Of a stretch of DNA of 64,000 nucleotides, positions 1 to 64,000 are shown piece by piece. Location: positions 992,001 through 1,056,000 of the forward strand of contig NC_020514.1 in assembly GCF_000347635.1 (NCBI RefSeq), read 5' to 3'. The stretch comes from Paraglaciecola psychrophila 170. Its GTDB lineage: Bacteria; Pseudomonadota; Gammaproteobacteria; Enterobacterales; Alteromonadaceae. The position numbers were made by a program, and so were the translations under genes. Below the pieces are notes generated by a model that made no database searches, was not told the DNA's origin, and was given only the letters and a program-made list of their open reading frames with translations. Within the stretch, counting starts at the first letter, position 1; every line of letters begins with the position of its first letter.

Positions 1-515
1 GTTTGATATACATTAATTGAGTAGTCGGATTGTGTTTTAGCATAAAAACCATCATCAACCGTTTGTGTTGCATAGTTTAAATAAGCGACTTGTGAACTTG
101 AAAAGTCAGTTGCTATAGTTTGAACCAATCCCAGCGAGGGCGTATCTAACTCGTCTCCCACATTTACAGCCACATCAATAGAGTCGGTTAAACCCTGTGC
201 GTCTGTCACTGTCACTGTAATGTTATAAGGTCCCGTATCACCACTTTCAAAATCAGGCGCGTTAATAAATTCCACTACACCAGTACTGGTAATAGCAAAC
301 AGTTGCTGGTCTGTTCCTGTGATGGTGTAGGTCAAATCAACACCATCATCTATCGCAATATATTGACTAACTACTGTGGTGTTTTCAGCCACAGTGACTA
401 ACAAACTACCTGATAGCTCAGGAGCTTCATTGTTGTCACTACTACACCCCCCTAAAACTGATAATGTACTTATTAAGCTGAGTGTTAGCGCACTTTTTTT
501 GAATAATGTTAACAT
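1..515 (-). CDS. Surface lipoprotein with cadherin-like domain, downstream of btuB (partial)
   Basis: The gene runs off the left edge of the window, so only about 171 N-terminal residues are visible. It starts with a lipoprotein signal peptide: two lysines, a hydrophobic stretch and a lipobox L-G-G-C with the lipidated Cys at residue 24, followed by SSDNNEAPE. Residues about 35-115 resemble a cadherin-like/Ig-like beta-sandwich repeat (AENTTV..., TYTITGTDQQLF, NITVTVTDAQGLTD). The remainder begins a second region of unknown fold. Its ATG abuts the btuB stop codon (TAAATG), so it is almost certainly co-transcribed with btuB under the cobalamin riboswitch. By analogy with Bacteroides BtuG, which is a surface lipoprotein that binds B12 over BtuB, it may be a corrinoid-capturing partner. 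That role is inference; no sequence similarity to BtuG was established. Confidence 0.75.
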   Translation of the reverse strand, partial: MLTLFKKSALTLSLISTLSVLGGCSSDNNEAPELSGSLLVTVAENTTVVSQYIAIDDGVDLTYTITGTDQQLFAITSTGVVEFINAPDFESGDTGPYNITVTVTDAQGLTDSIDVAVNVGDELDTPSLGLVQTIATDFSSSQVAYLNYATQTVDDGFYAKTQSDYSINVYQ

Positions 516-2531
516 TTAGATACCTTGTATTGAGAGTTTAAATTGAATGCTTCGCCCTTGAGCAGGGCGGTTAGCTAGATCCAGATATTGCTGATCAAAT
601 AGGTTATTGATACTTACGTTGAGGTGATAAGCCCCACTTGTATAGCCCAGTTGGATATCTGTTATCCGACGTTGTGCTGGTTTGCCTGCTTGCCCATTAG
701 TTGATGTGAAAATATTGGGGCGATTAAAGTACAAATCTTTGTCTACATCACCGCGCAGGTGTATTTTCCACTGTGAATTAAATTGGTAGTTGACCGATAA
801 ACTGTATTGTTGGTGATAAATACCTGGTAATTTTTTATGGTTAAACGATTTAATTGCTGAGCTGGTTTGGCTATCTATGATATTGGCTTGTACATTAAAA
901 CTGAGGGCGGGCGATACCGTGATTTTTGTTTCCAGTTCCAGCCCGTTTAATCTGGCGTTACTCACATTTCTATAGGCACCGACACCGCTACTGTTAAAAA
1001 TTGCGACGATGGCATTGTCTGATTTTTGATGATAAGCCGAAGCATTCAGTGAGTAACTCATGTGCGCTATTTGATCGCTATATGTAGCCCCAAGGCTAAA
1101 CGTTTGCGCTTTTTCAGGTAATAAATCTTTACTACCTTTAAATAATCCTCTATCACCAAATAGTTCAAATAGGGTAGGAGTGCGGATACCGTTACTGGCA
1201 ATCAATTCAGTTTTTATACGCAATCCCTGATAAACCAGTCCTAATTCTTGAGTTTGGTGATCCTGTTCGCTGTTAAATGTCTCTGCATCAGACTGATTTG
1301 GCGCAATGTTTTGATTTTGCTCGTTTAACTGGGTCACTAACGAAAAGGCAGATAGTGGTCCATTATTTTGCTGCCACTCGAACCGAGAGCCAAGTAATAT
1401 CTGAGTTTGCTTGGCTATGACATCGCAGCTACTGATCCCATTGCAGTTAATCTGGCCATTATTATCGAAACTCAGAGAAGCAAAATGTTGTTTGTTTAAT
1501 TCAATAAAAGGGCTGACAGTTATGTCTGCGTATTGACTATCAAAAACAAAAAATGAAGTCAGGTCAGCGTGAGTTTTTGTGGTGGCATAATTCGCATCTA
1601 AGCGTGTCACGTCATCCAGTATATCCAAATAACGTTCTGTTTTATCTTCCTGGTACGCTTCAAATTCGAGGTTGTCTAACCATTTTAGGTTGGTGTAAAT
1701 ACTGTGTCTATAGCCTAATCGCCAAGTATTAGATGAAAGGCTAGATGCATTTTCTGGGGTATTGTTTTGGTAGTTAGGCAGGGCCTTTTCTTGTTCATTG
1801 TAATGCAGAGTTAGCCTGACTTTATGAGCTCCAAATGATAAATGATTGTTCACATACACATTCTTTTTCTCAAACTGATTGTTACGCAAAGGCTCTATGC
1901 TTGACTCATTACTGCGGATAAAACTTTGAGGCACAAGATAATCATAATTGTTATCTGTTTTTAGATAGCTTCCCCCCACAGATAAGTTATTTGTTTGAAA
2001 CGCCTTGTTATACAGAAGGTTGAGCTCTTGGTGGTTAAATGAGCCAACAGCTAGACTGAGCTTTAACTTATCTTGACTAGGGTTGTAAGTATTAATTCTA
2101 ATCACCCCTCCAATGGGGGTAGAGCCAGCACCTATCGCCTGGTTTTTACTGATCTCAATGCTTTGGATGTGTTCGGTGGGTATTTGATTGAGATCAAAAC
2201 CACCAAATTGACTGTCGTTGACTAATTGACCATCAATGTATAACTGCACCTGTTTACTACTTGAGCCACGGATAGACACTGAAACCGGATTGCCCAAACC
2301 ACCAATCTGGCGTATCTGTAAACCATTAATGGTCTGTAATACGTCCGACAGGGTTTGTGAGGTATTAATAAAATCCTCACGGCCCAAAACTTGATAATTA
2401 TTTGAAAAGATAGCGGGCTGATCATAAATGGTGAGTACTTCAATTGTTTTTTCTGAGGGCTCACTGGCTTCTACCCAAGTCAGGTAAAAAAGGCATACGA
2501 GTAAAATGGTAAAGCATTTTGGAAAAAGCAT
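516..2531 (-). CDS. btuB: BtuB-like TonB-dependent cobalamin receptor
   Basis: 671-residue outer-membrane receptor. Residues 1-22 form a signal peptide. A TonB-box-like stretch (KTIEVLTIYD) follows, then a plug domain of about 110 residues with LSDVLQTINGLQIRQIGG, VSIRGSSSKQVQLYIDG and the terminal GGVIRINTY. A beta-barrel occupies the rest and ends in an aromatic-containing strand (RSIQFKLSIQGI). Length and plug motifs fit BtuB, which imports cobalamin using TonB energy. The strongest functional evidence is position: a cobalamin riboswitch lies about 117 bases upstream on the same strand, and a lipoprotein gene follows without a gap. The periplasmic and inner-membrane partners BtuF, BtuC and BtuD are encoded at 17.8-25.8 kb. 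Confidence 0.9.
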   Translation of the reverse strand: MLFPKCFTILLVCLFYLTWVEASEPSEKTIEVLTIYDQPAIFSNNYQVLGREDFINTSQTLSDVLQTINGLQIRQIGGLGNPVSVSIRGSSSKQVQLYIDGQLVNDSQFGGFDLNQIPTEHIQSIEISKNQAIGAGSTPIGGVIRINTYNPSQDKLKLSLAVGSFNHQELNLLYNKAFQTNNLSVGGSYLKTDNNYDYLVPQSFIRSNESSIEPLRNNQFEKKNVYVNNHLSFGAHKVRLTLHYNEQEKALPNYQNNTPENASSLSSNTWRLGYRHSIYTNLKWLDNLEFEAYQEDKTERYLDILDDVTRLDANYATTKTHADLTSFFVFDSQYADITVSPFIELNKQHFASLSFDNNGQINCNGISSCDVIAKQTQILLGSRFEWQQNNGPLSAFSLVTQLNEQNQNIAPNQSDAETFNSEQDHQTQELGLVYQGLRIKTELIASNGIRTPTLFELFGDRGLFKGSKDLLPEKAQTFSLGATYSDQIAHMSYSLNASAYHQKSDNAIVAIFNSSGVGAYRNVSNARLNGLELETKITVSPALSFNVQANIIDSQTSSAIKSFNHKKLPGIYHQQYSLSVNYQFNSQWKIHLRGDVDKDLYFNRPNIFTSTNGQAGKPAQRRITDIQLGYTSGAYHLNVSINNLFDQQYLDLANRPAQGRSIQFKLSIQGI

Positions 2532-2647
2532 GTCGGCCTCTGAAACGAGGACGTTAGGAATGACGAAACATCACTTAAATAATACTGTATTTAGATGTGA
2601 AAGTTTCAATACAATTCCTAGCGCCCACCGCACTATAATTTGTAACA

Positions 2648-2790
2648 TTTGACAGGCCGGTCTCCGGGCTTAACTGATATTCAGTACTACCGTTGCGGGG
2701 GCAGCGTTAGATTTCAACACGTGTGTTGCACTAACTTCCCGATTATCTCTTGTTTTCCAAACGATAATATTCGATTGAAAAGAGCACCTG
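2648..2790 (-). promoter_or_regulatory. Cobalamin (AdoCbl) riboswitch upstream of btuB
   Basis: Read on the minus strand this region holds the hallmarks of the cobalamin riboswitch in the right order: GGGAAGTTAGTGCAAC near 2740-2725, then GCTGCCCCCGCAACGGTA near 2706-2689, then the B12 box AAGCCCGGAGACCGGCCTGTC-like stretch near 2672-2651. About 117 bases separate it from the btuB start, enough for an expression platform that includes a GC-rich patch near 2618-2632. High cobalamin would be expected to lower expression of btuB and the following lipoprotein. Confidence 0.92.
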
Positions 2791-3438
2791 AGCAATTTGA
2801 GCGCGCAATTTTGCGTATGTTTAACTCAAAAGTCAATTAACTGAAGTTGGGGAGGTGAACCGGGGTGTTTTCATGCTGACTCATTTATTTATGCAAAGGG
2901 TAAGATTTTTAGGTTTTCGTCAATAAGCGGCTTTTTCCGTGATCAAAACCCTCTAAAATTAACTATAAATTCTTAAATTTTAAAGAGTGTAGATATGGCT
3001 TGACGGGAGAAAAAAATGGCAGATGTGGTAATTTAACGAAGGGTATAATAAAGCTAGTAACTGCTTAAGTTGGCACTGCAGAACCCTGGAACTGTCAGCA
3101 AGTAAATATAATGCCTATATCGTTAACAAAGGTTATTGGAGTACTCTTGTATTATACCGATTAAAACCTATGAAATTAATTGCCATTACATTAAACAGAT
3201 ATTATTTGTTTCCCACATGAAGAGTGAGTCATTGCATCGTGCGGTTTAGATGTTGGTAAGAGGCATTTTTGCTTAAGTTGGAGCATTGGTTTTTTCAATT
3301 CTGAAACTAACAAAACATGATGTTTGTTGACAAAGTGACAACTATATTGAGCCAAGTCTGGCATGTTGTGATAACACACATTAATACGTTTGTTTATTGC
3401 TTCTGACTCCGAAGTTTATACCTCGTGGCATGTTTAGT
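2791..3438. other. Intergenic stretch, no recognised feature
   Basis: AT-rich DNA between the riboswitch and the broken GGDEF gene. I saw no convincing coding sequence, RNA gene or strong inverted repeat. It presumably contains the promoter of the riboswitch transcript at its left end. Confidence 0.5.
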
Positions 3439-4400
3439 TTATTTAGCAATATCCAGAATGACGACTTGATTGCGGCCATCATCTTTAGCTTTGTATAAGG
3501 CCAAATCAGATTGGATAAAAAGGAGCTCATAAGTACAGTCGAGTCAGCTTGTAACCAGTCCAATAGACAACGTTATATGAACTGGGTCATTCTCGTTATT
3601 AAAGACCGTAGTCATAACTTGGTTACGTAATCGGTTCAATATGTCTTGGGCTTCTATGGCCTCAGTGTCAGGTAATAAAATGCCAAATTCTTCGCCACCT
3701 ATTCGCCCAAAATGATCATATTCCCGTAATGTGTTTTTTATCAATGTACTCAGCTGCAATAGAACATTGTCACCCACTTGATGCCCATATTGATCATTAA
3801 TCTTCTTGAAATAATCAATATCTAATAAACAAAAAGTAAATATCTGTTTATTTCTTTTATATCGGTTTATTTCAGATTTGACGTTGGCTATGAAACTACG
3901 TCGATTGGAAATTTGAGTGAGTTCATCCGTTAACGTTAAATTGGTTAATTGATGAGTATGTTTAGACAGCGACAGTTCAATACCCTTTTGGGTAGAAATG
4001 TTTTTTGCTTGAAGCAATAGCTCACCACTTGGAAGTAGTTGTTCAGACATCAGGAACCAGCGTTCATCCATCAGATCCACTTCGAATATTCGAAACTCTT
4101 GAGTTCGTCTTTTAGTATGTGCAGTTTTTAACCACTGCTCAATATCAATGGTCTCAAATTTTGGACCTTGTTGGTTTTTTAAAAGCAATTCGACATAGTT
4201 GGTTAAAGTTTTGTCCGATTATCTGGTCAAAATCAATATACAAAATATCGGCATAGGCCTGATTGCATCCTATTAATATATCCTCGGCCGAAAAAATGGC
4301 GTAGCCATCTTGGGTGACGTTAAGAAAGTCACCAATTCGCGTCGTTAATGTTAAAAACCCTTTTTTTACAAAGCCTCTAATTAAGAAATACCAGAATAAA
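3439..4400 (-). pseudogene. PAS-GGDEF diguanylate cyclase, frame-broken
   Basis: Three reading frames must be joined to recover one protein. About 4400-4180 encodes a PAS-like segment (FLNVTQDGYAIFSAED, then DQIIGQNFNQL). It continues, after an apparent extra base in a T6 run at 4175-4180, into 4180-3544, which encodes the rest of the sensor segment and a GGDEF domain with LDIDYFKKINDQYGH and the active-site motif as GGEEF. Two further shifts near 3550 and 3495 are needed to reach the usual tail (DLALYKAKDDGRNQVV) ending at the stop at 3439. Such proteins synthesise cyclic di-GMP. Three lesions make a decayed gene more likely than sequencing error alone. The upstream limit is unclear because an in-frame stop lies near 4425. 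Confidence 0.75.
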
Positions 4401-4629
4401 CGCTATCTCTTATCTATACAACAGACTCTGATTGTGAAGAAGCCAATTGACATAGTTGACAGCTGCTGCCGAGTATTTTTACAGTCTACGCACTACACAA
4501 GTAAATTTTTAAATTTAAATAATCTAAAAACATCCTTATTACGTACTGACCACATATTTAATTTGTTCGCAAAAAAACAGGGACGTTACCAGTCCATCAA
4601 TTTTGGCAATAAAAAGTCGGAGTAGAATA

Positions 4630-5985
4630 ATGATTCAGCAGGATGACTCAAGTGAAATTTATAATAAAAAAGTGCATTGGGCTGCACATTTCGTCGTCAC
4701 TGTTATTATTATTGTCATTGCAATAGGTATACTTTTAGCGCTGTTTAGTAACAAACCGCAAACTCGAAAATGGGGTGGTGGTGAAGCACCAAATGTGGTG
4801 GTTGAAATTGCGAATTTACAACAGCAAGATTATGCAGCATGGATTGATTCGTATGGCACTGCTGAGTCACTGACTCGGACTCAACTTGTAGCGGAAGTGG
4901 GTGGCAGAGTAATCAACGTTTCCCCTAATATACGTGCAGGTGGCTCGTTTACTCAGGGTGATGTGCTGGCTTATCTCGATGACCGAAATTTTCGTGTTGC
5001 AGTGGATATTGCTGCCTCAACACTAGCAGATTCAGAAGTACGATATTTGCAAGAAGTGGCACAGGCAGATCTCGCTGCCCAAGAATGGAATGAGCGACCT
5101 AACAATGATGCCGCGCAACTTCTTGCATTGCGAAAACCACAAGTCGCAGCGGCCAAAGCAGCTATGCAGGCATCTAAAGCTCGTCTCAACAATGCTAAAT
5201 TAGATCTTGAGCGCACCCAAATTAGAGCGCCTTTTGATGGCAAGGTACTTCAACAAATGGTCGATATTGGTCAAGTTGTTAGCCCGACCCAAACGATAGC
5301 TGATATTTACGGTACCGATGTTGTTGAAGTTCGCTTACCAGTTAAACTCGCTGACCTAGAACACTTAATGATCCCCGAGGATAACGAAACAAATCAAGAC
5401 CAGCCCAAAGTGCTGCTAACTGGAGAATTTGGGTCTCGGACTTATCAATGGCAAGGTCAAATAGTCAGAAGCGAAGGGGCGTTAGATCCTGCAACACGTA
5501 TGCTGTATGTAGTTGCTCAAATTAACGATCCTTTTATTTCAAACGAACAACGTCCTGCAATACGTATCGGTCAATTTTTAAGTGCAAAAATAGAAGGCCG
5601 ATTATTAGAGGACGTGTACGTTATCCCCAGAAGAGCGGTTTCTCAAAACTTTGTGGTCAGCGTAGCAGATGAAGGCTTATTAAAAAAACGCAAAGTAACT
5701 CCACTTTGGACCGATGCTAAATCAGTCGTTGTCTCTGCATTATCCGATAGTGAATCCATTTTAGCCCAAACGACAGCCGGTGGTTCTCGATTAGATAGAT
5801 TACGTTCATCAGATCTTTTGATCCTCACACCTACCGCTAATCTGCCTGAAGGAACCAAAGTTAAATCACTTACCGAAGGCTTTAAAAATCGACCTGATAG
5901 TCAGAATCAATTTGTAGAAAAGCAAATCTTGCAAAAAAATTCTGCTACGGGTAGTGCTCAAAGTTCATCAGCGACTGTGAAGTAG
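4630..5985 (+). CDS. RND efflux periplasmic adaptor (HlyD/AcrA family)
   Basis: About 451-residue membrane fusion protein. A single N-terminal membrane anchor (FVVTVIIIVIAIGILLALF) is followed by a lipoyl/barrel-sandwich half (VAEVGGRVINVSPNIRAGG), a coiled-coil hairpin rich in Ala/Gln/Arg (about residues 120-205), the returning lipoyl half (QIRAPFDGKVLQQMVDIGQVV) and the beta-barrel and membrane-proximal domains. I chose ATG 4630 because GGAG lies 7 bases upstream; an in-frame ATG at 4603 lacks such a site. The pump gene follows after 11 bases, so the two form one operon. The adaptor links the inner-membrane pump to an outer-membrane channel that is not encoded here. The substrate is unknown. 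Confidence 0.9.
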   Translation: MIQQDDSSEIYNKKVHWAAHFVVTVIIIVIAIGILLALFSNKPQTRKWGGGEAPNVVVEIANLQQQDYAAWIDSYGTAESLTRTQLVAEVGGRVINVSPNIRAGGSFTQGDVLAYLDDRNFRVAVDIAASTLADSEVRYLQEVAQADLAAQEWNERPNNDAAQLLALRKPQVAAAKAAMQASKARLNNAKLDLERTQIRAPFDGKVLQQMVDIGQVVSPTQTIADIYGTDVVEVRLPVKLADLEHLMIPEDNETNQDQPKVLLTGEFGSRTYQWQGQIVRSEGALDPATRMLYVVAQINDPFISNEQRPAIRIGQFLSAKIEGRLLEDVYVIPRRAVSQNFVVSVADEGLLKKRKVTPLWTDAKSVVVSALSDSESILAQTTAGGSRLDRLRSSDLLILTPTANLPEGTKVKSLTEGFKNRPDSQNQFVEKQILQKNSATGSAQSSSATVK

Positions 5986-5996
5986 GAGCAGATAAT

Positions 5997-8900
5997 ATGA
6001 TTGCTTGGTTTGCAAAAAATGATGTCGCAGCAAATTTACTATTACTCGTAGTGATGCTCTCAGGTCTATACGTGGTATCTACCCAGATCCCAGTCGACCT
6101 TTTTCCGGAGTTCGAACAGCGACAAATTCAGGTATCAATGACCTTGCCCGGTGCTGCGCCTAAAGAAGTTGAAGAAGGCATTACTATAAAAGTTGAAGAA
6201 GCGATTCAGGACTTAGAAGGCATTCGTCAAATTACTTCCCAGAGCCGAGAGGGGTCGGTATCCATTAGTATTGAGGTGGAAGAAGGTTACGATGTTCGCG
6301 AAGTACTGGATGAAGTAAAAATAAGAGTCGACGGCATTAACAACTTTCCAGTCGAGGTTGAAAATAAACTTATTCAGGTTCCACAACGAAGAAGAGACGC
6401 CATTGGTATGGTTCTATATGGTGATTACGATGCAATGACATTACGACGTCTAGCTGAAGATATTCGTGATGAAATCGCCAGTTTAGATGCGGTATCCCAA
6501 GCCGAAGTTGATAACACTTTACCTTTTGAAATTTCGATTGAGATCCCAGAGTCGTCGCTTCGAAAGTATGATCTAACACTTGAACAGGTCGCTGGTGTTA
6601 TCCGCCAAAACTCTCGAGATGTGTCTGCAGGAAACCTTAAAACAGAAGGTGGTGATATTTTCATTCGCAGTCGAGGCCAAGCTTATCGTGCTAGAGAATT
6701 TGCTGATATTCCCATTATCACCACCCAAGATGGCACAATGGTTAGATTGAATGACATTGCCATAATTAAAGATGCTTTCGAAGAAACCCCTTTACGAACA
6801 AGATTTAATGGTGTGCCAGCCATTGAAATAGAAATTTTTCGCACCGGTGATGAAAACATTATTGAGGTTACTCAAGCGGTCAAAAATTTTATATTAGAAA
6901 AACAAACGCAACTCCCACAAGGACTTAGCCTTGATTACTGGCGCGACAGAAGTGAGCCAATCAAAGCCCGTCTGCAGACACTAAGCACCAGTGCCTGGCA
7001 AGGCGCTTTGTTAGTGATTGCACTATTAGCTCTATTTCTCAGACCCTCAGTTGCATTTTGGGTATGCCTTGGTATTCCTATGAGCTTTATGGGTGCCTTC
7101 TTATTTATGCCTCTGTTTGACGTAAGTCTAAATCTGATGAGCCTTTTTGCATTTATCTTAGTACTTGGGATCGTGGTTGATGATGCCATTGTGACGGGCG
7201 AAAATGTTTACGCCCATCTAGAACGCGGCGAAGACCCACTTCAAGCCGCGATTAAAGGCACGCAAGAAGTCGCTATCCCTGTCACTTTTGGTATTTTAAC
7301 CACTGCTGCAGCCTTTTTGCCATTAGCCTTTCAGACTGGTCGTGGTAGTTGGTATGCAGCCATACCCTTGGTTGTTATCCCCGTACTATTGTTTTCTTTG
7401 ATCGAGTCAAAATTAATATTGCCGGCTCACCTTAAACATGTCAAACCGCGTATTCCTGGCCAGTCCTCTTTCTTTTCTAGAGTGCAACAAAAGATTGCCC
7501 GTTCGTTAGAGGTCTTTATTGAGCGTTTTTACCAGCCTATGCTGGCGCAAGCTATGCGCTGGCGATACGCTACATGGACTGCCATGTTTGCTTTTTTGGT
7601 GCTTATTATTGGTAGCATTGCCAGCGGTAATACCAAGTTTGTATTTTTCCCGCGGGTTCAAAGTGAAGTGGCGACCGCCACACTTGTGATGCCAGCAGGA
7701 ACTGCGTTTGAGAGTACCGACCGCATAATTAGTGCAATGACCGAACATGCTAAAACGTTACGGGAAAAATACACTGATCCCGAAACCAACGAATCAGTTA
7801 TTCGTAATATCTATTCGATTAGTGGTGGTCGTAACTCGACGACAGGTCGGGTTCGGATCGACACCGTTCCCCCAGAAAAACGCACTTCGCAAGTCACAAC
7901 TGGCGAAATTGTCAAAGAATGGAGAAAACTGGTAGGCCAAGTGGCAGGTGCCGAGCAACTTAATTATCGAGCTGAAATTGGCGGTTGGGGTGGAGCACCA
8001 ATTAATGTTGAGTTGAAAGGTCGAGATACCGATGCACTGGCGGCATTAGGTGAGGGCCTGAAAGCGCAATTAGCGAATTATGCGGCTATATCGGATATCG
8101 AAGATTCTTTGTCAGACGGTAAAGAAGAATTACAACTTGAACTTAAGCCAGAAGCGCGATTACTGGGCTTGGATTTAAACCAAGTGGCACGACAAGTGAG
8201 GCAAGCTGTTTTTGGTTTTGAAGTGCAACGTGTTCAGCGAGGCCGTGAAGAAGTGCGGGTAATGGTGCGTTATCCACTTGAGGCACGTCAATCAATCGAA
8301 ACCCTTGAGCAAATGATGATACGTATTGGGCCTAACCAAGAAGTTCCGTTGTGGCAAGTTGCCAACATTTCTCCTGGTTTAAGTCCTGATACAATTTTGC
8401 GTGTCGACAGACAACGAACTGTTTCTGTCACTGCTGATTTTGACAAACAAAATGGCGACCTATCGCTGGTGCAGGAAGAAGTTCGCAGCTGGTTGGAGCA
8501 ACAAATTACAAGTTATCCGGGTACAAACTTTGAAATGGCAGGAGAAGCCAGAGACCAAAAAGACTCGCAGCAGGGGTTGATATTAGGTGGTACTGCACTG
8601 GCCTTTTTAATTTACATATTGCTGGCGATACCCTTTAAGTCCTATTCACAACCTTTAATCGTCATGTCAGTCATTCCTTTTGGTTTAGTTGGTGCGGTGA
8701 TTGGTCATTGGATCATGGGAATGGATTTAACTTTACTCAGCTTTATGGGCATGTTGGCACTGTCGGGTGTGGTAGTGAATGATTCTCTTGTATTGGTAGA
8801 TTACACCAACCAAAAGCGTAAAGAGGGTATGAACATCAAACAAGCGGTATTTGAATCGGGAGGGCGGCGTTTCAGGCCGGTGTTACTGACCTCTTTAACG

Positions 8901-9116
8901 ACCTTTGCTGGTTTAATGCCACTATTGTTTGAAAAGTCTACCCAAGCTCAATTTCTAATTCCTATGGCCATCAGTTTAGGTTTTGGTATTTTGTTCGCTA
9001 CCGTAATAACTTTGTTTATTGTGCCTTTAAATTACTTGATTTTAGAGGATATAAAGCGATATTTCAGACGCTATATTCGAGATATGAAATCATTGCGACC
9101 GAACAAATCTAAGTAG
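5997..9116 (+). CDS. RND efflux pump, inner-membrane permease (AcrB/HAE family)
   Basis: 1039-residue proton-driven transporter. It shows the classical organisation: TM1 near residues 10-28, a large periplasmic porter loop, six helices including the proton-relay segment ILVLGIVVDDAIVTGENVYAH with the paired Asp residues in TM4, a second periplasmic loop, and the final helices with GMLALSGVVVNDSLVLVDYTN. An AGGAG site sits 8 bases before ATG. It lies directly downstream of its adaptor gene. Family knowledge says such pumps export drugs, bile-like compounds or lipids; the sequence alone does not tell which. No regulator is adjacent apart from the broken GGDEF gene on the opposite strand. Confidence 0.93.
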   Translation: MIAWFAKNDVAANLLLLVVMLSGLYVVSTQIPVDLFPEFEQRQIQVSMTLPGAAPKEVEEGITIKVEEAIQDLEGIRQITSQSREGSVSISIEVEEGYDVREVLDEVKIRVDGINNFPVEVENKLIQVPQRRRDAIGMVLYGDYDAMTLRRLAEDIRDEIASLDAVSQAEVDNTLPFEISIEIPESSLRKYDLTLEQVAGVIRQNSRDVSAGNLKTEGGDIFIRSRGQAYRAREFADIPIITTQDGTMVRLNDIAIIKDAFEETPLRTRFNGVPAIEIEIFRTGDENIIEVTQAVKNFILEKQTQLPQGLSLDYWRDRSEPIKARLQTLSTSAWQGALLVIALLALFLRPSVAFWVCLGIPMSFMGAFLFMPLFDVSLNLMSLFAFILVLGIVVDDAIVTGENVYAHLERGEDPLQAAIKGTQEVAIPVTFGILTTAAAFLPLAFQTGRGSWYAAIPLVVIPVLLFSLIESKLILPAHLKHVKPRIPGQSSFFSRVQQKIARSLEVFIERFYQPMLAQAMRWRYATWTAMFAFLVLIIGSIASGNTKFVFFPRVQSEVATATLVMPAGTAFESTDRIISAMTEHAKTLREKYTDPETNESVIRNIYSISGGRNSTTGRVRIDTVPPEKRTSQVTTGEIVKEWRKLVGQVAGAEQLNYRAEIGGWGGAPINVELKGRDTDALAALGEGLKAQLANYAAISDIEDSLSDGKEELQLELKPEARLLGLDLNQVARQVRQAVFGFEVQRVQRGREEVRVMVRYPLEARQSIETLEQMMIRIGPNQEVPLWQVANISPGLSPDTILRVDRQRTVSVTADFDKQNGDLSLVQEEVRSWLEQQITSYPGTNFEMAGEARDQKDSQQGLILGGTALAFLIYILLAIPFKSYSQPLIVMSVIPFGLVGAVIGHWIMGMDLTLLSFMGMLALSGVVVNDSLVLVDYTNQKRKEGMNIKQAVFESGGRRFRPVLLTSLTTFAGLMPLLFEKSTQAQFLIPMAISLGFGILFATVITLFIVPLNYLILEDIKRYFRRYIRDMKSLRPNKSK

Positions 9117-9194
9117 ATTTTAGGCGTGGGCATACAACCGGCAATATACTATTTTGTTAATCTTTGCCCATGTCTGATGCTAACGCAGTCGTTT

Positions 9195-11477
9195 TTATTT
9201 GCTGTGACCGACCATCCGTTTGGCTTGTTCAACGATAAGCTCACAAGAAGGTAATACTTCATAACTCGCGGTTCCCAGAGGGATAAAGCTATCATGGGCG
9301 GTAAGTCGTTCAATATTTCGGTTTGCATAATTAACATCATGTTCCATCAACAAAGTGATTAATGCTTCGCTAATGGAGCCTGTTTTGCGACATTCATCTA
9401 CTATCAGCACATTTTTCATGTCGCCAATAGCCTCAACGATAGCCTTCTCGTCCAGAGGCGCTAGCCAGCGTAAGTCAATCACAGTGCAGTGAATATCTAA
9501 TTTGGCTAGAACCTTTTCAGCTTGGCGACTTAAGTAATAACCGTTGCCATAACTAATAATACATACATCTTTACCTTGCCCAAAACTCCCTAGCTGCCCT
9601 GTTTTAATCAGTTGTGCATCACTTGGTTGAATATAATCAAATGTCCAAAGTGCATCGCCTTCTTGATGAAGATCTTTTTTCATATACAGCGCGATAGGCT
9701 CAATAAAGATAACTACACGTTGCTCTTCTTGGGCCAATCTTACGGATTCTCTGAGCATTTCCACCCCATCGGCACCGTTTGAAGGGCAGGCAATGATTAA
9801 GCCTGGAATATCACGAAATACGGCAAAGGAGTTGTCGTTGTGAAAATGTCCACCAAAACCACGTTGGTAAGCTAAGCCTGCGATCCTAATGACCATAGGA
9901 TTCGTGAATTGCCCATTCGAAAAGAAGGGCAGGGTAGCCGCTTCACCGCGTATTTGGTCTTCAGCATTATGTACATAAGCTAAAAACTGTATTTCTGGCA
10001 TAGGTAAAAACCCATTGTGAGCTAAACCTATTGCCATGCCCAAAATAGACTGTTCATCGAGTAAGGTATTGATTATCCTTTGTGGTCCAAACTTTTCTGC
10101 TAGTTTACTGGTGACGTTATATACACCACCTTTAGCACCAATATCTTCACCACACATCACTATATTTTGTTGCTGAGCCATTAAGTCGATCATGGTCCAA
10201 TTCAACAATTTGGCGAGGTGTTGTTTCTTCGCTAGGTTGTGCTTTTCATGACTGAATAATTCGCTGCGTTGGGCTTTCGATACGTTACTGAGGTACACCT
10301 TATTTAACTTAGGTGGGATAATACTGTGTTTGATTTTCTCAGCACAAGTCAGCTTGGGCTTAGTGATCACTTGTTGACTGATGTCTGCCACAGATTTTTC
10401 TATAGTTTTATATAAATCGATAATTTGCTGGCTATCGAGGCAGTTGTGTTTCAACAACAACGCTGCACTAAATAGCAAAGGATCATGTGCCTCTGTGTCT
10501 TCAATATATTCATTACTGCGGTAAGTAAACTCGGAATCTGAACCTGCATGCCCTAATAAACGCACGGTTCGCATATGTAAAAACACTGGCATGCGCTGTT
10601 TTCGGGCAATGTCTACCGCTTGTTGAGTTTTATGGTAAGTGTCGAGTAAATCTAAGCCGTCACACTTTATATAATGCAGCCCAGCTCTATGTTCAAAGTT
10701 GGCCTGCACCCAACCTTTAGGTGTGGCGGTAGAGATACCAATACCGTTATCTTCACAGATAAATACAATGGGAATTGGCACAGACTGAAACGCAGCCCAA
10801 GCGGCAGCGTTAATCGCACCTTGAGCTGTAGAGTGGTTTGACGAGGCATCACCAAAATTGCATACCACAACCCCGTCTTTCGCCAAGACATTATCTACCG
10901 CTACCTTGCGGGACAGGCTAATGCTGAAAGCTGTTCCAACAGCTTTGGGTAAGTGTGACGCGATGGTGCTGGTCTGAGGTGGAATAAATAAACTCTTACT
11001 GCCCAGCACTTTATGCCGGCCACCAGAAATAGGATCATCTGATGACGCAGCAAAGCTTAATAACATATCGTACAAAGGTGTTTGCCCGGGTACTTGTTTC
11101 GACCTCTGGATAACAAAGGCCGCACTTCTGTAATGTAAAAAAGCCATATCATTAGGCCTAAACGCCAATGCACAAGCTGCGTTACCTTCATGGCCTGCAC
11201 TGCCAATAGTATAAAAACTTTGACCTTGTTTTTGCATCACCCGTGACTGAAAGTCCAAGTGGCGGCTCATAACTTGTGATTCAAATAAGTCTATCAATTG
11301 GGTATTTGACAAGCCTACTTCAGCAGGCGTGAATGAAGAATTTACAACAGGTAACGAATCAGACTCTATCGCATCAATAATCTGTTGTTTAACCTTAATA
11401 TTACGGTCCTGCATCATGATGTTATGCCTTAAATCTACTGCTAAAAAATGCCTGTAAACCATTTTTTGTTTGGCCAT
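9195..11477 (-). CDS. Fused alpha/beta 2-oxoacid dehydrogenase E1 component
   Basis: 760 residues. The N-terminal half is E1-alpha, with the thiamine-diphosphate motif beginning GDASSNHSTAQGAINAAAWA and ending in EDN. The C-terminal half, from about residue 420, is E1-beta (GEDIGAKGGVYNVTSKL, MPEIQFLAYVHNAEDQIRGE, VIDLRWLAPLDEKAIVEA). Such enzymes decarboxylate 2-oxoacids, typically branched-chain oxoacids or acetoin, and pass the acyl group to an E2 lipoyl protein. No E2 or E3 gene is adjacent, so the gene must use subunits encoded elsewhere. The divergent LysR gene 104 bases away is the likely regulator. The gene is convergent with the RND operon, which ends 79 bases away. Confidence 0.88.
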   Translation of the reverse strand: MAKQKMVYRHFLAVDLRHNIMMQDRNIKVKQQIIDAIESDSLPVVNSSFTPAEVGLSNTQLIDLFESQVMSRHLDFQSRVMQKQGQSFYTIGSAGHEGNAACALAFRPNDMAFLHYRSAAFVIQRSKQVPGQTPLYDMLLSFAASSDDPISGGRHKVLGSKSLFIPPQTSTIASHLPKAVGTAFSISLSRKVAVDNVLAKDGVVVCNFGDASSNHSTAQGAINAAAWAAFQSVPIPIVFICEDNGIGISTATPKGWVQANFEHRAGLHYIKCDGLDLLDTYHKTQQAVDIARKQRMPVFLHMRTVRLLGHAGSDSEFTYRSNEYIEDTEAHDPLLFSAALLLKHNCLDSQQIIDLYKTIEKSVADISQQVITKPKLTCAEKIKHSIIPPKLNKVYLSNVSKAQRSELFSHEKHNLAKKQHLAKLLNWTMIDLMAQQQNIVMCGEDIGAKGGVYNVTSKLAEKFGPQRIINTLLDEQSILGMAIGLAHNGFLPMPEIQFLAYVHNAEDQIRGEAATLPFFSNGQFTNPMVIRIAGLAYQRGFGGHFHNDNSFAVFRDIPGLIIACPSNGADGVEMLRESVRLAQEEQRVVIFIEPIALYMKKDLHQEGDALWTFDYIQPSDAQLIKTGQLGSFGQGKDVCIISYGNGYYLSRQAEKVLAKLDIHCTVIDLRWLAPLDEKAIVEAIGDMKNVLIVDECRKTGSISEALITLLMEHDVNYANRNIERLTAHDSFIPLGTASYEVLPSCELIVEQAKRMVGHSK

Positions 11478-11581
11478 GGATCACAGTGGTCAAATCATAA
11501 GCATTATTTAGCTAAAGGAATAATATTAATAATCTTTATTTGCTATAGTTTTTATCTATATTAAATATAAGAGCATTCAAC

Positions 11582-12412
11582 TTGGATTTACGTGCGTTAG
11601 AGTATTTTGTGACTATCTATGAAAGTGGCAGTTTAAGCGCAGCTTCAAAAAAGAAATTTGTGGCTCAACCTTCTATATCGGCCTCGTTGAAACAATTAGA
11701 ATGTAGTCTATCAACTAGCCTATTTGTTCGCCATGCTAGAGGTGTTCAGGCAACCCATGCAGGTAAGCAGCTTTATCCTTTAGCGAAACAATTATTGGAA
11801 CAAGCAACGGCTATTCGAGATGTTTTTAGCACAGACACCACAAAAACACCTTTTAGGTTAGGCTTGATAAAAGGCTTAGGCGTGGCGCGAATGAGCGACT
11901 TGTTAGGCAGATTCACCCGTGCAGTTAACTCATTAGAACTCACTTTGGTATCTCAGGATGAACCATGCCAAGCACGGATCATTAGCCGTGACTTAAAGCT
12001 AAATAACGAACAGTTTGTACCTATGTGGCAGGAAGAATATCAATTAGCTATTCCACTGGATCACAGATTAAGTTTAATCGACAGCGTGAGCATTACAGAC
12101 TTACAAGATGTGGCTTTTGTACAACGAAGTCCATGTGAAGGCTGGACTTATTTAAAAAGAGCATTGAATTCCGCCAATGTCAGTATAGATACCAGGGCAA
12201 AAATACAAACCATCGAATACGCCCTAGGTTTAGTGAAAGCTGGTTTAGGCTGTGCCTTTATTCCGTTATCAGAGGCTATTGTCAAAGATAAACACATTCA
12301 TTTTAAACCGATAAAAGACTTGTCTATTTCAAGAGAAATTGGCCTAGGTTATACCCATGGTTCCGACACGGTTAACGTGCTGCAAGCACTAGCCGTTTAT
12401 AATCGAATTTAG
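11582..12412 (+). CDS. LysR-family transcriptional regulator
   Basis: 276 residues starting at a TTG codon, which gives the family-typical N-terminus MDLRALEYFV. Residues about 3-62 form the winged helix-turn-helix (SLSAASKKKFVAQPSISASLKQLE). A short linker helix and an effector-binding domain follow. The protein is somewhat shorter than the usual 290-310 residues. It is divergent from the E1 gene, and the 104-base AT-rich gap is the expected location of its operator, so control of the E1 gene is the likely role. The inducer cannot be told from the sequence. Confidence 0.88.
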   Translation: MDLRALEYFVTIYESGSLSAASKKKFVAQPSISASLKQLECSLSTSLFVRHARGVQATHAGKQLYPLAKQLLEQATAIRDVFSTDTTKTPFRLGLIKGLGVARMSDLLGRFTRAVNSLELTLVSQDEPCQARIISRDLKLNNEQFVPMWQEEYQLAIPLDHRLSLIDSVSITDLQDVAFVQRSPCEGWTYLKRALNSANVSIDTRAKIQTIEYALGLVKAGLGCAFIPLSEAIVKDKHIHFKPIKDLSISREIGLGYTHGSDTVNVLQALAVYNRI

Positions 12413-12589
12413 TAAAACTGAAGGGAAGGAGATGCTTGAAGTACTTTCGTATTGAGCGTTAGTAATAATGTGGCGAATCCAGGAAAAAGACTGCTCCATT
12501 GCAGAATCAGACTGCGGTCATTAGACATCTCTGATTAACACTGTGTTTTTAGTTTTCAGCAGGCGCTGTAAAAGCAAATACAAACGCCT

Positions 12590-12612
12590 TGTTTAAGAAA
12601 CCGTTTCTAAAC
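12590..12612. repeat. Near-perfect 23-base palindrome
   Basis: TGTTTAAGAAAC, a single C and GTTTCTAAACA form an 11-bp inverted repeat with one bulged A. It lies in the gene-poor stretch after the LysR gene and has no U-run, so a terminator is not obvious. It could be an operator or a remnant of a mobile repeat. Confidence 0.5.
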
Positions 12613-12710
12613 AGCAATGGCTAAAGTTTACGCTAAGTTTCTTTCCAACTATTTTTATTGAGGTAAATTTGTAACTCATTCTTGAATGGGTAGTGTCAGT
12701 TGCTCCATTT

Positions 12711-12977
12711 TCAGTGCCGTTCGGAACATTCACCTGCATCACCAGTAACAGTGGCAGACTCGGAAACGATATTCAGTTGGTTAACAGACCACCCAATGGA
12801 CCATGGCTCTTCAATGGCTTGATAGCATTCTGACTGCGAGCACAGGTGTTTGCCTGCAGGTGTAACGAGCTTTCATAAGCGGTAGGCATCTCTGTAGTGC
12901 ACGATGTCTAAAGTCTGCCCACCAATACACAACCCTATTCTTAGGAATTCAGCCACTTCGCGAAGCAGAACAGACAT
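12711..12977 (-). other. Possible degraded reading frame with an internal TGA
   Basis: On the minus strand, from the ATG at 12977, 34 codons are open (starting MSVLLREVAEFLRIG), then one TGA, then about 54 more open codons ending at 12711. The composition includes several Trp and Cys and looks protein-like, but I do not recognise the family. It may be a remnant or chance. The rest of 12413-13125 shows nothing else I can name apart from the palindrome at 12590. Confidence 0.2.
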
Positions 12978-13125
12978 TACTAGCGCAGGCGTCTGAATCG
13001 ATGGAAAGTGTTCAGTTGCTATCGTATTTAAACGTGATATCAAATTTTTCATCTGGTTGTAAATTACATACGTTTTGACAACGTTTTATCAATGATAGTG
13101 GTGAAAGATTTGAGCGCCGCTATTG

Positions 13126-13143
13126 TTACCAAGCCACCCATAA
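13126..13143 (-). repeat. REP-like repeat downstream of the RAYT gene
   Basis: TTATGGGTGGCTTGGTAA read on the minus strand. It exactly matches the core of the two units at 14350-14423 but is in the opposite orientation, so copies of one repeat flank the transposase gene on both sides. Confidence 0.8.
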
Positions 13144-13319
13144 TAGATTTTGAAAACCAACTTCAAAAAAAATCGTTTTTTTGTATTGAAATGGATGTAA
13201 TTGACTGAGTTATGACGTTAAGCGTTAGTTTATGGCTAATTGCTGGGAGTAAGAAGTGTTTTACGGATTTGTAGACACAGCTATGCCTTGTTGACTATAA
13301 GTTGACTGGTTTATTGCGG

Positions 13320-14300
13320 TTATGCGCAGCGCAGCAAGGTTTTCGCTTTACCCATACCTCGAATTCGTTGATGCCCGGTGTGCTCTTTAAATTGATTCAT
13401 CATTTGCTCTGCTCCGGCAGCATAACAAAAGTGTTTTTCAAACTCAGTGGTGAGGGTGAGCCATTGTTCGTCTGATAAGCCTAATCTTTGCAGTATGGCT
13501 TGCTGTTGCTGGTCAATATGCCCTGCTTTGTCATCTCGGATGACTCTTCCTGTGATATCGACTAGCTCACAGTAGTCTTTAAGGGAAAAGGGTATACCTT
13601 TGGGCATATCTTGTCTGGGGTTGCCGACAAAAGGCATCAACACATTTTTAATAGATGGCTGTTTTATCGATTCTAAACGTTTTTGAATGCCCGTGTATTT
13701 TGATGTTTCAGGCGTATCCGCTATCTTGGCTCGGATCGGATTCAGGTCAACATAAGCCATACAAGACAGCAATGCTGCATCATCTAGTAAGGCTTGAGAT
13801 TTAAACCGACCTTCCCAGAACCTCCCCCTGCAGTCATCTTCTTTGTTCGCTTCTCTGGCTATGTGTTCATTGAGATTACGCATGAACCAGCTTATGTCAT
13901 GTAAGCGCCTGCGATACTCGGTGATGGTGTTATCTAAGGTCTGCTGTTGTCCTTGGTTTATCGTGTCTCCTCTAACAAACATTTGGGTAAGCAATGTGCC
14001 TCGATGCAAACGATGCCAGCGCTGAGCCACGTTATTATCTGACCATACCTGCGTTCGTTTCACATCCACATGTAACACCATATGCACATGATTACTCATC
14101 ACCGCATAGGCACATATGTCTATGGCAAACACTGAAGATAAAAACAACATCCGCTTTTCAACCCATTCACGGCGGTGTTCAAAACTTTGACCTGAGTATT
14201 TATCTACACCGCACAGAAAAGAGCGCCGCACACAATTGGAAATACAATGGTAATAAGGGGTATCAGATAAACTAATTTGGCTGCTACGTGGCTGGGGCAT
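13320..14300 (-). CDS. REP-associated tyrosine transposase (RAYT, Y1 HUH family)
   Basis: 326 residues. The N-terminal Y1 transposase domain carries SDTPYYHCISNCVRRSFLCG, the HUH metal motif in AVMSNHVHMVLHVD and a helix with a candidate catalytic Tyr (TITEYRRRLHDISWFMRNLN). It continues with [20 protein letters not shown] and YVDLNPIRA, typical of RAYT proteins. These single-strand nucleases act on REP-type extragenic repeats. Copies of a short repeat lie on both sides (13126-13143 inverted; 14350-14423 as two tandem units), as expected for a RAYT with its cognate repeats. A decayed paralogue occurs at 34740-35677. The frame is intact. Confidence 0.9.
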   Translation of the reverse strand: MPQPRSSQISLSDTPYYHCISNCVRRSFLCGVDKYSGQSFEHRREWVEKRMLFLSSVFAIDICAYAVMSNHVHMVLHVDVKRTQVWSDNNVAQRWHRLHRGTLLTQMFVRGDTINQGQQQTLDNTITEYRRRLHDISWFMRNLNEHIAREANKEDDCRGRFWEGRFKSQALLDDAALLSCMAYVDLNPIRAKIADTPETSKYTGIQKRLESIKQPSIKNVLMPFVGNPRQDMPKGIPFSLKDYCELVDITGRVIRDDKAGHIDQQQQAILQRLGLSDEQWLTLTTEFEKHFCYAAGAEQMMNQFKEHTGHQRIRGMGKAKTLLRCA

Positions 14301-14349
14301 GGCATCAATCCTTTGATTTAATTCCTAATCAAAGCGTAGTTCGTCTTGG

Positions 14350-14423
14350 TAGTTAGTCAAATTGTTATGGGTGGCTTGGTAAATTTTTAGTTAGTCAAAT
14401 TGTTATGGGTGGCTTGGTAAATT
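14350..14423 (+). repeat. Two tandem 36-bp REP-like units upstream of the RAYT gene
   Basis: Two identical 36-bp units (14350-14385 and 14388-14423, period 38) begin TAGTTAGTCAAATTGTTATG and end in GGCTTGGTAAATT. Their core recurs inverted at 13126-13143. A related sequence lies in the equivalent position beside the decayed RAYT at 35738. Confidence 0.9.
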
Positions 14424-14925
14424 CTTAACCAAATTCCTTCTTCATTATTTTCTTCTATTCGGTAAATAACATTATTTGGTGAACCATATCCTTTTACCTA
14501 TAAGGGGGAAGTTTACGTCTGCTATATAACAGGCACAAACTGCGTTAGTTACATCTAATGCTCTGTGCCTCTGAGAACAAGTTAAGTATTAAAATAGAAT
14601 TCTTAATAAGCTTATCTATCGTAATATATTGACTAAAAGAGCCTTCTAGCTTGTCTTTTTTTGTGAACTAATGTAACAATTTAGCCGTAAAGATTTACAC
14701 AGGCTTAGTAAACCTTATTATCAAATATTGGTAGTCACTTTCCTAATAAATAATACACAGGTGTTAATTTTTAGCCGTCTGATTCTTCGTAATTCAGCCA
14801 ATTCTTTGCAGCGGTGAAGAATTAATATAAACTTGACTAAGAAAGTACTTTTTAATTACAGACTAAATGATTTTGGATTACGCCATTTCATTGATGTTAC
14901 AACTTGCTCGGATAGCCTATAAAAG
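14424..14925. other. Intergenic stretch, no recognised feature
   Basis: AT-rich non-coding DNA between the RAYT repeats and a small helix-turn-helix gene. I saw no coding sequence or strong secondary structure. Confidence 0.5.
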
Positions 14926-15123
14926 ATGGATAAACAATGTTCGGAACTAATGATCGAGATCCACAGTTTACTCGATTTGAAAAATACACCCATTAAAAAT
15001 GCGGTTAGAGTGTTAGGTGTGACGCCGTCACAAGCTAGAAAATTAGCTAAAGGTGATATAAACAAATTTAGTGTTTTTGAACTGCAAACATTTCTTAAGC
15101 GACTCAACAGTGCTAACCCATAA
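14926..15123 (+). CDS. Small XRE/HigA-like helix-turn-helix protein
   Basis: 65 residues. The stretch PIKNAVRVLGVTPSQARKLA followed by KGDINKFSVFELQTFLKRLN matches the DNA-binding core of XRE antitoxins of the HigA type, whose usual form ends with a KxDxFSLDxL motif. The N-terminal part found in full-length antitoxins is short, and no toxin gene is adjacent. It may be a stand-alone regulator or the remnant of a toxin-antitoxin pair. No strong ribosome-binding site was seen before ATG 14926. Confidence 0.5.
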   Translation: MDKQCSELMIEIHSLLDLKNTPIKNAVRVLGVTPSQARKLAKGDINKFSVFELQTFLKRLNSANP

Positions 15124-15270
15124 TGGCACTGAACCGTTGTTAAAAAACGATGAATTGCAGTCATCCAATTAGTTAAAAAGTAATACCTGAATCGTGTTTC
15201 CCCACTTTTCCCAAGTAATAACACTACTTTGATAGCCTGAGTTTACTAAAGGCCATTCGTTAGTGAGTCA

Positions 15271-15560
15271 CTATTTAACCGTTTTGAAATCGACATCATA
15301 ACCGACTCTTAAAGCGTATTGACGACCTCTCATTGTTATTTCTGCGTCAAACTCGCCTTTGTCTTTGGAGTCGATGTATATACATCCAATAACGCACTTT
15401 TCATCGAGGTAACAACCGTTAAGCAAATGGTGGCTTTCTTTGAAATTCTTTTTGGTGCCAGCCTAAGTCAATCACACTTTTTAAAGCGATAATTCCACTG
15501 CTGGTCATGTGGAATTTTACCCAAACACACCATGTAAATCCACGCGATCAGACATTACTG
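15271..15560 (-). other. Overlapping short open frames, possible gene remnant
   Basis: On the minus strand two short frames follow each other: about 15560-15440 (WCVWVKFHMTSSGIIALKSV then IDLGWHQKEF) and about 15460-15271 (KDKGEFDAEITMRGRQYALR, ending VGYDVDFKTVK). Neither has a good start and I do not recognise the family. A decayed gene with a frameshift would fit. The rest of 15124-15920 shows nothing I can name. Confidence 0.25.
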
Positions 15561-15920
15561 CATCTTAGTTTTTAATGACATCATTTGCTGTGAGTGTGCA
15601 AATTTGAAATTGTTTATGCTTTAAAACTGTGGGAGCAACAAACTCTTGGGTACTAGGTGTTTCGTGTGAGCGCTAGACACCAGAGTCACTGATAATAAGA
15701 TGCTATTAGATACTTCATTTAATTTCTTAGTTGTGATATTTAAACGTCAATGGTTACCACTGGTGGTAAGTTAGTTTTTCACAGTAAGTGTAAATGATGG
15801 GCTTTAAACAAAGTGCCATCGTCCGACACCAAGAGACTAAAACACTCTGTTAATCTGGATAGTGAGGATGGTGAAGATGGTGAAGATCATGCGGGTCGTG
15901 CAGAAAATTTAAAAGATAGC

Positions 15921-15956
15921 CGAGATGCGTTAATACGGTTTTATTAACGCATCTCG
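15921..15956 (-). terminator. Perfect 15-bp hairpin beyond proB
   Basis: CGAGATGCGTTAATA, a 6-base loop CGGTTT and the exact complement form a long perfect stem. It lies 107 bases beyond the proB stop codon. On the minus strand it is followed by a T-rich stretch (CTATCTTTTAAATTTT), so it may terminate proB transcription, though the T-run is imperfect. Confidence 0.55.
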
Positions 15957-16062
15957 TAAAGTGTCTAATTGTACTCGACAACTCCCCCTAGGCCACTTGA
16001 AATTGGCTATAGTGCAAGTCAATCTAGTATTCGACCTAGGCTCTGAGTTTTAGTTAATCACT

Positions 16063-17232
16063 TTAAACGGGTTCATCCCAAGAAAGATGATGCTCAGCCA
16101 ACACCACTAAATTTTCACTATTAATTAAGCGATGAGAAGCTGCATATCCAAGTATATCTTTTACCTCTTCATCAGGACGACTTGAAAGTATCGCGGTTTC
16201 ATCTGATGAAAAGTTACACAATCCACGTGCTATTTCATCGCCTTTTTCATCATAAATGTGAAGCACATCTGCGCGCTCAAAGTTTCCGTGTATTGACACT
16301 ACATCGTGACATGAGAATCCGTCATCACCACCATATAATGAATCAGCAACATCCTGTTTTATGACTAAGCTACCTGCCATTTGCAGACGATCAGTCAGCC
16401 AAATATTCCATGCCGATGAAGGCGATGAGTGAGCGATACATTTAGTATGTTTGCGTTCGCCGCGGAGTATTGCAGAAACGGGATCTTCCATCGTTCCTCT
16501 GGCAATAAAGGTCGTACAACCAGCATTTTGTGCCATATTGGCTGCTTGTAATTTAGTTAACATACCACCAGTACCTAAAGAACTGGTGCCGCTTGCAGCT
16601 TCCATATAACTGCTCACATCCTCGATAGACTCTACGAACACTGCGCCTTCTTCTGAAGGATCTCGGTCGTAAACACCATCGATACAGGTTAAAATAAACA
16701 AATACTCTGCACCAATCATCTGCGCAACTTTTGCTGCGAGTCGATCGTTGTCGCCAACGCGAATTTCTTCAGTGGTCACGGTGTCGTTTTCGTTTACGAT
16801 GGGCATCACGCCTTGTTTTATCAAGCGATGTACCGTATTTTTAACGTTCAGAAATCGGCGTCTATTTTCGAGATCATCTAACGTCACTAATACCTGAGCA
16901 ATATCAAATCCATACTCAAGCGCAATTTGCTTGTAAGCGTGCATTAATATCGGTTGCCCACAAGCTGCTGCCGCTTGTTTATCTTGAACACTGGCGTTTT
17001 CAATGGTGCAGCCAACAGTATTAAGACCTAATGCGACAGATCCAGAGGACGTCAGCACCACTTCGTAGCCTTGGTCGCGTAGCAGAGAAATATCAGCAAG
17101 CAAGCCATGCATAAATGCAAAACTAGGAGTTAAATTCTTAACGTTAGCTAATAGGCTTGAGCCGACTTTAATAACTATACGTGGATTTTTTCGTGGGAAG
17201 GTTTCGTTTGTTTGTAGTTCAGATGTGGGCAA
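16063..17232 (-). CDS. proB: Glutamate 5-kinase
   Basis: 389 residues. The amino-acid kinase domain (residues about 18-270) begins IVIKVGSSLLANVKNL and includes VVLTSSGSVALGLNTVG, PIVNENDTVTTEEIRVGDND and SLGTGGMLTKLQAA, with the ATP and glutamate sites expected for ProB. A C-terminal PUA domain follows. ProB phosphorylates glutamate in the first step of proline synthesis. The gene stands alone; proA is not beside it in this window. The start gives MPTSELQTNETF, an N-terminal extension of about 15 residues before the kinase core. Confidence 0.93.
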   Translation of the reverse strand: MPTSELQTNETFPRKNPRIVIKVGSSLLANVKNLTPSFAFMHGLLADISLLRDQGYEVVLTSSGSVALGLNTVGCTIENASVQDKQAAAACGQPILMHAYKQIALEYGFDIAQVLVTLDDLENRRRFLNVKNTVHRLIKQGVMPIVNENDTVTTEEIRVGDNDRLAAKVAQMIGAEYLFILTCIDGVYDRDPSEEGAVFVESIEDVSSYMEAASGTSSLGTGGMLTKLQAANMAQNAGCTTFIARGTMEDPVSAILRGERKHTKCIAHSSPSSAWNIWLTDRLQMAGSLVIKQDVADSLYGGDDGFSCHDVVSIHGNFERADVLHIYDEKGDEIARGLCNFSSDETAILSSRPDEEVKDILGYAASHRLINSENLVVLAEHHLSWDEPV

Positions 17233-17585
17233 AATTACTCCGTACTTTGATTAATTAAATAAAATAAATAAGTTGAACCGATAACAAAAATGGGTTCACA
17301 AAATTTCAAATATTTTCAGAATGCACCTTATAGTATAACGTTAATCCCTAATACTGAAGCGACATAACTATTTTGACCAGTTTTCGGTCACTTAATAAAG
17401 ATGAAAGATGACAGTTTTTGACACTTGTTTTAAGTTTACTTGTACTTTCTTCAATGGCGTTTGATTCATTGAAAGACTCAAATCTGTTTGGTGCTGTTGT
17501 TCCACCCAGAGCTTAAACTTGTCTTTTGGTTGTGGCTCAGAGTGATAATCAAGTATCAAAAGCCAGCGCAGATAAAGTAAAATAC

Positions 17586-17619
17586 AAGGTTTGAAATGGC
17601 TTACTCAATTTCAAACCTT
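17586..17619. terminator. Perfect 12-bp hairpin between btuF and proB
   Basis: AAGGTTTGAAAT, a 10-base loop and the exact complement. It lies 180 bases past the end of btuF, the last gene of the leftward cobalamin operon, and about 350 bases upstream of proB. No long U-run follows in either direction, so it could be a terminator or a mobile palindromic repeat. I saw nothing else in 17233-17797 beyond the expected proB promoter region. Confidence 0.45.
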
Positions 17620-17797
17620 AGCAAATGTTTATGGACATAAATACTAAGAGTATTTGAGTGAGGGTAGCGAGAAGAACAGAGCGGTATTCAGTTACAAACT
17701 TAAAATCTAACACCGCAAATTCAATAATAAAATTCAACATTATAGAATACTGAGTTTAACGACAGTTTCTCACGGGGATGAAAGTCAGAACATTGTT

Positions 17798-18685
17798 TTA
17801 GCTCTGTGTTTGGTAAAATTGCCTAGCAGTATCAATCTGTTCGCACAAGATAACCACTTCATCCAACATACGCGTGGTCATACGATGTGTTTTGTCGGCA
17901 TTAGGATGAAAGATAAAATTATTTATTACCGCTGGAATATGCTGCCATTGCGGCCAATTAAGCCCATCTGGGCTGTCTGCGCTATGTTGACCTGGTTGAA
18001 TAATAACCTGGGGTAAGGTGACTAGTACTTGTTCGAGCCCAATTGAGGGGTAGTCGTCTTGGGCGTTTGCAAATGGATTACTGGCTCCGCACAACTCGAT
18101 TTGTTGCTGGGGCCATGCTTGGTTTGCCACGGTGCGCAGGGGCCGTGACCATAACTCATAAAACACACTGACTTTACTTTTGTTGGCGTAAGTGTGTTTA
18201 ATTTTTTGAAGTTTTTTCATATATTCTGCAGCTATAATATTGGCCGCGGTTTCTCGACCTGTGACTTTGCCTAACATGATTAATTCTTTCGCCACATCTT
18301 CTAATGTTTGTGGGTGCGAATAAATTATCTTGAGTTGATATTTTTCGAGGCGCGCTAAGTCATCTGCCGGATTGCCAGTTTTCCAAGCAATGATCACATC
18401 AGGTTTAAGTTGAATGATTTTTTCGATTTGTAAACGTGCGTAATTGCCTACCCGCAAAATATCTTCCGCAGCTTTAGGGTAGTCAGCATGGGCGGTGGTA
18501 CCAATGATTTGTTGACCCGCTCCAATTGCATACAATGATTCCACAATATGCGGCGCAAGAGCAATTATGCGTTGTTTTTGAAGTGAGTCATCACTAGTAC
18601 CTTTAGCCACGGATTGGTTGGCATAAAAGCCAACCAAAACGTATAACAACATACTTAAAAAGCGGTCTGTTGTGAGACTCACCAA
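17798..18685 (-). CDS. btuF: Periplasmic cobalamin-binding protein BtuF
   Basis: 295 residues with an N-terminal hydrophobic signal segment (residues about 9-27). The mature part is a class III periplasmic binding protein: RIIALAPHIVESLYAIGAG, GTTAHADYP, LKPDVIIAWKTGNP and a Trp-containing VFYELWSRPLRTVANQAWP region. BtuF delivers cobalamin to BtuCD. It is the last gene of the riboswitch operon and overlaps btuR by 7 bases. Confidence 0.9.
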   Translation of the reverse strand: MVSLTTDRFLSMLLYVLVGFYANQSVAKGTSDDSLQKQRIIALAPHIVESLYAIGAGQQIIGTTAHADYPKAAEDILRVGNYARLQIEKIIQLKPDVIIAWKTGNPADDLARLEKYQLKIIYSHPQTLEDVAKELIMLGKVTGRETAANIIAAEYMKKLQKIKHTYANKSKVSVFYELWSRPLRTVANQAWPQQQIELCGASNPFANAQDDYPSIGLEQVLVTLPQVIIQPGQHSADSPDGLNWPQWQHIPAVINNFIFHPNADKTHRMTTRMLDEVVILCEQIDTARQFYQTQS

Positions 18686-19281
18686 TCAATACCTTTTTGT
18701 GCTTTTATGCCATTGTCGAAAGCATGTTTGACAGGTCTTACTTCGCTGACTGTATCTGCCATTTCGATGATTGAGCGATGGCAAGCGCGGCCAGTGATAA
18801 CCACGTGTTGATCTTTTGGCCTGGCGGTTAACGCAGCCAATACTTCATCCAAATCGATATATTTGTAAGTGACCATGTAGGTAATTTCATCTAACAGCAC
18901 CACATCAATAGACGGGTCTTGCAGTAATTTTTTACTGTGTTCCCAAGCCGCTTGTGCCGCTAGTTTATCCAAGTCTTTGTCTTGGGTTTCCCAAGTAAAA
19001 CCGGTGCCCATTACATGAAATTCCACGCCGTTTTTTTCCAATAAATTGCGTTCACCGCATTCCCAGCCACCTTTGACATATTGCACCACTGAGGCTTTTA
19101 ATCCGTGTCCAACCGCTCGGGCAATGGTACCAAAACCTGAGGTGGACTTGCCTTTGCCGTTGCCGGTAAGCACTAGCAGTAGCCCCTTATCTTCTTGGGC
19201 AGCGGCAATACGTTCGTCTACTTTGGCTTTTTGTTCTTGCATACGCGTTTTATGGCGGTCGTTATCTTTTTCATCAGTCAT
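18679..19281 (-). CDS. btuR: Corrinoid adenosyltransferase BtuR/CobO
   Basis: 200 residues. The P-loop [20 protein letters not shown], the [17 protein letters not shown] segment and [20 protein letters not shown] identify the CobA/BtuR/CobO family, which transfers the adenosyl group of ATP to cob(I)alamin or its precursors. Length is as usual for the family. It overlaps cobQ by 8 bases and btuF by 7, consistent with translational coupling in the operon. Confidence 0.95.
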
Positions 19282-20807
19282 GGTGTTTGCTCTTTGTTTG
19301 ATTTGAGATAAATGTGTGTATTTTTTGCCAGTCTAGATGTGCCTTACAGGCATCGGCTAGACGGTCTAATTCATGTTCTTGTTGGCTAGCATAAGTGTCG
19401 ACTTTATCGGTATCTGCACCAGCCCAAGCGGTAATCTGTTGCAACGCTTGTGGTGAGTCGAACATGCCATGTAAATAACTGCCTGCCACTTGGTTATCTG
19501 CGCTGATACAGCCCTCAAGTTGGCCATCATCTAGTTGTCCATTATCTAATAAAGCAAAAGCGTTAAAACCATCCTCTCGTTCAGTGTGTCCAACATGAAT
19601 TTGATAGCCTGACACTGTTACTTCGATACCATTATTGTGAACGTCTGCTTGTAATCTTAATTTACCCTGACTGTGTGTCAGCTGCTTTTCACTGTGTAGT
19701 GTGGTGTGTATGGGCAGATACCCCAGCCCCTTAGATGACCCTATCGTGCCTTCAATCCCTTTGGGGTCGTGGGTGGTTTGCCCTAACATTTGATAACCGC
19801 CACAGATTCCTAATACTTTGCCTGCGTAGCGCAAGTGTCTGGCAATATCTTTATCCCAGCCATGTTTTCTAAGCAGTTCAAGATCTGCTCTAACATCTTT
19901 ACTACCAGGTAAAATAATAAGATCAGCTGCGGATATTCTTTGACCTTGGCGCACAAAGGTCAGTTCAATTTGAGGATGAGCCCGCAGCATATCAAAGTCG
20001 GTATGGTTACTGATCTGCGAAAATACGGGTACCGCAACACGCAAACGTATATCGTCTTGGTCAATCGTTTGATTGGCTTGAATGGCATCTTCTTCGGCGA
20101 GTTGTAAGTCCATTAAGTAAGGCAATACCCCTAAAACCGGTTTATGGGTGCGTTGTTCTAACCAGTCTAAACCACTTTGTAGTAAGGTAATATCCCCACG
20201 AAACTTATTGATCACAAAACCAACGACACGGTTTTGTTCACTTGCCGAAAGTAGTTCTAATGTGCCGACTAAATGGGCACACGCACCACCCTTGTCTATA
20301 TCCGCCACTATGATCACTGGGCAGTTCACTGCTTCGGTAAACCTCATGTTGGCTATATCACCTTCACGCAAATTGATTTCCGCTGGATTACCCGCACCTT
20401 CAACCATGATAACTTGATACTGATTTACTAAACGCTGGTGGGAATCTAGTACCGCTTGCATCGCCACTTTTTTGTAGTCATGATAATCCTGAGCCTGCAT
20501 GTTACTGATGGCTTTACCATGAACAATGACCTGAGCATCGGTATCGCTGCTTGGCTTCAGTAATACTGGATTCATATCAACATGAGGTGCTACACCTGCA
20601 GCTTGTGCTTGTAACGCTTGGGCACGACCTATTTTCACCTCCGTCAGCAGTCACCGCAATATTTAATGCCATGTTTTGTGGTTTAAATGGCGCGACCTGA
20701 TATCCCAAACGTTTTAAACAACGACAAAATCCTGCTACCAACACACTTTTTCCCGCATCGGATGTGGTGCCTTGGATCATCAAAGTGGCGGCTTGAGTGT
20801 GTGTCAT
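19274..20807 (-). CDS. cobQ: Cobyric acid synthase CobQ, apparent +1 frameshift
   Basis: The first about 57 codons ([37 protein letters not shown]) run into a wrong frame at 20632-20635. Removing one base of that four-base run restores [17 protein letters not shown] and the remaining 450 residues: the dethiobiotin-synthetase-like half and a class I glutamine amidotransferase half with the nucleophile Cys in [15 protein letters not shown] and the His near YLHGMFDSP. CobQ amidates adenosylcobyrinic acid a,c-diamide at four positions. It lies 3 bases after cobC and overlaps btuR. The downstream step enzyme CbiB is not in this operon. All else is intact, so a sequencing error is plausible. Confidence 0.85.
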
Positions 20808-20810
20808 GTT

Positions 20811-21461
20811 TTATTCAAAATCTGCTTGTCCGAAATCAGCCGGTAGGCCAATAAAAGCCACGCTTGGTTTAGCGTCTGGGCAGGCAGGAATAATAATACG
20901 GGTCAAACTGGCGTGACCGATTTGTAATTGACTGTACCATTCTCCCGAGCGCCAGTCTGTGGGCAGGATATGCGCCAATATTTGCCTGATAACACCACCG
21001 TGGCATAACACTAAGTTGTTTTGTCCGTGGTGTTGTTTGCACAGTGACTGCCAACTTGATACGACTCTATTATGAAACGTTTCTAGAGATTCACCCTGAG
21101 GCGGCGTATTGTGGTCTGGAGCTTGCCAGAATGAGGTCATTAAAGGCCATTGCTGAGAATGATCATCAAATTCAATTCCGTCCCACTCACCAAAATCACA
21201 TTCTTGCATACCTGACTCAACTTGCAATGTTAGCTGGTTATCAGAGGCGAGTTCCTTAGCAAAATCATGGCATCTCCTTAAGGGAGAGGTAATGATATTG
21301 TCCAGATTGTACATACGACTAGTTTGGAGATGCATCTGTTGCCACCCATCTCGACTTAAAGCCACGTCAGTTCGACCATACAAAGCTGGTGGGCCATCAA
21401 TCTGACCATGACGCACTAGGTCGAACTGGGTGACGTTTGACTCGTTTACATCGTCTGTCAT
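20811..21461 (-). CDS. cobC: Alpha-ribazole phosphatase-like histidine phosphatase CobC
   Basis: 216 residues of the histidine phosphatase superfamily. It shows FDLVRHGQIDG with the RHG catalytic core, ITSPLRRCHDFAKEL, ECDFGEWDG and the second catalytic His in LVLCHGGVIRQILAH. CobC removes the phosphate from alpha-ribazole phosphate or adenosylcobalamin phosphate in lower-ligand assembly. It overlaps cobU by 4 bases. Assignment within this broad family rests on the operon. Confidence 0.88.
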   Translation of the reverse strand: MTDDVNESNVTQFDLVRHGQIDGPPALYGRTDVALSRDGWQQMHLQTSRMYNLDNIITSPLRRCHDFAKELASDNQLTLQVESGMQECDFGEWDGIEFDDHSQQWPLMTSFWQAPDHNTPPQGESLETFHNRVVSSWQSLCKQHHGQNNLVLCHGGVIRQILAHILPTDWRSGEWYSQLQIGHASLTRIIIPACPDAKPSVAFIGLPADFGQADFE

Positions 21462-21994
21462 TTTGATGTGTTTTTTAAGGCAATAGGCAAACCTGCTGCA
21501 ATAAAGGTCACTTTATCCACTCGGGCTGCCAAAGCTTGATTCAACCAACCTGCTTGATCGACAAACTGACGACTGGCTTCTCCCAAAGGTATGATGCCTA
21601 ACCCAACCTCGTTGGACACTAAAAAGATGTCACACTTACAGGCTTGAAGGGCGTCGAGCAATTCACTGAAGAGGATTTTGAAATTTTGTCCAGGGTACTC
21701 AAATAATTGATTATTCAGCCACAAAGTTAAACAATCAATCAATAAAATTTGCTCAGGTAAATATTCGGTTTCTGCTAAAAGTAAGTTGAGATCCATTGGC
21801 ACCTCAGCCAAGCGCCAATAGTCAGGGCGTTCAGCTTCATGATAAGCAATTCTTTGTGCCATTTCAGGATCGCTGGCCGTAGCCGTAGCAACAAACGTAA
21901 CCGGTAAACCTGTTTTTTCGCTTAGCAGCAGCACTTGCTCTAAAGCAAAACGTGATTTGCCCGAACGAGCTCCGCCTAGTACCAGATGTATCAT
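21458..21994 (-). CDS. cobU: Adenosylcobinamide kinase/guanylyltransferase CobU
   Basis: 178 residues, the normal CobU size. The P-loop LVLGGARSGKSRFALEQ opens the protein. VTFVATATASDPEMAQRIAY contains the region preceding the guanylylated His (here in YHEAERPDYW), and LIDCLTLWLNN and LVSNEVGLGIIP complete the family signature. CobU phosphorylates adenosylcobinamide and then forms adenosylcobinamide-GDP. It lies between cobS and cobC in the operon. Confidence 0.95.
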   Translation of the reverse strand: MIHLVLGGARSGKSRFALEQVLLLSEKTGLPVTFVATATASDPEMAQRIAYHEAERPDYWRLAEVPMDLNLLLAETEYLPEQILLIDCLTLWLNNQLFEYPGQNFKILFSELLDALQACKCDIFLVSNEVGLGIIPLGEASRQFVDQAGWLNQALAARVDKVTFIAAGLPIALKNTSK

Positions 21995-22016
21995 GTGTTG
22001 ACTCCTTTTTTTATTA

Positions 22017-22793
22017 TTATATGTTCGACAAAATTATGAGGTAAATCAGTAATTCTTGTAGTTGTTGTGCTGTGCCTAAGCAATCTCCGGTATAACCACT
22101 GATATGTTTGTTAATCCAAAATCGCAGCCAATATCTTAATATTAAGCAACCTACTAACAAGTAAATAGTTGTTAAAAAAGGTAACAAAATGCAAGCTGCT
22201 GCCCCTGTTATGACAACGAAGTTCAAATTTTTTGGGCTAAAAGGTTTGGCAAGCGTCTCGCTTTTACTGTCACTACCGGGAACGTGATTGGATATGTAAT
22301 ACATGTCTTGCACTAAGCTAATCGCCATAGCTCGAGATAAGGGATAAGCGACTAATAAGCTAATAACAAGCATACCTTGATTGGCAAGGGTGCTAAGTAG
22401 CATAAATTTGCTAAGTAATGCCATGACTAAGGCACAAGTACCATAAGTGCCAATTCGGCTGTCTTTCATAATGGTCAACTTATGCTGTTGTGTATAACCA
22501 CCAAAAAAACTGTCAAAGGTGTCTGCTATGCCATCTTCGTGTAATGCGCCTGTCATCAGTAGGCTAAGTATGATTAACAAACACAGGGCTGGTGAGCTGC
22601 CAACCAATGGCTGAATGACGACATAGACAGCCACTAGGATTACTGCCAGTAGCCAACCCACTAATGGGAAGTAGCGAGTTGCCCTGCGCATTTTACTGGG
22701 GCTGTATTGAATATTTTTAGCCATCGGCAGGCGACTAAAAAAACTCAGCGCCAGCAAAAATAAGTTTAACTGATAGTTAAGCCATGTTTTCAT
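22017..22793 (-). CDS. cobS: Adenosylcobinamide-GDP ribazoletransferase CobS
   Basis: About 258 residues of a polytopic membrane protein. It shows FFSRLPM near the N-terminus, FPLVGWLLAVILVAVYV, the metal-binding ALHEDGIADTFDSFFGGYT motif and IGTYGTCALVMALLSKF, all typical of CobS, which joins the activated corrinoid to alpha-ribazole. I place the start at ATG 22793; an upstream in-frame start would overlap cobT by about 59 bases without support. Confidence 0.93.
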   Translation of the reverse strand: MKTWLNYQLNLFLLALSFFSRLPMAKNIQYSPSKMRRATRYFPLVGWLLAVILVAVYVVIQPLVGSSPALCLLIILSLLMTGALHEDGIADTFDSFFGGYTQQHKLTIMKDSRIGTYGTCALVMALLSKFMLLSTLANQGMLVISLLVAYPLSRAMAISLVQDMYYISNHVPGSDSKSETLAKPFSPKNLNFVVITGAAACILLPFLTTIYLLVGCLILRYWLRFWINKHISGYTGDCLGTAQQLQELLIYLIILSNI

Positions 22794-22803
22794 TATTGCT
22801 GAC

Positions 22804-23898
22804 TCATACAGTGACTTGTGCACTGTCAAAAGTCGCCATATTGGTATAAAAATTGGCTGCAACTTTAAGTAAAGGTACCGCTAAAGCTGCACCGGTACCT
22901 TCACCTAAACGTAAACCCAAATCTAATAATGGTGTGGCATTAAGTTCTTTGAGTAATAGTTGATGGGCATTTTCTGCTGAACAATGAGCAAACAGCATAA
23001 ATTGTTGTACCTGTGGCGCAATACGAGTGGCAATCAAAGCCGCAATCGAGACAATAAAGCCATCGACTAATATGTTTTTACCGGCGCTAGCAGTGGCCAG
23101 CATAGCCCCCACTATTTGGCCAATTTCAAAGCCACCGACTTCTACTAATGCAGATTGTGGATCTAACGTATCACTTGCATATCGTTGTTGGACTCGCTGA
23201 AGAGCAAGGTCGATAAGGTGGATTTTTTTATTTAATTGTTCTGATGTAATGCCTGTTCCGATCCCTGTGGTTTGCTGGGCGGGTAAACCGGTTAAAACAC
23301 TCAACAGGGCTGATGCGGCACTAGTATTGCCAATCCCCATCTCACCAAAACCCAATACGTTAGTGCCTGTTTGTAATTGTTGTACAGCGGCTTGTTGACC
23401 CATAAATAAACATTGTTCAGCTTGAACATGTGTCATGGCAGGTTTGATAGAAAAGTCAGCTGTGCCTGAGGCAATAGACTGATTAATTAACATAGGATGC
23501 GGTGTTTCTATTGGCTGTAACATGCCAGCATCAATGATTTTAATCTGTATATCTAAGGTGTAACAAAAACAATTAATAGCCGCGCCGCCTGCTAAAAAGT
23601 TTGCCACCATTTGCCTAGTCACTTCACTGGACGCGATACTCACACCGTTTTGTGCAATGCCGTGGTCGGCTGCAAAAATCATAATGGTGGGGTGGTTTAT
23701 TTCAATATATTGGTAATTGCCTGAATGATACCCTTGAGTAAGGCTTAACTTTTTAGCGATACTTTCAAGCTGACCTAAGGCGCCGATGGGTTTGGTTTTA
23801 GTGTCGATGTGATGTTGAATGTCAGGTAACTGAGCGTGATCCAGTTGTGGAATATTCCAATATTCAGATGTAAAAACCGGATGTTGAGGTGTGTGCAT
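22804..23898 (-). CDS. cobT: Nicotinate-nucleotide--dimethylbenzimidazole phosphoribosyltransferase CobT
   Basis: 364 residues. TKPIGALGQLESIAKKL, MIFAADHGIAQNGVS, GFGEMGIGNTSAASALL and the catalytic Glu in LDLGLRLGEGTGAALAVPLL mark the CobT family. The enzyme activates the lower-ligand base, usually dimethylbenzimidazole, as alpha-ribazole phosphate. It precedes cobS by 10 bases and follows btuC after 47 bases in the operon. Confidence 0.95.
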   Translation of the reverse strand: MHTPQHPVFTSEYWNIPQLDHAQLPDIQHHIDTKTKPIGALGQLESIAKKLSLTQGYHSGNYQYIEINHPTIMIFAADHGIAQNGVSIASSEVTRQMVANFLAGGAAINCFCYTLDIQIKIIDAGMLQPIETPHPMLINQSIASGTADFSIKPAMTHVQAEQCLFMGQQAAVQQLQTGTNVLGFGEMGIGNTSAASALLSVLTGLPAQQTTGIGTGITSEQLNKKIHLIDLALQRVQQRYASDTLDPQSALVEVGGFEIGQIVGAMLATASAGKNILVDGFIVSIAALIATRIAPQVQQFMLFAHCSAENAHQLLLKELNATPLLDLGLRLGEGTGAALAVPLLKVAANFYTNMATFDSAQVTV

Positions 23899-23945
23899 AC
23901 TCTTCGGATTACCTTTTAACTGTTTAACTGGCTAATAGCGGCTTG

Positions 23946-24974
23946 CTAACTGCGTTTTTGGCTCATTACGATTAGAAAAAACACACTGCCAATAGCAGAG
24001 GTGATAATGCCAATGGGAATTTCTTGATTGGGCAGTGCCACACGCGCCAACACATCAACCCACACCATAAAACATCCTCCGAGTAACACGCAGCCTATGG
24101 TGACGATACGGCTGGTAACGCCCAACCAACTTCTAACGATATGTGGGATCATCAAACCAACAAAACCTATACCACCACAGTAAGACACAATGCAGGCGGT
24201 GAGAGCGGCACAAATTGCCAGTGATAAAACCCGTAAACGAGCGACCTGTACGCCTAATGTTTTAGCGTTCTCATCGCCAAGTAAAAGTGCGTCCATATGC
24301 CTGCCATAAAGTAACAATATTGCCACGCTCACCACCACTACCGGCAGCATTACCCAGGCATACCAGATTTCTACTCGGGCTAGGCTGCCCATTAGCCAAA
24401 AAATCACTTTGTTGGCGGCAAAAGGTTCGCCTAAAAACAATAAAAAATGACTCAGTGCACTGAGCATAAAAGACACGGCTATGCCTGCCAGCAACATATG
24501 TTCGGTTTTGCTGCCAAAGGTTTTTGACACCAAAATTTGTACCAAAAATACCGAGAACAATGCGCCTAAAAAAGCAGCAAAAGGTAAGGCCAATGAAAAT
24601 GATAAATCAGGAAATATTTGCATCAGCCCAATTTGCTCAGCTAACTTGCTGTCAAATAGCAAAGTGGCAATACTGGCACCTAATCCGGCACCGGATACCA
24701 CACCAAATAAATAAGGGTCGGCTAAACCATTGCGGGTGATATTTTGCAAAGTGGCGCCCGCTACTGCTAACCCAGCGCCGACTAAAAACCCAACAAATAC
24801 TCTGGGCGCACGAATTTCCCAAAAAATCATATTGTTCACAGGGTCTTGGCAACCCTGGGTTATACAATGAATGAGCTGACTATTAGATAAATCTGCGGCG
24901 CCAAAGAACAGTGCACCAATAGGTGATGCAAACACGAGTACACATAAAATTATCCATTTTTTATTCATATTCAC
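23946..24974 (-). CDS. btuC: Cobalamin ABC transporter permease BtuC
   Basis: 342 residues of the FecCD family with about ten membrane helices. Family segments include EIRAPRVFVGFLVGAGLAVA, GLADPYLFGVVSGAGLGAS, GGIGFVGLMIPHIVRSW and ALPNQEIPIGIITSAIGSVF, which contains the ATPase-coupling region. Operon position with btuD (4-base overlap) and btuF under a cobalamin riboswitch supports the cobalamin specificity, which the family alone would not settle. Confidence 0.92.
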   Translation of the reverse strand: MNMNKKWIILCVLVFASPIGALFFGAADLSNSQLIHCITQGCQDPVNNMIFWEIRAPRVFVGFLVGAGLAVAGATLQNITRNGLADPYLFGVVSGAGLGASIATLLFDSKLAEQIGLMQIFPDLSFSLALPFAAFLGALFSVFLVQILVSKTFGSKTEHMLLAGIAVSFMLSALSHFLLFLGEPFAANKVIFWLMGSLARVEIWYAWVMLPVVVVSVAILLLYGRHMDALLLGDENAKTLGVQVARLRVLSLAICAALTACIVSYCGGIGFVGLMIPHIVRSWLGVTSRIVTIGCVLLGGCFMVWVDVLARVALPNQEIPIGIITSAIGSVFFLIVMSQKRS

Positions 24975-25816
24975 GGTTTCTCAATAGACTGTGGCAAGTC
25001 TATTTCAAGTTCATCAGGTGGATAAAAGTCAACTCGAAATACCGCATTGTTAGTGTCATGTCTTATTTGGCAAGGGATCTTAAATACTTGTTCTAAGCGT
25101 TGTGAGGTAAGCACCTGTTCAGGCGGACCTTGCGCGACCATTTCACCTTGGTCTAATAAGCACAGATGGTCACAATAATTAGCCGCTAAATTTAAGTCAT
25201 GTAGACTCATGACCACTGTGATATTAAGCTTATGCGCTAGGGAGCGCAGCAACTTAAGCACCTGGTGCTGATAATATATATCCAGATGATTAACCGGTTC
25301 GTCTAGAACAATCAGTGCGGCTTTTTGCACTAAGGCGCGGGCAATTAAACCTCGCTGTTGTTCGCCACCAGATAAGGAATTAAAACTTTGATGAACTTTG
25401 TTATCCAGTCCTACCCGGGATATGGCATCGCTGATACTTTTGTCGTCTTCGGGGGTTTGTCTACTGAGCAATGACTTGTGAGGTAACAGGCCCATTCGCA
25501 CTATTTGGTATAGGTCTAAAGCAAAGACACTTTCGTTTAGCTGATTCACTACTGCGATTTGTTTTGCCAAAGACATAGGATCGTAATCTGTTAGGGTTTT
25601 ATTATCCCAACTGACACTATGATGACTGGCTACTTGCCCTGATAGCATTTTAAGTAAGCTGGTTTTCCCCGCACCATTTGGGCCTAACACCCCCATGACT
25701 TTGCCTGAGCCAACATTAAGACACACATCAGACAATATCTGCTGTTGACCTATTTTTAGATTTACATTGTTGGCAACAAGGGAGCAGGGGTTAGACATGC
25801 ACGGACTCACACTCAC
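24971..25816 (-). CDS. btuD: Cobalamin ABC transporter ATPase BtuD
   Basis: 281 residues. Walker A is GVLGPNGAGKTSLLKMLSG, the ABC signature is FNSLSGGEQQRGLIARALVQ, and Walker B is LIVLDEPVNHLDI, with the switch His in VVMSLHDLNLAANYC. It is the first gene of the leftward operon, about 170 bases after the riboswitch. It powers import of corrinoids by BtuC. Confidence 0.93.
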   Translation of the reverse strand: MSVSPCMSNPCSLVANNVNLKIGQQQILSDVCLNVGSGKVMGVLGPNGAGKTSLLKMLSGQVASHHSVSWDNKTLTDYDPMSLAKQIAVVNQLNESVFALDLYQIVRMGLLPHKSLLSRQTPEDDKSISDAISRVGLDNKVHQSFNSLSGGEQQRGLIARALVQKAALIVLDEPVNHLDIYYQHQVLKLLRSLAHKLNITVVMSLHDLNLAANYCDHLCLLDQGEMVAQGPPEQVLTSQRLEQVFKIPCQIRHDTNNAVFRVDFYPPDELEIDLPQSIEKP

Positions 25817-25984
25817 ACGTAAGAATTAGAATAACATTCACAATCAAAGTGTTGACTCAAATAGCGAGAGCAGGGAAACACATCAAAAAACAGCATGAAA
25901 GCTGTAAAAATAAAATGTTATCCGTGTGTTCCCGCACGAAAATTTAAAGAGTATCTTGAATTAGGTTAGCTACTTCAAGATTGT

Positions 25985-26110
25985 ATAAGGCTGGTATCTG
26001 ACTGACGTGTTATATAAACGTTTACAGTTGCGGGTACAGTTTTGGATTTTCACCAAATTCCCAATTATTTGGGTGTTTATTGCGAGCAATATCAACCCAA
26101 AACCTTATTT
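25985..26110 (-). promoter_or_regulatory. Cobalamin riboswitch of the btuDC-cob operon
   Basis: On the minus strand the region reads GGGAATTTGGTGAAAATCC, then CTGTACCCGCAACTGTAAACG, then GTCAGATACCAGCCTT as a B12-box variant. The order and spacing fit the cobalamin riboswitch. It lies about 170 bases before btuD, and the interval contains a GC-rich short stem near 25920-25938 followed by a T-rich tract, a possible expression-platform terminator. The stretch 26111-26402 on its other side holds no recognisable gene. Confidence 0.9.
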
Positions 26111-26402
26111 ATAGGCGACGAATATAGCAAGTAAGTGAATGGGATTCGAGGGGTAATTGGTTTGATATGGTGTTTTATGCCCTAGCGGGCACTCGCATCC
26201 TTTTGACCTGCTAATTTTTAGGACACTTTACCGGTGGCTAATCATAATACCACCCGTGGTAGTTTCGACCAGAATGACAGTTCAAATCTTGATAATTATG
26301 TAGCCGTTTACCTATTTCGTCGCATAGTACTCCATCAGTAGATACATCAAAACGTCATAATTACATGCCATGATTAGGGATTATCATTGTGAGCGTTAGA
26401 CT

Positions 26403-27515
26403 ATGTTAGCAACAATACAGTTTGATTCGATTAAAACCCGTTTAATCATTATTATCGCGGTGTGTTTGTTGGGAATGCTAGTGTTGGTTGGTAACCAAAT
26501 TTATAACACTGACAGGTTAATTAACCTCAATAGTCAAAGTAAACAGTTACTTAATTTAAGTCATGAGTTACTGCAATTACGTCGTCATGAAAAAGACTTT
26601 TTATTACGCCGAGACCCTCAATATGTGGATAAGTTTAGAATACGAGCCGAAGGTTTTTCTCATCAGATCACCCAGTTAAATCCTATGTTTGCCAAGCTAG
26701 GTGACAGCGACACCTTATTTGATGAACTCAGTCTTAGTTTTACTCAGTATCGCACGCAATTTTTTTCGTTGGTCAGTTTACAAACTCAAATTGGACTAGA
26801 TGAAAATAGTGGCCTTCAAGGGCGTTTTCGTCAGGCCACTCATAGTTTAGAAGAGCAATTGCAACGGTCCAATCAAACTGATTTACAAGTACTTATGCTA
26901 CAAATGCGCCGTAGCGAGAAAGATTTTTTACTCCGTAAACATTTAGATTATGTTGAACGTGAGACACTATTTTACCAACAATTATCCTTAGCCATCACTC
27001 AAAGCAACCTGATTAATGTTCAGCTACAACAACCCTTATTGGACATTTACCAGAACAGCTTTTTGCAGTTAGTATCGGCTTATCAAACTATTGGCTTAGA
27101 TCATACTCTGGGTTTACAAGGTAAGTTTCGCGAGCAAGCCCACACACTGGAAGAACAATTAACTAGGGTGAATAGTAAACTGGCAGTCCTCATTAATATT
27201 GCTGAAGAAAGGGTTGAGCGTATCAGCTTGTTGATTATGACAATTACCACTTTGGTATTAGTTACGTTATTGATTAAAAGTTATATTACCTTTCAACGGG
27301 CTTTCTTAAATTTTGTAATGTTTTTCTATCGATGCAAACGAGAATATCAGCATATGGATAGCAAAAAACTGGGGTTCTCAGAGTTTAAATATTTAGCCAC
27401 CATCGCCAACGAAATGATCGACGCCCGTTGCGATATCGAGCGTCAGCTGCAAGCGGCCAATAAGCATATTGCTGAATTAGAAAAAGTGAATGGTGGCAGC
27501 GCTAAGGCCCAGTGA
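26403..27515 (+). CDS. Membrane sensor with HBM-type ligand domain, no output domain
   Basis: 370 residues. TM1 (residues about 14-31, LIIIIAVCLLGMLVLVG) and TM2 (about 275-295) enclose a periplasmic helical domain. The motif LRRHEKDFLLRRDPQYVDKF near residue 57 recurs as MRRSEKDFLLRKHLDYVE near residue 175, and GLDENSGLQGRFRQATHSLE recurs as GLDHTLGLQGKFREQAHTLE. This doubled four-helix layout is that of the helical bimodular (HBM) sensor domains of chemoreceptors and some histidine kinases. The cytoplasmic tail of about 75 residues ends in a coiled coil and has no methyl-accepting, kinase or GGDEF domain. It may be truncated or act through a partner. An RBS is not obvious. Confidence 0.75.
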   Translation: MLATIQFDSIKTRLIIIIAVCLLGMLVLVGNQIYNTDRLINLNSQSKQLLNLSHELLQLRRHEKDFLLRRDPQYVDKFRIRAEGFSHQITQLNPMFAKLGDSDTLFDELSLSFTQYRTQFFSLVSLQTQIGLDENSGLQGRFRQATHSLEEQLQRSNQTDLQVLMLQMRRSEKDFLLRKHLDYVERETLFYQQLSLAITQSNLINVQLQQPLLDIYQNSFLQLVSAYQTIGLDHTLGLQGKFREQAHTLEEQLTRVNSKLAVLINIAEERVERISLLIMTITTLVLVTLLIKSYITFQRAFLNFVMFFYRCKREYQHMDSKKLGFSEFKYLATIANEMIDARCDIERQLQAANKHIAELEKVNGGSAKAQ

Positions 27516-27675
27516 ACTGTTAGTTAACCTGAACTTGGATTACTTTTTACTACTACAAGGCCTTTTCATCTGCCCAGAGAACGAGTGATAGTGTAGTGTT
27601 AGATAATTAAGTATTAACAAACAGTTATTGCATGATTTTTGATTGCTTTGCTGGTTATTTGACGGAACGTTAGGC

Positions 27676-28971
27676 ATGAAGCTACTGCATACCTCTGACT
27701 GGCATTTAGGTCAGAGTTTTTTTACCAAAAGTCGCAAGGATGAACATCAGGCATTTATCAACTGGTTATTAATGCAAGTTGAACAGCAACAGGTTGATGC
27801 CGTGATCATAGCTGGGGATATTTTTGATACTGGCACTCCGCCCAGTTACGCACGAGAAATGTATAATCAGTTTGTGGTGGATATGCAACAGCTTAACTGT
27901 GTGTTGGTGGTGCTTGGCGGCAATCATGACTCGGTGTCTACGCTAAACGAATCCAAACAAATTCTGGCATGTTTAAATACATTTGTGGTGGCCAGCACCG
28001 GCATAGCAATTGACGAACAAGTGTTTACTATCCCCGATAAGTCAGGCCAGCCTGGGGCTATTTTATGTGCCGTGCCTTTTATCCGGGCCAGAGATGTGTT
28101 GCAAAGCACGGCAGGTGAAACCGGATTACAAAAACGCCAAGCTCTAGGCGATGCGATTAAGCAGCATTACCAAACACTTTATCAAATAGCCTTACTTAAA
28201 CAAAAAGAACAAAAAGCAAACGGGCTAAATATCCCCATCATTGCTACCGGCCATTTAACCGCGCTAGGCGTCAGTCAATCTGAAAGTGTGCGTGACATTT
28301 ACATCGGTACCTTAGACGGCTTTGCCGCAGACGGTTTCCCCCCTGCCGACTACATTGCACTGGGGCATATTCATAAACCGCAGATAGTAGCTAAGTCAGA
28401 ACACATTCGTTATTGCGGCTCGCCTATTCCTTTAAGTTTTGATGAACTGGGCACCCAAAAGCAAGTGATGCTGGTGGAGTTTAGCGAAGCACTGCGCACC
28501 AGTTTACAACCTATCAGCATTCCTATTTTTCAGCCCATGTTAGTGATTAAGGGCGACCTTGCAAAAATTGAGAAAGCACTACAGCAGCTTAACGCTGATG
28601 CAAAAGCTGACATAAAAGTTGATATAAGTGCGCAGCCCTTCTGGTTATGTCTTGAGGTGGATACTCAGGATTATTTATCGGATCTGCAGCAGCGTATTCA
28701 AACTATGACACAGGGGCTAAATGTAGAGGTATTGCAACTGCGCCGCACGCGCAACCAGCGCAGACAATTACTTAGCCAAATGCAAAGTGAAACCCTTGCG
28801 GAATTAACCCCCGAAGACGTATTTGAAAAACGCTTAGCCATGGAGACATTTGATAAAAGCCCTGAAGTAGACTCAGAAAAAACCGATGAACAACACACCA
28901 CACTGCAACAAGTGCGGCAACGGTTTAGCCAAATATTGTCTGAAGTAGAACATCAGGGGACGGATGTATGA
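27676..28971 (+). CDS. sbcD: Exonuclease subunit SbcD
   Basis: About 431 residues. The metallophosphoesterase domain shows MKLLHTSDWHLGQSFF, VDAVIIAGDIFDTGTPPSYA, LGGNHDSVSTL and YIALGHIHKPQ with the metal ligands of Mre11/SbcD nucleases, followed by the capping and C-terminal regions. I chose ATG 27676, which gives the family N-terminus; an upstream in-frame start at 27643 adds 11 unlikely residues. Its stop overlaps the sbcC start (ATGA). SbcCD cuts hairpins and protein-blocked DNA ends. Confidence 0.94.
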   Translation: MKLLHTSDWHLGQSFFTKSRKDEHQAFINWLLMQVEQQQVDAVIIAGDIFDTGTPPSYAREMYNQFVVDMQQLNCVLVVLGGNHDSVSTLNESKQILACLNTFVVASTGIAIDEQVFTIPDKSGQPGAILCAVPFIRARDVLQSTAGETGLQKRQALGDAIKQHYQTLYQIALLKQKEQKANGLNIPIIATGHLTALGVSQSESVRDIYIGTLDGFAADGFPPADYIALGHIHKPQIVAKSEHIRYCGSPIPLSFDELGTQKQVMLVEFSEALRTSLQPISIPIFQPMLVIKGDLAKIEKALQQLNADAKADIKVDISAQPFWLCLEVDTQDYLSDLQQRIQTMTQGLNVEVLQLRRTRNQRRQLLSQMQSETLAELTPEDVFEKRLAMETFDKSPEVDSEKTDEQHTTLQQVRQRFSQILSEVEHQGTDV

Positions 28972-31900
28972 AAATTTTAAGCATTCGATTAAAAAACCTC
29001 AATTCACTTAAGGGGGAATGGAAAATTGATTTTACCCAATCGCCTTTCGCCGAAAACGGCCTATTTGCTATCACCGGGCCAACCGGTGCGGGTAAAACCA
29101 CCTTATTGGATGCAATTTGTTTGGCGCTTTATCATCAAACCCCAAGGCTGGGTCAAATCACTAATTCATCTAACGAAATCATGACCCGAGGCACCAGTGA
29201 GTGTTTGGCCGAGGTGGAGTTTGAAGTAAAAGGCACCGCTTATAGGGCTTTTTGGAGCATGCGCCGTTCACGGGGCAACGTAGACGGTAATCTACAACCC
29301 GCAGATGCAGAACTGGCTGAAGTAGCCACAGGCAACGTACTTGCCACTCAAATTAGGCAAAAAAGCGAAGCAATAGAAAAGTTAACTGGCCTAGATTTTG
29401 GCCGTTTTACCAAGTCTATGATGTTGTCCCAAGGGAATTTTGCCGCGTTTCTTAACGCAGATGAAAATAAACGGGCTGAATTACTCGAAGAGCTCACTGG
29501 GACTGAAGTCTATGGTCAGATTTCAGTTAAGGTGCATGAACACCATAGCCAAGCCAAACAAAGATTAAAGGAATTACAGGTAGGGGCGAATACTTTTCAA
29601 GTGCTCAGCGCAGAGCAAAAGCAAACGCTACAAGACGAATTCAGTCAACTACAAGACAAACAAGCAGGCATCGAGCAACACATTAAAACCCATACGAGTC
29701 ATATAAACTGGTGGGAAAAACGACTCAGTGCACAGCAAAGCCAACAAGATGCCAGCATTTTAAACACCGAGGCCAAGCAAGCCATCGCTGCTGCAAAAAT
29801 TGATTTAAGTTTGCTTGAAAAAAGTGAGCCCGCCGAGCGCCTGCGGCCCAATTGGCAACGCTTAGTTGAGGTAATACAGCAGCAGACTAAAACGAATGAG
29901 CAACTGGCTGCCCAGCAACAAACCCAAACGAAGTTGGGAGTAGAGTTAACCAGCGCAGCCGACAAGTTGTCTGTGGCGGCACAATCATTACAAAGCAGCA
30001 AACAAGCTCAGCAAAGTCAGGAGCAGTTGATAACACAGCAGGTTATGCCCCTTGATAATCAAATAAGCGCCTTAGCTGAAAAACACAGTGATAAACAGCA
30101 GGCTATTGGCCAGTTGCAGCAACAACAGCAAGAGTCTGCCAGCAAACAGCAATTGTTAACCGCTGCGTTAACTGGCTTAAACTCGCAACATAGCCTTGTG
30201 CAAAACTACCTCATTGAGCATCAAGCAGACAGTGCTGTGGGCGAACAACTTAGCGGTTGGAATGCATCACTGGAGCAGCTAAAACGCGATAATATATCAG
30301 CCCAAACACTACAAAAACAAACAGTAGACATCGACAGTCAACTCAATGAAAACATCACGGTTAAACAACGTCTACATGGACAATGGCAAAACCTGTCTGA
30401 ACGTTTGAATCAGCAACAGACTGCGCTGGCAGAAAAAGAGGCAGCGTACCAAAGCTTAACTCATGAGTCAGACGCCAGCGCGCTTGAAAACCAAACTGCA
30501 CATATTAATAGCCTTTGGCCTGAGTTACATAAAGCACAAGATATTCAACGTCGTCATTTACAATTAGAAAAAGATAAAACCAGTGGCCAAAATGAATTAC
30601 TGGCTAGCCAGCAACAAGTAGACGAGCTAACAACCCAGCGCAATACCTTAGTGCAAAAATACCAAGAACAAGAACAAGTCTGCAAAGATCTACAGCAACT
30701 GGTTAGCCAAGAAGAGCAGTTAGCACAATATCGCCAGTTACTTAAAACCGATGAAGAATGCCCGTTGTGCGGGGCAATTGAACATCCTAAATCATCGGCT
30801 ATGGCGATAGATATTCCGCAAACCTTAAACAGAAAACACCAAGCTGAAATTCTGCTCGAGCAATGTAAACAAGCAGGCACAGTGGTTCGCGAAAAGCTGG
30901 ATTCATTTAAGTTAAGAGCGACAGAGTTACAAACTCGCCTAGCTGATTTAGGCGCGCTTGAAAATGAGTTAGCCATGCAATGGCAGGAGAGAGTAGCAAC
31001 ACTGCAACTCAACTTCGCCATCAACGAGCAGCACAGCTTACAAAACTTTGAACTGGCGCTTAAAAAACAGCTAGAACAAGTATCAAACCAATTAAAGTTA
31101 ATTAGCCAGCTAGATAAAGAACGCCAAGCAAACAAAGAAGCCTTAAACATTACCCAGCGAGAGAGTGACAAACTTAGCAGCGAACTCAAATTACTAGAAC
31201 AAAGCCAACAATCGTTGCATCAAAACAGCCAAAAAGCGACGCAAGAATATGCACAGATTATTGAGTTGATAGATAAAAACCGCACGGCCTTACTCACTAA
31301 TATTACTGCTTTGGGTTACGTCGCTCCGCCAGAAAATGAATGGGTGCAATGGCTGCAAAGCAAACGCGAAGATGTCACCCGTTATCAGCAGAAAATGTAT
31401 GATAAAGAACAAATAAGCAGACAACTTGAGCTTAAAAATGCCGAACATGCAGTAGCTGAAAAACTGTTGCAGAGTCTGGATGGGCAACTGTCATCAGAGC
31501 AAATACAAGAAGCTGAGCTTAAACAGCAATGGGATGACAAAGCTAAACAGCGGCATCAATTATTTGGCGAACAGACAGTGGCACTCGCCAGAGAAAATGC
31601 CAATATTCAGCTAAGTACTGCCGAGCAAGCCCATCAGTTAGCTAATAGCAATCACAAACAAATCGATCAGCAACATAGCGACTTATTAGCAGCCATCAAA
31701 GCAAAAATACAACAACAAACAGAGCTTGAACTGTCACTTAAAGCGCTTACAGACAAATGGCATGCGTTACTCGCCAACAGCCCCTTTGTTAACCAAGGCG
31801 AGTTTGAAATGGCGCTGCTGCCCGAACAACAGCGCAGCCAGCTAATCAGTTTGAAACAAAGACTAGATACACAATTACAGCGGGCGAATACGCTGTTAGA

Positions 31901-32642
31901 GCAGTCTGGCGCCCAGCTCAACCAGCTTAATAATAACGAAGACGCAGCCTTATGGCAGCAAACCTCACAAGAAGATGTGAAGGCACAACTGCAGCAGCTA
32001 CAAACTGAAAAAGATAGGTTAGTAGAAAGCAGAGGTGGCATTAGCAGCCAATTATCGGCAGACCAAAAAGAAACCTCACGGCAACAAACATTACTCGACC
32101 AAATCGAACAACAAACACAAGATTACGACCAGCTTAGTTACCTGCACGGTCTAATAGGCTCGGCCAACGGCGACAAATTCCGCCGCTTTGCCCAAGGGCT
32201 CACCCTAGATAACTTGGTGTACCTCGCCAATAAACAACTCGACCGCATCCACGGCCGTTATTTGCTTAAACGCAAAGAAGAACAAGGGTTAGCGTTGACC
32301 GTATTAGATACCTGGCAGGGTGACGTAGAGCGTGATACCAAAACCCTTTCTGGCGGTGAAAGCTTCTTGGTGAGTCTTGCGCTAGCTTTGGCCTTGTCTG
32401 ATTTGGTGAGCCATAAAACCAGTATTGACTCGCTGTTTCTTGATGAAGGTTTTGGCACCTTGGATGCGGAGACGTTGGATATTGCTTTGGATGCGCTAGA
32501 TAATCTGAATGCGTCTGGGAAGATGATTGGAGTGATTAGTCATATTGAGGCTATGAAGGAGCGTATTCCAACGCAGTTAAGGGTTACTAAGAAGAGTGGG
32601 CTGGGGGTGAGTGAGTTGGAACGTCAGTTTGCTGTTGTTTAG
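28968..32642 (+). CDS. sbcC: Exonuclease/ATPase subunit SbcC
   Basis: 1224 residues of the Rad50/SbcC SMC-like family. The N-terminal ATPase half has Walker A in AITGPTGAGKTTLLDAIC (residues 37-45) and the Q-loop QGNFAAFLNADENKRAELLE. Very long Gln-rich coiled coils flank the zinc hook ECPLCGAIEHP near residue 599. The C-terminal half has the signature KTLSGGESFLVSLALALAL and Walker B DSLFLDEGFGTLDAETLD. It is translationally coupled to sbcD. The many open frames on its opposite strand are a by-product of its Gln-rich codons. Confidence 0.95.
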   Translation: MKILSIRLKNLNSLKGEWKIDFTQSPFAENGLFAITGPTGAGKTTLLDAICLALYHQTPRLGQITNSSNEIMTRGTSECLAEVEFEVKGTAYRAFWSMRRSRGNVDGNLQPADAELAEVATGNVLATQIRQKSEAIEKLTGLDFGRFTKSMMLSQGNFAAFLNADENKRAELLEELTGTEVYGQISVKVHEHHSQAKQRLKELQVGANTFQVLSAEQKQTLQDEFSQLQDKQAGIEQHIKTHTSHINWWEKRLSAQQSQQDASILNTEAKQAIAAAKIDLSLLEKSEPAERLRPNWQRLVEVIQQQTKTNEQLAAQQQTQTKLGVELTSAADKLSVAAQSLQSSKQAQQSQEQLITQQVMPLDNQISALAEKHSDKQQAIGQLQQQQQESASKQQLLTAALTGLNSQHSLVQNYLIEHQADSAVGEQLSGWNASLEQLKRDNISAQTLQKQTVDIDSQLNENITVKQRLHGQWQNLSERLNQQQTALAEKEAAYQSLTHESDASALENQTAHINSLWPELHKAQDIQRRHLQLEKDKTSGQNELLASQQQVDELTTQRNTLVQKYQEQEQVCKDLQQLVSQEEQLAQYRQLLKTDEECPLCGAIEHPKSSAMAIDIPQTLNRKHQAEILLEQCKQAGTVVREKLDSFKLRATELQTRLADLGALENELAMQWQERVATLQLNFAINEQHSLQNFELALKKQLEQVSNQLKLISQLDKERQANKEALNITQRESDKLSSELKLLEQSQQSLHQNSQKATQEYAQIIELIDKNRTALLTNITALGYVAPPENEWVQWLQSKREDVTRYQQKMYDKEQISRQLELKNAEHAVAEKLLQSLDGQLSSEQIQEAELKQQWDDKAKQRHQLFGEQTVALARENANIQLSTAEQAHQLANSNHKQIDQQHSDLLAAIKAKIQQQTELELSLKALTDKWHALLANSPFVNQGEFEMALLPEQQRSQLISLKQRLDTQLQRANTLLEQSGAQLNQLNNNEDAALWQQTSQEDVKAQLQQLQTEKDRLVESRGGISSQLSADQKETSRQQTLLDQIEQQTQDYDQLSYLHGLIGSANGDKFRRFAQGLTLDNLVYLANKQLDRIHGRYLLKRKEEQGLALTVLDTWQGDVERDTKTLSGGESFLVSLALALALSDLVSHKTSIDSLFLDEGFGTLDAETLDIALDALDNLNASGKMIGVISHIEAMKERIPTQLRVTKKSGLGVSELERQFAVV

Positions 32643-32770
32643 CACTGCGTGCTGGGTAAACGCTGCGCGTGGCGCATGTGCTTTGCGCCAACTAAGGTTA
32701 TTCACTTCGTTCACTTACGCGCTTTGCACACGCCATCCTTGCTTTTTTAAACGAATCCCTTCGTCCAACC

Positions 32771-33320
32771 GGCAGATTCAAGTCTGAAGTGCATAACCCC
32801 AGAGCAGCTATAGCCACCATGTGTTCAGCCATTAGTTTGGCTGGCGTTTTATAATTTAGTTTCTTTCTTGGCCTATCATTGAGATTGACTATTACATCCT
32901 GAACGGCTGATTGTGATACCTTTTTAAAGTCTGTTGATTTCGGCTAATATTGTCGTAATAGGCCATTGGTGTCTTCATTCAGCCCTCGTTGCCACGAACA
33001 ATAAGGGTCTGCAAAATACACATCACATTTCAAACTTTCAGTCATCTGTTCATGGTACGCAAATTCTTTACCATTATCTGCTGTGATCTTTAGGACCGCG
33101 CCTTTAAACGGTGCTAACAAAGCTATGGTGGCTACTGTGACTTTTTTAGCTGATTTGTCATCTAGACGTGTCGAAACGGTAAAGCTAGTATTCCGCTCCA
33201 CAATCGTGACCAGAACGCCACTGTGTCCTTTGCCGATAACCAGGTTAATTTCCCAATCACCCACTCTACTTTTATCATCAACAACATGTGGGCGATCCTC
33301 AAGACAGTGTCTGACCCCAG
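32771..33320 (-). mobile_element. IS30-family element remnant
   Basis: The minus strand encodes the C-terminal half of an IS30 transposase: EDRPHVVDDKSRVGDWEINL, VIGKGHSGVLVTIVERNTSF, ITADNGKEFAYHEQM, YFADPYCSWQRGLNEDTNGL and NLNDRPRKKLNYKTPAKLM. A TAG at 32944-32946 interrupts it where the family normally continues into PKSTDFKKV. An IS30-type terminal repeat (GGCAGATTCAAGTCTGAAGT, 32771-32790) marks its end next to sbcC. The N-terminal half is missing; homology stops about 33320, right beside moaA. Confidence 0.85.
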
Positions 33321-33327
33321 ATATCTC

Positions 33328-34431
33328 TCAGCCGCCGATATAAGACATCTCAACTTTTTTGTGTTTTGTCGTCTCTGCTGTGCGAAGTTCCGAATATCGA
33401 TCCTTTCGCTGGTTCCAAATTAGCCCTATAGCACTGGTAATTTGTGTATCGCTCTTTCCTGAACGCATAAGTGCTCGTAAATCATGGCCCGACTCCGCGA
33501 ATAGGCAAGTGTATAACTTGCCATCAGTTGAAACACGGGCGCGCGTGCAGGTAGAGCAAAAGGCTTGTGTTACGCTAGATATAACGCCGATTTCGCCGCT
33601 ACCATCCGCATAGGTCCAACGCTGTGCGACTTCACCGCTATAGTTGGATGGTACTTCGATGAGCGGCATATCTGCGTTAACCATGCGTACAATCTCGGCT
33701 GAGGAAACGACATCGTTCATACACCAGCCGTTGGAGGTGCCCACGTCCATGAATTCGATAAAGCGTACAATGTGGCCGCTACCTTTGAAATGCCGCGCCA
33801 TGGCAACGATATCTTTATCGTTGACGCCCTTCTTGACCACCATGTTGATTTTAATAGACGTAAAGCCAGCGCCGTGTGCCGCGTCGATACCTTTTAACAC
33901 ATCGGCTACGGGGTAATTAACATCGTTCATAGCCCGGAATGTCACCTCATCGAGGGAATCAAGTGAGACAGTAACTCGATTCAGGCCTGCGGCTTTGAGC
34001 GCCTTGGCTTTCTTGGGTAATAACGTGGCGTTCGTAGTAAGAGCTATATCAAGTGGCTTCCCGTCTTGTGTTTTGAGGGTGGCCAGCATTTCGACTAACA
34101 CCTCGAGGTTTTTACGCAGCAGGGGCTCGCCTCCCGTGAGACGAACTTTCGTAACACCGTGTGCAACGAACAGCCGCGCTGTGCGCGTGATTTCCTCGAA
34201 ACTCAAAAGTTCGGATCGTGGCAGGTATTGGTAGTCATTCCCGAAGACTTCCTTCGGCATACAATAAGTACAACGGAAGTTACAGCGGTCGGTTACTGAA
34301 ATGCGTAGATCGCCCAAGAGCCTACCGCGTGTATCTGTGGTCTGCCCACTAGGGGCTGCCGCGTTAGCTGGAATCAGCGGTACTTGGCTAGCAGAAAGCA
34401 AGTCAATAATAGGGATTATCTTTATAGTCAT
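33328..34431 (-). CDS. moaA: GTP 3',8-cyclase MoaA
   Basis: About 367 residues. The radical SAM motif is in [20 protein letters not shown]; the second Fe-S site is in [20 protein letters not shown] and the catalytic C-terminal double Gly is present (VEMSYIGG). The enzyme makes the first intermediate of molybdenum cofactor. I chose ATG 34431, which has AGGTG 6 bases upstream. The [20 protein letters not shown] and [14 protein letters not shown] signatures look like the betaproteobacterial subgroup, and base composition is richer in G+C than the surroundings. It is isolated from other moa genes, between an IS30 remnant and a RAYT remnant, suggesting transfer. Confidence 0.93.
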
Positions 34432-34711
34432 TGGGCACCTGATATGGATAAATTGATTATTAAGCGATAAGTTATGATAAGCCGCTATAGTGCGATAACC
34501 CATCGTTCTCAAAGAGCTCTAGAGCCTTCAGCCGATAATATTTTTCTTCCACATCGATTGTTTTCTCAGCATATTGCTGCGTTATTACTTCCTGCAACTC
34601 TCGCACTAGGGAGTAATTCTCTATGCTCGCTTACCGAAACCATAACACTGCTAAGGTAGTTTTCAATCGTTACTATAATAATAAATATTATAAATAAGTG
34701 TGGAGTCAGGT

Positions 34712-34732
34712 CTTGAATTTTTCATATTCAAG
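34712..34732. repeat. Short hairpin beside the decayed RAYT
   Basis: CTTGAAT, a 7-base loop and ATTCAAG, immediately preceded by GTGGAGTCAGGT. A similar GGGGTCTGAGTCTGGAAT motif occurs at 52720 near another decayed insertion sequence, and GGGGTCAGACACTGTC lies at the broken edge of the IS30 remnant near 33303. Together these look like a dispersed short repeat family. Confidence 0.4.
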
Positions 34733-34739
34733 CACGCTG

Positions 34740-35677
34740 TTACAGCGTCTTTGCTTTGCCCATACCACGCATCCGTTGATGGCCAGTATGGGGTTTAAAT
34801 TCACACCTTATTTGCTCGGCCCCTGCGGCGTAGCAGAAGTGTTTTTCAAATTCAGTTGTAAGCGTAAGCCATTGTTCACTGTTTAGGCCTAAACGGTCTA
34901 ATATCCAGCTATGACTATACGTTATGTGCCCTGCTTTGTCTTCTCGTACACACCTGCCTGTGTTATCCACTAATTTGCAATAATCATTGAGGCTAAAGGC
35001 GATGACTTTAGGCATAACTTGCCTACGCTTTTGTTTTACAGCCTTAGAGCGCTTTTGAATACTGGTGTGTTTGGAGGTTTCGGGGGGCTGGCCATCTTGG
35101 CACGAATGGGGTTGAGGTCAACGCAGGCCATGCACGCTAAAACGGCACTTTCGTCTAATAAAGCCTGAGATTTAAAACGCCCTCCCACTAATTTATAAGG
35201 AATAAATTAGAACAGCTTTAGCAGGCCCGAAGGGTGAGGACCATGGATGGCAGAAAATAAAATCTACCCGAACAGCCATCTTTTTAATTGGCTGCCCGGG
35301 CAATAAATTCATTGAGGTTGTGCATAAACAAGCTGATGTTGTGTAAACGACTTCGGTGCGCTTTGATTGTATCTTGTAATGTCACTCCCTCACCTGGACT
35401 AAGGGCCTCATCTCGCATACGCTTTTGCGTGATCAAGGGGCCTTTGTATGAGGTATGCCATAGGCTAACGACTTGTTAATCACTCCACCCTTGTGCTTTA
35501 TCTACGTCAACATGTACATGATTATTCATCACGGTATAAGCAAAAAACATCTATCGCACACACTGTCGACAGATACAACGAACGCTCTTCTACCCATGCC
35601 CGCCTCACATAACGGGATACGCAATGGTAATAAGGTGTATCCGATAAACACACCAAACTCTCTCGTTTTTGGATCAT
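34740..35677 (-). pseudogene. Decayed REP-associated tyrosine transposase
   Basis: A paralogue of the RAYT at 13320-14300. The C-terminal part is intact (34740-35015: FSLNDYCKLVDNTGRCVRED, LNSEQWLTLTTEFEKHFCYA, HTGHQRMRGMGKAKTL) and closely similar to the intact copy. The N-terminus starts at 35677 with LSDTPYYHCVSRYVRRAW, but the segment FLCGVDKYSGQSFEHRRE of the intact copy is deleted, further frame breaks follow, and about 100 bases of foreign DNA interrupt the middle (35188-35286). A REP-like repeat lies 60 bases before the gene, as in the intact copy. Confidence 0.88.
35188..35286. repeat. About 100-bp insertion inside the decayed RAYT
   Basis: Compared with the intact RAYT, the codons between ARAAN and WEGRFKSQ are replaced by about 100 bases that do not continue the protein. 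The insert begins with the inverted repeat CTAATTTAT/ATAAATTAG (35188-35196, 35202-35210) and contains CAGGCCCGAAGGGTGAGGAC and CCATGGATGGCA. It may be a small miniature element; its family was not recognised. Confidence 0.5.
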
Positions 35678-35737
35678 GGGGTACCGATTTATTTAATAAT
35701 CCGTATCTCAAAATATAGAAAAGGTTATAAAACAGTC

Positions 35738-35761
35738 AAATTATGATGGGTGATGAGATGG
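35738..35761 (+). repeat. REP-like repeat beside decayed RAYT
   Basis: AAATTATGATGGGTGATGAG followed by ATGG. The same 24-mer with two changes occurs on the minus strand at 53341-53364. It shares AAATT and ATGGGTG with the units at 14350-14423 and occupies the same position relative to its transposase gene. The IS110 element begins right at its end. Confidence 0.7.
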
Positions 35762-37276
35762 ACGCTCCCTAATACGGCGTCAATGCCCCAAAATAGTATT
35801 TTCAACGAGACTATTTACATAGGGAGCATCCAAGATAAAGCTTAAAACAATTACTATCGATTTAGCAAAGAATGTATTTCAAGTATGTGGTGTGAACGAG
35901 CATATAAAACCGCAGTTTAATAAGAAATTAAAGCGCAGTGAGTTACTAGATTTCATGCGCCAACAATCACCGACTACGGTAGTCATGGAGGCTTGTTATT
36001 CATCTCATTACTGGGGCCGTGAAATCGCTAAGCTAGGCTATGATACTAAGCTTATTCCCACTCAACATGTCACGCCCTTTATGCGAGGTAACAATAATGA
36101 CCACAACGATGGCTTTGCTATAGCAGAAGCCAGTCAACGAGCCAATATTCGGTTTGTGCCTTTGAAGTCTGAGTACCGGTAAGAAATATTTTGTTTGCAT
36201 TGTATCCGCGAAAGTCTCATCAAAAACAAAACAGCGTTGATTAATCAACCGAGGGGATTATTAAGTGAGTTCGGCGTGGTATTTCCCTGTGGTCACAAGG
36301 CATTACTAGGGTGGATTAAAGAGTATAATAGATAACCCTCAATACAGTCACCGATTACAAAATTTGGTGATAGATATATTGATTGAATATGAAACCATAA
36401 TCAAGCGCCTAAAAGACATAGAGCAACAATTACGGATGTTTTTTGAAGGAAGTGAAAGCGGTTGAATATTACTTGGCATACCTGGAATAGTTATCATTAA
36501 TGCTTCAGCCCCTTTTAGCCAGTATCGACAAAGGCCAAGCGTTTAATTGTCCCAAAGAGTTTACAATGTGGTTAGGGCTAACGCCCAAACAACATACCTC
36601 GGGTAATATCAGCAAGATGGGCGGTATTACCAAACGAGGAGACCGTCACTTACGTAAACAATTAGTACACGGTGCAAGGTCATTTGTGAGTCGTGCGGCT
36701 AAAAAAACAGACGCATTATCATTATGGGCAACGAAGCTTCGCGTCACTAAACCGTTTAATAAGGTGGTCGTTGCTATAGCACACCGTTTAGCACGTTTAA
36801 TTTGGATATTACTTACGCGCCAAGAACATTACAGCGCAATACCAACCGGTGTGAGTGCATAATATGAAACAGTTTACGTTATCTCGGTTTTGCTCAATTC
36901 CGGACGAGAAAAAGGCGTTAAGCCATTGTGGTTGTTGTGGAAGGCAAGACTCGGGATAACACTTTTTACTTAACCTGCTTAGCCAGAATATGATGAAGAA
37001 AACGGTCTACCCTACCTCATCAAAGCCTGACTATGACAAGGATTATTAATCCGTGTGGTTGTATTTTAAAGGCGATAAGGTACTCGGTAAGGACTTCATC
37101 AGAGGCCTGAGATGATAAAACCATTTCAATTAAGAACCTGAATATATGTCAGAACTAAGCTACTTTAAGGCTATTTCATTTACGTTGACGAGTGGGAATA
37201 TAGAAAAAAGACGAAGAATTTGTGCTGTAAACGGCATGGAAAGATTAGTTATGCTTTGACTTCGGGAGAGCGTCCA
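35761..37276 (+). mobile_element. IS110-family insertion sequence (degraded)
   Basis: About 1.5 kb. The left end GACGCTCCCT at 35761 and the sequence GGGAGAGCGTCC ending at 37276 form an imperfect inverted pair that may mark its borders; GGGAGCATCC at 35821 is a second inner copy. It contains a decayed IS110 transposase (35837-36862) and about 400 bases of non-coding downstream DNA. The left border touches the REP-like repeat at 35738-35761 and the right border lies 8 bases before a truncated AraC gene, so insertion or rearrangement here probably removed that gene's front part. Confidence 0.7.
35837..36862 (+). pseudogene. IS110-family transposase, degraded
   Basis: The DEDD domain is visible at 35837-36180: LKTITIDLAKNVFQVCGVN, SPTTVVMEACYSSHYWGREI, LIPTQHVTPFMRGNNNDHND. 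A stop at 36181 and at least two frame changes follow (SLIKNKTALINQPRGLLSEF near 36215-36270). The C-terminal transposase_20 domain is intact from 36500: LASIDKGQAFNCPKEFTMWL, GLTPKQHTSGNISKMGGITK, RGDRHLRKQLVHGARSFV. The usual ATG is replaced by an ATA-containing sequence. It cannot make a full transposase as read. Confidence 0.9.
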
Positions 37277-37284
37277 TATATGTC

Positions 37285-37698
37285 TTGTTAATTCTTATTT
37301 TTGAGGTGTTATGGGTTCAATTGTTAAGAGAATTGATGGAGAGTGGGGTGATGAAAGTAGGCTTGCTAGCTGGTTTAGCCGACCAAAATATGAGAAAAAC
37401 CATCGTTGCGATGTATGATAATCCTGAGATTGATTGGACGGTTGAAAGCCTTGCCGCCGAGGCTTGTATGTCTCGTAGCGTCTTTTCAAACTTATTTCGT
37501 GAAACTATCGGGGAAACACCTGCGAAGTATCTGCAACACTGGCGAATTGGTTTAGTAAAAAAGTGGCTAAAGAATGGACAGCCAATAAAATTGATAGCTG
37601 AAGAAGCTGGTTATAAAAGTGAATCAGCATTGTCGCGAGCATTCAAAGCTCAATGTGGTTTTTCACCTAGAGAATGGCTTATAAACATAAGTAGATAA
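37285..37698 (+). pseudogene. AraC-family regulator, C-terminal DNA-binding part only
   Basis: The frame encodes two helix-turn-helix motifs of an AraC regulator: IDWTVESLAAEACMSRSVFS with NLFRETIGETPAKYLQHWRI, and QPIKLIAEEAGYKSESALSR with AFKAQCGFSPREWL. The effector-binding cupin domain normally in front is missing; only its end (FEVLWVQLLRELMESGVMKVG) remains, directly beside the IS110 border. No good ribosome-binding site serves the fragment. It is probably a gene truncated by the element. Confidence 0.8.
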
Positions 37699-37723
37699 AG
37701 ACATTGAGTGTGAAAAAAATTGC

Positions 37724-37867
37724 ATGTCTCTATTAAAATATAAGGTGAAGCATATCCGTGCTGTCGCAAAAGAAGGTATGGTTAAACAAAATACCAGTGG
37801 CAAAGTTGTTGAAAGGCTCATCGATGACATTAAATTTGGAACTGGGCTAAAAGTTATTTGCATATAG
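37724..37867 (+). CDS. Small uncharacterised reading frame (47 residues)
   Basis: ATG to TAG encoding a basic peptide beginning MSLLKYKVKHIRAVAKEGMV and ending KFGTGLKVICI. It follows the AraC fragment by 25 bases. I do not recognise it; the composition is compatible with a fragment of a larger protein. No strong ribosome-binding site was seen. Confidence 0.25.
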   Translation: MSLLKYKVKHIRAVAKEGMVKQNTSGKVVERLIDDIKFGTGLKVICI

Positions 37868-37917
37868 TCTAGCTGCATAAGACACCCATTTTTAGAAAGT
37901 AGCAAAACAAGCGGTGA

Positions 37918-37953
37918 TTGGGTACTTTATTGTTTTGTGTGTCTAAATTATGT
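37918..37953 (+). repeat. Imperfect 36-bp direct repeat, left copy
   Basis: TTGGGTACTTTATTGTTTTG then TGTGTCTAAATTATGT. It matches 41622-41657 with five mismatches in 36 bases. The two copies have the same orientation and enclose the IS91-like fragment, gdhA and the methyltransferase gene. Confidence 0.7.
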
Positions 37954-38342
37954 GCGCTAGGAGCATGACATTTACACAACGCCTTAAACGAGTATTTAAT
38001 ATAGGCATTACCGAATACGAGAAATGCCAAAAGCACAATGTAACAATAATTGCCTGCATTATAGACCCTCATGTAATTCAAAAAGTACTAACACACTTTG
38101 ATAAAAAGCAGCCTTCATCGGCGCAGGCAAAGAGTATACTGGCGCCTATGCGAGAGCCTCCACAACAAGATTTAGCACCCAAACTTTTTGTCATTATGAA
38201 CATGCTTTCCGCTAAGGTAGATGTACCTATGCCCGCTGATGCAAAAATCTGCAATATCGTGGTTCAGAACAGTCCAATATTTTATCGTAATGTAATTTTG
38301 TCCTACATAAAACTGCACCATAAGCCAGTTAGTATGCTCTAA
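37950..38342 (+). pseudogene. C-terminal remnant of an IS91/ISCR-type transposase
   Basis: About 124 residues from MTFTQRLKRVFNIGITEYEK, CQKHNVTIIACIIDPHVIQ and KVLTHFDKKQPSSAQA match the tail that follows the catalytic domain of many IS91-family transposases (usual form MTWAQRLKRVFNID...CGGxxxIIAxIEDPxVIxxIL). The Cys pair is reduced: one Cys of the expected CxxC is present. The catalytic HUH and Tyr region is absent. The frame continues beyond the homology to 38342. It sits 92 bases before gdhA. Confidence 0.7.
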
Positions 38343-38434
38343 AGTCAAGAAAAATGACTCCTATTGCATAGATTAGGACGCTGTACTATTGTTCCTACAC
38401 TTCTAATCAAGTAATCAACGATTACCAATAGAGT

Positions 38435-39790
38435 ATGCCTATGAAGAAAACATGCACCAATATCGACCAATTCATGGCTGGCTTGCGCAAGCGCAATCCA
38501 GGCCAGGAAGAATTTCACGAAGCCGTCCAAGAGGTGGCGTCCGACGTGCTGCCATTCATCGCGAATCATAAAGACTACCAAGGTGAATGCCTGCTGGAGC
38601 GCCTAACCGAACCCGACCGCGTCATTACATTCCGAGTGAGCTGGGTCGATGATGAAGGCAATGTCCGCGCCAACCGTGCTTGGCGCGTGCAGTTCTGCAA
38701 CGCCATCGGTCCTTATAAGGGCGGCATGCGTTTCGACGAAACCGTCACCGAGAGCGTGCTGAAGTTTCTCGGCTTCGAACAGATCTTCAAGAACAGCCTT
38801 ACCGGTTTGCCTATGGGCGGAGCCAAGGGTGGCTCTAACTTCAATCCGAAAGGCAAGAGCGATGGCGAGGTGATGCGCTTCTGCCAGTCACTAATGACTG
38901 AACTGCACCGCTACATCGGCCCGGATAAGGACGTGCCCGCAGGAGACATCGGCGTTGGCGCTAGGGAGATCGGCTACATGTTCGGCCAGTATCGTCGCCT
39001 GTCGCACTCCTTCACCGGTGCAATGACCGGCAAGGGAATCTCGTTTGGCGGCAGTGTCGGTAGGAAAGAGGCGACCGGCTACGGTGTTGTCTACTTCATG
39101 CGCGAGATCCTGCACGCGGTCGATGATGACATCAAAGGCAAGACGGCCGTCGTCTCTGGCTCCGGGAACGTCGCTCTCTACTGTATCGAAAAGTTGGTGC
39201 AGCTCGGAGCCAAGCCCCTGACCGTTAGCGACAGTTCTGGGTTCATCTACGATCCTGACGGCATCGACGAGGAGAAACTTGCCTTCCTCAAAGATTTGAA
39301 GGAAGTGCGGCGTGGGCGTATCGAGGAGTATGCGGAGAAATTCGGCTGCACTTTCAAAGAGGGACGCCCTTGGGGAGTGAAAGCTGACCTAGCATTTCCA
39401 TGCGCCACGCAGAACGAGTTGAACGGCGACGAAGCGAAATCATTGATCGACAATGGGCTGCTCGCACTGGCCGAAGGCGCGAACATGCCCTGCGAATCCA
39501 AAGCGCAGCACCTGCTAAGGAAGCACGTGCTCTACGCTCCCGGTAAAGCTTCCAACGCAGGCGGTGTGGCCGTTTCTGGATTGGAACAAAGCCAGAACTC
39601 ACAGCGCATCAGCTGGTCGCTCGAAGAAGTCGACAAGCGTCTGCAGGGAATCATGAAAGACATCCACGGCAAGTGCATCGAACACGGCAAAGGTAAAGGG
39701 GCAGGTGATAAAACCGACTATGTTCGAGGGGCAAACATCGGTGGCTTCATCAAAGTGGCGGACGCCTTGCAGGAGTGCGGCGTCTTCTAA
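38435..39790 (+). CDS. gdhA: NADP-type glutamate dehydrogenase
   Basis: 451 residues, the typical length of hexameric GdhA. The substrate site shows VQFCNAIGPYKGGMRFDETV, LKFLGFEQIFKNSLTGLPMG with GGAKGGSNFNPKGKSDGE carrying the catalytic Lys, PAGDIGVGAREIGYMFGQY, and the Rossmann part KTAVVSGSGNVALYCIEKL. It interconverts 2-oxoglutarate with ammonium and glutamate. Codons are clearly richer in G+C than in neighbouring genes, and remnants of transposases lie immediately upstream, so recent acquisition is likely. The start MPMKKTCTN could also be the second ATG at 38441. Confidence 0.95.
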   Translation: MPMKKTCTNIDQFMAGLRKRNPGQEEFHEAVQEVASDVLPFIANHKDYQGECLLERLTEPDRVITFRVSWVDDEGNVRANRAWRVQFCNAIGPYKGGMRFDETVTESVLKFLGFEQIFKNSLTGLPMGGAKGGSNFNPKGKSDGEVMRFCQSLMTELHRYIGPDKDVPAGDIGVGAREIGYMFGQYRRLSHSFTGAMTGKGISFGGSVGRKEATGYGVVYFMREILHAVDDDIKGKTAVVSGSGNVALYCIEKLVQLGAKPLTVSDSSGFIYDPDGIDEEKLAFLKDLKEVRRGRIEEYAEKFGCTFKEGRPWGVKADLAFPCATQNELNGDEAKSLIDNGLLALAEGANMPCESKAQHLLRKHVLYAPGKASNAGGVAVSGLEQSQNSQRISWSLEEVDKRLQGIMKDIHGKCIEHGKGKGAGDKTDYVRGANIGGFIKVADALQECGVF

Positions 39791-39976
39791 CTTGCATTGC
39801 AACAGTCCAACCCAGAACACGCGGCCGCCATATTCAAAAAGTTCTACGCATTCGATGGCCTCAGCAATGCGTTCTCATTAGGGAACTGTGCGTTGCAGTC
39901 CGTGTTCATCATCCGCTTCTTCAGCGAGGACATGACCGCTACTTGCTCGCTCATTTTCTGCGATCCCCGTGACTGA
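39791..39976 (+). other. GC-rich open frame continuing after the gdhA stop
   Basis: In the same frame as gdhA, directly after its TAA, 61 codons stay open to a TGA at 39974-39976 (QQSNPEHAAAIFKKFYAFDG, ALQSVFIIRFFSEDM). The base composition matches gdhA and drops sharply afterwards, so this probably belongs to the same imported segment and marks its end. There is no ATG near its beginning. The family is not recognised. Confidence 0.4.
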
Positions 39977-40671
39977 ATACACTTCAAGTTACCTTATAAA
40001 ATGGAAATGTTATATGAGTTGCGAAAGACTCTAACTTGTACACTGCAGTTATCAGATAACTTAGGCAATACCAACGTGAAAGTATAAGCAAAGCCTGAAG
40101 TTTGCGAACGTCTGCCACAGCTCTAAGCAGCCTGTCACTTTGGCTCACCTCACCTTAAGCCTATGACACAAACTTCCCATGTGATTTTGAACGACGTATA
40201 GCGGCAATTGCCGTGGAAGCGACGTTCATATTTGGTTAAACTATTTATTTAGAGCCGTCTAAATAAACTTGAATCTGCCAAATATAAACTCATACACATT
40301 AAGTATTAATCAATAAGCTGTTGTAGCTACATGGCTTCTTTCTCGAACCGTTTCTGCCGTCTATGCGCCCAAAGCATCCAGCCAATAACGAATAATGCGT
40401 TTGCTCCTATCGTGACGCTGATTTCTAGCCAGTCCAGATGGGTTTCTTAAGGATAAAAATGGGCATTTATCAAAATTCCCAACATAGTAAAATTAGTGCT
40501 ATCCATGCCGAATGTTTATTTTTTGCGTAATTTTTGCGTTGTTTTTAAGTTGCTTAAGAGGGTTTCAATACAACGTTCTGTATTTTCAGTCTGACCAAAA
40601 CAATAAAAAGGCCAGAGTCAATTTAAATAATCGCTTATTCACCACTCTCAGAATAGGGCCCTTTTGCATAC
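39977..40671. other. Intergenic stretch with a short membrane-like open frame
   Basis: AT-rich DNA between the GC-rich gdhA segment and the methyltransferase gene. On the minus strand 40327-40446 encodes a 39-residue peptide (DWLEISVTIGANALFVIGWM, then LWAHRRQKRFEKEAM) with one hydrophobic helix and a basic tail, but no start codon, so it looks like a remnant. Nothing else was recognised. Confidence 0.35.
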
Positions 40672-41469
40672 TTATTTTTGATACTTTACATTGCAATGTC
40701 CTGACCACACATCATGATATTGTTGCTGTGATTTATGAAGACGTGTGTCTTGATGTTTTTTCCAATCATTGGGAGTTGTAAACGGACCTTTTCGGCAAAG
40801 TGAGCAGCATTTATCTCCGTTAAAACTAAATGGTGTTAGGTACTTTTTAATCGGATGTAGCGTATTGTCCGAATATACATGCACATCACTTGCCTCAAGC
40901 TTTACGCACTTATCTCGGTCTACTTTGCGCACCATATAGTGTTTAAATATTGAGGAATTAAAGGCCTCTTTTCCAAGGTGGCGATAGGGTCTATCACGGG
41001 TTAAGCTCGTTTCAATATGCCAATGGCTGTAAGGCTTCACTGACTTGCTAGTGATATAGCAAAGGCGCTCACCCTCTGGGTTTAATAATATCTCGAAGCT
41101 TTGTTTTAAAAAGTGATATAGCAAATCACGATTGGCTAAGTTCGCACTTTTATCACGCTCTTTTTGGGGTTGAGTGAAGCCACGTTGCGCCGGTACCAAT
41201 GGGTGATTAAAAATCACGATATCGGCAAAGTTATGTGGCAGCCGGTGAATGCTTGCTAAATCGTTTACATCGACATTATGCTCGACCATTACCCCCGCGT
41301 TTACTAAATCATCTAGTGCGTTTTGTGTGTATTTGTTCCTTAGTGCATCCTCACTGTCATAAGTGGTTGCGATGAGATCCTCATGGGAAACATGGGCGAG
41401 CAGGGCACGCGAGAAACTTAAATCTCCATCGCCAATGGTAATAACGCGGCAGTTTTTGGGTAAGTACAT
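40672..41469 (-). CDS. BMT5-like (DUF2431) class I methyltransferase with C-terminal zinc finger
   Basis: About 265 residues from ATG 41469, which gives MYLPKNCRVITIGDGDLSFS. The SAM-binding core GDGDLSFSRALLAH, ATTYDSEDALRNKY, VEHNVDVNDL and the catalytic-side strand FADIVIFNHPLVP identify the BMT5-like family, known in eukaryotes for N3-methylation of a 25S rRNA uridine. The C-terminus holds CSLCRKGPFTTPNDWKKHQD and a following His, a C2H2-type zinc finger of the kind found in RNA-binding proteins. This combination is unusual for a bacterium. The real substrate is unknown. Neighbours are gdhA and recX-like genes within a region of transposase remnants, so transfer is plausible. Confidence 0.75.
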   Translation of the reverse strand: MYLPKNCRVITIGDGDLSFSRALLAHVSHEDLIATTYDSEDALRNKYTQNALDDLVNAGVMVEHNVDVNDLASIHRLPHNFADIVIFNHPLVPAQRGFTQPQKERDKSANLANRDLLYHFLKQSFEILLNPEGERLCYITSKSVKPYSHWHIETSLTRDRPYRHLGKEAFNSSIFKHYMVRKVDRDKCVKLEASDVHVYSDNTLHPIKKYLTPFSFNGDKCCSLCRKGPFTTPNDWKKHQDTRLHKSQQQYHDVWSGHCNVKYQK

Positions 41470-41621
41470 GAAACACAAATGACGCTGATTTTGGCAAAGT
41501 ATACCAAAACCCCCGAATTGATTACACGCGAACAATGACTCTTTATCATGGTCATTTTAACAAGGGACATTTTAACAAGACCTCCATCGCAATTTACTAG
41601 AAATCAGAATCTAAGCTGTGC

Positions 41622-41657
41622 TTGGGTCCTCTATTATTTTGGGTGTCTAAATCATGT
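41622..41657 (+). repeat. Imperfect 36-bp direct repeat, right copy
   Basis: TTGGGTCCTCTATTATTTTG then GGTGTCTAAATCATGT. It is the partner of 37918-37953 (five mismatches) and lies in the gap between the methyltransferase and the recX-like gene. The rest of 41536-41820 has no recognised feature. Confidence 0.7.
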
Positions 41658-41820
41658 CTCGGTTGGATGACATATCTAGGAAAGGTTGAAGAACAACGCT
41701 ACATCAATTTTTTCGCTATGCACATATATCTCCAACGCTTAACGTCTCATTAAGCAAGAAACTTGACTCCCAAGCTTTTACATATTGGTTTGCATTTTTT
41801 CTGGAAAATACTGAATTACG

Positions 41821-42324
41821 TTAATCCTCACTGCCTGAGAAGCTGAGCGCTTTATTGGCAACTGAATATGAGAATCCTTGCCCAATCAAATGTCTCAATG
41901 CTTTTTGTTTAAGCTTTTCATCTGCAATTGGGGCTTCACCGAATTTTTTAAATTTAAGTGCGAGTGCTTTATCTAAATAGTCTTCTTCAGTGTTATCTAA
42001 CGATTCTAAGCATTCATTGATTATTTGGGATGTGAAACCTTTGGCGTAAAGTTTTTGTTTTATTTTGTTGGGACCAATATTCTTCTCTGAATAACTGAGG
42101 GTCAAGCGTTGTGCATACCGAAGATCATCTACTACTCCTCGTTCGAGAAGATGATTAAGTGCTTCCTCATTAAATGAGGTGTCTTCTTTGAATAATATGT
42201 TTGCCTTTTGCATTAAGGTTTTTGACGTGTAATCTCCGTATTTGCCAATCAGCCACAAGAAATAACCTTTCACGCGTTCGTATGTTATTTCCTTTGGCTC
42301 TGCATCTTGCTTTTTTTTAAACAT
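41821..42324 (-). CDS. RecX-family protein
   Basis: 167 residues made of short three-helix repeats typical of RecX: VKGYFLWLIGKYGDYTSKTL, LERGVVDDLRYAQRLTLSYS, GPNKIKQKLYAKGFTSQIIN and RHLIGQGFSYSVANKAL. RecX proteins bind RecA filaments and limit their activity. recX usually follows recA; here no recA is adjacent, so this may be an additional or acquired homologue. It stands alone in its transcription unit. Confidence 0.8.
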   Translation of the reverse strand: MFKKKQDAEPKEITYERVKGYFLWLIGKYGDYTSKTLMQKANILFKEDTSFNEEALNHLLERGVVDDLRYAQRLTLSYSEKNIGPNKIKQKLYAKGFTSQIINECLESLDNTEEDYLDKALALKFKKFGEAPIADEKLKQKALRHLIGQGFSYSVANKALSFSGSED

Positions 42325-42814
42325 GTTTCAGATCTTCTAATTTAATATAGCTTTAAATATTTTGAAATTAATCGGCCAGAACATGAGGCACCCCAAAATA
42401 GTGTATAAAAAACAATAATATATGGTAGTGTTCAGGAGTGATTATGATATTTAATGAGCCGTTCATTCACCAAAATTCACAATGCATTAATGCCATGCAT
42501 CTAAACATCATATTGAACAAGACCCTGGCTATTGTCACTCCAAATATGCACAAAGTTTGGCAAATAGCACAGTCCGTCTGTGTTAACCGCTTTGATGGCA
42601 TGTGACGATGTTCAATAAATTCGTGGGGATCCTTAAGGCTCTGCCCCCGATTCATTCAACTTTTCCGACTTTAAAGTGCCAGTAAAAAAAAGTGCAAGTA
42701 AAAAAAGGCGACGCTGTAAAAAGAAAATGAGCCGTTCTGCTCTAATGTTTTAGTACTCACGTCAGTCAAAAAATCCCATATGTCTACACTGTTAGTGCGC
42801 GCCATTAAAGGTGA
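42325..42814. other. Intergenic stretch, no recognised gene
   Basis: Contains CACCCCAAAATAGTGTAT near 42392, similar to GCCCCAAAATAGTATTTTC inside the IS110 left end near 35785, and two A-rich tracts (42685-42713) separated by GTGCAAGT. No coding sequence could be supported. Confidence 0.4.
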
Positions 42815-43945
42815 TTAATCTTTTCTATACTCAATATTCTGATGTTTTTTTCGATATTGCCTGGGGTTGCAGTTTAAATGTTGACTAAAACACCGTGAAA
42901 AATATAGGGGATCATCATAACCCACAGTTTCTGCTACTTTGTTTATGGGGTGTTGCGTTTGCGCGAGTAGCTGTGCCGCTCTTGCCATTCGGCGTTCGTC
43001 ACGAAAATTTAGCATGGTTGAGCCAGTTTGTTGCTTGAATAAAGCAGAGAGGCGGGCAGGTGACAAGCCCACTAAGGCGGCCAAGGTATCGATAGTGAAT
43101 GACTGATTAAAATTAAGGGCAATGTAGTCGGCAATAAGGCGAATACGTTTGTCGAAGGGGATCAAACTTTTTTTCGGCGCTAGCTGGCGACTGCGAATTA
43201 AAATCTGCTCGAGTATATTTTTCTTTAGGGCTTCTGAAAATTCAGAGGCCTGTAAATGTAACTCGCCAATTTGCTCAAATAGGGATTTTAATATGCCATA
43301 GCAGCTTGTAGAGGTTTGAATGTGATGGATGCCTGGGCCAATTTCTGGCCATTGTAATAACTCCAGCCAGCGTTCTTCTTGCTGAAAGTACACCCATTGA
43401 TGAACCCATAAATCACAGGATTGTTCCCGTCTGTAGTCATAAAGCGCATCAGGTGACAGTAAAATCAGGTCACCTGGTTTAGAGACAAACTGATCGCGAA
43501 TACAGTTGTAATGTCCGTTTCCTTCAATCGTCATTTGTAGGCTCCAGCCAAGTTTGCTGTGAGGTCTTCTGGTGACGTAGTCACTAAAGTCATCGCGTTT
43601 ATGACGTGTTGTGCCTGGTGTAATGTGATTGGTAAAAAGGGTGTCCACGTCTTCAAGTGAGTTGTAGATCATAATCAGAAACCGCGAGGCATTGAACTCA
43701 CTGATCCCGCCGAAGGCAGCAAAATCGGCCTGCCACTCTTTTAATAAATTTTGGGTGTTTGCCTGACGTTGAAATATCGAATGAGTTATTTCGCTGGGTA
43801 GATTTTGTGTCAGGTAATGAAAAGGACTACCAGTGTGATCCCCCATTATAACACGCAGGCACGAAATGAACTCCGCTCTGTTTACCGCCTGATCTCTGAG
43901 CATGCGCCAGTGCGTGTTCGCTGCCTTTTGAATATCTGTCAGCAA
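42815..43945 (-). CDS. AraC-family regulator with AraC-type sugar-binding domain
   Basis: 376 residues. Residues about 110-260 resemble the effector domain of AraC (RPHSKLGWSLQMTIEGNGHY, SKPGDLILLSPDALYDYRRE, LWVHQWVYFQQEERWLELLQ). The C-terminus has two helix-turn-helix motifs (IDTLAALVGLSPARLSALFK; HPINKVAETVGYDDPLYFSR). About 90 extra N-terminal residues precede the family core, so the start could be further downstream, for instance the ATG for MIYNSLEDVDTLF. It is divergent from the GH3 glucosidase gene across a 360-base gap and is the likely regulator of that locus. No operator was recognised in the gap. Confidence 0.85.
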   Translation of the reverse strand: MLTDIQKAANTHWRMLRDQAVNRAEFISCLRVIMGDHTGSPFHYLTQNLPSEITHSIFQRQANTQNLLKEWQADFAAFGGISEFNASRFLIMIYNSLEDVDTLFTNHITPGTTRHKRDDFSDYVTRRPHSKLGWSLQMTIEGNGHYNCIRDQFVSKPGDLILLSPDALYDYRREQSCDLWVHQWVYFQQEERWLELLQWPEIGPGIHHIQTSTSCYGILKSLFEQIGELHLQASEFSEALKKNILEQILIRSRQLAPKKSLIPFDKRIRLIADYIALNFNQSFTIDTLAALVGLSPARLSALFKQQTGSTMLNFRDERRMARAAQLLAQTQHPINKVAETVGYDDPLYFSRCFSQHLNCNPRQYRKKHQNIEYRKD

Positions 43946-44305
43946 TAGAATTATCCATATAAATAAGTGGTTTCTGTATTCTATTTATTTTCTCTAACTG
44001 AAACAATCACCACAATGCATTAGGTTAACAAGAAATTAAAATAATGTAATTAAAACGTCAATATATTGCGACAACTATCAATTCTAGTTATTTATCCACA
44101 TAGGATAGCGAAATACAAGGGTGATCAGCCAATATGAACAGAGCGAGAGCTAGTAATACAGATGCCTGCGGATTGGAACACTAAAGAAATAGTAACGCTA
44201 ATGAGCATTATTTGAACATTTTAAGACACAAAACTTTGCTCAGCTGTGCTGCTCAATTGTTATTTTATTCCATATAGTGCGGTAGCACTTTTACAGAAGA
44301 CAAAC

Positions 44306-46892
44306 ATGACTAAACACTTGCTTACATGCGTTTTTATCTACGGTTTAATGTGTTGGATGCCATTAAATGCTTATGCTGACTCGAAACAAGAAATAGATAC
44401 TGTGGATCTAAAAATACAAGCTAGGGTTAATGCCCTGTTAGAAAAAATGACGGTGGCAGAAAAGGTGGCTTTGCTTTCAGGGGCCAATTTTTGGAAAACG
44501 GTTGCCATAGAGCGTTTGGCTATCCCGTCCATCCAAGTAACAGATGGCCCTAACGGAGTGCGTTCCAATAACAGCGACCCCACGACGTTGTTTCCTGTAG
44601 GTGTGGCTATGGCGTCAACTTGGAACCCCACTTTAATCCAGAATGCCGCTGCTGCTATGGGCAGAGAAACTCGCGCCATGGGCGCGCACGTTTTGCTGGG
44701 GCCTAATGTCAATATTCAAAGAGTGCCATTGGCCGGCCGTAATTTTGAGGCTTATTCGGAAGATCCCTATCTTAGTGCTGAGATTGGGCTTGGTTTTGTG
44801 TTAGGCGTGCAAAGCGAAAACATAGGTACATCACTCAAACATTTTGTGGCAAACAACCAAGAGTATATGCGCCGAACAGGTAGCTCTAATGTGGATCAGC
44901 GCACATTACGTGAAATCTATATGCCCGCATTTGAAAAGATCGTGAAACAAGCAAAGCCTTGGACTGTTATGGCAGCTTACAACAAGGTGAATGGGGTCTT
45001 TATGACTGAAAATAAAACCTTGCTGCAAGATGTACTCAAAGATGAATGGGGCTTCAATGGCGTCGTAGTTTCAGATTGGGGAGCACTGCATACCACTGCT
45101 CCAGCAATTGAAGCTGGGCTTGATCTTGAAATGCCTGGGCCTGCAAAACATTATGGTGCCGAATTGTTGGCTGCAATTGAGCAAGGCGATGTTGACGTAA
45201 ATTCACTCAATAACAGTGTTAAACGCCTACTGACGCTGATTATTAAAACAGGTGCGATGGATACTCGTACCTCGGCGACACAGGCCGGTGCTAATAGCGA
45301 AGTGAACTCCCTTGCCCATCAGCGTTTGAGTCAGCAAGTGGCGGAAGAGGCAATCACACTGTTAAAAAACGAAAAAAATCTACTGCCCCTTAATCTTAAA
45401 AAATATCACCTCCATGGCCGTTATTGGCCCAAATGCTGACGCCGCAATTGTACAAGGTGGCGGTAGCTCCCAAGTGGTGCCTTTTCAACAGACAACGCCT
45501 CTGGAAGGTTTACAAGCGTTAGTGGGTGAGACGATAAAAGTTGCATATGCACAAGGCGTGGATAATGAGCCTGAACCGGCAACACTGGATGCTAGGCTAC
45601 TCAGCCCAGACAAACAGAGAACTCAGCAAGGTTTACGGCTGGAATATTTTGGAAATCAAGATTTTTCAGGCGAACCAGTATTTGTTTCCACAGATAGTCA
45701 TTTTTCAAAATTGGGATTTGCCGATGAAATTCCAGCCGCTGCTAAGAATCGTTTTTCTGCGCGCTGGCAGGGGTATTTTTGGCCTAAAGTCAGTGGGCGC
45801 TACGAATTTGAACTGGTGCATTTGTCCAGTGCCACACTCACGATTGATGGGCAGGAAATCATCAATGACAGTTTGGATAAAGAGCACACCGGCTTTTTAG
45901 AATTTTTGAATATAGGTGCCCGCAAGGCAGGCATAGAGCTTAAAGCCGGGGTAGCCTATCCGTTCAAGCTGGATTATGTGGCCGGTAAAACCCCGGTACC
46001 ACTCAATTTGTTGCGTTTGGCAAGTCGTAGTCCTTCTGGTGAATTTTCTGAAGCGGTGAAACTCGCCAAAGAGTCAGATGTAGCAGTGGTGTTTATAGGT
46101 GTGTCAACCACATCAGAAAGTGAAGGTAGAGACCGCTCTGATTTAGCATTGTTTGGAAAGCAAAATGCGTTGTTGGAGGCGGTATTAAAGGTTAACAAAA
46201 ATACCATTGTTGTTTTGAATAACGGCGCACCACTGGCAATGCCATGGATAGATCAAGCGAGTACCGTTATTGAAGCTTGGTTGCCTGGGCAAGAGGGCGG
46301 ACATGCCATTGCCAATGTACTGTTTGGGCATACCAACCCCTCTGGAAAATTACCGGTTTCGTTCCCCAAACGTCTAAAAGACAATCCTAGCTATCTGAAT
46401 TACCCCGGCGATCAAGACGCTAACTACGGAGAGGGGATCTTTGTAGGTTATCGGTACTACGATAAAAAGGACATTACCCCCCTGTTTCCTTTTGGACACG
46501 GGCTGTCGTATACCCACTTTGACTACAGTGATTTGACTCTATCGAATGCGGTATTTGACACAGAGGATCTGCTAGTTTCTATCAATATTAAAAATACGGG
46601 TGCCATGACCGGCAAAGAAGTGGTTCAGCTTTATGTCCAAGACATCGAGTCTAAAGTTGTTCGCCCTGTCAAAGAGCTCAAGGGATTTAATAAAGTGTCT
46701 TTACGTCCAGGTGAGCTTAAGAGAATCACCTTTACATTAACCAAAAGAGACTTAAGTTATTTCGATGTTCACAGCCAAGCATGGCGAGCAGACGCAGGAA
46801 AATTTACCGTTTTAGTGGGGAGTTCTTCACGAGACATTCGTCAGAAAGTGTCATTTCAGCTACCAAAAAATTATAGCCTTGAGATCAATTAG
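44306..46892 (+). CDS. GH3 beta-glucosidase-like enzyme with PA14 domain, apparent frameshift
   Basis: About 860 residues when one base of the A6 run at 45398-45403 is removed, which joins LLKNEKNLLPLNLKN to ITSMAVIGPNADAAIVQGGG. A signal peptide (residues 1-25) starts at ATG 44306. The GH3 barrel contains VTDGPNGVRSNNSDPTTLFP, LKHFVANNQE and the nucleophile Asp257 in GVVVSDWGALHTT. The second domain holds GVSTTSESEGRDRSDLALF, which includes the likely acid/base Glu, interrupted by a PA14 insert (LRLEYFGNQDFSGEPVFVS, ARWQGYFWPKVSGRYEFELV). An FnIII-like domain ends the protein. It cleaves a terminal beta-glycoside, probably in the periplasm. The substrate is unknown. Neighbours are a TonB receptor and a sulfatase. 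Confidence 0.88.
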
Positions 46893-46983
46893 GTCCGAAT
46901 ACAGCAATACGAAAGCTCGCAAAACAAGAGTGCTCCAGTTGAATTTGAAAGATTAATATAATAATAATTAAGGATACGAATAT

Positions 46984-49234
46984 ATGAACAACCTTGGAAA
47001 AAGAAGTCGAGTGGCGTCATCGATATCACTTGCAATAGCGACTTTGATGGCCTCACCTCTGATTGCTGCAGAAAGCGATTATGAACTTGAAAAAATTACA
47101 GTCACTGCATCTAAAAGAGTCGAAAACTTACAAGATGTGGCCTCGGCCGTTACTGCGTTGTCGGCAAAGGATCTCATCAATAGTCAAATTACCCGCACGG
47201 AAGATCTCGTTAATTTATCTCCCTCTTTAACGTTTCAAAGCGGCGGCAGTGACAATGCATCCTCATTTAACATTCGCGGTATTGGCACACAGTCATATAG
47301 TTCGGGCGTTGAGCCGAGTATCGCGACCGTTATCGATGGTGTGATAATGGGACGTTCGGGCATGGCCTTTAATGAGCTTTTAGATGTGCAGCGTGTTGAA
47401 GTATTACGTGGTCCCCAAGGCATGTTGTTTGGAAAAAATGCTTCAGGTGGCGTGGTGCAGATTATCACCAATGATCCTGGCGATACCTTTGAAGCGGCTA
47501 TTAATTCAAAAGCAATTCTATCTGGCACCGATGAGTATCGAGTGAGTGGCATGGTCTCTATGCCAGTCTCAGACACTCTGGGTATCCGTGTGGCTGCGTT
47601 TACCACAGAGCGTGATGATCATATTAATAATGTGTTCAATGACCGTGATGTAAATGGCAGCAAAAACAAAGGTGGAAGAGTAAAAATCAAGTGGCAGCCC
47701 ACTGATGATTTGAGTGTGAAATGGAGCAGCGACTTTAGTGAAAGAAGCGGAGAGTGTTGTCAGCCTCAGCCGCGATCGGCTACTCCCACCGAGGCGTTTT
47801 TTTTAGGCGCAGTCAGCGCATCTGAAGATAACGACAGCATCAACGTCAGTGCAGAGCTCTACAATGAGTCGGAATCATGGGGTCACTCCTTAGAAGCTAA
47901 CTGGGAGCTTGGTGAATATACCTTAACGTCAATCTCGGCTTATCGAGATTATAATTCTAAGTCGAATCAGGATGTTGATGGCACCCCCCTGACGTTGCTT
48001 GATATCAACGCGGGCGAGTCTAATCAAACCCAACAAACCCAAGAACTACGCCTGACTTCACCTCAAAATCAAACTCTGACGTATGTGGTGGGCCTGTATT
48101 ATTTTGAACAGCGCATGAATCGAGATTTCCAGCGGGTTTATCACGATATTTTTGGAAATTTTGTCCCTACATTTCCAGGCCTGAAATTTGGCTCTCAATA
48201 CGAGGCGACGGTTGATAGCATTAGTTATGCGGGATTCGGTCAGTTTGAGGTCAACATCAGTGATACCTTCCGCCTACTCGGCGGCGCTCGCTACACCAAC
48301 GAGCAATTGGACTTCGAATTCGAAAGAGAACAAGGGGCAGGCGTTTATGCACCTATTGTGGCTAACCAAGCCTTGTATCAAGATTCTACCAAGGATACTG
48401 ACTTCTCATTCAAAGTGGGCGCTCAGTGGGACATGAATAAAGACGTAATGAGTTATGTGACCCTTACCGAGGGGTACAAAGGACCAGCCTTTAATGTCAT
48501 TTTTGAAATGACCAGTGATAACACGCTACCGGTTGCACCTGAAACTAGCAACGCTATTGAAGTGGGGATTAAGTCCAGATTGTTCAATAACCATTTGGTG
48601 CTTAACACCGCCCTGTTTCAGAGCAACTATGACAATTTTCAAGCTCAAGCTCAAGATGCCAATTCATCCGCCTTTACCTTGCTTAACGCAGGTGAGGTTC
48701 GTACTCGCGGGATAGAGGTAGATTTCCAGGCGAGACCTAATGAAGATATGATGATTTCAGGTGGACTTGCTTACATTGATGCACAAATTGTCGATTTTAA
48801 AGGTGGGCCATGCAGTCCACGGCAAGTTGCGATTAACGAAAATTCTTGTGGGGGTAACAGTCAAGACTTGTCTGGTAAAGACCTACCTTTTTTCGCCAAA
48901 CGTGAAATTTAATTTGTCAGTAGAGTACTTTATGTCCTTAGGTGGAGATCATGAATTAGTGCCTCGTGCTACTTATCGCTGGCAAGGTGATGAGTTGTTT
49001 TCTATGGATCAGGACAAAGAAAAAAGCCAAGACGCTTACGGTGTTTTGGATATCTCTGTAAGACTAGAATCCCTAGACCAATCCTATAGCGTCACCTTGT
49101 TTGTTAATAACGCTTTAGACGAAAATTATGTCGATGCCATTATTCACAATAATATCTGGGCCGGATCCTACGACCATTTTTATTCGGCAAAAAGTGAACG
49201 TACTGCTGGTATCGACTTCAGATACACTTGGTAG
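46984..49234 (+). CDS. TonB-dependent receptor, apparent frameshift
   Basis: About 750 residues. Signal peptide, then a TonB-box region (YELEKITVTASKRVENLQDV), the plug (LVNLSPSLTFQSGGSDNASS, FNIRGIGTQSYSSGVEPSIA, LDVQRVEVLRGPQGMLFGKN) and a long barrel. At the T6 run 48888-48893 the frame runs into a stop; removing one T gives KDLPFSPNVKFNLSVEYF and the final barrel strands ending in SERTAGIDFRYTW, as expected for an outer-membrane terminus. The plug type is that of receptors for organic substrates in sphingomonads and alteromonads, not of siderophore receptors only. It lies 91 bases after the GH3 gene. A hairpin terminator follows. Confidence 0.88.
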
Positions 49235-49265
49235 CCGCTAGCCATACCCGTTAAGTTACAGCACT

Positions 49266-49295
49266 AACCGTCTGCTTTGAAATGAGCAGGCGGTT
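49266..49295 (+). terminator. Rho-independent terminator after the TonB receptor gene
   Basis: AACCGTCTGCT, 8-base loop, AGCAGGCGGTT: an 11-bp stem with one G-U pair, followed by CCTTTTGT. It lies 31 bases after the receptor stop codon and 35 bases before the sulfatase start, so the sulfatase may have its own promoter or rely on readthrough. Confidence 0.8.
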
Positions 49296-49330
49296 CCTTT
49301 TGTCACTATGGAGCAAAAAAGGAGCAAAAA

Positions 49331-50857
49331 ATGTACTACCAGAAATTTTTATTATCTATCTCGTTTTTTATGTTGTCGATGGTTGGACTCACTGTGGCCG
49401 CGGAACAAGCACTAAGCGAAGAAATAGCTAATAACGAAGTCGTGACAACAAGTGAGATTACTAGCCCGCCAGACAAACCGAATATTGTGTTTATATTTGC
49501 CGATGATTTGGGATACGGTGATATTGGGGCGTACGGCTCAACAACCATCAACACTCCCAATATCGACAAAATGGCCGCGCAAGGAGCCAAGTTTGACGAG
49601 TTTTATGCTGCATCACCGGTGTGTACACCTTCTCGCGCGGGTTTGCTAACTGGCCGTTACCCCATTCGTCAGGGGATCCATAATGTGTTTTTCCCAGAAA
49701 GCTTCCAGGGAATGGATCCAGAAGAAATTACCATTGCTGAAGTATTAAAGGGTGCTGGGTACGCCACTGGTTTAGTGGGTAAATGGCACTTGGGTCACCA
49801 CGAACAGTATATGCCTTGGAATCAGGGATTTGATGAATTTTTTGGGCTACCTTACAGCAACGACATGGGTGGCTTATATTATTTCAATAACAAAGACATA
49901 GATTTTGAAGAAGTGGATCAGCGTTACATGACCAAAACCTATACGGATCAGGCGCTGCAATTCATTGATAAACATCAGGAGCAGCCCTTCTTTTTATATC
50001 TCGCTCATAATATGCCTCACGTGCCTATTTATGCTTCGCCAGAATTTGAAGGTCAATCGGCTGGTGGCGCTTACGGCGACGTGGTTGAAGAATTGGACTG
50101 GAGTGTCGGCCAGGTTCTAAAAAGATTAGACGAACTCAATCTGTCAGAAAATACGCTGGTGATTTTCACCAGCGATAATGGTCCATGGTTACTGATGGGG
50201 GATGAGGGAGGGTCTGCTGGGCCGCTTCGAGAGGGCAAACAATTTACATTTGAAGGCGGCATGAGAGTACCTACTGTTGCCTATTGGCCAGGGACAATTA
50301 GCCAAGGAACAAAACCTCAGGGATTGGCGACTATGATGGACTGGTTGCCGACCTTTGCAAATTTGGCAAATGTGCCTGTTCCTGCTGACCGTGTTATTGA
50401 TGGCAGAGATATCACCGGTTTATTAACCGGCAAGGGAACACGAGCTGAGCAAACATTGTTTTATTACATGAACGGCGAATTACGTGCTTATCGTAATGGC
50501 AATTGGAAGATTAAACTGCCTTATAAAGGCCAAGTCGGGTTTCTCTCTTGGTTACAAGATGGGTTTGTTTCAGGCCATGAGTTACTGCTGTTTAACCTTA
50601 AGGATGATCCGGGTGAAAGCAACAATTTAGTCGCTGAAAATGCTAACAGAGTAGAGGTTATGCTTGCAGAGATTGATGAATTTAAAGCCTCGTTGGGTAC
50701 TTTACCAGAGGCCAAAAAAACCGGGAAAAATATGGATTATGGCCCCTATATTCGACTTGTTTCAGGTTTAGGCGCAAAAATGTTGCTGGTATTTGTACTT
50801 GGCTCGTTTTTTATATTCTGGGTGATACGCAAGTGTATACGTTTAGCTCGACGCTAG
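49331..50857 (+). CDS. Sulfatase (formylglycine-dependent, arylsulfatase type)
   Basis: 508 residues. A signal peptide is followed by the metal-binding NIVFIFADDLGYGDIGAYGS and the sulfatase signature SPVCTPSRAGLLTGRYPIRQ, with Cys98 as the residue converted to formylglycine. GYATGLVGKWHLGHHEQYMP and TSDNGPWLLMGDEGG complete the active site. A hydrophobic C-terminal segment (LLVFVLGSFFIFWVIRKCIR) suggests membrane anchoring. It would remove a sulfate ester from a substrate in the periplasm or at the surface. A GGAG lies shortly upstream of ATG. No sulfatase-maturating enzyme gene is in the window. It is grouped with a GH3 enzyme, receptor and hydroxylase. Confidence 0.92.
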   Translation: MYYQKFLLSISFFMLSMVGLTVAAEQALSEEIANNEVVTTSEITSPPDKPNIVFIFADDLGYGDIGAYGSTTINTPNIDKMAAQGAKFDEFYAASPVCTPSRAGLLTGRYPIRQGIHNVFFPESFQGMDPEEITIAEVLKGAGYATGLVGKWHLGHHEQYMPWNQGFDEFFGLPYSNDMGGLYYFNNKDIDFEEVDQRYMTKTYTDQALQFIDKHQEQPFFLYLAHNMPHVPIYASPEFEGQSAGGAYGDVVEELDWSVGQVLKRLDELNLSENTLVIFTSDNGPWLLMGDEGGSAGPLREGKQFTFEGGMRVPTVAYWPGTISQGTKPQGLATMMDWLPTFANLANVPVPADRVIDGRDITGLLTGKGTRAEQTLFYYMNGELRAYRNGNWKIKLPYKGQVGFLSWLQDGFVSGHELLLFNLKDDPGESNNLVAENANRVEVMLAEIDEFKASLGTLPEAKKTGKNMDYGPYIRLVSGLGAKMLLVFVLGSFFIFWVIRKCIRLARR

Positions 50858-50933
50858 TGGCCTTGATTGTTCTGCCTGTTAGTACTGGGCAGTTACTGCA
50901 AAGCAGATTATTGTGCATAGGAGGACAGATGTG

Positions 50934-51455
50934 ATGAAAGGGTTTACCTACTATCTAGCCACTGCGATGTTGCTTGTATCAGTGAGTACCGTTGGGGCAG
51001 CAGAGCATGGTAAAAACATCTCTGAATTAGAGCAACTCGTGATTGAAAGAGATTGCGAGGCGCTCGCCATAGCCTATACCCATGGGGTGGATCTTGAACA
51101 CCCCGAAAAGGTGGCACAATTATTCACTAATGATGGTCTTTGGCAGATTGGCAACCAGAAAGTGCAAGGACGTGATGCCATTCATACCTTTTTTATTTCA
51201 CAGCAGGCACAAAAAGATTTTGTGAGTCGACATGTCTTAAGCAATCATAAGGTCACAGTTAATAACAGCTCTAGTGCCAGTGGAATTTCATATGTAACTT
51301 TGTATCACTTCAAGGGTGAGCTGGGCAGTGAAACCATGATTGACACTGGCCATCCATATGCAGTTGTGGTGTATCAAGACGAATATGTGGCCACTAAACA
51401 AGGTTGGAAAATAAAAAGCCGGAATATATTGCCTAGTTTTGTTGGAAAAAAATAA
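50934..51455 (+). CDS. Secreted SnoaL-like (NTF2-fold) protein
   Basis: About 173 residues from ATG 50934, which has AGGAGG 9 bases upstream. A signal peptide (LATAMLLVSVSTVGAA) is followed by a SnoaL-like domain: YTHGVDLEHPEKVAQLFTND, GLWQIGNQKVQGRDAIHTFF, RHVLSNHKVTVNN and YAVVVYQDEYVATKQGWKIK. This fold includes isomerases, dehydratases and hydroxylating proteins acting on steroids and polyketides, but catalysis cannot be assigned from sequence. It lies between the sulfatase and the hydroxylase in the same direction. Confidence 0.8.
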   Translation: MKGFTYYLATAMLLVSVSTVGAAEHGKNISELEQLVIERDCEALAIAYTHGVDLEHPEKVAQLFTNDGLWQIGNQKVQGRDAIHTFFISQQAQKDFVSRHVLSNHKVTVNNSSSASGISYVTLYHFKGELGSETMIDTGHPYAVVVYQDEYVATKQGWKIKSRNILPSFVGKK

Positions 51456-51501
51456 TCTTAAAGTAAAGCGAACAACCTATTGAATTAACGAGAGAAGATG
51501 A

Positions 51502-52596
51502 ATGAACATTATTACTTATGCAACACCCTTTTTTTTATTGGCTATATTGCTCGAACTGGCCTGGGGTTGGTTTAGAAAAAACAACACTTATCGTCTTAAT
51601 GACAGTGTGAATAGTCTTTCTCTAGGTATGCTGCGCACCTTAAGCCAAATTATGTTTATTGGTATTGGCGCGGTGGTTTTTGCAAAAGTAGAAAATGAAT
51701 GGGCTATTTTTTCATTTGATAAAAGTCTTGCGTTGCATTGGATTGTAGCCATCCTCATTTACGATTTTTGCTACTACTGGTTTCATCGCATCAGCCATGA
51801 ACGCCAGTTTTTCTGGGGCTCTCATGTAGTGCATCACCAAAGTGAAGACTATAATTTGTCAACGGCTTTAAGGCAGACAGGCACCGGTTTATTTACTACT
51901 TGGATATTCTTTGTACCGTGTTTTTTGCTTGGCATCCCGCTTTATATGTATATAACCATTTCTACTGGGCACCTTGTCTATCAATTTTGGATACATACTC
52001 AACACATTCCCAAACTGGGATTTCTTGAGTGGTTTTTAGTGACCCCATCGAACCATCGCGTTCATCATGCGCAAAATGCTCGATACATAGATAAGAATTA
52101 CGGTGGGTTATTCATTATATGGGACCGGATATTTGGGACCTTCGCTGAAGAAGATGAAAGTGAAGATATTATCTATGGTTTGAGAACGGCCCTAAATAGT
52201 TGGAACCCCTTGTGGGCCAACGTGCATGTATTTGTTGGTATGTTCCGTGACGCCTGTAGAGCCGAAAGTTACCGAGATAAGTGGGCAATGTTATTCTCTC
52301 GCACGGGTTGGCGCCCTAGTGATGTAGCACGTAAATACCCCATTGAGAAAACCGACCTGGCAAATTTTCACAAATATAACCCCACGTTATCGTCAAAAGT
52401 AAAAGTGATGGTTTTTTTATACTATATGCTGATGTTGGGATTTTTTATGTGGCTTATGGCCAATGTCGGATCCATGTCGTATCTGTATCAAGTTGGCGGC
52501 GGCTTAATATTGACTTTGTTTGCGTTGGTGCTTGGTGTGGTAATGAACAATCGCAATTCCAACAAAGCCATTCTAAAAAAGGGCAATACCGGCTAG
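51502..52596 (+). CDS. Sterol desaturase/fatty acid hydroxylase family membrane protein
   Basis: 364 residues with several membrane helices and the di-iron histidine boxes: YYWFHRISHERQFFWGSHVV (HxxxH), HHQSEDYNLSTALRQT after HVVHH, and NHRVHHAQN. Family members hydroxylate or desaturate sterols and other lipids, or cleave ether lipids, using oxygen. An additional C-terminal hydrophobic region (residues about 300-345) follows. It begins 46 bases after the SnoaL-like gene with GAGAAG as a modest ribosome-binding site. Its presence in a locus with a sulfatase and glycosidase hints at a sterol-like or lipid substrate. Confidence 0.88.
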   Translation: MNIITYATPFFLLAILLELAWGWFRKNNTYRLNDSVNSLSLGMLRTLSQIMFIGIGAVVFAKVENEWAIFSFDKSLALHWIVAILIYDFCYYWFHRISHERQFFWGSHVVHHQSEDYNLSTALRQTGTGLFTTWIFFVPCFLLGIPLYMYITISTGHLVYQFWIHTQHIPKLGFLEWFLVTPSNHRVHHAQNARYIDKNYGGLFIIWDRIFGTFAEEDESEDIIYGLRTALNSWNPLWANVHVFVGMFRDACRAESYRDKWAMLFSRTGWRPSDVARKYPIEKTDLANFHKYNPTLSSKVKVMVFLYYMLMLGFFMWLMANVGSMSYLYQVGGGLILTLFALVLGVVMNNRNSNKAILKKGNTG

Positions 52597-52838
52597 GTCT
52601 GCCCCACGGGCTCTGCCAAAACCAATTTGTCTCAGCCGCTCTTTGTACCTGAATAAAACCGATTTTGGGCCCGCTTAAAACAGGGGGCTCAAGATATCAA
52701 AACAGACCAATAAGTATCTGGGGTCTGAGTCTGGAATATCCCCACAAAATAAACAGGTAAGTCATTTTAAAATAATTTGGAATATTCACGTTACGTGGTG
52801 ATCAGATCACTCGTCAAACATCACTGTAAACCTATACC

Positions 52839-53165
52839 ATGAATGAAGTTGTTATTTTGAAGACGTTTCTTACAGCTGTCACGCCTAAAATGTATAAAGT
52901 TAGACGAGCGGCATTAACAAATTGTGTGAGCAGTTTGTTAGATGGAGCTAAAGTCAGTGTAACCTTTATGGGACGCGGGATTTCATATTCAGTATATGAA
53001 AAAAATCTCATCAAACAAGCTGACCGTTTGTTGTCTAATAAACATGTTGTGAATGAACAATTACCCATCTACCGAGCAATCTGTACGCAATATACGAATG
53101 CTTCATCACGTTCTATTATTTTGATTAACTGGTCGGAATTAGATACGTATAAAGTGAACAGCTGA
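52839..53165 (+). pseudogene. IS4-family transposase, N-terminal remnant
   Basis: 108 residues: ALTNCVSSLLDGAKVSVTFM, GRGISYSVYEKNLIKQADRL, LSNKHVVNEQLPIYRAICTQ and IILINWSELDTYKVNS match the opening of IS4-type transposases, where the first catalytic Asp region is usually WSDLD; here it is WSELD. The rest is missing after 53165. The short stretch to 53340 shows no further homology. A GGGGTCTGAGTCTGGAAT repeat motif lies just upstream at about 52718. Confidence 0.8.
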
Positions 53166-53340
53166 TTTCGTTATTATTTGTGATCAAATTGCGATTTAAT
53201 ATACTTATACACACCACATACTTTAAAAACATTTTTGCTAAATCAAAAACCGTTGTTTATATATTATCTTGGACGTTCGTTATGACAATAGTCTGTTTAA
53301 ATATACTATTCTGGCGTATTGAGGCCTTATTATGTAGCGT

Positions 53341-53364
53341 GCATCTCATCACCCACCATAATTT
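53341..53364 (-). repeat. Second copy of the RAYT-side 24-bp repeat
   Basis: AAATTATGGTGGGTGATGAG and ATGC on the minus strand, two changes from 35738-35761. It begins 3 bases after the stop codon of the helicase gene. No intact RAYT is adjacent. Confidence 0.7.
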
Positions 53365-53366
53365 AG

Positions 53367-56286
53367 CTAAAGATAAGATTCCAACTCAGGCCATTGAATG
53401 CTTGCTGGGTCTCTGCCATTTTTACAGCTTAATGCTTCGTCGCCTTTAAAGTTTCGACATCCCCAAAAGTCACCTTTAGGCCCTTTTCTTAGTACCATTT
53501 CTGCGTCGCATTTATCACAAATTGGGATAATATGGTTACAGTTCGTATCGAGGCATAGCTTAAAGCCAGTATGGCGTTTACGCGTCATCGGACTAGAACA
53601 TTGCTGGCAAGGTTGTTCTTTATGCCTACATCGAGGAAATAAAGAACAACAATAAAAAATACCATAACGACCAGTTTGTTTTTTTAACTACGCCAGTATC
53701 GCAACGCATGCAATTAATATCATCGGTATACACTTGCTCGTTTTCACTGCTGAACTCGTCTAGTTCTATATCGTGCTCCGCCATTAGCTCCTGCACAAAA
53801 CCACTGGTATTGGCCATATCTGCAATAATATAAACCCTATGTCTTGCGCGCGTGAGTGCGACATAAAAAAGTCGCCTTTCTTCTGCGTGGGGGTAATCTT
53901 CCTGCGGGGGTAAAAGTGCATCTAAAATAGCCGGTGTGGCTTTTTCGGAAGGAAAGCCATGTTTACCCTTTTGCAGGCCGATGATGACCACGTAATCTGC
54001 TTCTTTACCTTTGGCGGCATGAAAGGTGTGAGCTTGCATTTTTAATAGAGGATATTTAGCGCTGAGTGTTTGAATATCAGCATGACTTGGAAGTTTAAAC
54101 CCGAACCGTGCTAACAAATATACGGTAACGGGCTTACATGTTTTCGAGTAAATAGCCTGTAATACATCGTCTACAGCGCCGTTAGATAATTCTATTAGTG
54201 AGCTTTGATAATTAGCGACTGTGTGATCCCCTCTTCTTAATAGTGAAATCGCGGGTGTGGCAACATGGGTTAGCGAGGTGATTGTTTTGTGTAGTTGAGC
54301 GGGGTTTTTACTAATGAAGTCTGAGGTGACTTGCCCGATTTTATTATTAAAGCGAAACGTTACATCTAGTTCGGTTTGCGTAGTCAAGCCAAAGTACTTT
54401 GCAAATTGGGTGGTTAATCTTATGTCTGCGCCACTAAATCGATAGATAGCTTGCCAATCATCACCAACAGCAAAAACAGAGCTACCATTATTGTTATCAC
54501 GCAGTGCTTTGACTAATCTCGCTCTAGGCTTAGATATATCCTGAAACTCATCCACCATAATGCATCGCCATGGAGATGTAAAAAGACCAGATTCAACGTA
54601 ATCTATCGCCTTGATAATCATGTCTTCAAAGTCGACTTCATCTCGCTGATGTAAATGGTGGTTGTAAGATGACATTATAGGTTTAAGCAATGCTAATGCT
54701 GTTTCTGCTTGTTTAGTATCCTCGGCCCTGTTGATGATATCTGTTTGGGCTTTTTCATCTAAATCTGCGGCTTTATAAAGTCCGAGTAATTTACCGAAAA
54801 GCTCAGCTAAAACGCTTATTCTTCCCGTTTCCCTTAAGCTTGCTAAGATGGATTCAATAGGCAAAATTTCATAGTCAATTTTATGTTCAGATAAAGCGTT
54901 TTGCAGTTCGTTCAATAAAGTATCTTGCTTATGCTGTGCATAAGTTAACGTTACACATCTAGTGTTATAACGTTGATGTGTGGCCTTTTTCCACGCTATA
55001 GATGCGTGGTATTGGTCTTTATCAATATACGGCGCAGTATTACCTGCTTCATCGACGCCATAATATTCGATATAAAGTTCATATTCAGGCAAGTAAAAGT
55101 CAGGTTTATACTGCCTGCGCGCCACTGTTTTTACATCAAATTGATATGCTGCTGCGTATTCGTAATCTATGCCATGATAAAAAAGCCAGTTGGCAATATA
55201 GAGCTCACCAAAGCTTTTTACTTTATCTCCTTTAAGACTAAGGATATCGTTATCATTTAAGTAGTGGTAATAATCGCCAAGGGTTTGAAAGTCAAAATCA
55301 TTCTTTTCTACATAATAATATTGACTGAAGTAATCTAACACCCGTGCTCGATATTCTGACTGGTTTTCAATCAGAGATTCAAAAGAATTGTGTAACCACT
55401 CAGCTTTGACTTTTTCATCTTCAGCAAACACCGAAAGGCTGGGTCTTCCTCCTTCGACTTGTGAAATGATGCTAAGTCCTAGACTATGAAATGTGGCTGC
55501 TTTTATTTTATCTGTGGTCAGTTTATCTTGAATTCTTTGATTCATTTCATCAGCGGCTTTGCGACCGTAGGCAAGTAATAAAATATCATCATATTTTGCC
55601 TGCTGGCTCTGAACCAAATAGCCTGCTCTAGCGATCATTACGCTAGTTTTTCCGGTTCCAGCACCCGCGAGTAATAAATTATTATCGTCGTCAATAATGC
55701 ACGCTGTGCGTTGTCGCTCAGTTAAAGGGTTGGATTCAACCTGATCGAAAAATGATTTGTGATGCTGTAGTTGTTCTTTTACATAGCGGTGTTGGAAAAA
55801 ATGGGTGGCAACATTATCCCATTTTGAGTATTTGTCTAATAATTGAATTTTCTTTTCTATCAACGCTAAGCTGTTACTTTCCTTAATCCATGGAAACCAG
55901 CGACTACGCTCTTGCAGCGCTAAGGATTTAATGTCGCTGATGCGTGACTGACGCAAAAAACCATGGCTCAGAATGTTGGCTATTTTCTCAAGTAAAGCAT
56001 CAAGTTTAGCTATATTCGCGTTTACCCAATACTGGTCGAAACGCGTTTTTAAAAAGTGATCACTATGATAACCCATCATCGTTAACGTGACGTTTTGGTC
56101 AGCAGTCGAAAAATGAATAGTTTGACCCAAAAAACCAAACTTAAAAGATAATGGAGTGGTCACTTCACTCCATTGAATTTGCTGGTTGGTTTTGTTGTGT
56201 GTAACTGCTAAGGCATGCTCGTTAAAAGCTAATGGTATTTTATTAGAAAATATTCGACCGAATATACTGGGTACAATAGAATTCAT
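53367..56286 (-). CDS. Helicase IV (HelD)-like UvrD-family DNA helicase, apparent frameshift
   Basis: About 970 residues when one base of the T7 run 53679-53685 is removed. The N-terminal region (about 200 residues) is that of HelD-type helicases. Walker A is NLLLAGAGTGKTSVMIARAG; then LLLAYGRKAADEMNQRI, MVDEFQDISKPRARLVKAL (Walker B), VFAVGDDWQAIYRFSGADIR and HTFHAAKGKEADYVVIIGLQ follow, and VALTRARHRVYII closes the motor. The restored C-terminus carries topoisomerase-type zinc ribbons (NCMRCDTGVVKKQTGRYGIF, QPCQQCSSPMTRKR, CDKCDAEMVLRKGPKGDFWG). The protein unwinds DNA 3' to 5'. Without the correction the zinc ribbons are lost. Confidence 0.88.
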
Positions 56287-56715
56287 CTACGACAGAATGC
56301 CCAAGTGAAATTAAAGAGATGCCACTATTTTAAGTTAATCTGCACTATAAGTGTAAAGAAATAATGGTCCTAAATTTTGATTGGATCAGCAGCTCCAAGG
56401 GTAGATCGGTTGAAAGATAACCGTTATGGTTTTTTTAATGTAAAAACCCACACATCGTCATTCTCTGACAAGTGATAATGATGAAAACCCCATCACAATT
56501 GTTACAAATTTAACAAACTATAAAATTTAGACTGCATCAGGGATAAGAGTAAATTTTCGACACTATAGTGTTTGCTTTAAACCTCTTGAGCAATTATTTA
56601 CGATTAGACTGTTACGAGTCAGCCCACGGTGTCTGCCACAGTAAGTCATTCAGCGAGGTAATAATTGAGAGGTGTTTTTCAAGTGAGCTGGTCTATGGCG
56701 GATATATTGGTTGGC
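56287..56715. other. Intergenic stretch, no recognised feature
   Basis: Between the divergent helicase start and a decayed RAYT. AT-rich and without a supported gene; presumably includes the helicase promoter. Confidence 0.5.
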
Positions 56716-57178
56716 GAAGTACTACTCCAAAAACATGAGGTAGATATTCAAACGTGGGTATTCATGACCATATTATTTGTACGTCTCAACGTGTCAACGA
56801 TATCAGCAAAATGATGTCATCCTTAGGGAGGCATTATGTGTGTTACTTCAATTATACCTAAAGTAAATCGGGGCGCTGTGGGAAGTGCGCCATAAATTCT
56901 GTTTAGTTGAAGCCGAAAATTATCTATTGCACGTGTATCGTTATATCGAATTAAACTCTGTCAGAGCAGAGATGGTTAATACACCATCGGCATACAAATA
57001 CTTAAGTTATCAAATCAATGGCCTGGGAAAAGTGTCCGATTTATGCACTCCACATGCTCTTTATCTCACAATAGACCATTCAGCTAAAGGAAGGAAACTC
57101 GCTTATCGAGAATTATTTAAAGACCATGTTGATGGTGCTTCGTTAGCAGAGATACGAGATGCCACCAATAAAGGTTAG
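56716..57178 (+). pseudogene. Decayed REP-associated tyrosine transposase (second type)
   Basis: Three overlapping frames recover a RAYT of a different subfamily from the other two: EVLLQKHEVDIQTWVFMT, then IICTSQRVNDISKMMSSLGR with HYVCYFNYT and a stop, then HKFCLVEAENYLLHVYRYIE with LNSVRAEMVNTPSAYKYLSY to the end. The HUH motif expected after FMT is altered to HDHII. The start of the gene is missing. The downstream frame from 56885 to 57178 is open but is only a fragment. Confidence 0.8.
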
Positions 57179-57368
57179 CAATAGGTAATGAACATTTTAA
57201 ACAGGAAATTAAAGCGCTAATGGCAGGCGTATGTTGCCAGCAAAAATGATGAGACCTTTAGAGGTTTAAAGCTGTAGTTTACTTTGACCTTGGATTCTAT
57301 GTCCTGATGAAACTCTGCTTTTAATTAACGCATCCGTTGCGGTGCAAGAGTACGCCTTTAAACATCTA

Positions 57369-58895
57369 TTAAGTTTTGGATTTCTCTGGTGATTTAAGTA
57401 AGAATATCAGTGGTATGGCGCCCAGTGTAAACCACATCATTATGCGAAAGTCCTGAAGGTAGGCAAGCGTGGCAGCCTGACGATTGATCATGCTGTTGAT
57501 TATCATCAAACCCGCTGGGCTTGAGGTCTCAAGTGCCCCACTTTGTACAGCAAGCTGTAAGGCCTGATTAGTTGGAGTGATAAAGTTAGCAAAGGCTGCA
57601 TGATTAATTTGCATACGTTGCGCCAGATAAGTCATGACCAAGGAAATACCAATACTGCTGCCAATATTACGCATTAAACTAAACAAAGCGGTACCTTCGT
57701 TGCGATAATGGGGGGCTAAAGTCGCAAAGCTAATTGTGGATAAAGGCACAAACAAAAATCCAAGTCCCATGCCCTGGATTATACCTGTGGTGACTAACAC
57801 TGTTGCCGAGGTATCTGCCGTATATTGGGTCATTTGCCATAAAGAATAGCTGGTTAATATTAGACCCAAAAACAGCATATAACGCATATCAACCTTACCT
57901 GATAAGCGACCTACTGTGATCATGGCGGCCATGGTACCCAAACCGCGGGGAGCGAGAATAATCCCTACATCCACCACTGGATAACCCATCAAATTCTGCA
58001 TGAAGGGTGGCAGCAAAGCCATAGTGGCAAGCAATATCACCCCAACGACAAAAATCATAATCAGCCCAATACTAAAATTCCGATCAGAAAATAATCCAGG
58101 TTCAATAAATGGATGGCGATGAGTAAATATGTGCACCACAAACAAATAAAAGGCCAGTATCGTCAACCCAGCTTCAATCAACACTTCGCTGCTGGCGAAC
58201 CAATCCTGTGATTGACCTCTATCCAACATCATTTGCAAGGAACCTATACTTAGCGCTAATAGCACAAAGCCGGTCATATCAAAACGGCGGCTATGATCAA
58301 GAGGTGTTTCTTTGACGTAGGCCATGATGCCAAACCAGGCTAATAAGCCAAAGGGTAAGTTGATATAAAACACCCAGCGCCAGTCATAATATTCAGTTAA
58401 CCAGCCGCCTAACGATGGGCCAAGTATCGGGCCTAACATAACGCCAACGCCCCACATAGCCATGGCTGACCCATGTTTTTCCTGTGGATAGGTGTCCAGT
58501 AAAACGGATTGAGACAATGGCACCAAACTGGCACCAAAAACACCTTGCAGTAGCCGAAAAACAACCATTTCAGATAAGTTTTGTGCGGCACCACATAACA
58601 TTGATGCCAGAGTAAATCCCACCACTGACCACAGAAAAACGTTTTTACGACCAAAACGCGATGACATAAATCCAGTTAAAGGCATAAAAATAGCAGCCGA
58701 GACTATGTAGGAGGTCAATACCCAAGAAATCTGATCTTGAGTTGCGCCCATAGAACCTTGCATATGGGGTAGGGCCACATTGGCAATGGTGGTATCTAAT
58801 GCCTGCATTATGGTAGCCAGCATTACTGAAACGGTGATTAAACCACGATTGATTGGTTTGTCGTTCGGTGTTGCCTGTGTGGTAGTGGTATTCAT
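57369..58895 (-). CDS. emrB: DHA2/EmrB-type MFS multidrug exporter
   Basis: About 508 residues and about 14 membrane helices. Family motifs are LATIMQALDTTIANVALPHM, GATQDQISWVLTSYIVSAAI, GFMSSRFGRKNVFLWSVVGF and the proline/glycine-rich GVMLGPILGPSLGGWLTEYY. I place the start at ATG 58895, after the emrA stop; an upstream start at 58916 would overlap emrA. It exports toxic compounds with the adaptor EmrA through an outer-membrane channel that is not encoded here. Confidence 0.92.
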   Translation of the reverse strand: MNTTTTQATPNDKPINRGLITVSVMLATIMQALDTTIANVALPHMQGSMGATQDQISWVLTSYIVSAAIFMPLTGFMSSRFGRKNVFLWSVVGFTLASMLCGAAQNLSEMVVFRLLQGVFGASLVPLSQSVLLDTYPQEKHGSAMAMWGVGVMLGPILGPSLGGWLTEYYDWRWVFYINLPFGLLAWFGIMAYVKETPLDHSRRFDMTGFVLLALSIGSLQMMLDRGQSQDWFASSEVLIEAGLTILAFYLFVVHIFTHRHPFIEPGLFSDRNFSIGLIMIFVVGVILLATMALLPPFMQNLMGYPVVDVGIILAPRGLGTMAAMITVGRLSGKVDMRYMLFLGLILTSYSLWQMTQYTADTSATVLVTTGIIQGMGLGFLFVPLSTISFATLAPHYRNEGTALFSLMRNIGSSIGISLVMTYLAQRMQINHAAFANFITPTNQALQLAVQSGALETSSPAGLMIINSMINRQAATLAYLQDFRIMMWFTLGAIPLIFLLKSPEKSKT

Positions 58896-58899
58896 AGTT

Positions 58900-59973
58900 T
58901 TACAATACGTAACCAAATAACGAACGATGGAATTGTGTATCTATTTCAGTCTCAACACTTAAGCCTGCCCGCAATTCTGGGGCGTTTAATTGTGGCTTAA
59001 GATGGATAAGCACGGGCACCCGTTGGGACACTTTGACCCAATTTCCCGTAGTATTTTGCGCTGGCAGCACTGAAAATTCAGCGCTGGTGGCAGGACTCAA
59101 GCTTTGAACCTCACCTTGCCAAACAACATCGGGAAAGGTATCCACATAGATAGTCACAGTCTGACCGGGTTTAACATGGGTTAACTGGGTTTCGGTGTAG
59201 TTAGCTTCAATCCACAGATTACCGCTGGCCACTAAGGTCATGGCCGTTTGTCCAGCATTTAAATACTGGCCGGGTTTAGGTGGCACACTTACCGTACCTG
59301 ATAATGAAGCAGTAATCACAGTACGTTTTAAGTTTAGTTTGGCTTGATCAAGGGCGGTTTTAGCAGCCATATAATTGGGGTGTTGTTGAATCGGAAAGTC
59401 CACAGAACCACCTAAGGTCACTGCGATGCGATATAAATCTTGTTGATCCGCTTTTAATTGTAATTGTGCCAAATCGGCATTTTGTTTAACAGTGTCAAAA
59501 GTGGCTATGGAAATATAGTTTTTATTTAATAAGTCCTGGTGCCGTTGTAGCTCTTTCAATTGAAACGTGTATTTGCTGTTGGCTAATTGAATTTGTGCTT
59601 GTTTTTCATAATAGCTGGCTTGCAGGCTGGCAATATCAGTGCGTACTTGTGCAAGTTGGGCCTCTGCGCGCATCGCGGCCATTTGAAAAGGTTCGGGGTT
59701 AATCTCAAACAAGGCTTGGCCCGCTCTCACCGTTTGATTTTCATTGATCAATACGTTTTGCACGATACCGGCCACTTCTGCACTGACTTGCACTTTGTTG
59801 GCCTTAATGTAGGCGTTATCGGTTTCTACAAAACGACCAGATTTCAAATACCAAACACAGCATAATAATGCCGCACAAAGTGGCACTCCCAACATTAATA
59901 TCAAGCGGATGTGAGTGGTTTTTTTAACCTTGGCAGGGGGTGAACTGAGCTCGTTGAGCGACGAATTAGTCAT
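58900..59973 (-). CDS. emrA: EmrA-type membrane fusion protein
   Basis: 357 residues. One membrane anchor (ILMLGVPLCAALLCCVWYL) is followed by the biotinyl/lipoyl half TDNAYIKANKVQVSAEVAGI, a coiled-coil hairpin (residues about 100-205), the second half ITASLSGTVSVPPKPGQYLN and the beta-barrel WIEANYTETQLTHVKPGQTV. The TDNAYIKA signature is typical of EmrA. It is transcribed with marR upstream (28-base gap) and emrB downstream. Confidence 0.93.
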   Translation of the reverse strand: MTNSSLNELSSPPAKVKKTTHIRLILMLGVPLCAALLCCVWYLKSGRFVETDNAYIKANKVQVSAEVAGIVQNVLINENQTVRAGQALFEINPEPFQMAAMRAEAQLAQVRTDIASLQASYYEKQAQIQLANSKYTFQLKELQRHQDLLNKNYISIATFDTVKQNADLAQLQLKADQQDLYRIAVTLGGSVDFPIQQHPNYMAAKTALDQAKLNLKRTVITASLSGTVSVPPKPGQYLNAGQTAMTLVASGNLWIEANYTETQLTHVKPGQTVTIYVDTFPDVVWQGEVQSLSPATSAEFSVLPAQNTTGNWVKVSQRVPVLIHLKPQLNAPELRAGLSVETEIDTQFHRSLFGYVL

Positions 59974-60001
59974 AAAATTACTACTCCAAAAATAACCTAC
60001 G

Positions 60002-60445
60002 CTATGGTTTCTGCTCTGTTAGAAGGTAGAGCTGATCACGAATGGTATTAAGCGATTGCATAAATTGCAGGGCTTGTTCGTCATTCATGCCCTGTAAGGC
60101 AAACTGTTTGATTTTGCTGCCAACCTGTTTGATGCTGTTTAAGTGAGGGGTTGCTGCATCAGTTAAATAAATCAAATAGGCGCGGCGATCACTGGGATCC
60201 GCTCGACGTTCAACTAGACCTTGTTGTGTTAACTGATCAAGTAAACGTGCCAAAGTAATAGGCTGAATTTCTAGCATTTCTGCCAGTTCAACCTGTCGAA
60301 CCCCCTCGTTACGCGATACATAAATTAATGCTCTAGCCTGTGCTAGCGTCAAACTGCTATCTTGCATTTGATTTTGAAAAGCGCGACGTAATAAACGTGT
60401 ACTGTCGGCTAAGAGAAAGCCTAAATTATTTTCTGTTACTGACAT
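60002..60445 (-). CDS. MarR-family regulator of emrAB
   Basis: 147 residues with the winged helix-turn-helix LAQARALIYVSRNEGVRQVE, LAEMLEIQPITLARLLDQLT and the wing ERRADPSDRRAYLIYLTD. As first gene of the emrAB operon it probably represses it and is released by exported compounds. The upstream sequence AAGTATTGCTTACT (about 60467-60480) contains AGTA/TACT half-sites that could form its operator; this is weakly supported. Confidence 0.9.
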   Translation of the reverse strand: MSVTENNLGFLLADSTRLLRRAFQNQMQDSSLTLAQARALIYVSRNEGVRQVELAEMLEIQPITLARLLDQLTQQGLVERRADPSDRRAYLIYLTDAATPHLNSIKQVGSKIKQFALQGMNDEQALQFMQSLNTIRDQLYLLTEQKP

Positions 60446-60710
60446 GTAGGAAGTAATTCATATAATAAGTATTGCTTACTATATTGATGGCTCACTAAAT
60501 TGTCAATTAAGCTTATTTATCAGAATGTTGTTTAAAAGTACAAAAAGAAATAATAGGCAGTGCTAATTTTACATTTGTTTCAGATGGAAACTAGGCGCTT
60601 CACTGACAGTAGTGCGTAACGTTTTAAAAGCTAAGTAAAATTAGCAGTCCAGTCATTAATCGATAAGCCGCTTCCCGTGGAGCATTACTTAATATTTTTG
60701 CCCCGGATAA

Positions 60711-60762
60711 TTACCCCGACGGGGTTAAGAGGATCTCCGTGTGAATGTGGGATACTGATGCA
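60711..60762 (+). ncRNA. Possible degenerate 5S rRNA-like 3' fragment
   Basis: The stretch with CCCCGACGGGGTTAAGAGGA, TCTCCGTGTGAATGTGGGAT and ACTGATGC aligns by eye with the 3' third of gammaproteobacterial 5S rRNA (CGCCGATGGTAGTGTGGGGT, CTCCCCATGTGAGAGTAGG), with several mismatches and no 5' two-thirds. It is not a functional 5S gene if the match is real. The remainder of 60446-60969 shows nothing else apart from the marR and rnhA upstream regions. Confidence 0.25.
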
Positions 60763-60969
60763 AAGAGAAGAGCCCATTCATCAGTTATTAATTTTTGTTT
60801 TTATGTAATACAACCTACTTTATCTCTCTGTAGTTGAGCGCGGTTGTTTGTATTTGTAAACATCAGAATGACCTAAAGAATGTGGATAAATGTTACGATT
60901 ATCCTAGACGAAACAAATGCATTCTAAAGTGATGAGTTCAATGACGATCGAGAGTGTTAAGGAAGCATA

Positions 60970-61734
60970 ATGGCTAAGAAGTTTTACGCAGTACTCAAGG
61001 GACACAAGGTCGGTATATTCTCCACATGGGCGGCCTGTCAGGCAGCGACCAAGGGCTATTCTGGCGCTGCATTCAAATCATTTCCTACTAAAGAAGAGGC
61101 CGACGTATACCTTGGGAATATATCAACTTTACCTGGAGCGTCATCCACAAAGTTTACCCAAGCAGCCACCGCTTCGAATACTCCCGATGGATTAACGGTT
61201 GTAATGGCCTATCAGTTTCCCGTACAGATATACACCGATGGCGCTTGCGATCCTAATCCAGGCTCCACCGGCTCTGGCCTCGTGGTGTATGAGCATGGCA
61301 AGCTAACAACCTTAAAATACGGTTACCATTCACCTAACGGTACCAATAATACGGCTGAGTTAATCGCTTTAAGAGAGGCCATAAAGTTAGCCCATCATTA
61401 TCTCGAAAAGGGTCTGCCGGTGGAAATCCTAAGCGATTCAGATTATTCCCTTAAGGCTGTTTTTGTTTGGTCTGAGGGTTGGAAGAAGAAGAACTGGACT
61501 AAAGCTGGTAGCGCCCCGATACAAAACCTTGAGTTAATCAAAGAATGTTACGCCTTAAGTCGTGCGCTAATCGGAAAGGTACAGATGACACATGTCAGGG
61601 CTCATTTGGGCACCGAGGGTAACGAGCTCGCCGACCGCTTATCAGTACAAGCCCAACTACAGCAAGTGACAGGTTGGACGGATTACACCGACGAGACTAC
61701 TCCCGAGAAAATACTTGCCTTGAGTCGTGGTTGA
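60970..61734 (+). CDS. Ribonuclease H1 with N-terminal hybrid-binding (viroplasmin-like) domain
   Basis: 254 residues. Residues 1-50 (KKFYAVLKGHKVGIFSTWAA, GYSGAAFKSFPTKEEADVYL) form the small Caulimovirus-viroplasmin-like RNA:DNA hybrid-binding domain. The RNase H fold from about residue 82 has the four acidic catalytic residues: VQIYTDGACDPNPG, NTAELIALREAIKLA, ILSDSDYSLKAVF and GNELADRLS. It removes RNA from RNA:DNA hybrids. This domain layout is usual in eukaryotes and some bacteria and differs from the shorter E. coli RnhA. An AAGGAAGC lies just before ATG. It stands alone. Confidence 0.92.
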   Translation: MAKKFYAVLKGHKVGIFSTWAACQAATKGYSGAAFKSFPTKEEADVYLGNISTLPGASSTKFTQAATASNTPDGLTVVMAYQFPVQIYTDGACDPNPGSTGSGLVVYEHGKLTTLKYGYHSPNGTNNTAELIALREAIKLAHHYLEKGLPVEILSDSDYSLKAVFVWSEGWKKKNWTKAGSAPIQNLELIKECYALSRALIGKVQMTHVRAHLGTEGNELADRLSVQAQLQQVTGWTDYTDETTPEKILALSRG

Positions 61735-62493
61735 AGGATTAAGGTCACGGGTATTTTAAATGCCTAGATAGTTGATTGCAGTCGATAGTAAAAGATAAAA
61801 AGAAATAGAACCTCAGAGGACACAGAGAACAAGGAGATAAGTATGATGGGTTATATGTACTCGCTTAAATCTGATCAGGCAATATTAAATTATGAAGCGC
61901 GATATGACCCGACTTTCGGCTAAAGCCCCGTCTATTATGAATAGCTGTAAGTGTACCCGCGAAGAAAGCCAGTTTAGGACGCGACTGGAGGGAGGGATTG
62001 ATCAAATGTGTTGGGAAGCAAGCAACTTGACCCTTTTTTCTAAAGTATGCATCATTTTCGTTCTTGGGAAATCAGGTAAGCCAGGAACTGTCTCTGATGG
62101 CCTTAAGCAGTGTTGTGACTAACATTTTCCAACCGCAAGTCTGTATAAATCAGCACGACAAAATGGTCGCACAGTCTACACGGTTCCAATAATTGGAAAA
62201 GCGTTCGCCAAATGCCATTGTCTATAGACCAACGCTATGGCCGTAAATCTTGCTGACTGAGACTGTTTTTAATCAGTTTGATGATTAATATTTATGGTCA
62301 GCGGGGCCGCAAAGAATTCTGCTGCAAGTTAAAGCTAAGGCCACCGATGTGGGTAACCGTTATTTAATTGGGGTGTTTGATGTTATTGCTGATGGCAATG
62401 ACTACGCCTATTACGCGGCCTAGACAGAAACATTGCCTCTTTCTCTCATAAACATTATACCCGTTTATCAAAGTGGATTTTAGTGACGAGCAT
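61735..62493. other. Intergenic stretch with short open frames
   Basis: At 61844 an ATG with AAGGAG 6 bases upstream opens a 26-codon frame (MMGYMYSLKSDQAILNYEAR, then YDPTFG), which looks like the beginning of a lost gene. At 62299-62422 an open frame encodes PQRILLQVKAKATDVGNRYL and IGVFDVIADGNDYAYYAA before a stop, which looks like the end of a real protein of unknown family. No full gene is supported. Confidence 0.35.
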
Positions 62494-62930
62494 ATGGCGC
62501 TTGATATAAATACACATCACGTTTATCGGCTAGTGTATCACTTTGTTTGGATACCCAAATATCGACACCAAATGTTTTTTGAGCCTTATACAAAGGGATG
62601 AAGGTGATTATTCGTAAGATAGGGGATGCCAATGATTTTGATATTCAGGGATTGTAAATTTAAGAAGAACATATTCACATGGTTATCAAAGGCGAACCAA
62701 AAATAGTTCCTAGCCATGTAATGCAAGTTATAAAAAGTATCTCAATGAGAGCGTTTTTTAAGTTATATCCAGAGATTCAGAAACGACACTTCTGCGGCGG
62801 TAAACCTTGGACACTGAGCTATTTGTCGAAACCATCGGTAATGCCAATGAAGAGATAATCTGTAAATATGTTCAAAACCAACTAATCGAGCTGGATAGTA
62901 AAGAAAATAATGCAGAGCAGTTGGTCTGTT
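62494..62930 (+). pseudogene. IS200/IS605-family TnpA transposase, decayed
   Basis: The frame from ATG 62494 encodes HHVYRLVYHFVWIPKYRHQM, then a stop, then EEHIHMVIKGEPKIVPSHVM with the HUH motif as HIHM, QVIKSISMRAFFKLYPEIQK and RHFCGGKPWT. A one-base shift then leads to ELFVETIGNANEEIICKYVQ and NQLIELD, the family C-terminus. Two in-frame stops near 62655 and the frameshift make it inactive as read. No accessory TnpB gene is present. Confidence 0.85.
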
Positions 62931-63300
62931 TTAAAACTTGGCCGCTTGCTGCTGTTTTTATCTTTAATAGGTCAAAGCTTGATGTGTTGGCCCGGCATAC
63001 AATAGCCAGCTCTTTGCAATGGGTTATCTATTTATGGTGCCCCTCTTATTACACCTAAAGACATTCAAATGACGTTTCCAAATACGACATAAACCTTCAC
63101 TTCGTTTGTGCCTTCCTTCTAAAAAAATCACCAGTTCTCGAGTAAATCAGGGAATGTTTGTAGTGTTATGTTCATTTATGTTTGCTAATGTTCGTTATTG
63201 AGGGTATTTTAGTAAAACGAAAATATAAAGACATGAAAACATTTAAAATGTCCATCCGGCTGACTACTTGTTTCAACACCGATTATCCATAAGGTATTTG
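62931..63300. other. Intergenic stretch, no recognised gene
   Basis: Follows the decayed TnpA. The frame continues open to 63058 without family similarity. An AT-rich region follows up to the fbp fragment and may carry its former promoter. Confidence 0.4.
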
Positions 63301-63504
63301 ATGAAAAGGTTAAACTCACAATTACAATACGATGACGTCCCGATGCCGCTTATTGTGCTAATTCGGAGTCTATTAGCTGCTTGCAAAGAAATATCATTTC
63401 GGATCAATCAAGGTGCGCTAGCAAGTGTGCATGAGATGCGGACACGGATAATTTCAACCACAGTCATTGAATCTGACTTGATAAAAGTCAGCGGGTCATG
63501 TTGA
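63301..63504 (+). pseudogene. N-terminal fragment of class I fructose-1,6-bisphosphatase
   Basis: From ATG 63301 the first about 40 residues ([40 protein letters not shown]) match the N-terminus of proteobacterial class I FBPases. Similarity ends there; the following about 25 residues to the stop at 63504 are unrelated to the AMP/substrate sites of the enzyme. A real FBPase has about 320-335 residues. It is probably the leftover of a partial duplication or deletion. Confidence 0.7.
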
Positions 63505-63746
63505 AGCGAACCCTGCCGGATGAGGCTAATACTTTCCAGGAGTTTTCGTCCTGTGCTAACGTTTTGCGCATATTGGCTTTATCTGTTGAGTATTCGATGA
63601 TGCAAGCTAATCAAAAACTAAAAAGTAATAGTGAGATCATTACAAATTTTTCAAGAGCATTGTTAGCTGAACTGCAGCATGACATGTCAAAAGAAGGATT
63701 TGATTGCAAGCTTAACAACAATATTTATGTCATTTATGACGCTTAA
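63498..63746 (+). CDS. Hypothetical 82-residue protein
   Basis: ATG 63498 overlaps the end of the fbp fragment by 7 bases. The predicted protein is helical with SIDE-like low complexity absent; it contains [40 protein letters not shown] and ends [11 protein letters not shown] do not recognise it. No strong ribosome-binding site was seen. It could be a real small gene or the tail of a broken one. Confidence 0.35.
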
Positions 63747-63841
63747 ATATGTAAAATTTAACACAATTTGCGGTCAGATAAAGTGTTGGTTTAGTCTGAG
63801 CTTTGGTAAATAAAACCTCTGAAATTTGATCGTATTTATTG

Positions 63842-63873
63842 CACCCGATTGTGGTAAATATTGGAATCGGGTG
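63842..63873. promoter_or_regulatory. Perfect 9-bp hairpin upstream of the glpD-like gene
   Basis: CACCCGATT, 14-base loop and AATCGGGTG. It lies 48 bases before the start codon at 63921, in the probable leader of that gene. It could be an operator or an RNA hairpin; no U-run follows. Confidence 0.45.
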
Positions 63874-63920
63874 ATGTCAGGTAGAGACAATAGCGTAATC
63901 TCAGAAAAGGTAATTGAAAA

Positions 63921-64000
63921 ATGAGTCACCTAAGAAAAAATTACATTCAAAAACTCCCCCAGAGTACATTCGATGTATTGATTATTGGAGGAGGGATAAA
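63921..64000 (+). CDS. Start of a glycerol-3-phosphate dehydrogenase (GlpD-like) gene (partial)
   Basis: Only 26 codons are inside the window. MSHLRKNYIQKLPQSTFDVL followed by IIGGGI is the N-terminal FAD-binding motif of GlpD-type dehydrogenases, where the sequence normally continues as an N/T-G-A-G motif. AAAGG lies about 12 bases upstream of ATG. The assignment relies on this short stretch, so another FAD-dependent oxidoreductase is possible. Confidence 0.6.
   Translation, partial: MSHLRKNYIQKLPQSTFDVLIIGGGI

Follow-up and report, generated by a model that had tools for sequence, protein, structure and literature searches.

In mammals, the sulfo-sugar headgroup of seminolipid is removed by ARSA together with a galactosidase, and to our knowledge no bacterial catabolic locus for sulfated ether glycolipids is known. 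Saponin deglycosylation genes (GH3 and GH39) have been described in Sphingobium sp. RC1, and alpha-L-arabinopyranosidase activity is reported for GH3 saponin hydrolases in PMC10653915. The locus analysed here would resemble that system in using a GH3 enzyme on glycosylated small molecules, but the terms TonB, monooxygenase, sterol desaturase and P450 are absent from the main text of PMC10653915. Human alkylglycerol monooxygenase (AGMO, TMEM195), which cleaves ether lipids with tetrahydrobiopterin, is a second point of comparison. According to PMC3617469, it has resisted purification. An AGMO-related enzyme of Pseudoalteromonas rubra cyclises prodigiosin; it is likened to our enzyme by relation, and residues were matched to human AGMO only. 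Literature searches on seminolipid together with arylsulfatase A in marine bacteria, and on TonB and sterol desaturase in connection with steroid sulfate, found no report, and a search on sulfated steroids or saponins with TonB and sulfatase in marine bacteria found nothing on topic.

Organization of the locus and its regulator

The window, a stretch of 64,000 nucleotides, comes from Paraglaciecola (Glaciecola) psychrophila 170T, a bacterium from Arctic sea ice. An earlier note on this DNA had placed six genes here, and all six were located at its coordinates in the ORF list and with Pfam profiles: a regulator gene and, divergent from it, five genes in close succession on the plus strand (spacers of 91, 96, 55 and 46 bases, in gene order). 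Its family calls held for the AraC regulator, the GH3 enzyme with PA14, the TonB receptor, the sulfatase and the SnoaL-like protein; the name sterol desaturase did not, as the residues of that enzyme fit AGMO. The GH3 and receptor genes kept their families, but each requires two frames. A simple hydropathy scan supported a signal segment and a C-terminal membrane anchor on the sulfatase. At the threshold used, the scan flagged a signal segment in neither the GH3 nor the SnoaL_4 protein, for which secretion would follow from the N-termini as judged by eye.

The regulator (42815..43945, minus strand) was confirmed as AraC-type and exceeded the curated cut-off of NCBIfam model NF007860 for arabinose AraC (243.3 bits, cut-off 208). 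Like E. coli AraC, it has the equivalents of T24, R38, Y82, H93 and W95; it differs in about 90 additional N-terminal residues, in a Tyr in place of H80 and in its gene neighbours, and position P8 falls outside the alignment. We take positions 38 and 95 to be arabinose-pocket residues. Positions 8, 24, 80, 82 and 93 have been named as such for AraC (PMC6350385). Three AraC genes lie next to, or run divergently from, a gene for a sulfatase with 50% or more identity to the window's, or the receptor gene that goes with it. Their products all scored over the NF007860 cut-off (window 243, L055 212 and L128 271 bits; L numbers denote loci). H80 was Tyr in all three, and R38 was lost in L128. The AraC protein of L101, a locus with a 42-44% identical sulfatase, was not of the arabinose type.

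The 300 bases between the regulator and GH3 genes (43946..44245, no strand assigned) are presumed to be the control region. No araI-like half-sites above shuffles, and no regulator site, were found in this gap, which had a single 9-mer in common with its L055 counterpart. Promoter-like sites were not enriched (22 against 24.9 in shuffles), and terminator-like sites in the region numbered 16 against 10.9 +/- 3.0 in shuffles. One terminator-like hairpin, unproven, lies between the receptor and the sulfatase (49266..49295, plus strand) and has a 12-pair stem and a weak T tail.

The glycosidase, the receptor and the sulfatase

The GH3 glycosidase is encoded on the plus strand by a first frame with the N-terminal catalytic barrel (44246..45439; PF00933, 1.2e-47) and a second frame with the C-terminal part and the PA14 and Fn3-like domains (45414..46892; PF01915, PF07691 and PF14310). 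Pfam thereby confirmed the GH3 enzyme with a PA14 domain (44246-46892) and added the Fn3-like domain. The reading frame is interrupted within A-rich sequence near 45364-45403. The best NCBIfam model was NF041610, exo-alpha-1,6-L-arabinopyranosidase, with 336 bits for one piece and 314 for the other, neither of which reached its cut-off of 1300. A beta-glucosidase model was close behind (309 and 282 bits), and the solved relatives are mostly named beta-glucosidase. Alpha-L-arabinopyranosidase was the top NCBIfam model for the GH3 enzymes of the window, L055 and L100.

The TonB-dependent receptor, whose plug and barrel were borne out by Pfam (46984-49234), likewise spans two plus-strand frames, the first with the plug and most of the barrel (46984..48912; PF07715 and PF00593) and the second with the barrel end (48761..49234), where homology is seen only after about 48915. 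The L055 receptor aligned to frame 2 until 48882 and then to frame 3 from 48968, and a T run at 48888 adjoins the break. The window receptor was 43% identical to the L126 receptor, which adjoins a homologous sulfatase, and 33% identical to the L055 receptor.

The next gene (49331..50857, plus strand; PF00884, 3.6e-66) encodes a formylglycine-type S1 sulfatase with the CXPXR motif as C98-T-P-S-R102 (CTPSR). D58, D59, C98, R102, K151, H230, D282, N283 and K303 were invariant in 15 aligned sequences, the window's included. Presumably D58, D59, D282, N283, K151 and K303 bind metal or sulfate. The top PDB chains were human ARSA (4.6e-86, in two separate stretches), GALNS (1.3e-83) and the steryl-sulfatase STS (1.7e-83), with ARSA and GALNS marginally above STS. 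These best solved relatives share the CXPXR motif, but the window sulfatase is bacterial with one C-terminal anchor. Polysaccharide sulfatases (S1_16, S1_15, S1_19, carrageenan) are further relatives. Of two characterised bacterial sulfatases, PyuS, the one more similar to that of the window, showed no activity on three steroid sulfates, and the arylsulfatase of Pseudomonas aeruginosa is said to hydrolyse such compounds (PMC8746622), so membership of the family is not enough to predict activity on them. Activity would require a sulfatase-maturing enzyme, and a profile search of the genome recognised neither FGE nor anSME: the single FGE-domain match was OvoA-like, and the single anSME match scored 22 bits, with the cut-off at 349. 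A maturase of another kind may still be present.

The SnoaL-like protein and the AGMO-like oxygenase

The small SnoaL_4 protein (50913..51455, plus strand; PF13577, 4.7e-21) was 30% identical to the protein in the same position in L056 and had no solved relative by sequence. Among 321 genomes of the class, such a protein was found in one, the host's own.

The last gene (51502..52596, plus strand; PF04116) encodes a predicted membrane di-iron monooxygenase. All 16 residues reported for human AGMO have counterparts in the same order and at the same spacing, apart from a shift of one residue at a single point. They comprise the eight-histidine motif and a ninth histidine (H95, 99, 108, 111, 112, 165, 185, 188 and 189; human H132-H225), E100 corresponding to the tetrahydrobiopterin-linked human E137, and Q125, D197, N199, Y200, W207 and D208 corresponding to human Q162, D233, N235, Y236, W243 and D244. 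Judged by these residues, the enzyme is better called alkylglycerol-monooxygenase(AGMO)-like than sterol desaturase; of the earlier description as a di-iron sterol-desaturase-family enzyme, the FA_hydroxylase superfamily was retained. We write AGMO-like, not AGMO, because the C-terminal helices are missing. The protein has 364 residues compared with 416 in L056, the alignment ends at L056 residue 352, and the L056 residues beyond it gave no further match in any frame at E <= 1e-3. By hydropathy, the L056 segments at 354-404 were absent from the window protein, which falls short of the nine membrane helices of AGMO. The enzyme also differs from human AGMO in being encoded in a sulfatase-glycosidase locus, and a match in substrate or cofactor is putative.

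In the host, all 16 residues were also present in the paralogue L003, and 15, 14, 13 and 10 in four other FA_hydroxylase proteins, two of which are short frames. The pattern separates the AGMO-like group from these proteins, and the name sterol desaturase, a loose label for such proteins of roughly 410 residues, was rejected. Across 46 compared sequences (L150, which gave no scored ORF, is not among them), 40 had all 16 residues. The enzyme had no solved relative by sequence and no relative on viral contigs.

Recurrence and origin of the gene set

The arrangement recurs in two parts, on two contigs (L055 and L056) of one MAG, the uncultured Cellvibrionales bacterium SRR5469033_bin.40. In L055 an AraC gene is divergent from a receptor-sulfatase pair, and in L056 the genes for a sulfatase, a SnoaL protein, AGMO and GH3 lie in a row. 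The sulfatase and AGMO proteins were 64-77% identical to those of the window, with SnoaL between them; since this grouping recurs in a genome of another taxonomic order, it is more than chance. The receptor, AraC and SnoaL proteins were 33%, 42% and 30% identical. The MAG further differs in having two diverged sulfatases, 68% identical to each other, and a GH3 enzyme of another type beside the L056 AGMO gene. As one block, the full six-gene set was absent from all other loci examined; it is rare and not conserved, and the MAG has portions of it on separate contigs. At 39 sulfatase loci outside the MAG, homologues of AraC, the receptor or SnoaL were found at none and GH3 at four. In L126 a P450 adjoins the homologous sulfatase-receptor pair, and both there and in L128 genes for sugar oxidation are close to a related sulfatase (some of these names were read by eye). 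L096 has a related sulfatase together with GH2, GH3 and ThuA genes.

In a tree that left out three divergent rows (L005, L006 and L063), the AGMO-like gene fell in a 9-row set with eight Pseudomonadales rows (support 100/98), across a 95/91 branch from the L003 paralogue and 29 other Alteromonadaceae rows. The tree program gave a warning about L125, whose long branch meets the window group; L125 is not a member of the set with 100/98 support. Vertical inheritance of the gene was rejected on the 95/91 branch, and its placement among Pseudomonadales suggests acquisition by transfer. The closest row was L152, a locus where the gene has no such sulfatase next to it. Given this and the low receptor, AraC and SnoaL identities to the MAG, the genes may have come together piecemeal instead of being transferred as a single unit.

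Proposed function and alternative explanations

Our best explanation, offered tentatively, is that this TonB-linked locus was probably gained by horizontal transfer and serves the use of a sulfated glycoside with an arabino- or galacto-configured sugar and a lipid-like aglycone. As part of the same tentative reading, the aglycone would be an alkyl, ether or isoprenoid compound rather than a steroid. Uptake into the periplasm would be the task of the receptor, after which the membrane-anchored sulfatase would take off the sulfate ester and the GH3 exo-glycosidase would free the sugar. The arabinose-type AraC protein would sense the freed pentose or a look-alike and induce all five genes. In the inner membrane, the AGMO-like di-iron enzyme would oxidise the aglycone, and the SnoaL-like protein may work on an intermediate. 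By eye, no downstream aglycone genes were recognised in the window. If correct, the reading connects an AGMO-type oxygenase with TonB-dependent uptake and with a sulfatase, gives this enzyme family a bacterial setting, and offers a testable genetic route for the breakdown of sulfated glycolipids or glycosides in cold seas.

Ordinary carbohydrate scavenging, in which sulfated arabinan, galactan or similar oligosaccharides are used and the last two genes are passengers, is somewhat unlikely. The related polysaccharide sulfatases, the L096 gene neighbourhood and the pairing of an arabinose-type AraC protein with an arabinopyranosidase-like or beta-glucosidase-like GH3 enzyme would suit it, but inspection by eye of the window's listed ORFs turned up neither an endo-acting enzyme nor a further carbohydrate-active gene, the sulfatase, SnoaL and AGMO genes also stand side by side in another taxonomic order, and the 39 loci outside the MAG are poor in the partner genes. 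Decay of an acquired island, with true GH3, receptor and AGMO pseudogenes and a sulfatase that is never matured, is unlikely. Two frameshifts, one shortened gene and the failure to find an FGE or anSME would fit decay, as would the different genes that follow recX in G516, the sole relative compared. However, the genome was sequenced by 454 at about 12x (PMC3642286), and the single frameshifts in GH3 and the receptor both lie beside homopolymers. The helicase and cobQ genes, unrelated and in the same window, are likewise split, so sequencing error is likelier than decay, and the breaks would most simply be 454 homopolymer errors. Long frames also flank both breaks, and the sulfatase and the oxygenase keep their catalytic residues.

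In the pathway of the earlier note, cells would take up sulfated saponins or sulfated sterol glycosides, strip them of sulfate and sugar and oxidise the sterol. The gene content fits its TonB-linked use of a compound that combines sulfate, sugar and a lipid-like portion but gives the sterol no specific support; as a whole the pathway is quite improbable. In its favour, STS ranks with the closest solved relatives of the sulfatase, the P450 of L126 would fit, GH3 enzymes, an arabinopyranosidase included, are reported as saponin hydrolases (PMC10653915), and activity on steroid sulfates is ascribed to the arylsulfatase of P. aeruginosa (PMC8746622). Set against this are the AGMO-like residues of the oxygenase, the slightly higher scores of ARSA and GALNS and the inactivity of PyuS (PMC8746622). 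The steroid-ring marker KshA_C (PF19298) also had no match in the genome, with a weak control (1 of 14 matched, none over the cut-off). A steroid aglycone is possible, yet nothing is specific to it. It is very doubtful that a sulfated ether glycolipid is dismantled, with the receptor, the ARSA-like sulfatase and the GH3 enzyme stripping a sulfo-sugar headgroup and the AGMO-like enzyme cleaving the O-alkyl ether.

The computed support for our best explanation consists of the families, the co-directional spacing, the AGMO residues, the AraC score, the two-part recurrence in Cellvibrionales and the Pseudomonadales placement. Counted against it were the lack of a recognised maturase, the out-of-frame GH3 and receptor genes and the short AGMO-like enzyme; the GH3 scores well below the arabinopyranosidase cut-off, with a beta-glucosidase model near and mostly beta-glucosidases as solved relatives; the AraC pocket changes (R38 in L128, H80), the type of the L101 AraC protein and the absence of a regulator site; and the low MAG identities, the L152 position, the rarity of SnoaL and the hairpin between the receptor and the sulfatase.

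An ORF at 52839-53165 was considered as a transposase remnant and dropped, having no Pfam match, and the DNA around it had no match among plasmids. Five plasmid records had sulfatases 34-49% identical to that of the window, and 18 had distant SnoaL proteins.

Layout and integrity of the locus

The locus at 42815–52596 pairs an ARSA-like sulfatase with an oxygenase resembling alkylglycerol monooxygenase (AGMO), and this combination is unusual. The genome is a single contig of 5,413,691 bases, of which the window occupies 992001–1056000, and ORF and family searches of the window recovered all six gene families reported in the earlier note at their positions. The locus is real and ordered, with 46–96 bases between neighbours among the five + strand genes (GH3, TonB receptor, sulfatase, SnoaL_4 and AGMO-like oxygenase) and the divergent AraC regulator 300 bases off. 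A terminator-like hairpin between the receptor and the sulfatase was counted against the model. The GC content was 0.437 in the locus versus 0.422 in the window, so base composition was little informative.

Two of the genes lie in two frames each, GH3 with a switch beside A runs near 45364–45403 and the receptor with a switch near a T run at 48888. Glaciecola psychrophila 170T is now placed in Paraglaciecola. It came from Arctic sea ice and was sequenced by 454 GS-FLX at about 12-fold (PMC3642286); with such data, the position of the breaks and the splitting of further genes nearby favour sequencing error as the probable source of both. Elsewhere in the window, the cobalamin-cluster gene cobQ, at 19274–20638 (-) and upstream to about 20800, was split over two frames, and a UvrD-like helicase at 53388–56286 (-) shifted to another frame next to a run of T at 53679; both genes were named by eye. 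The helicase relative in another genome, G522, is one frame of 1036 aa. The split cobQ and other split genes in the window are likely assembly errors.

The sulfatase and the AGMO-like oxygenase

The solved structures nearest to the sulfatase were ARSA, GALNS and STS, and the formylglycine motif and metal residues were retained in 15/15 aligned sulfatases. Against the model, searching the genome for FGE found only an OvoA-like protein (among 14 controls this search exceeded the cut-off in 4), and searching for anSME gave nothing above 22 bits (over the cut-off in 2 of 14). The sulfatase is either matured by something unrecognised or idle. The OvoA-like protein, at L151:853–2967 elsewhere in the genome, has DinB, FGE and methyltransferase domains.

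Two papers list nine histidines, E137 and six more residues of human AGMO (PMC3617469, PMC7911779). The oxygenase, placed in the sterol-desaturase family in the earlier note, matched every one, at an offset of 37 and then 36. All 16 were present in 40 of 46 aligned proteins; the other six, four of them FA_hydroxylase proteins of the same genome, had 10–15. A second AGMO-like protein, 48% identical, is encoded at L003 in this genome.

Regulator, glycosidase and possible substrate

The AraC proteins of the window and of two loci with related sulfatases, L055 and L128, scored above the NCBIfam cut-off for arabinose AraC. The control, AraC of L157 (a locus with an AGMO relative), reached 58 bits, and at L101, near a 42–44% sulfatase, the model was absent from the families listed at E <= 1e-10. 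Arabinose pocket positions were mostly retained, and positions 38 and 95 also belong to the pocket. A salicylate-responsive AraC variant is altered at positions 8, 24, 80, 82 and 93, according to one report (PMC6350385). No regulator site was found at the locus, also a point against the model. The window AraC (42815–43945 (-)) carries about 90 extra N-terminal residues, which align with similar extensions in L055 and L128.

The top GH3 model was alpha-L-arabinopyranosidase, below its cut-off, with a beta-glucosidase model a close second; solved relatives were in most cases named beta-glucosidase. A bifidobacterial arabinopyranosidase also has beta-D-galactopyranosidase activity, as worded in a reference title (PMC10653915), and for this reason the glycoside's sugar is termed arabino- or galacto-configured; the compound may instead be a glucoside. 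The KshA_C ring-degradation marker gave no match in the genome, with a weak control. The earlier note's general idea of a locus for sulfated, glycosylated lipid-like compounds stands; its sterol-specific part does not follow. The locus is rare, its sequence as it stands is in part out of frame, and its substrate assignment is putative.

Distribution and origin

Outside this genome, the nearest sulfatase relatives found were two copies, 77% and 70% identical, both carried by an uncultured Cellvibrionales MAG. Of the 41 sulfatase loci, the remaining 39 were mostly from Bacteroidota (31–61% identity). At E <= 1e-130 the sulfatase occurred in 4/390 genomes in the order of the MAG, the MAG counted, and at E <= 1e-70 in 10/196 family genomes, the own genome counted. 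The AGMO-like protein had matches in 65/390 of the former (E <= 1e-95) and 95/196 of the family sample (E <= 1e-40, other types included), and SnoaL in 1/321 class genomes, our own (E <= 1e-8).

On one MAG contig (L055), an AraC (42% identical to that of the window) is divergent from a receptor (33%) and the 77% sulfatase; the other (L056) has the order sulfatase (70%), SnoaL (30%), AGMO (64%) and a GH3 of different type. L055 stops right after its sulfatase, where by eye another ORF perhaps begins (11531–11614), and the break could hide a tandem second sulfatase. Among the 39 loci outside the MAG, several of them truncated at contig ends, BLAST (E <= 1e-8) found AraC, receptor and SnoaL homologues in none, GH3 in four and a distant FA_hydroxylase in one. 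At L128, sugar genes accompany a sulfatase, an AraC, a receptor and ThuA; L096 has sulfatase–GH3 plus GH2, ThuA, SDR and esterase, and L097 resembles it by eye without the SDR. At L126 a sulfatase paired with a receptor (the latter 43% identical) adjoins a P450 and sugar genes; some gene names in L126, L128 and L132 (e.g. GMC oxidoreductase) were assigned by eye. The cytochrome P450 beside this homologous pair, in genome G764, lies at L126:13281–14459, and a FAS1_DH/MaoC-type protein at L126:17715–18278. No such sulfatase adjoined the AGMO relatives in L152–L158; at L158 a 33% sulfatase lay about 3.5 kb away.

In a tree of 43 rows, the window AGMO-like copy fell outside the family copies, within a set holding 8 Pseudomonadales rows (100/98), and its closest row was L152 (99/98), not the sulfatase-linked L056, whose last helices it does not have. 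The locus is at least partly acquired. Both the uneven identities to the MAG and the place of L152 in the tree suggest a block pieced together rather than transferred whole. On the recX side, the one relative compared (G516) has a BMT5-like gene and recX and then different genes, consistent with recX adjoining a variable site. A 191-base repeat, 77% identical, occurs in inverse orientation at 53176–53364 and 35738–35928.
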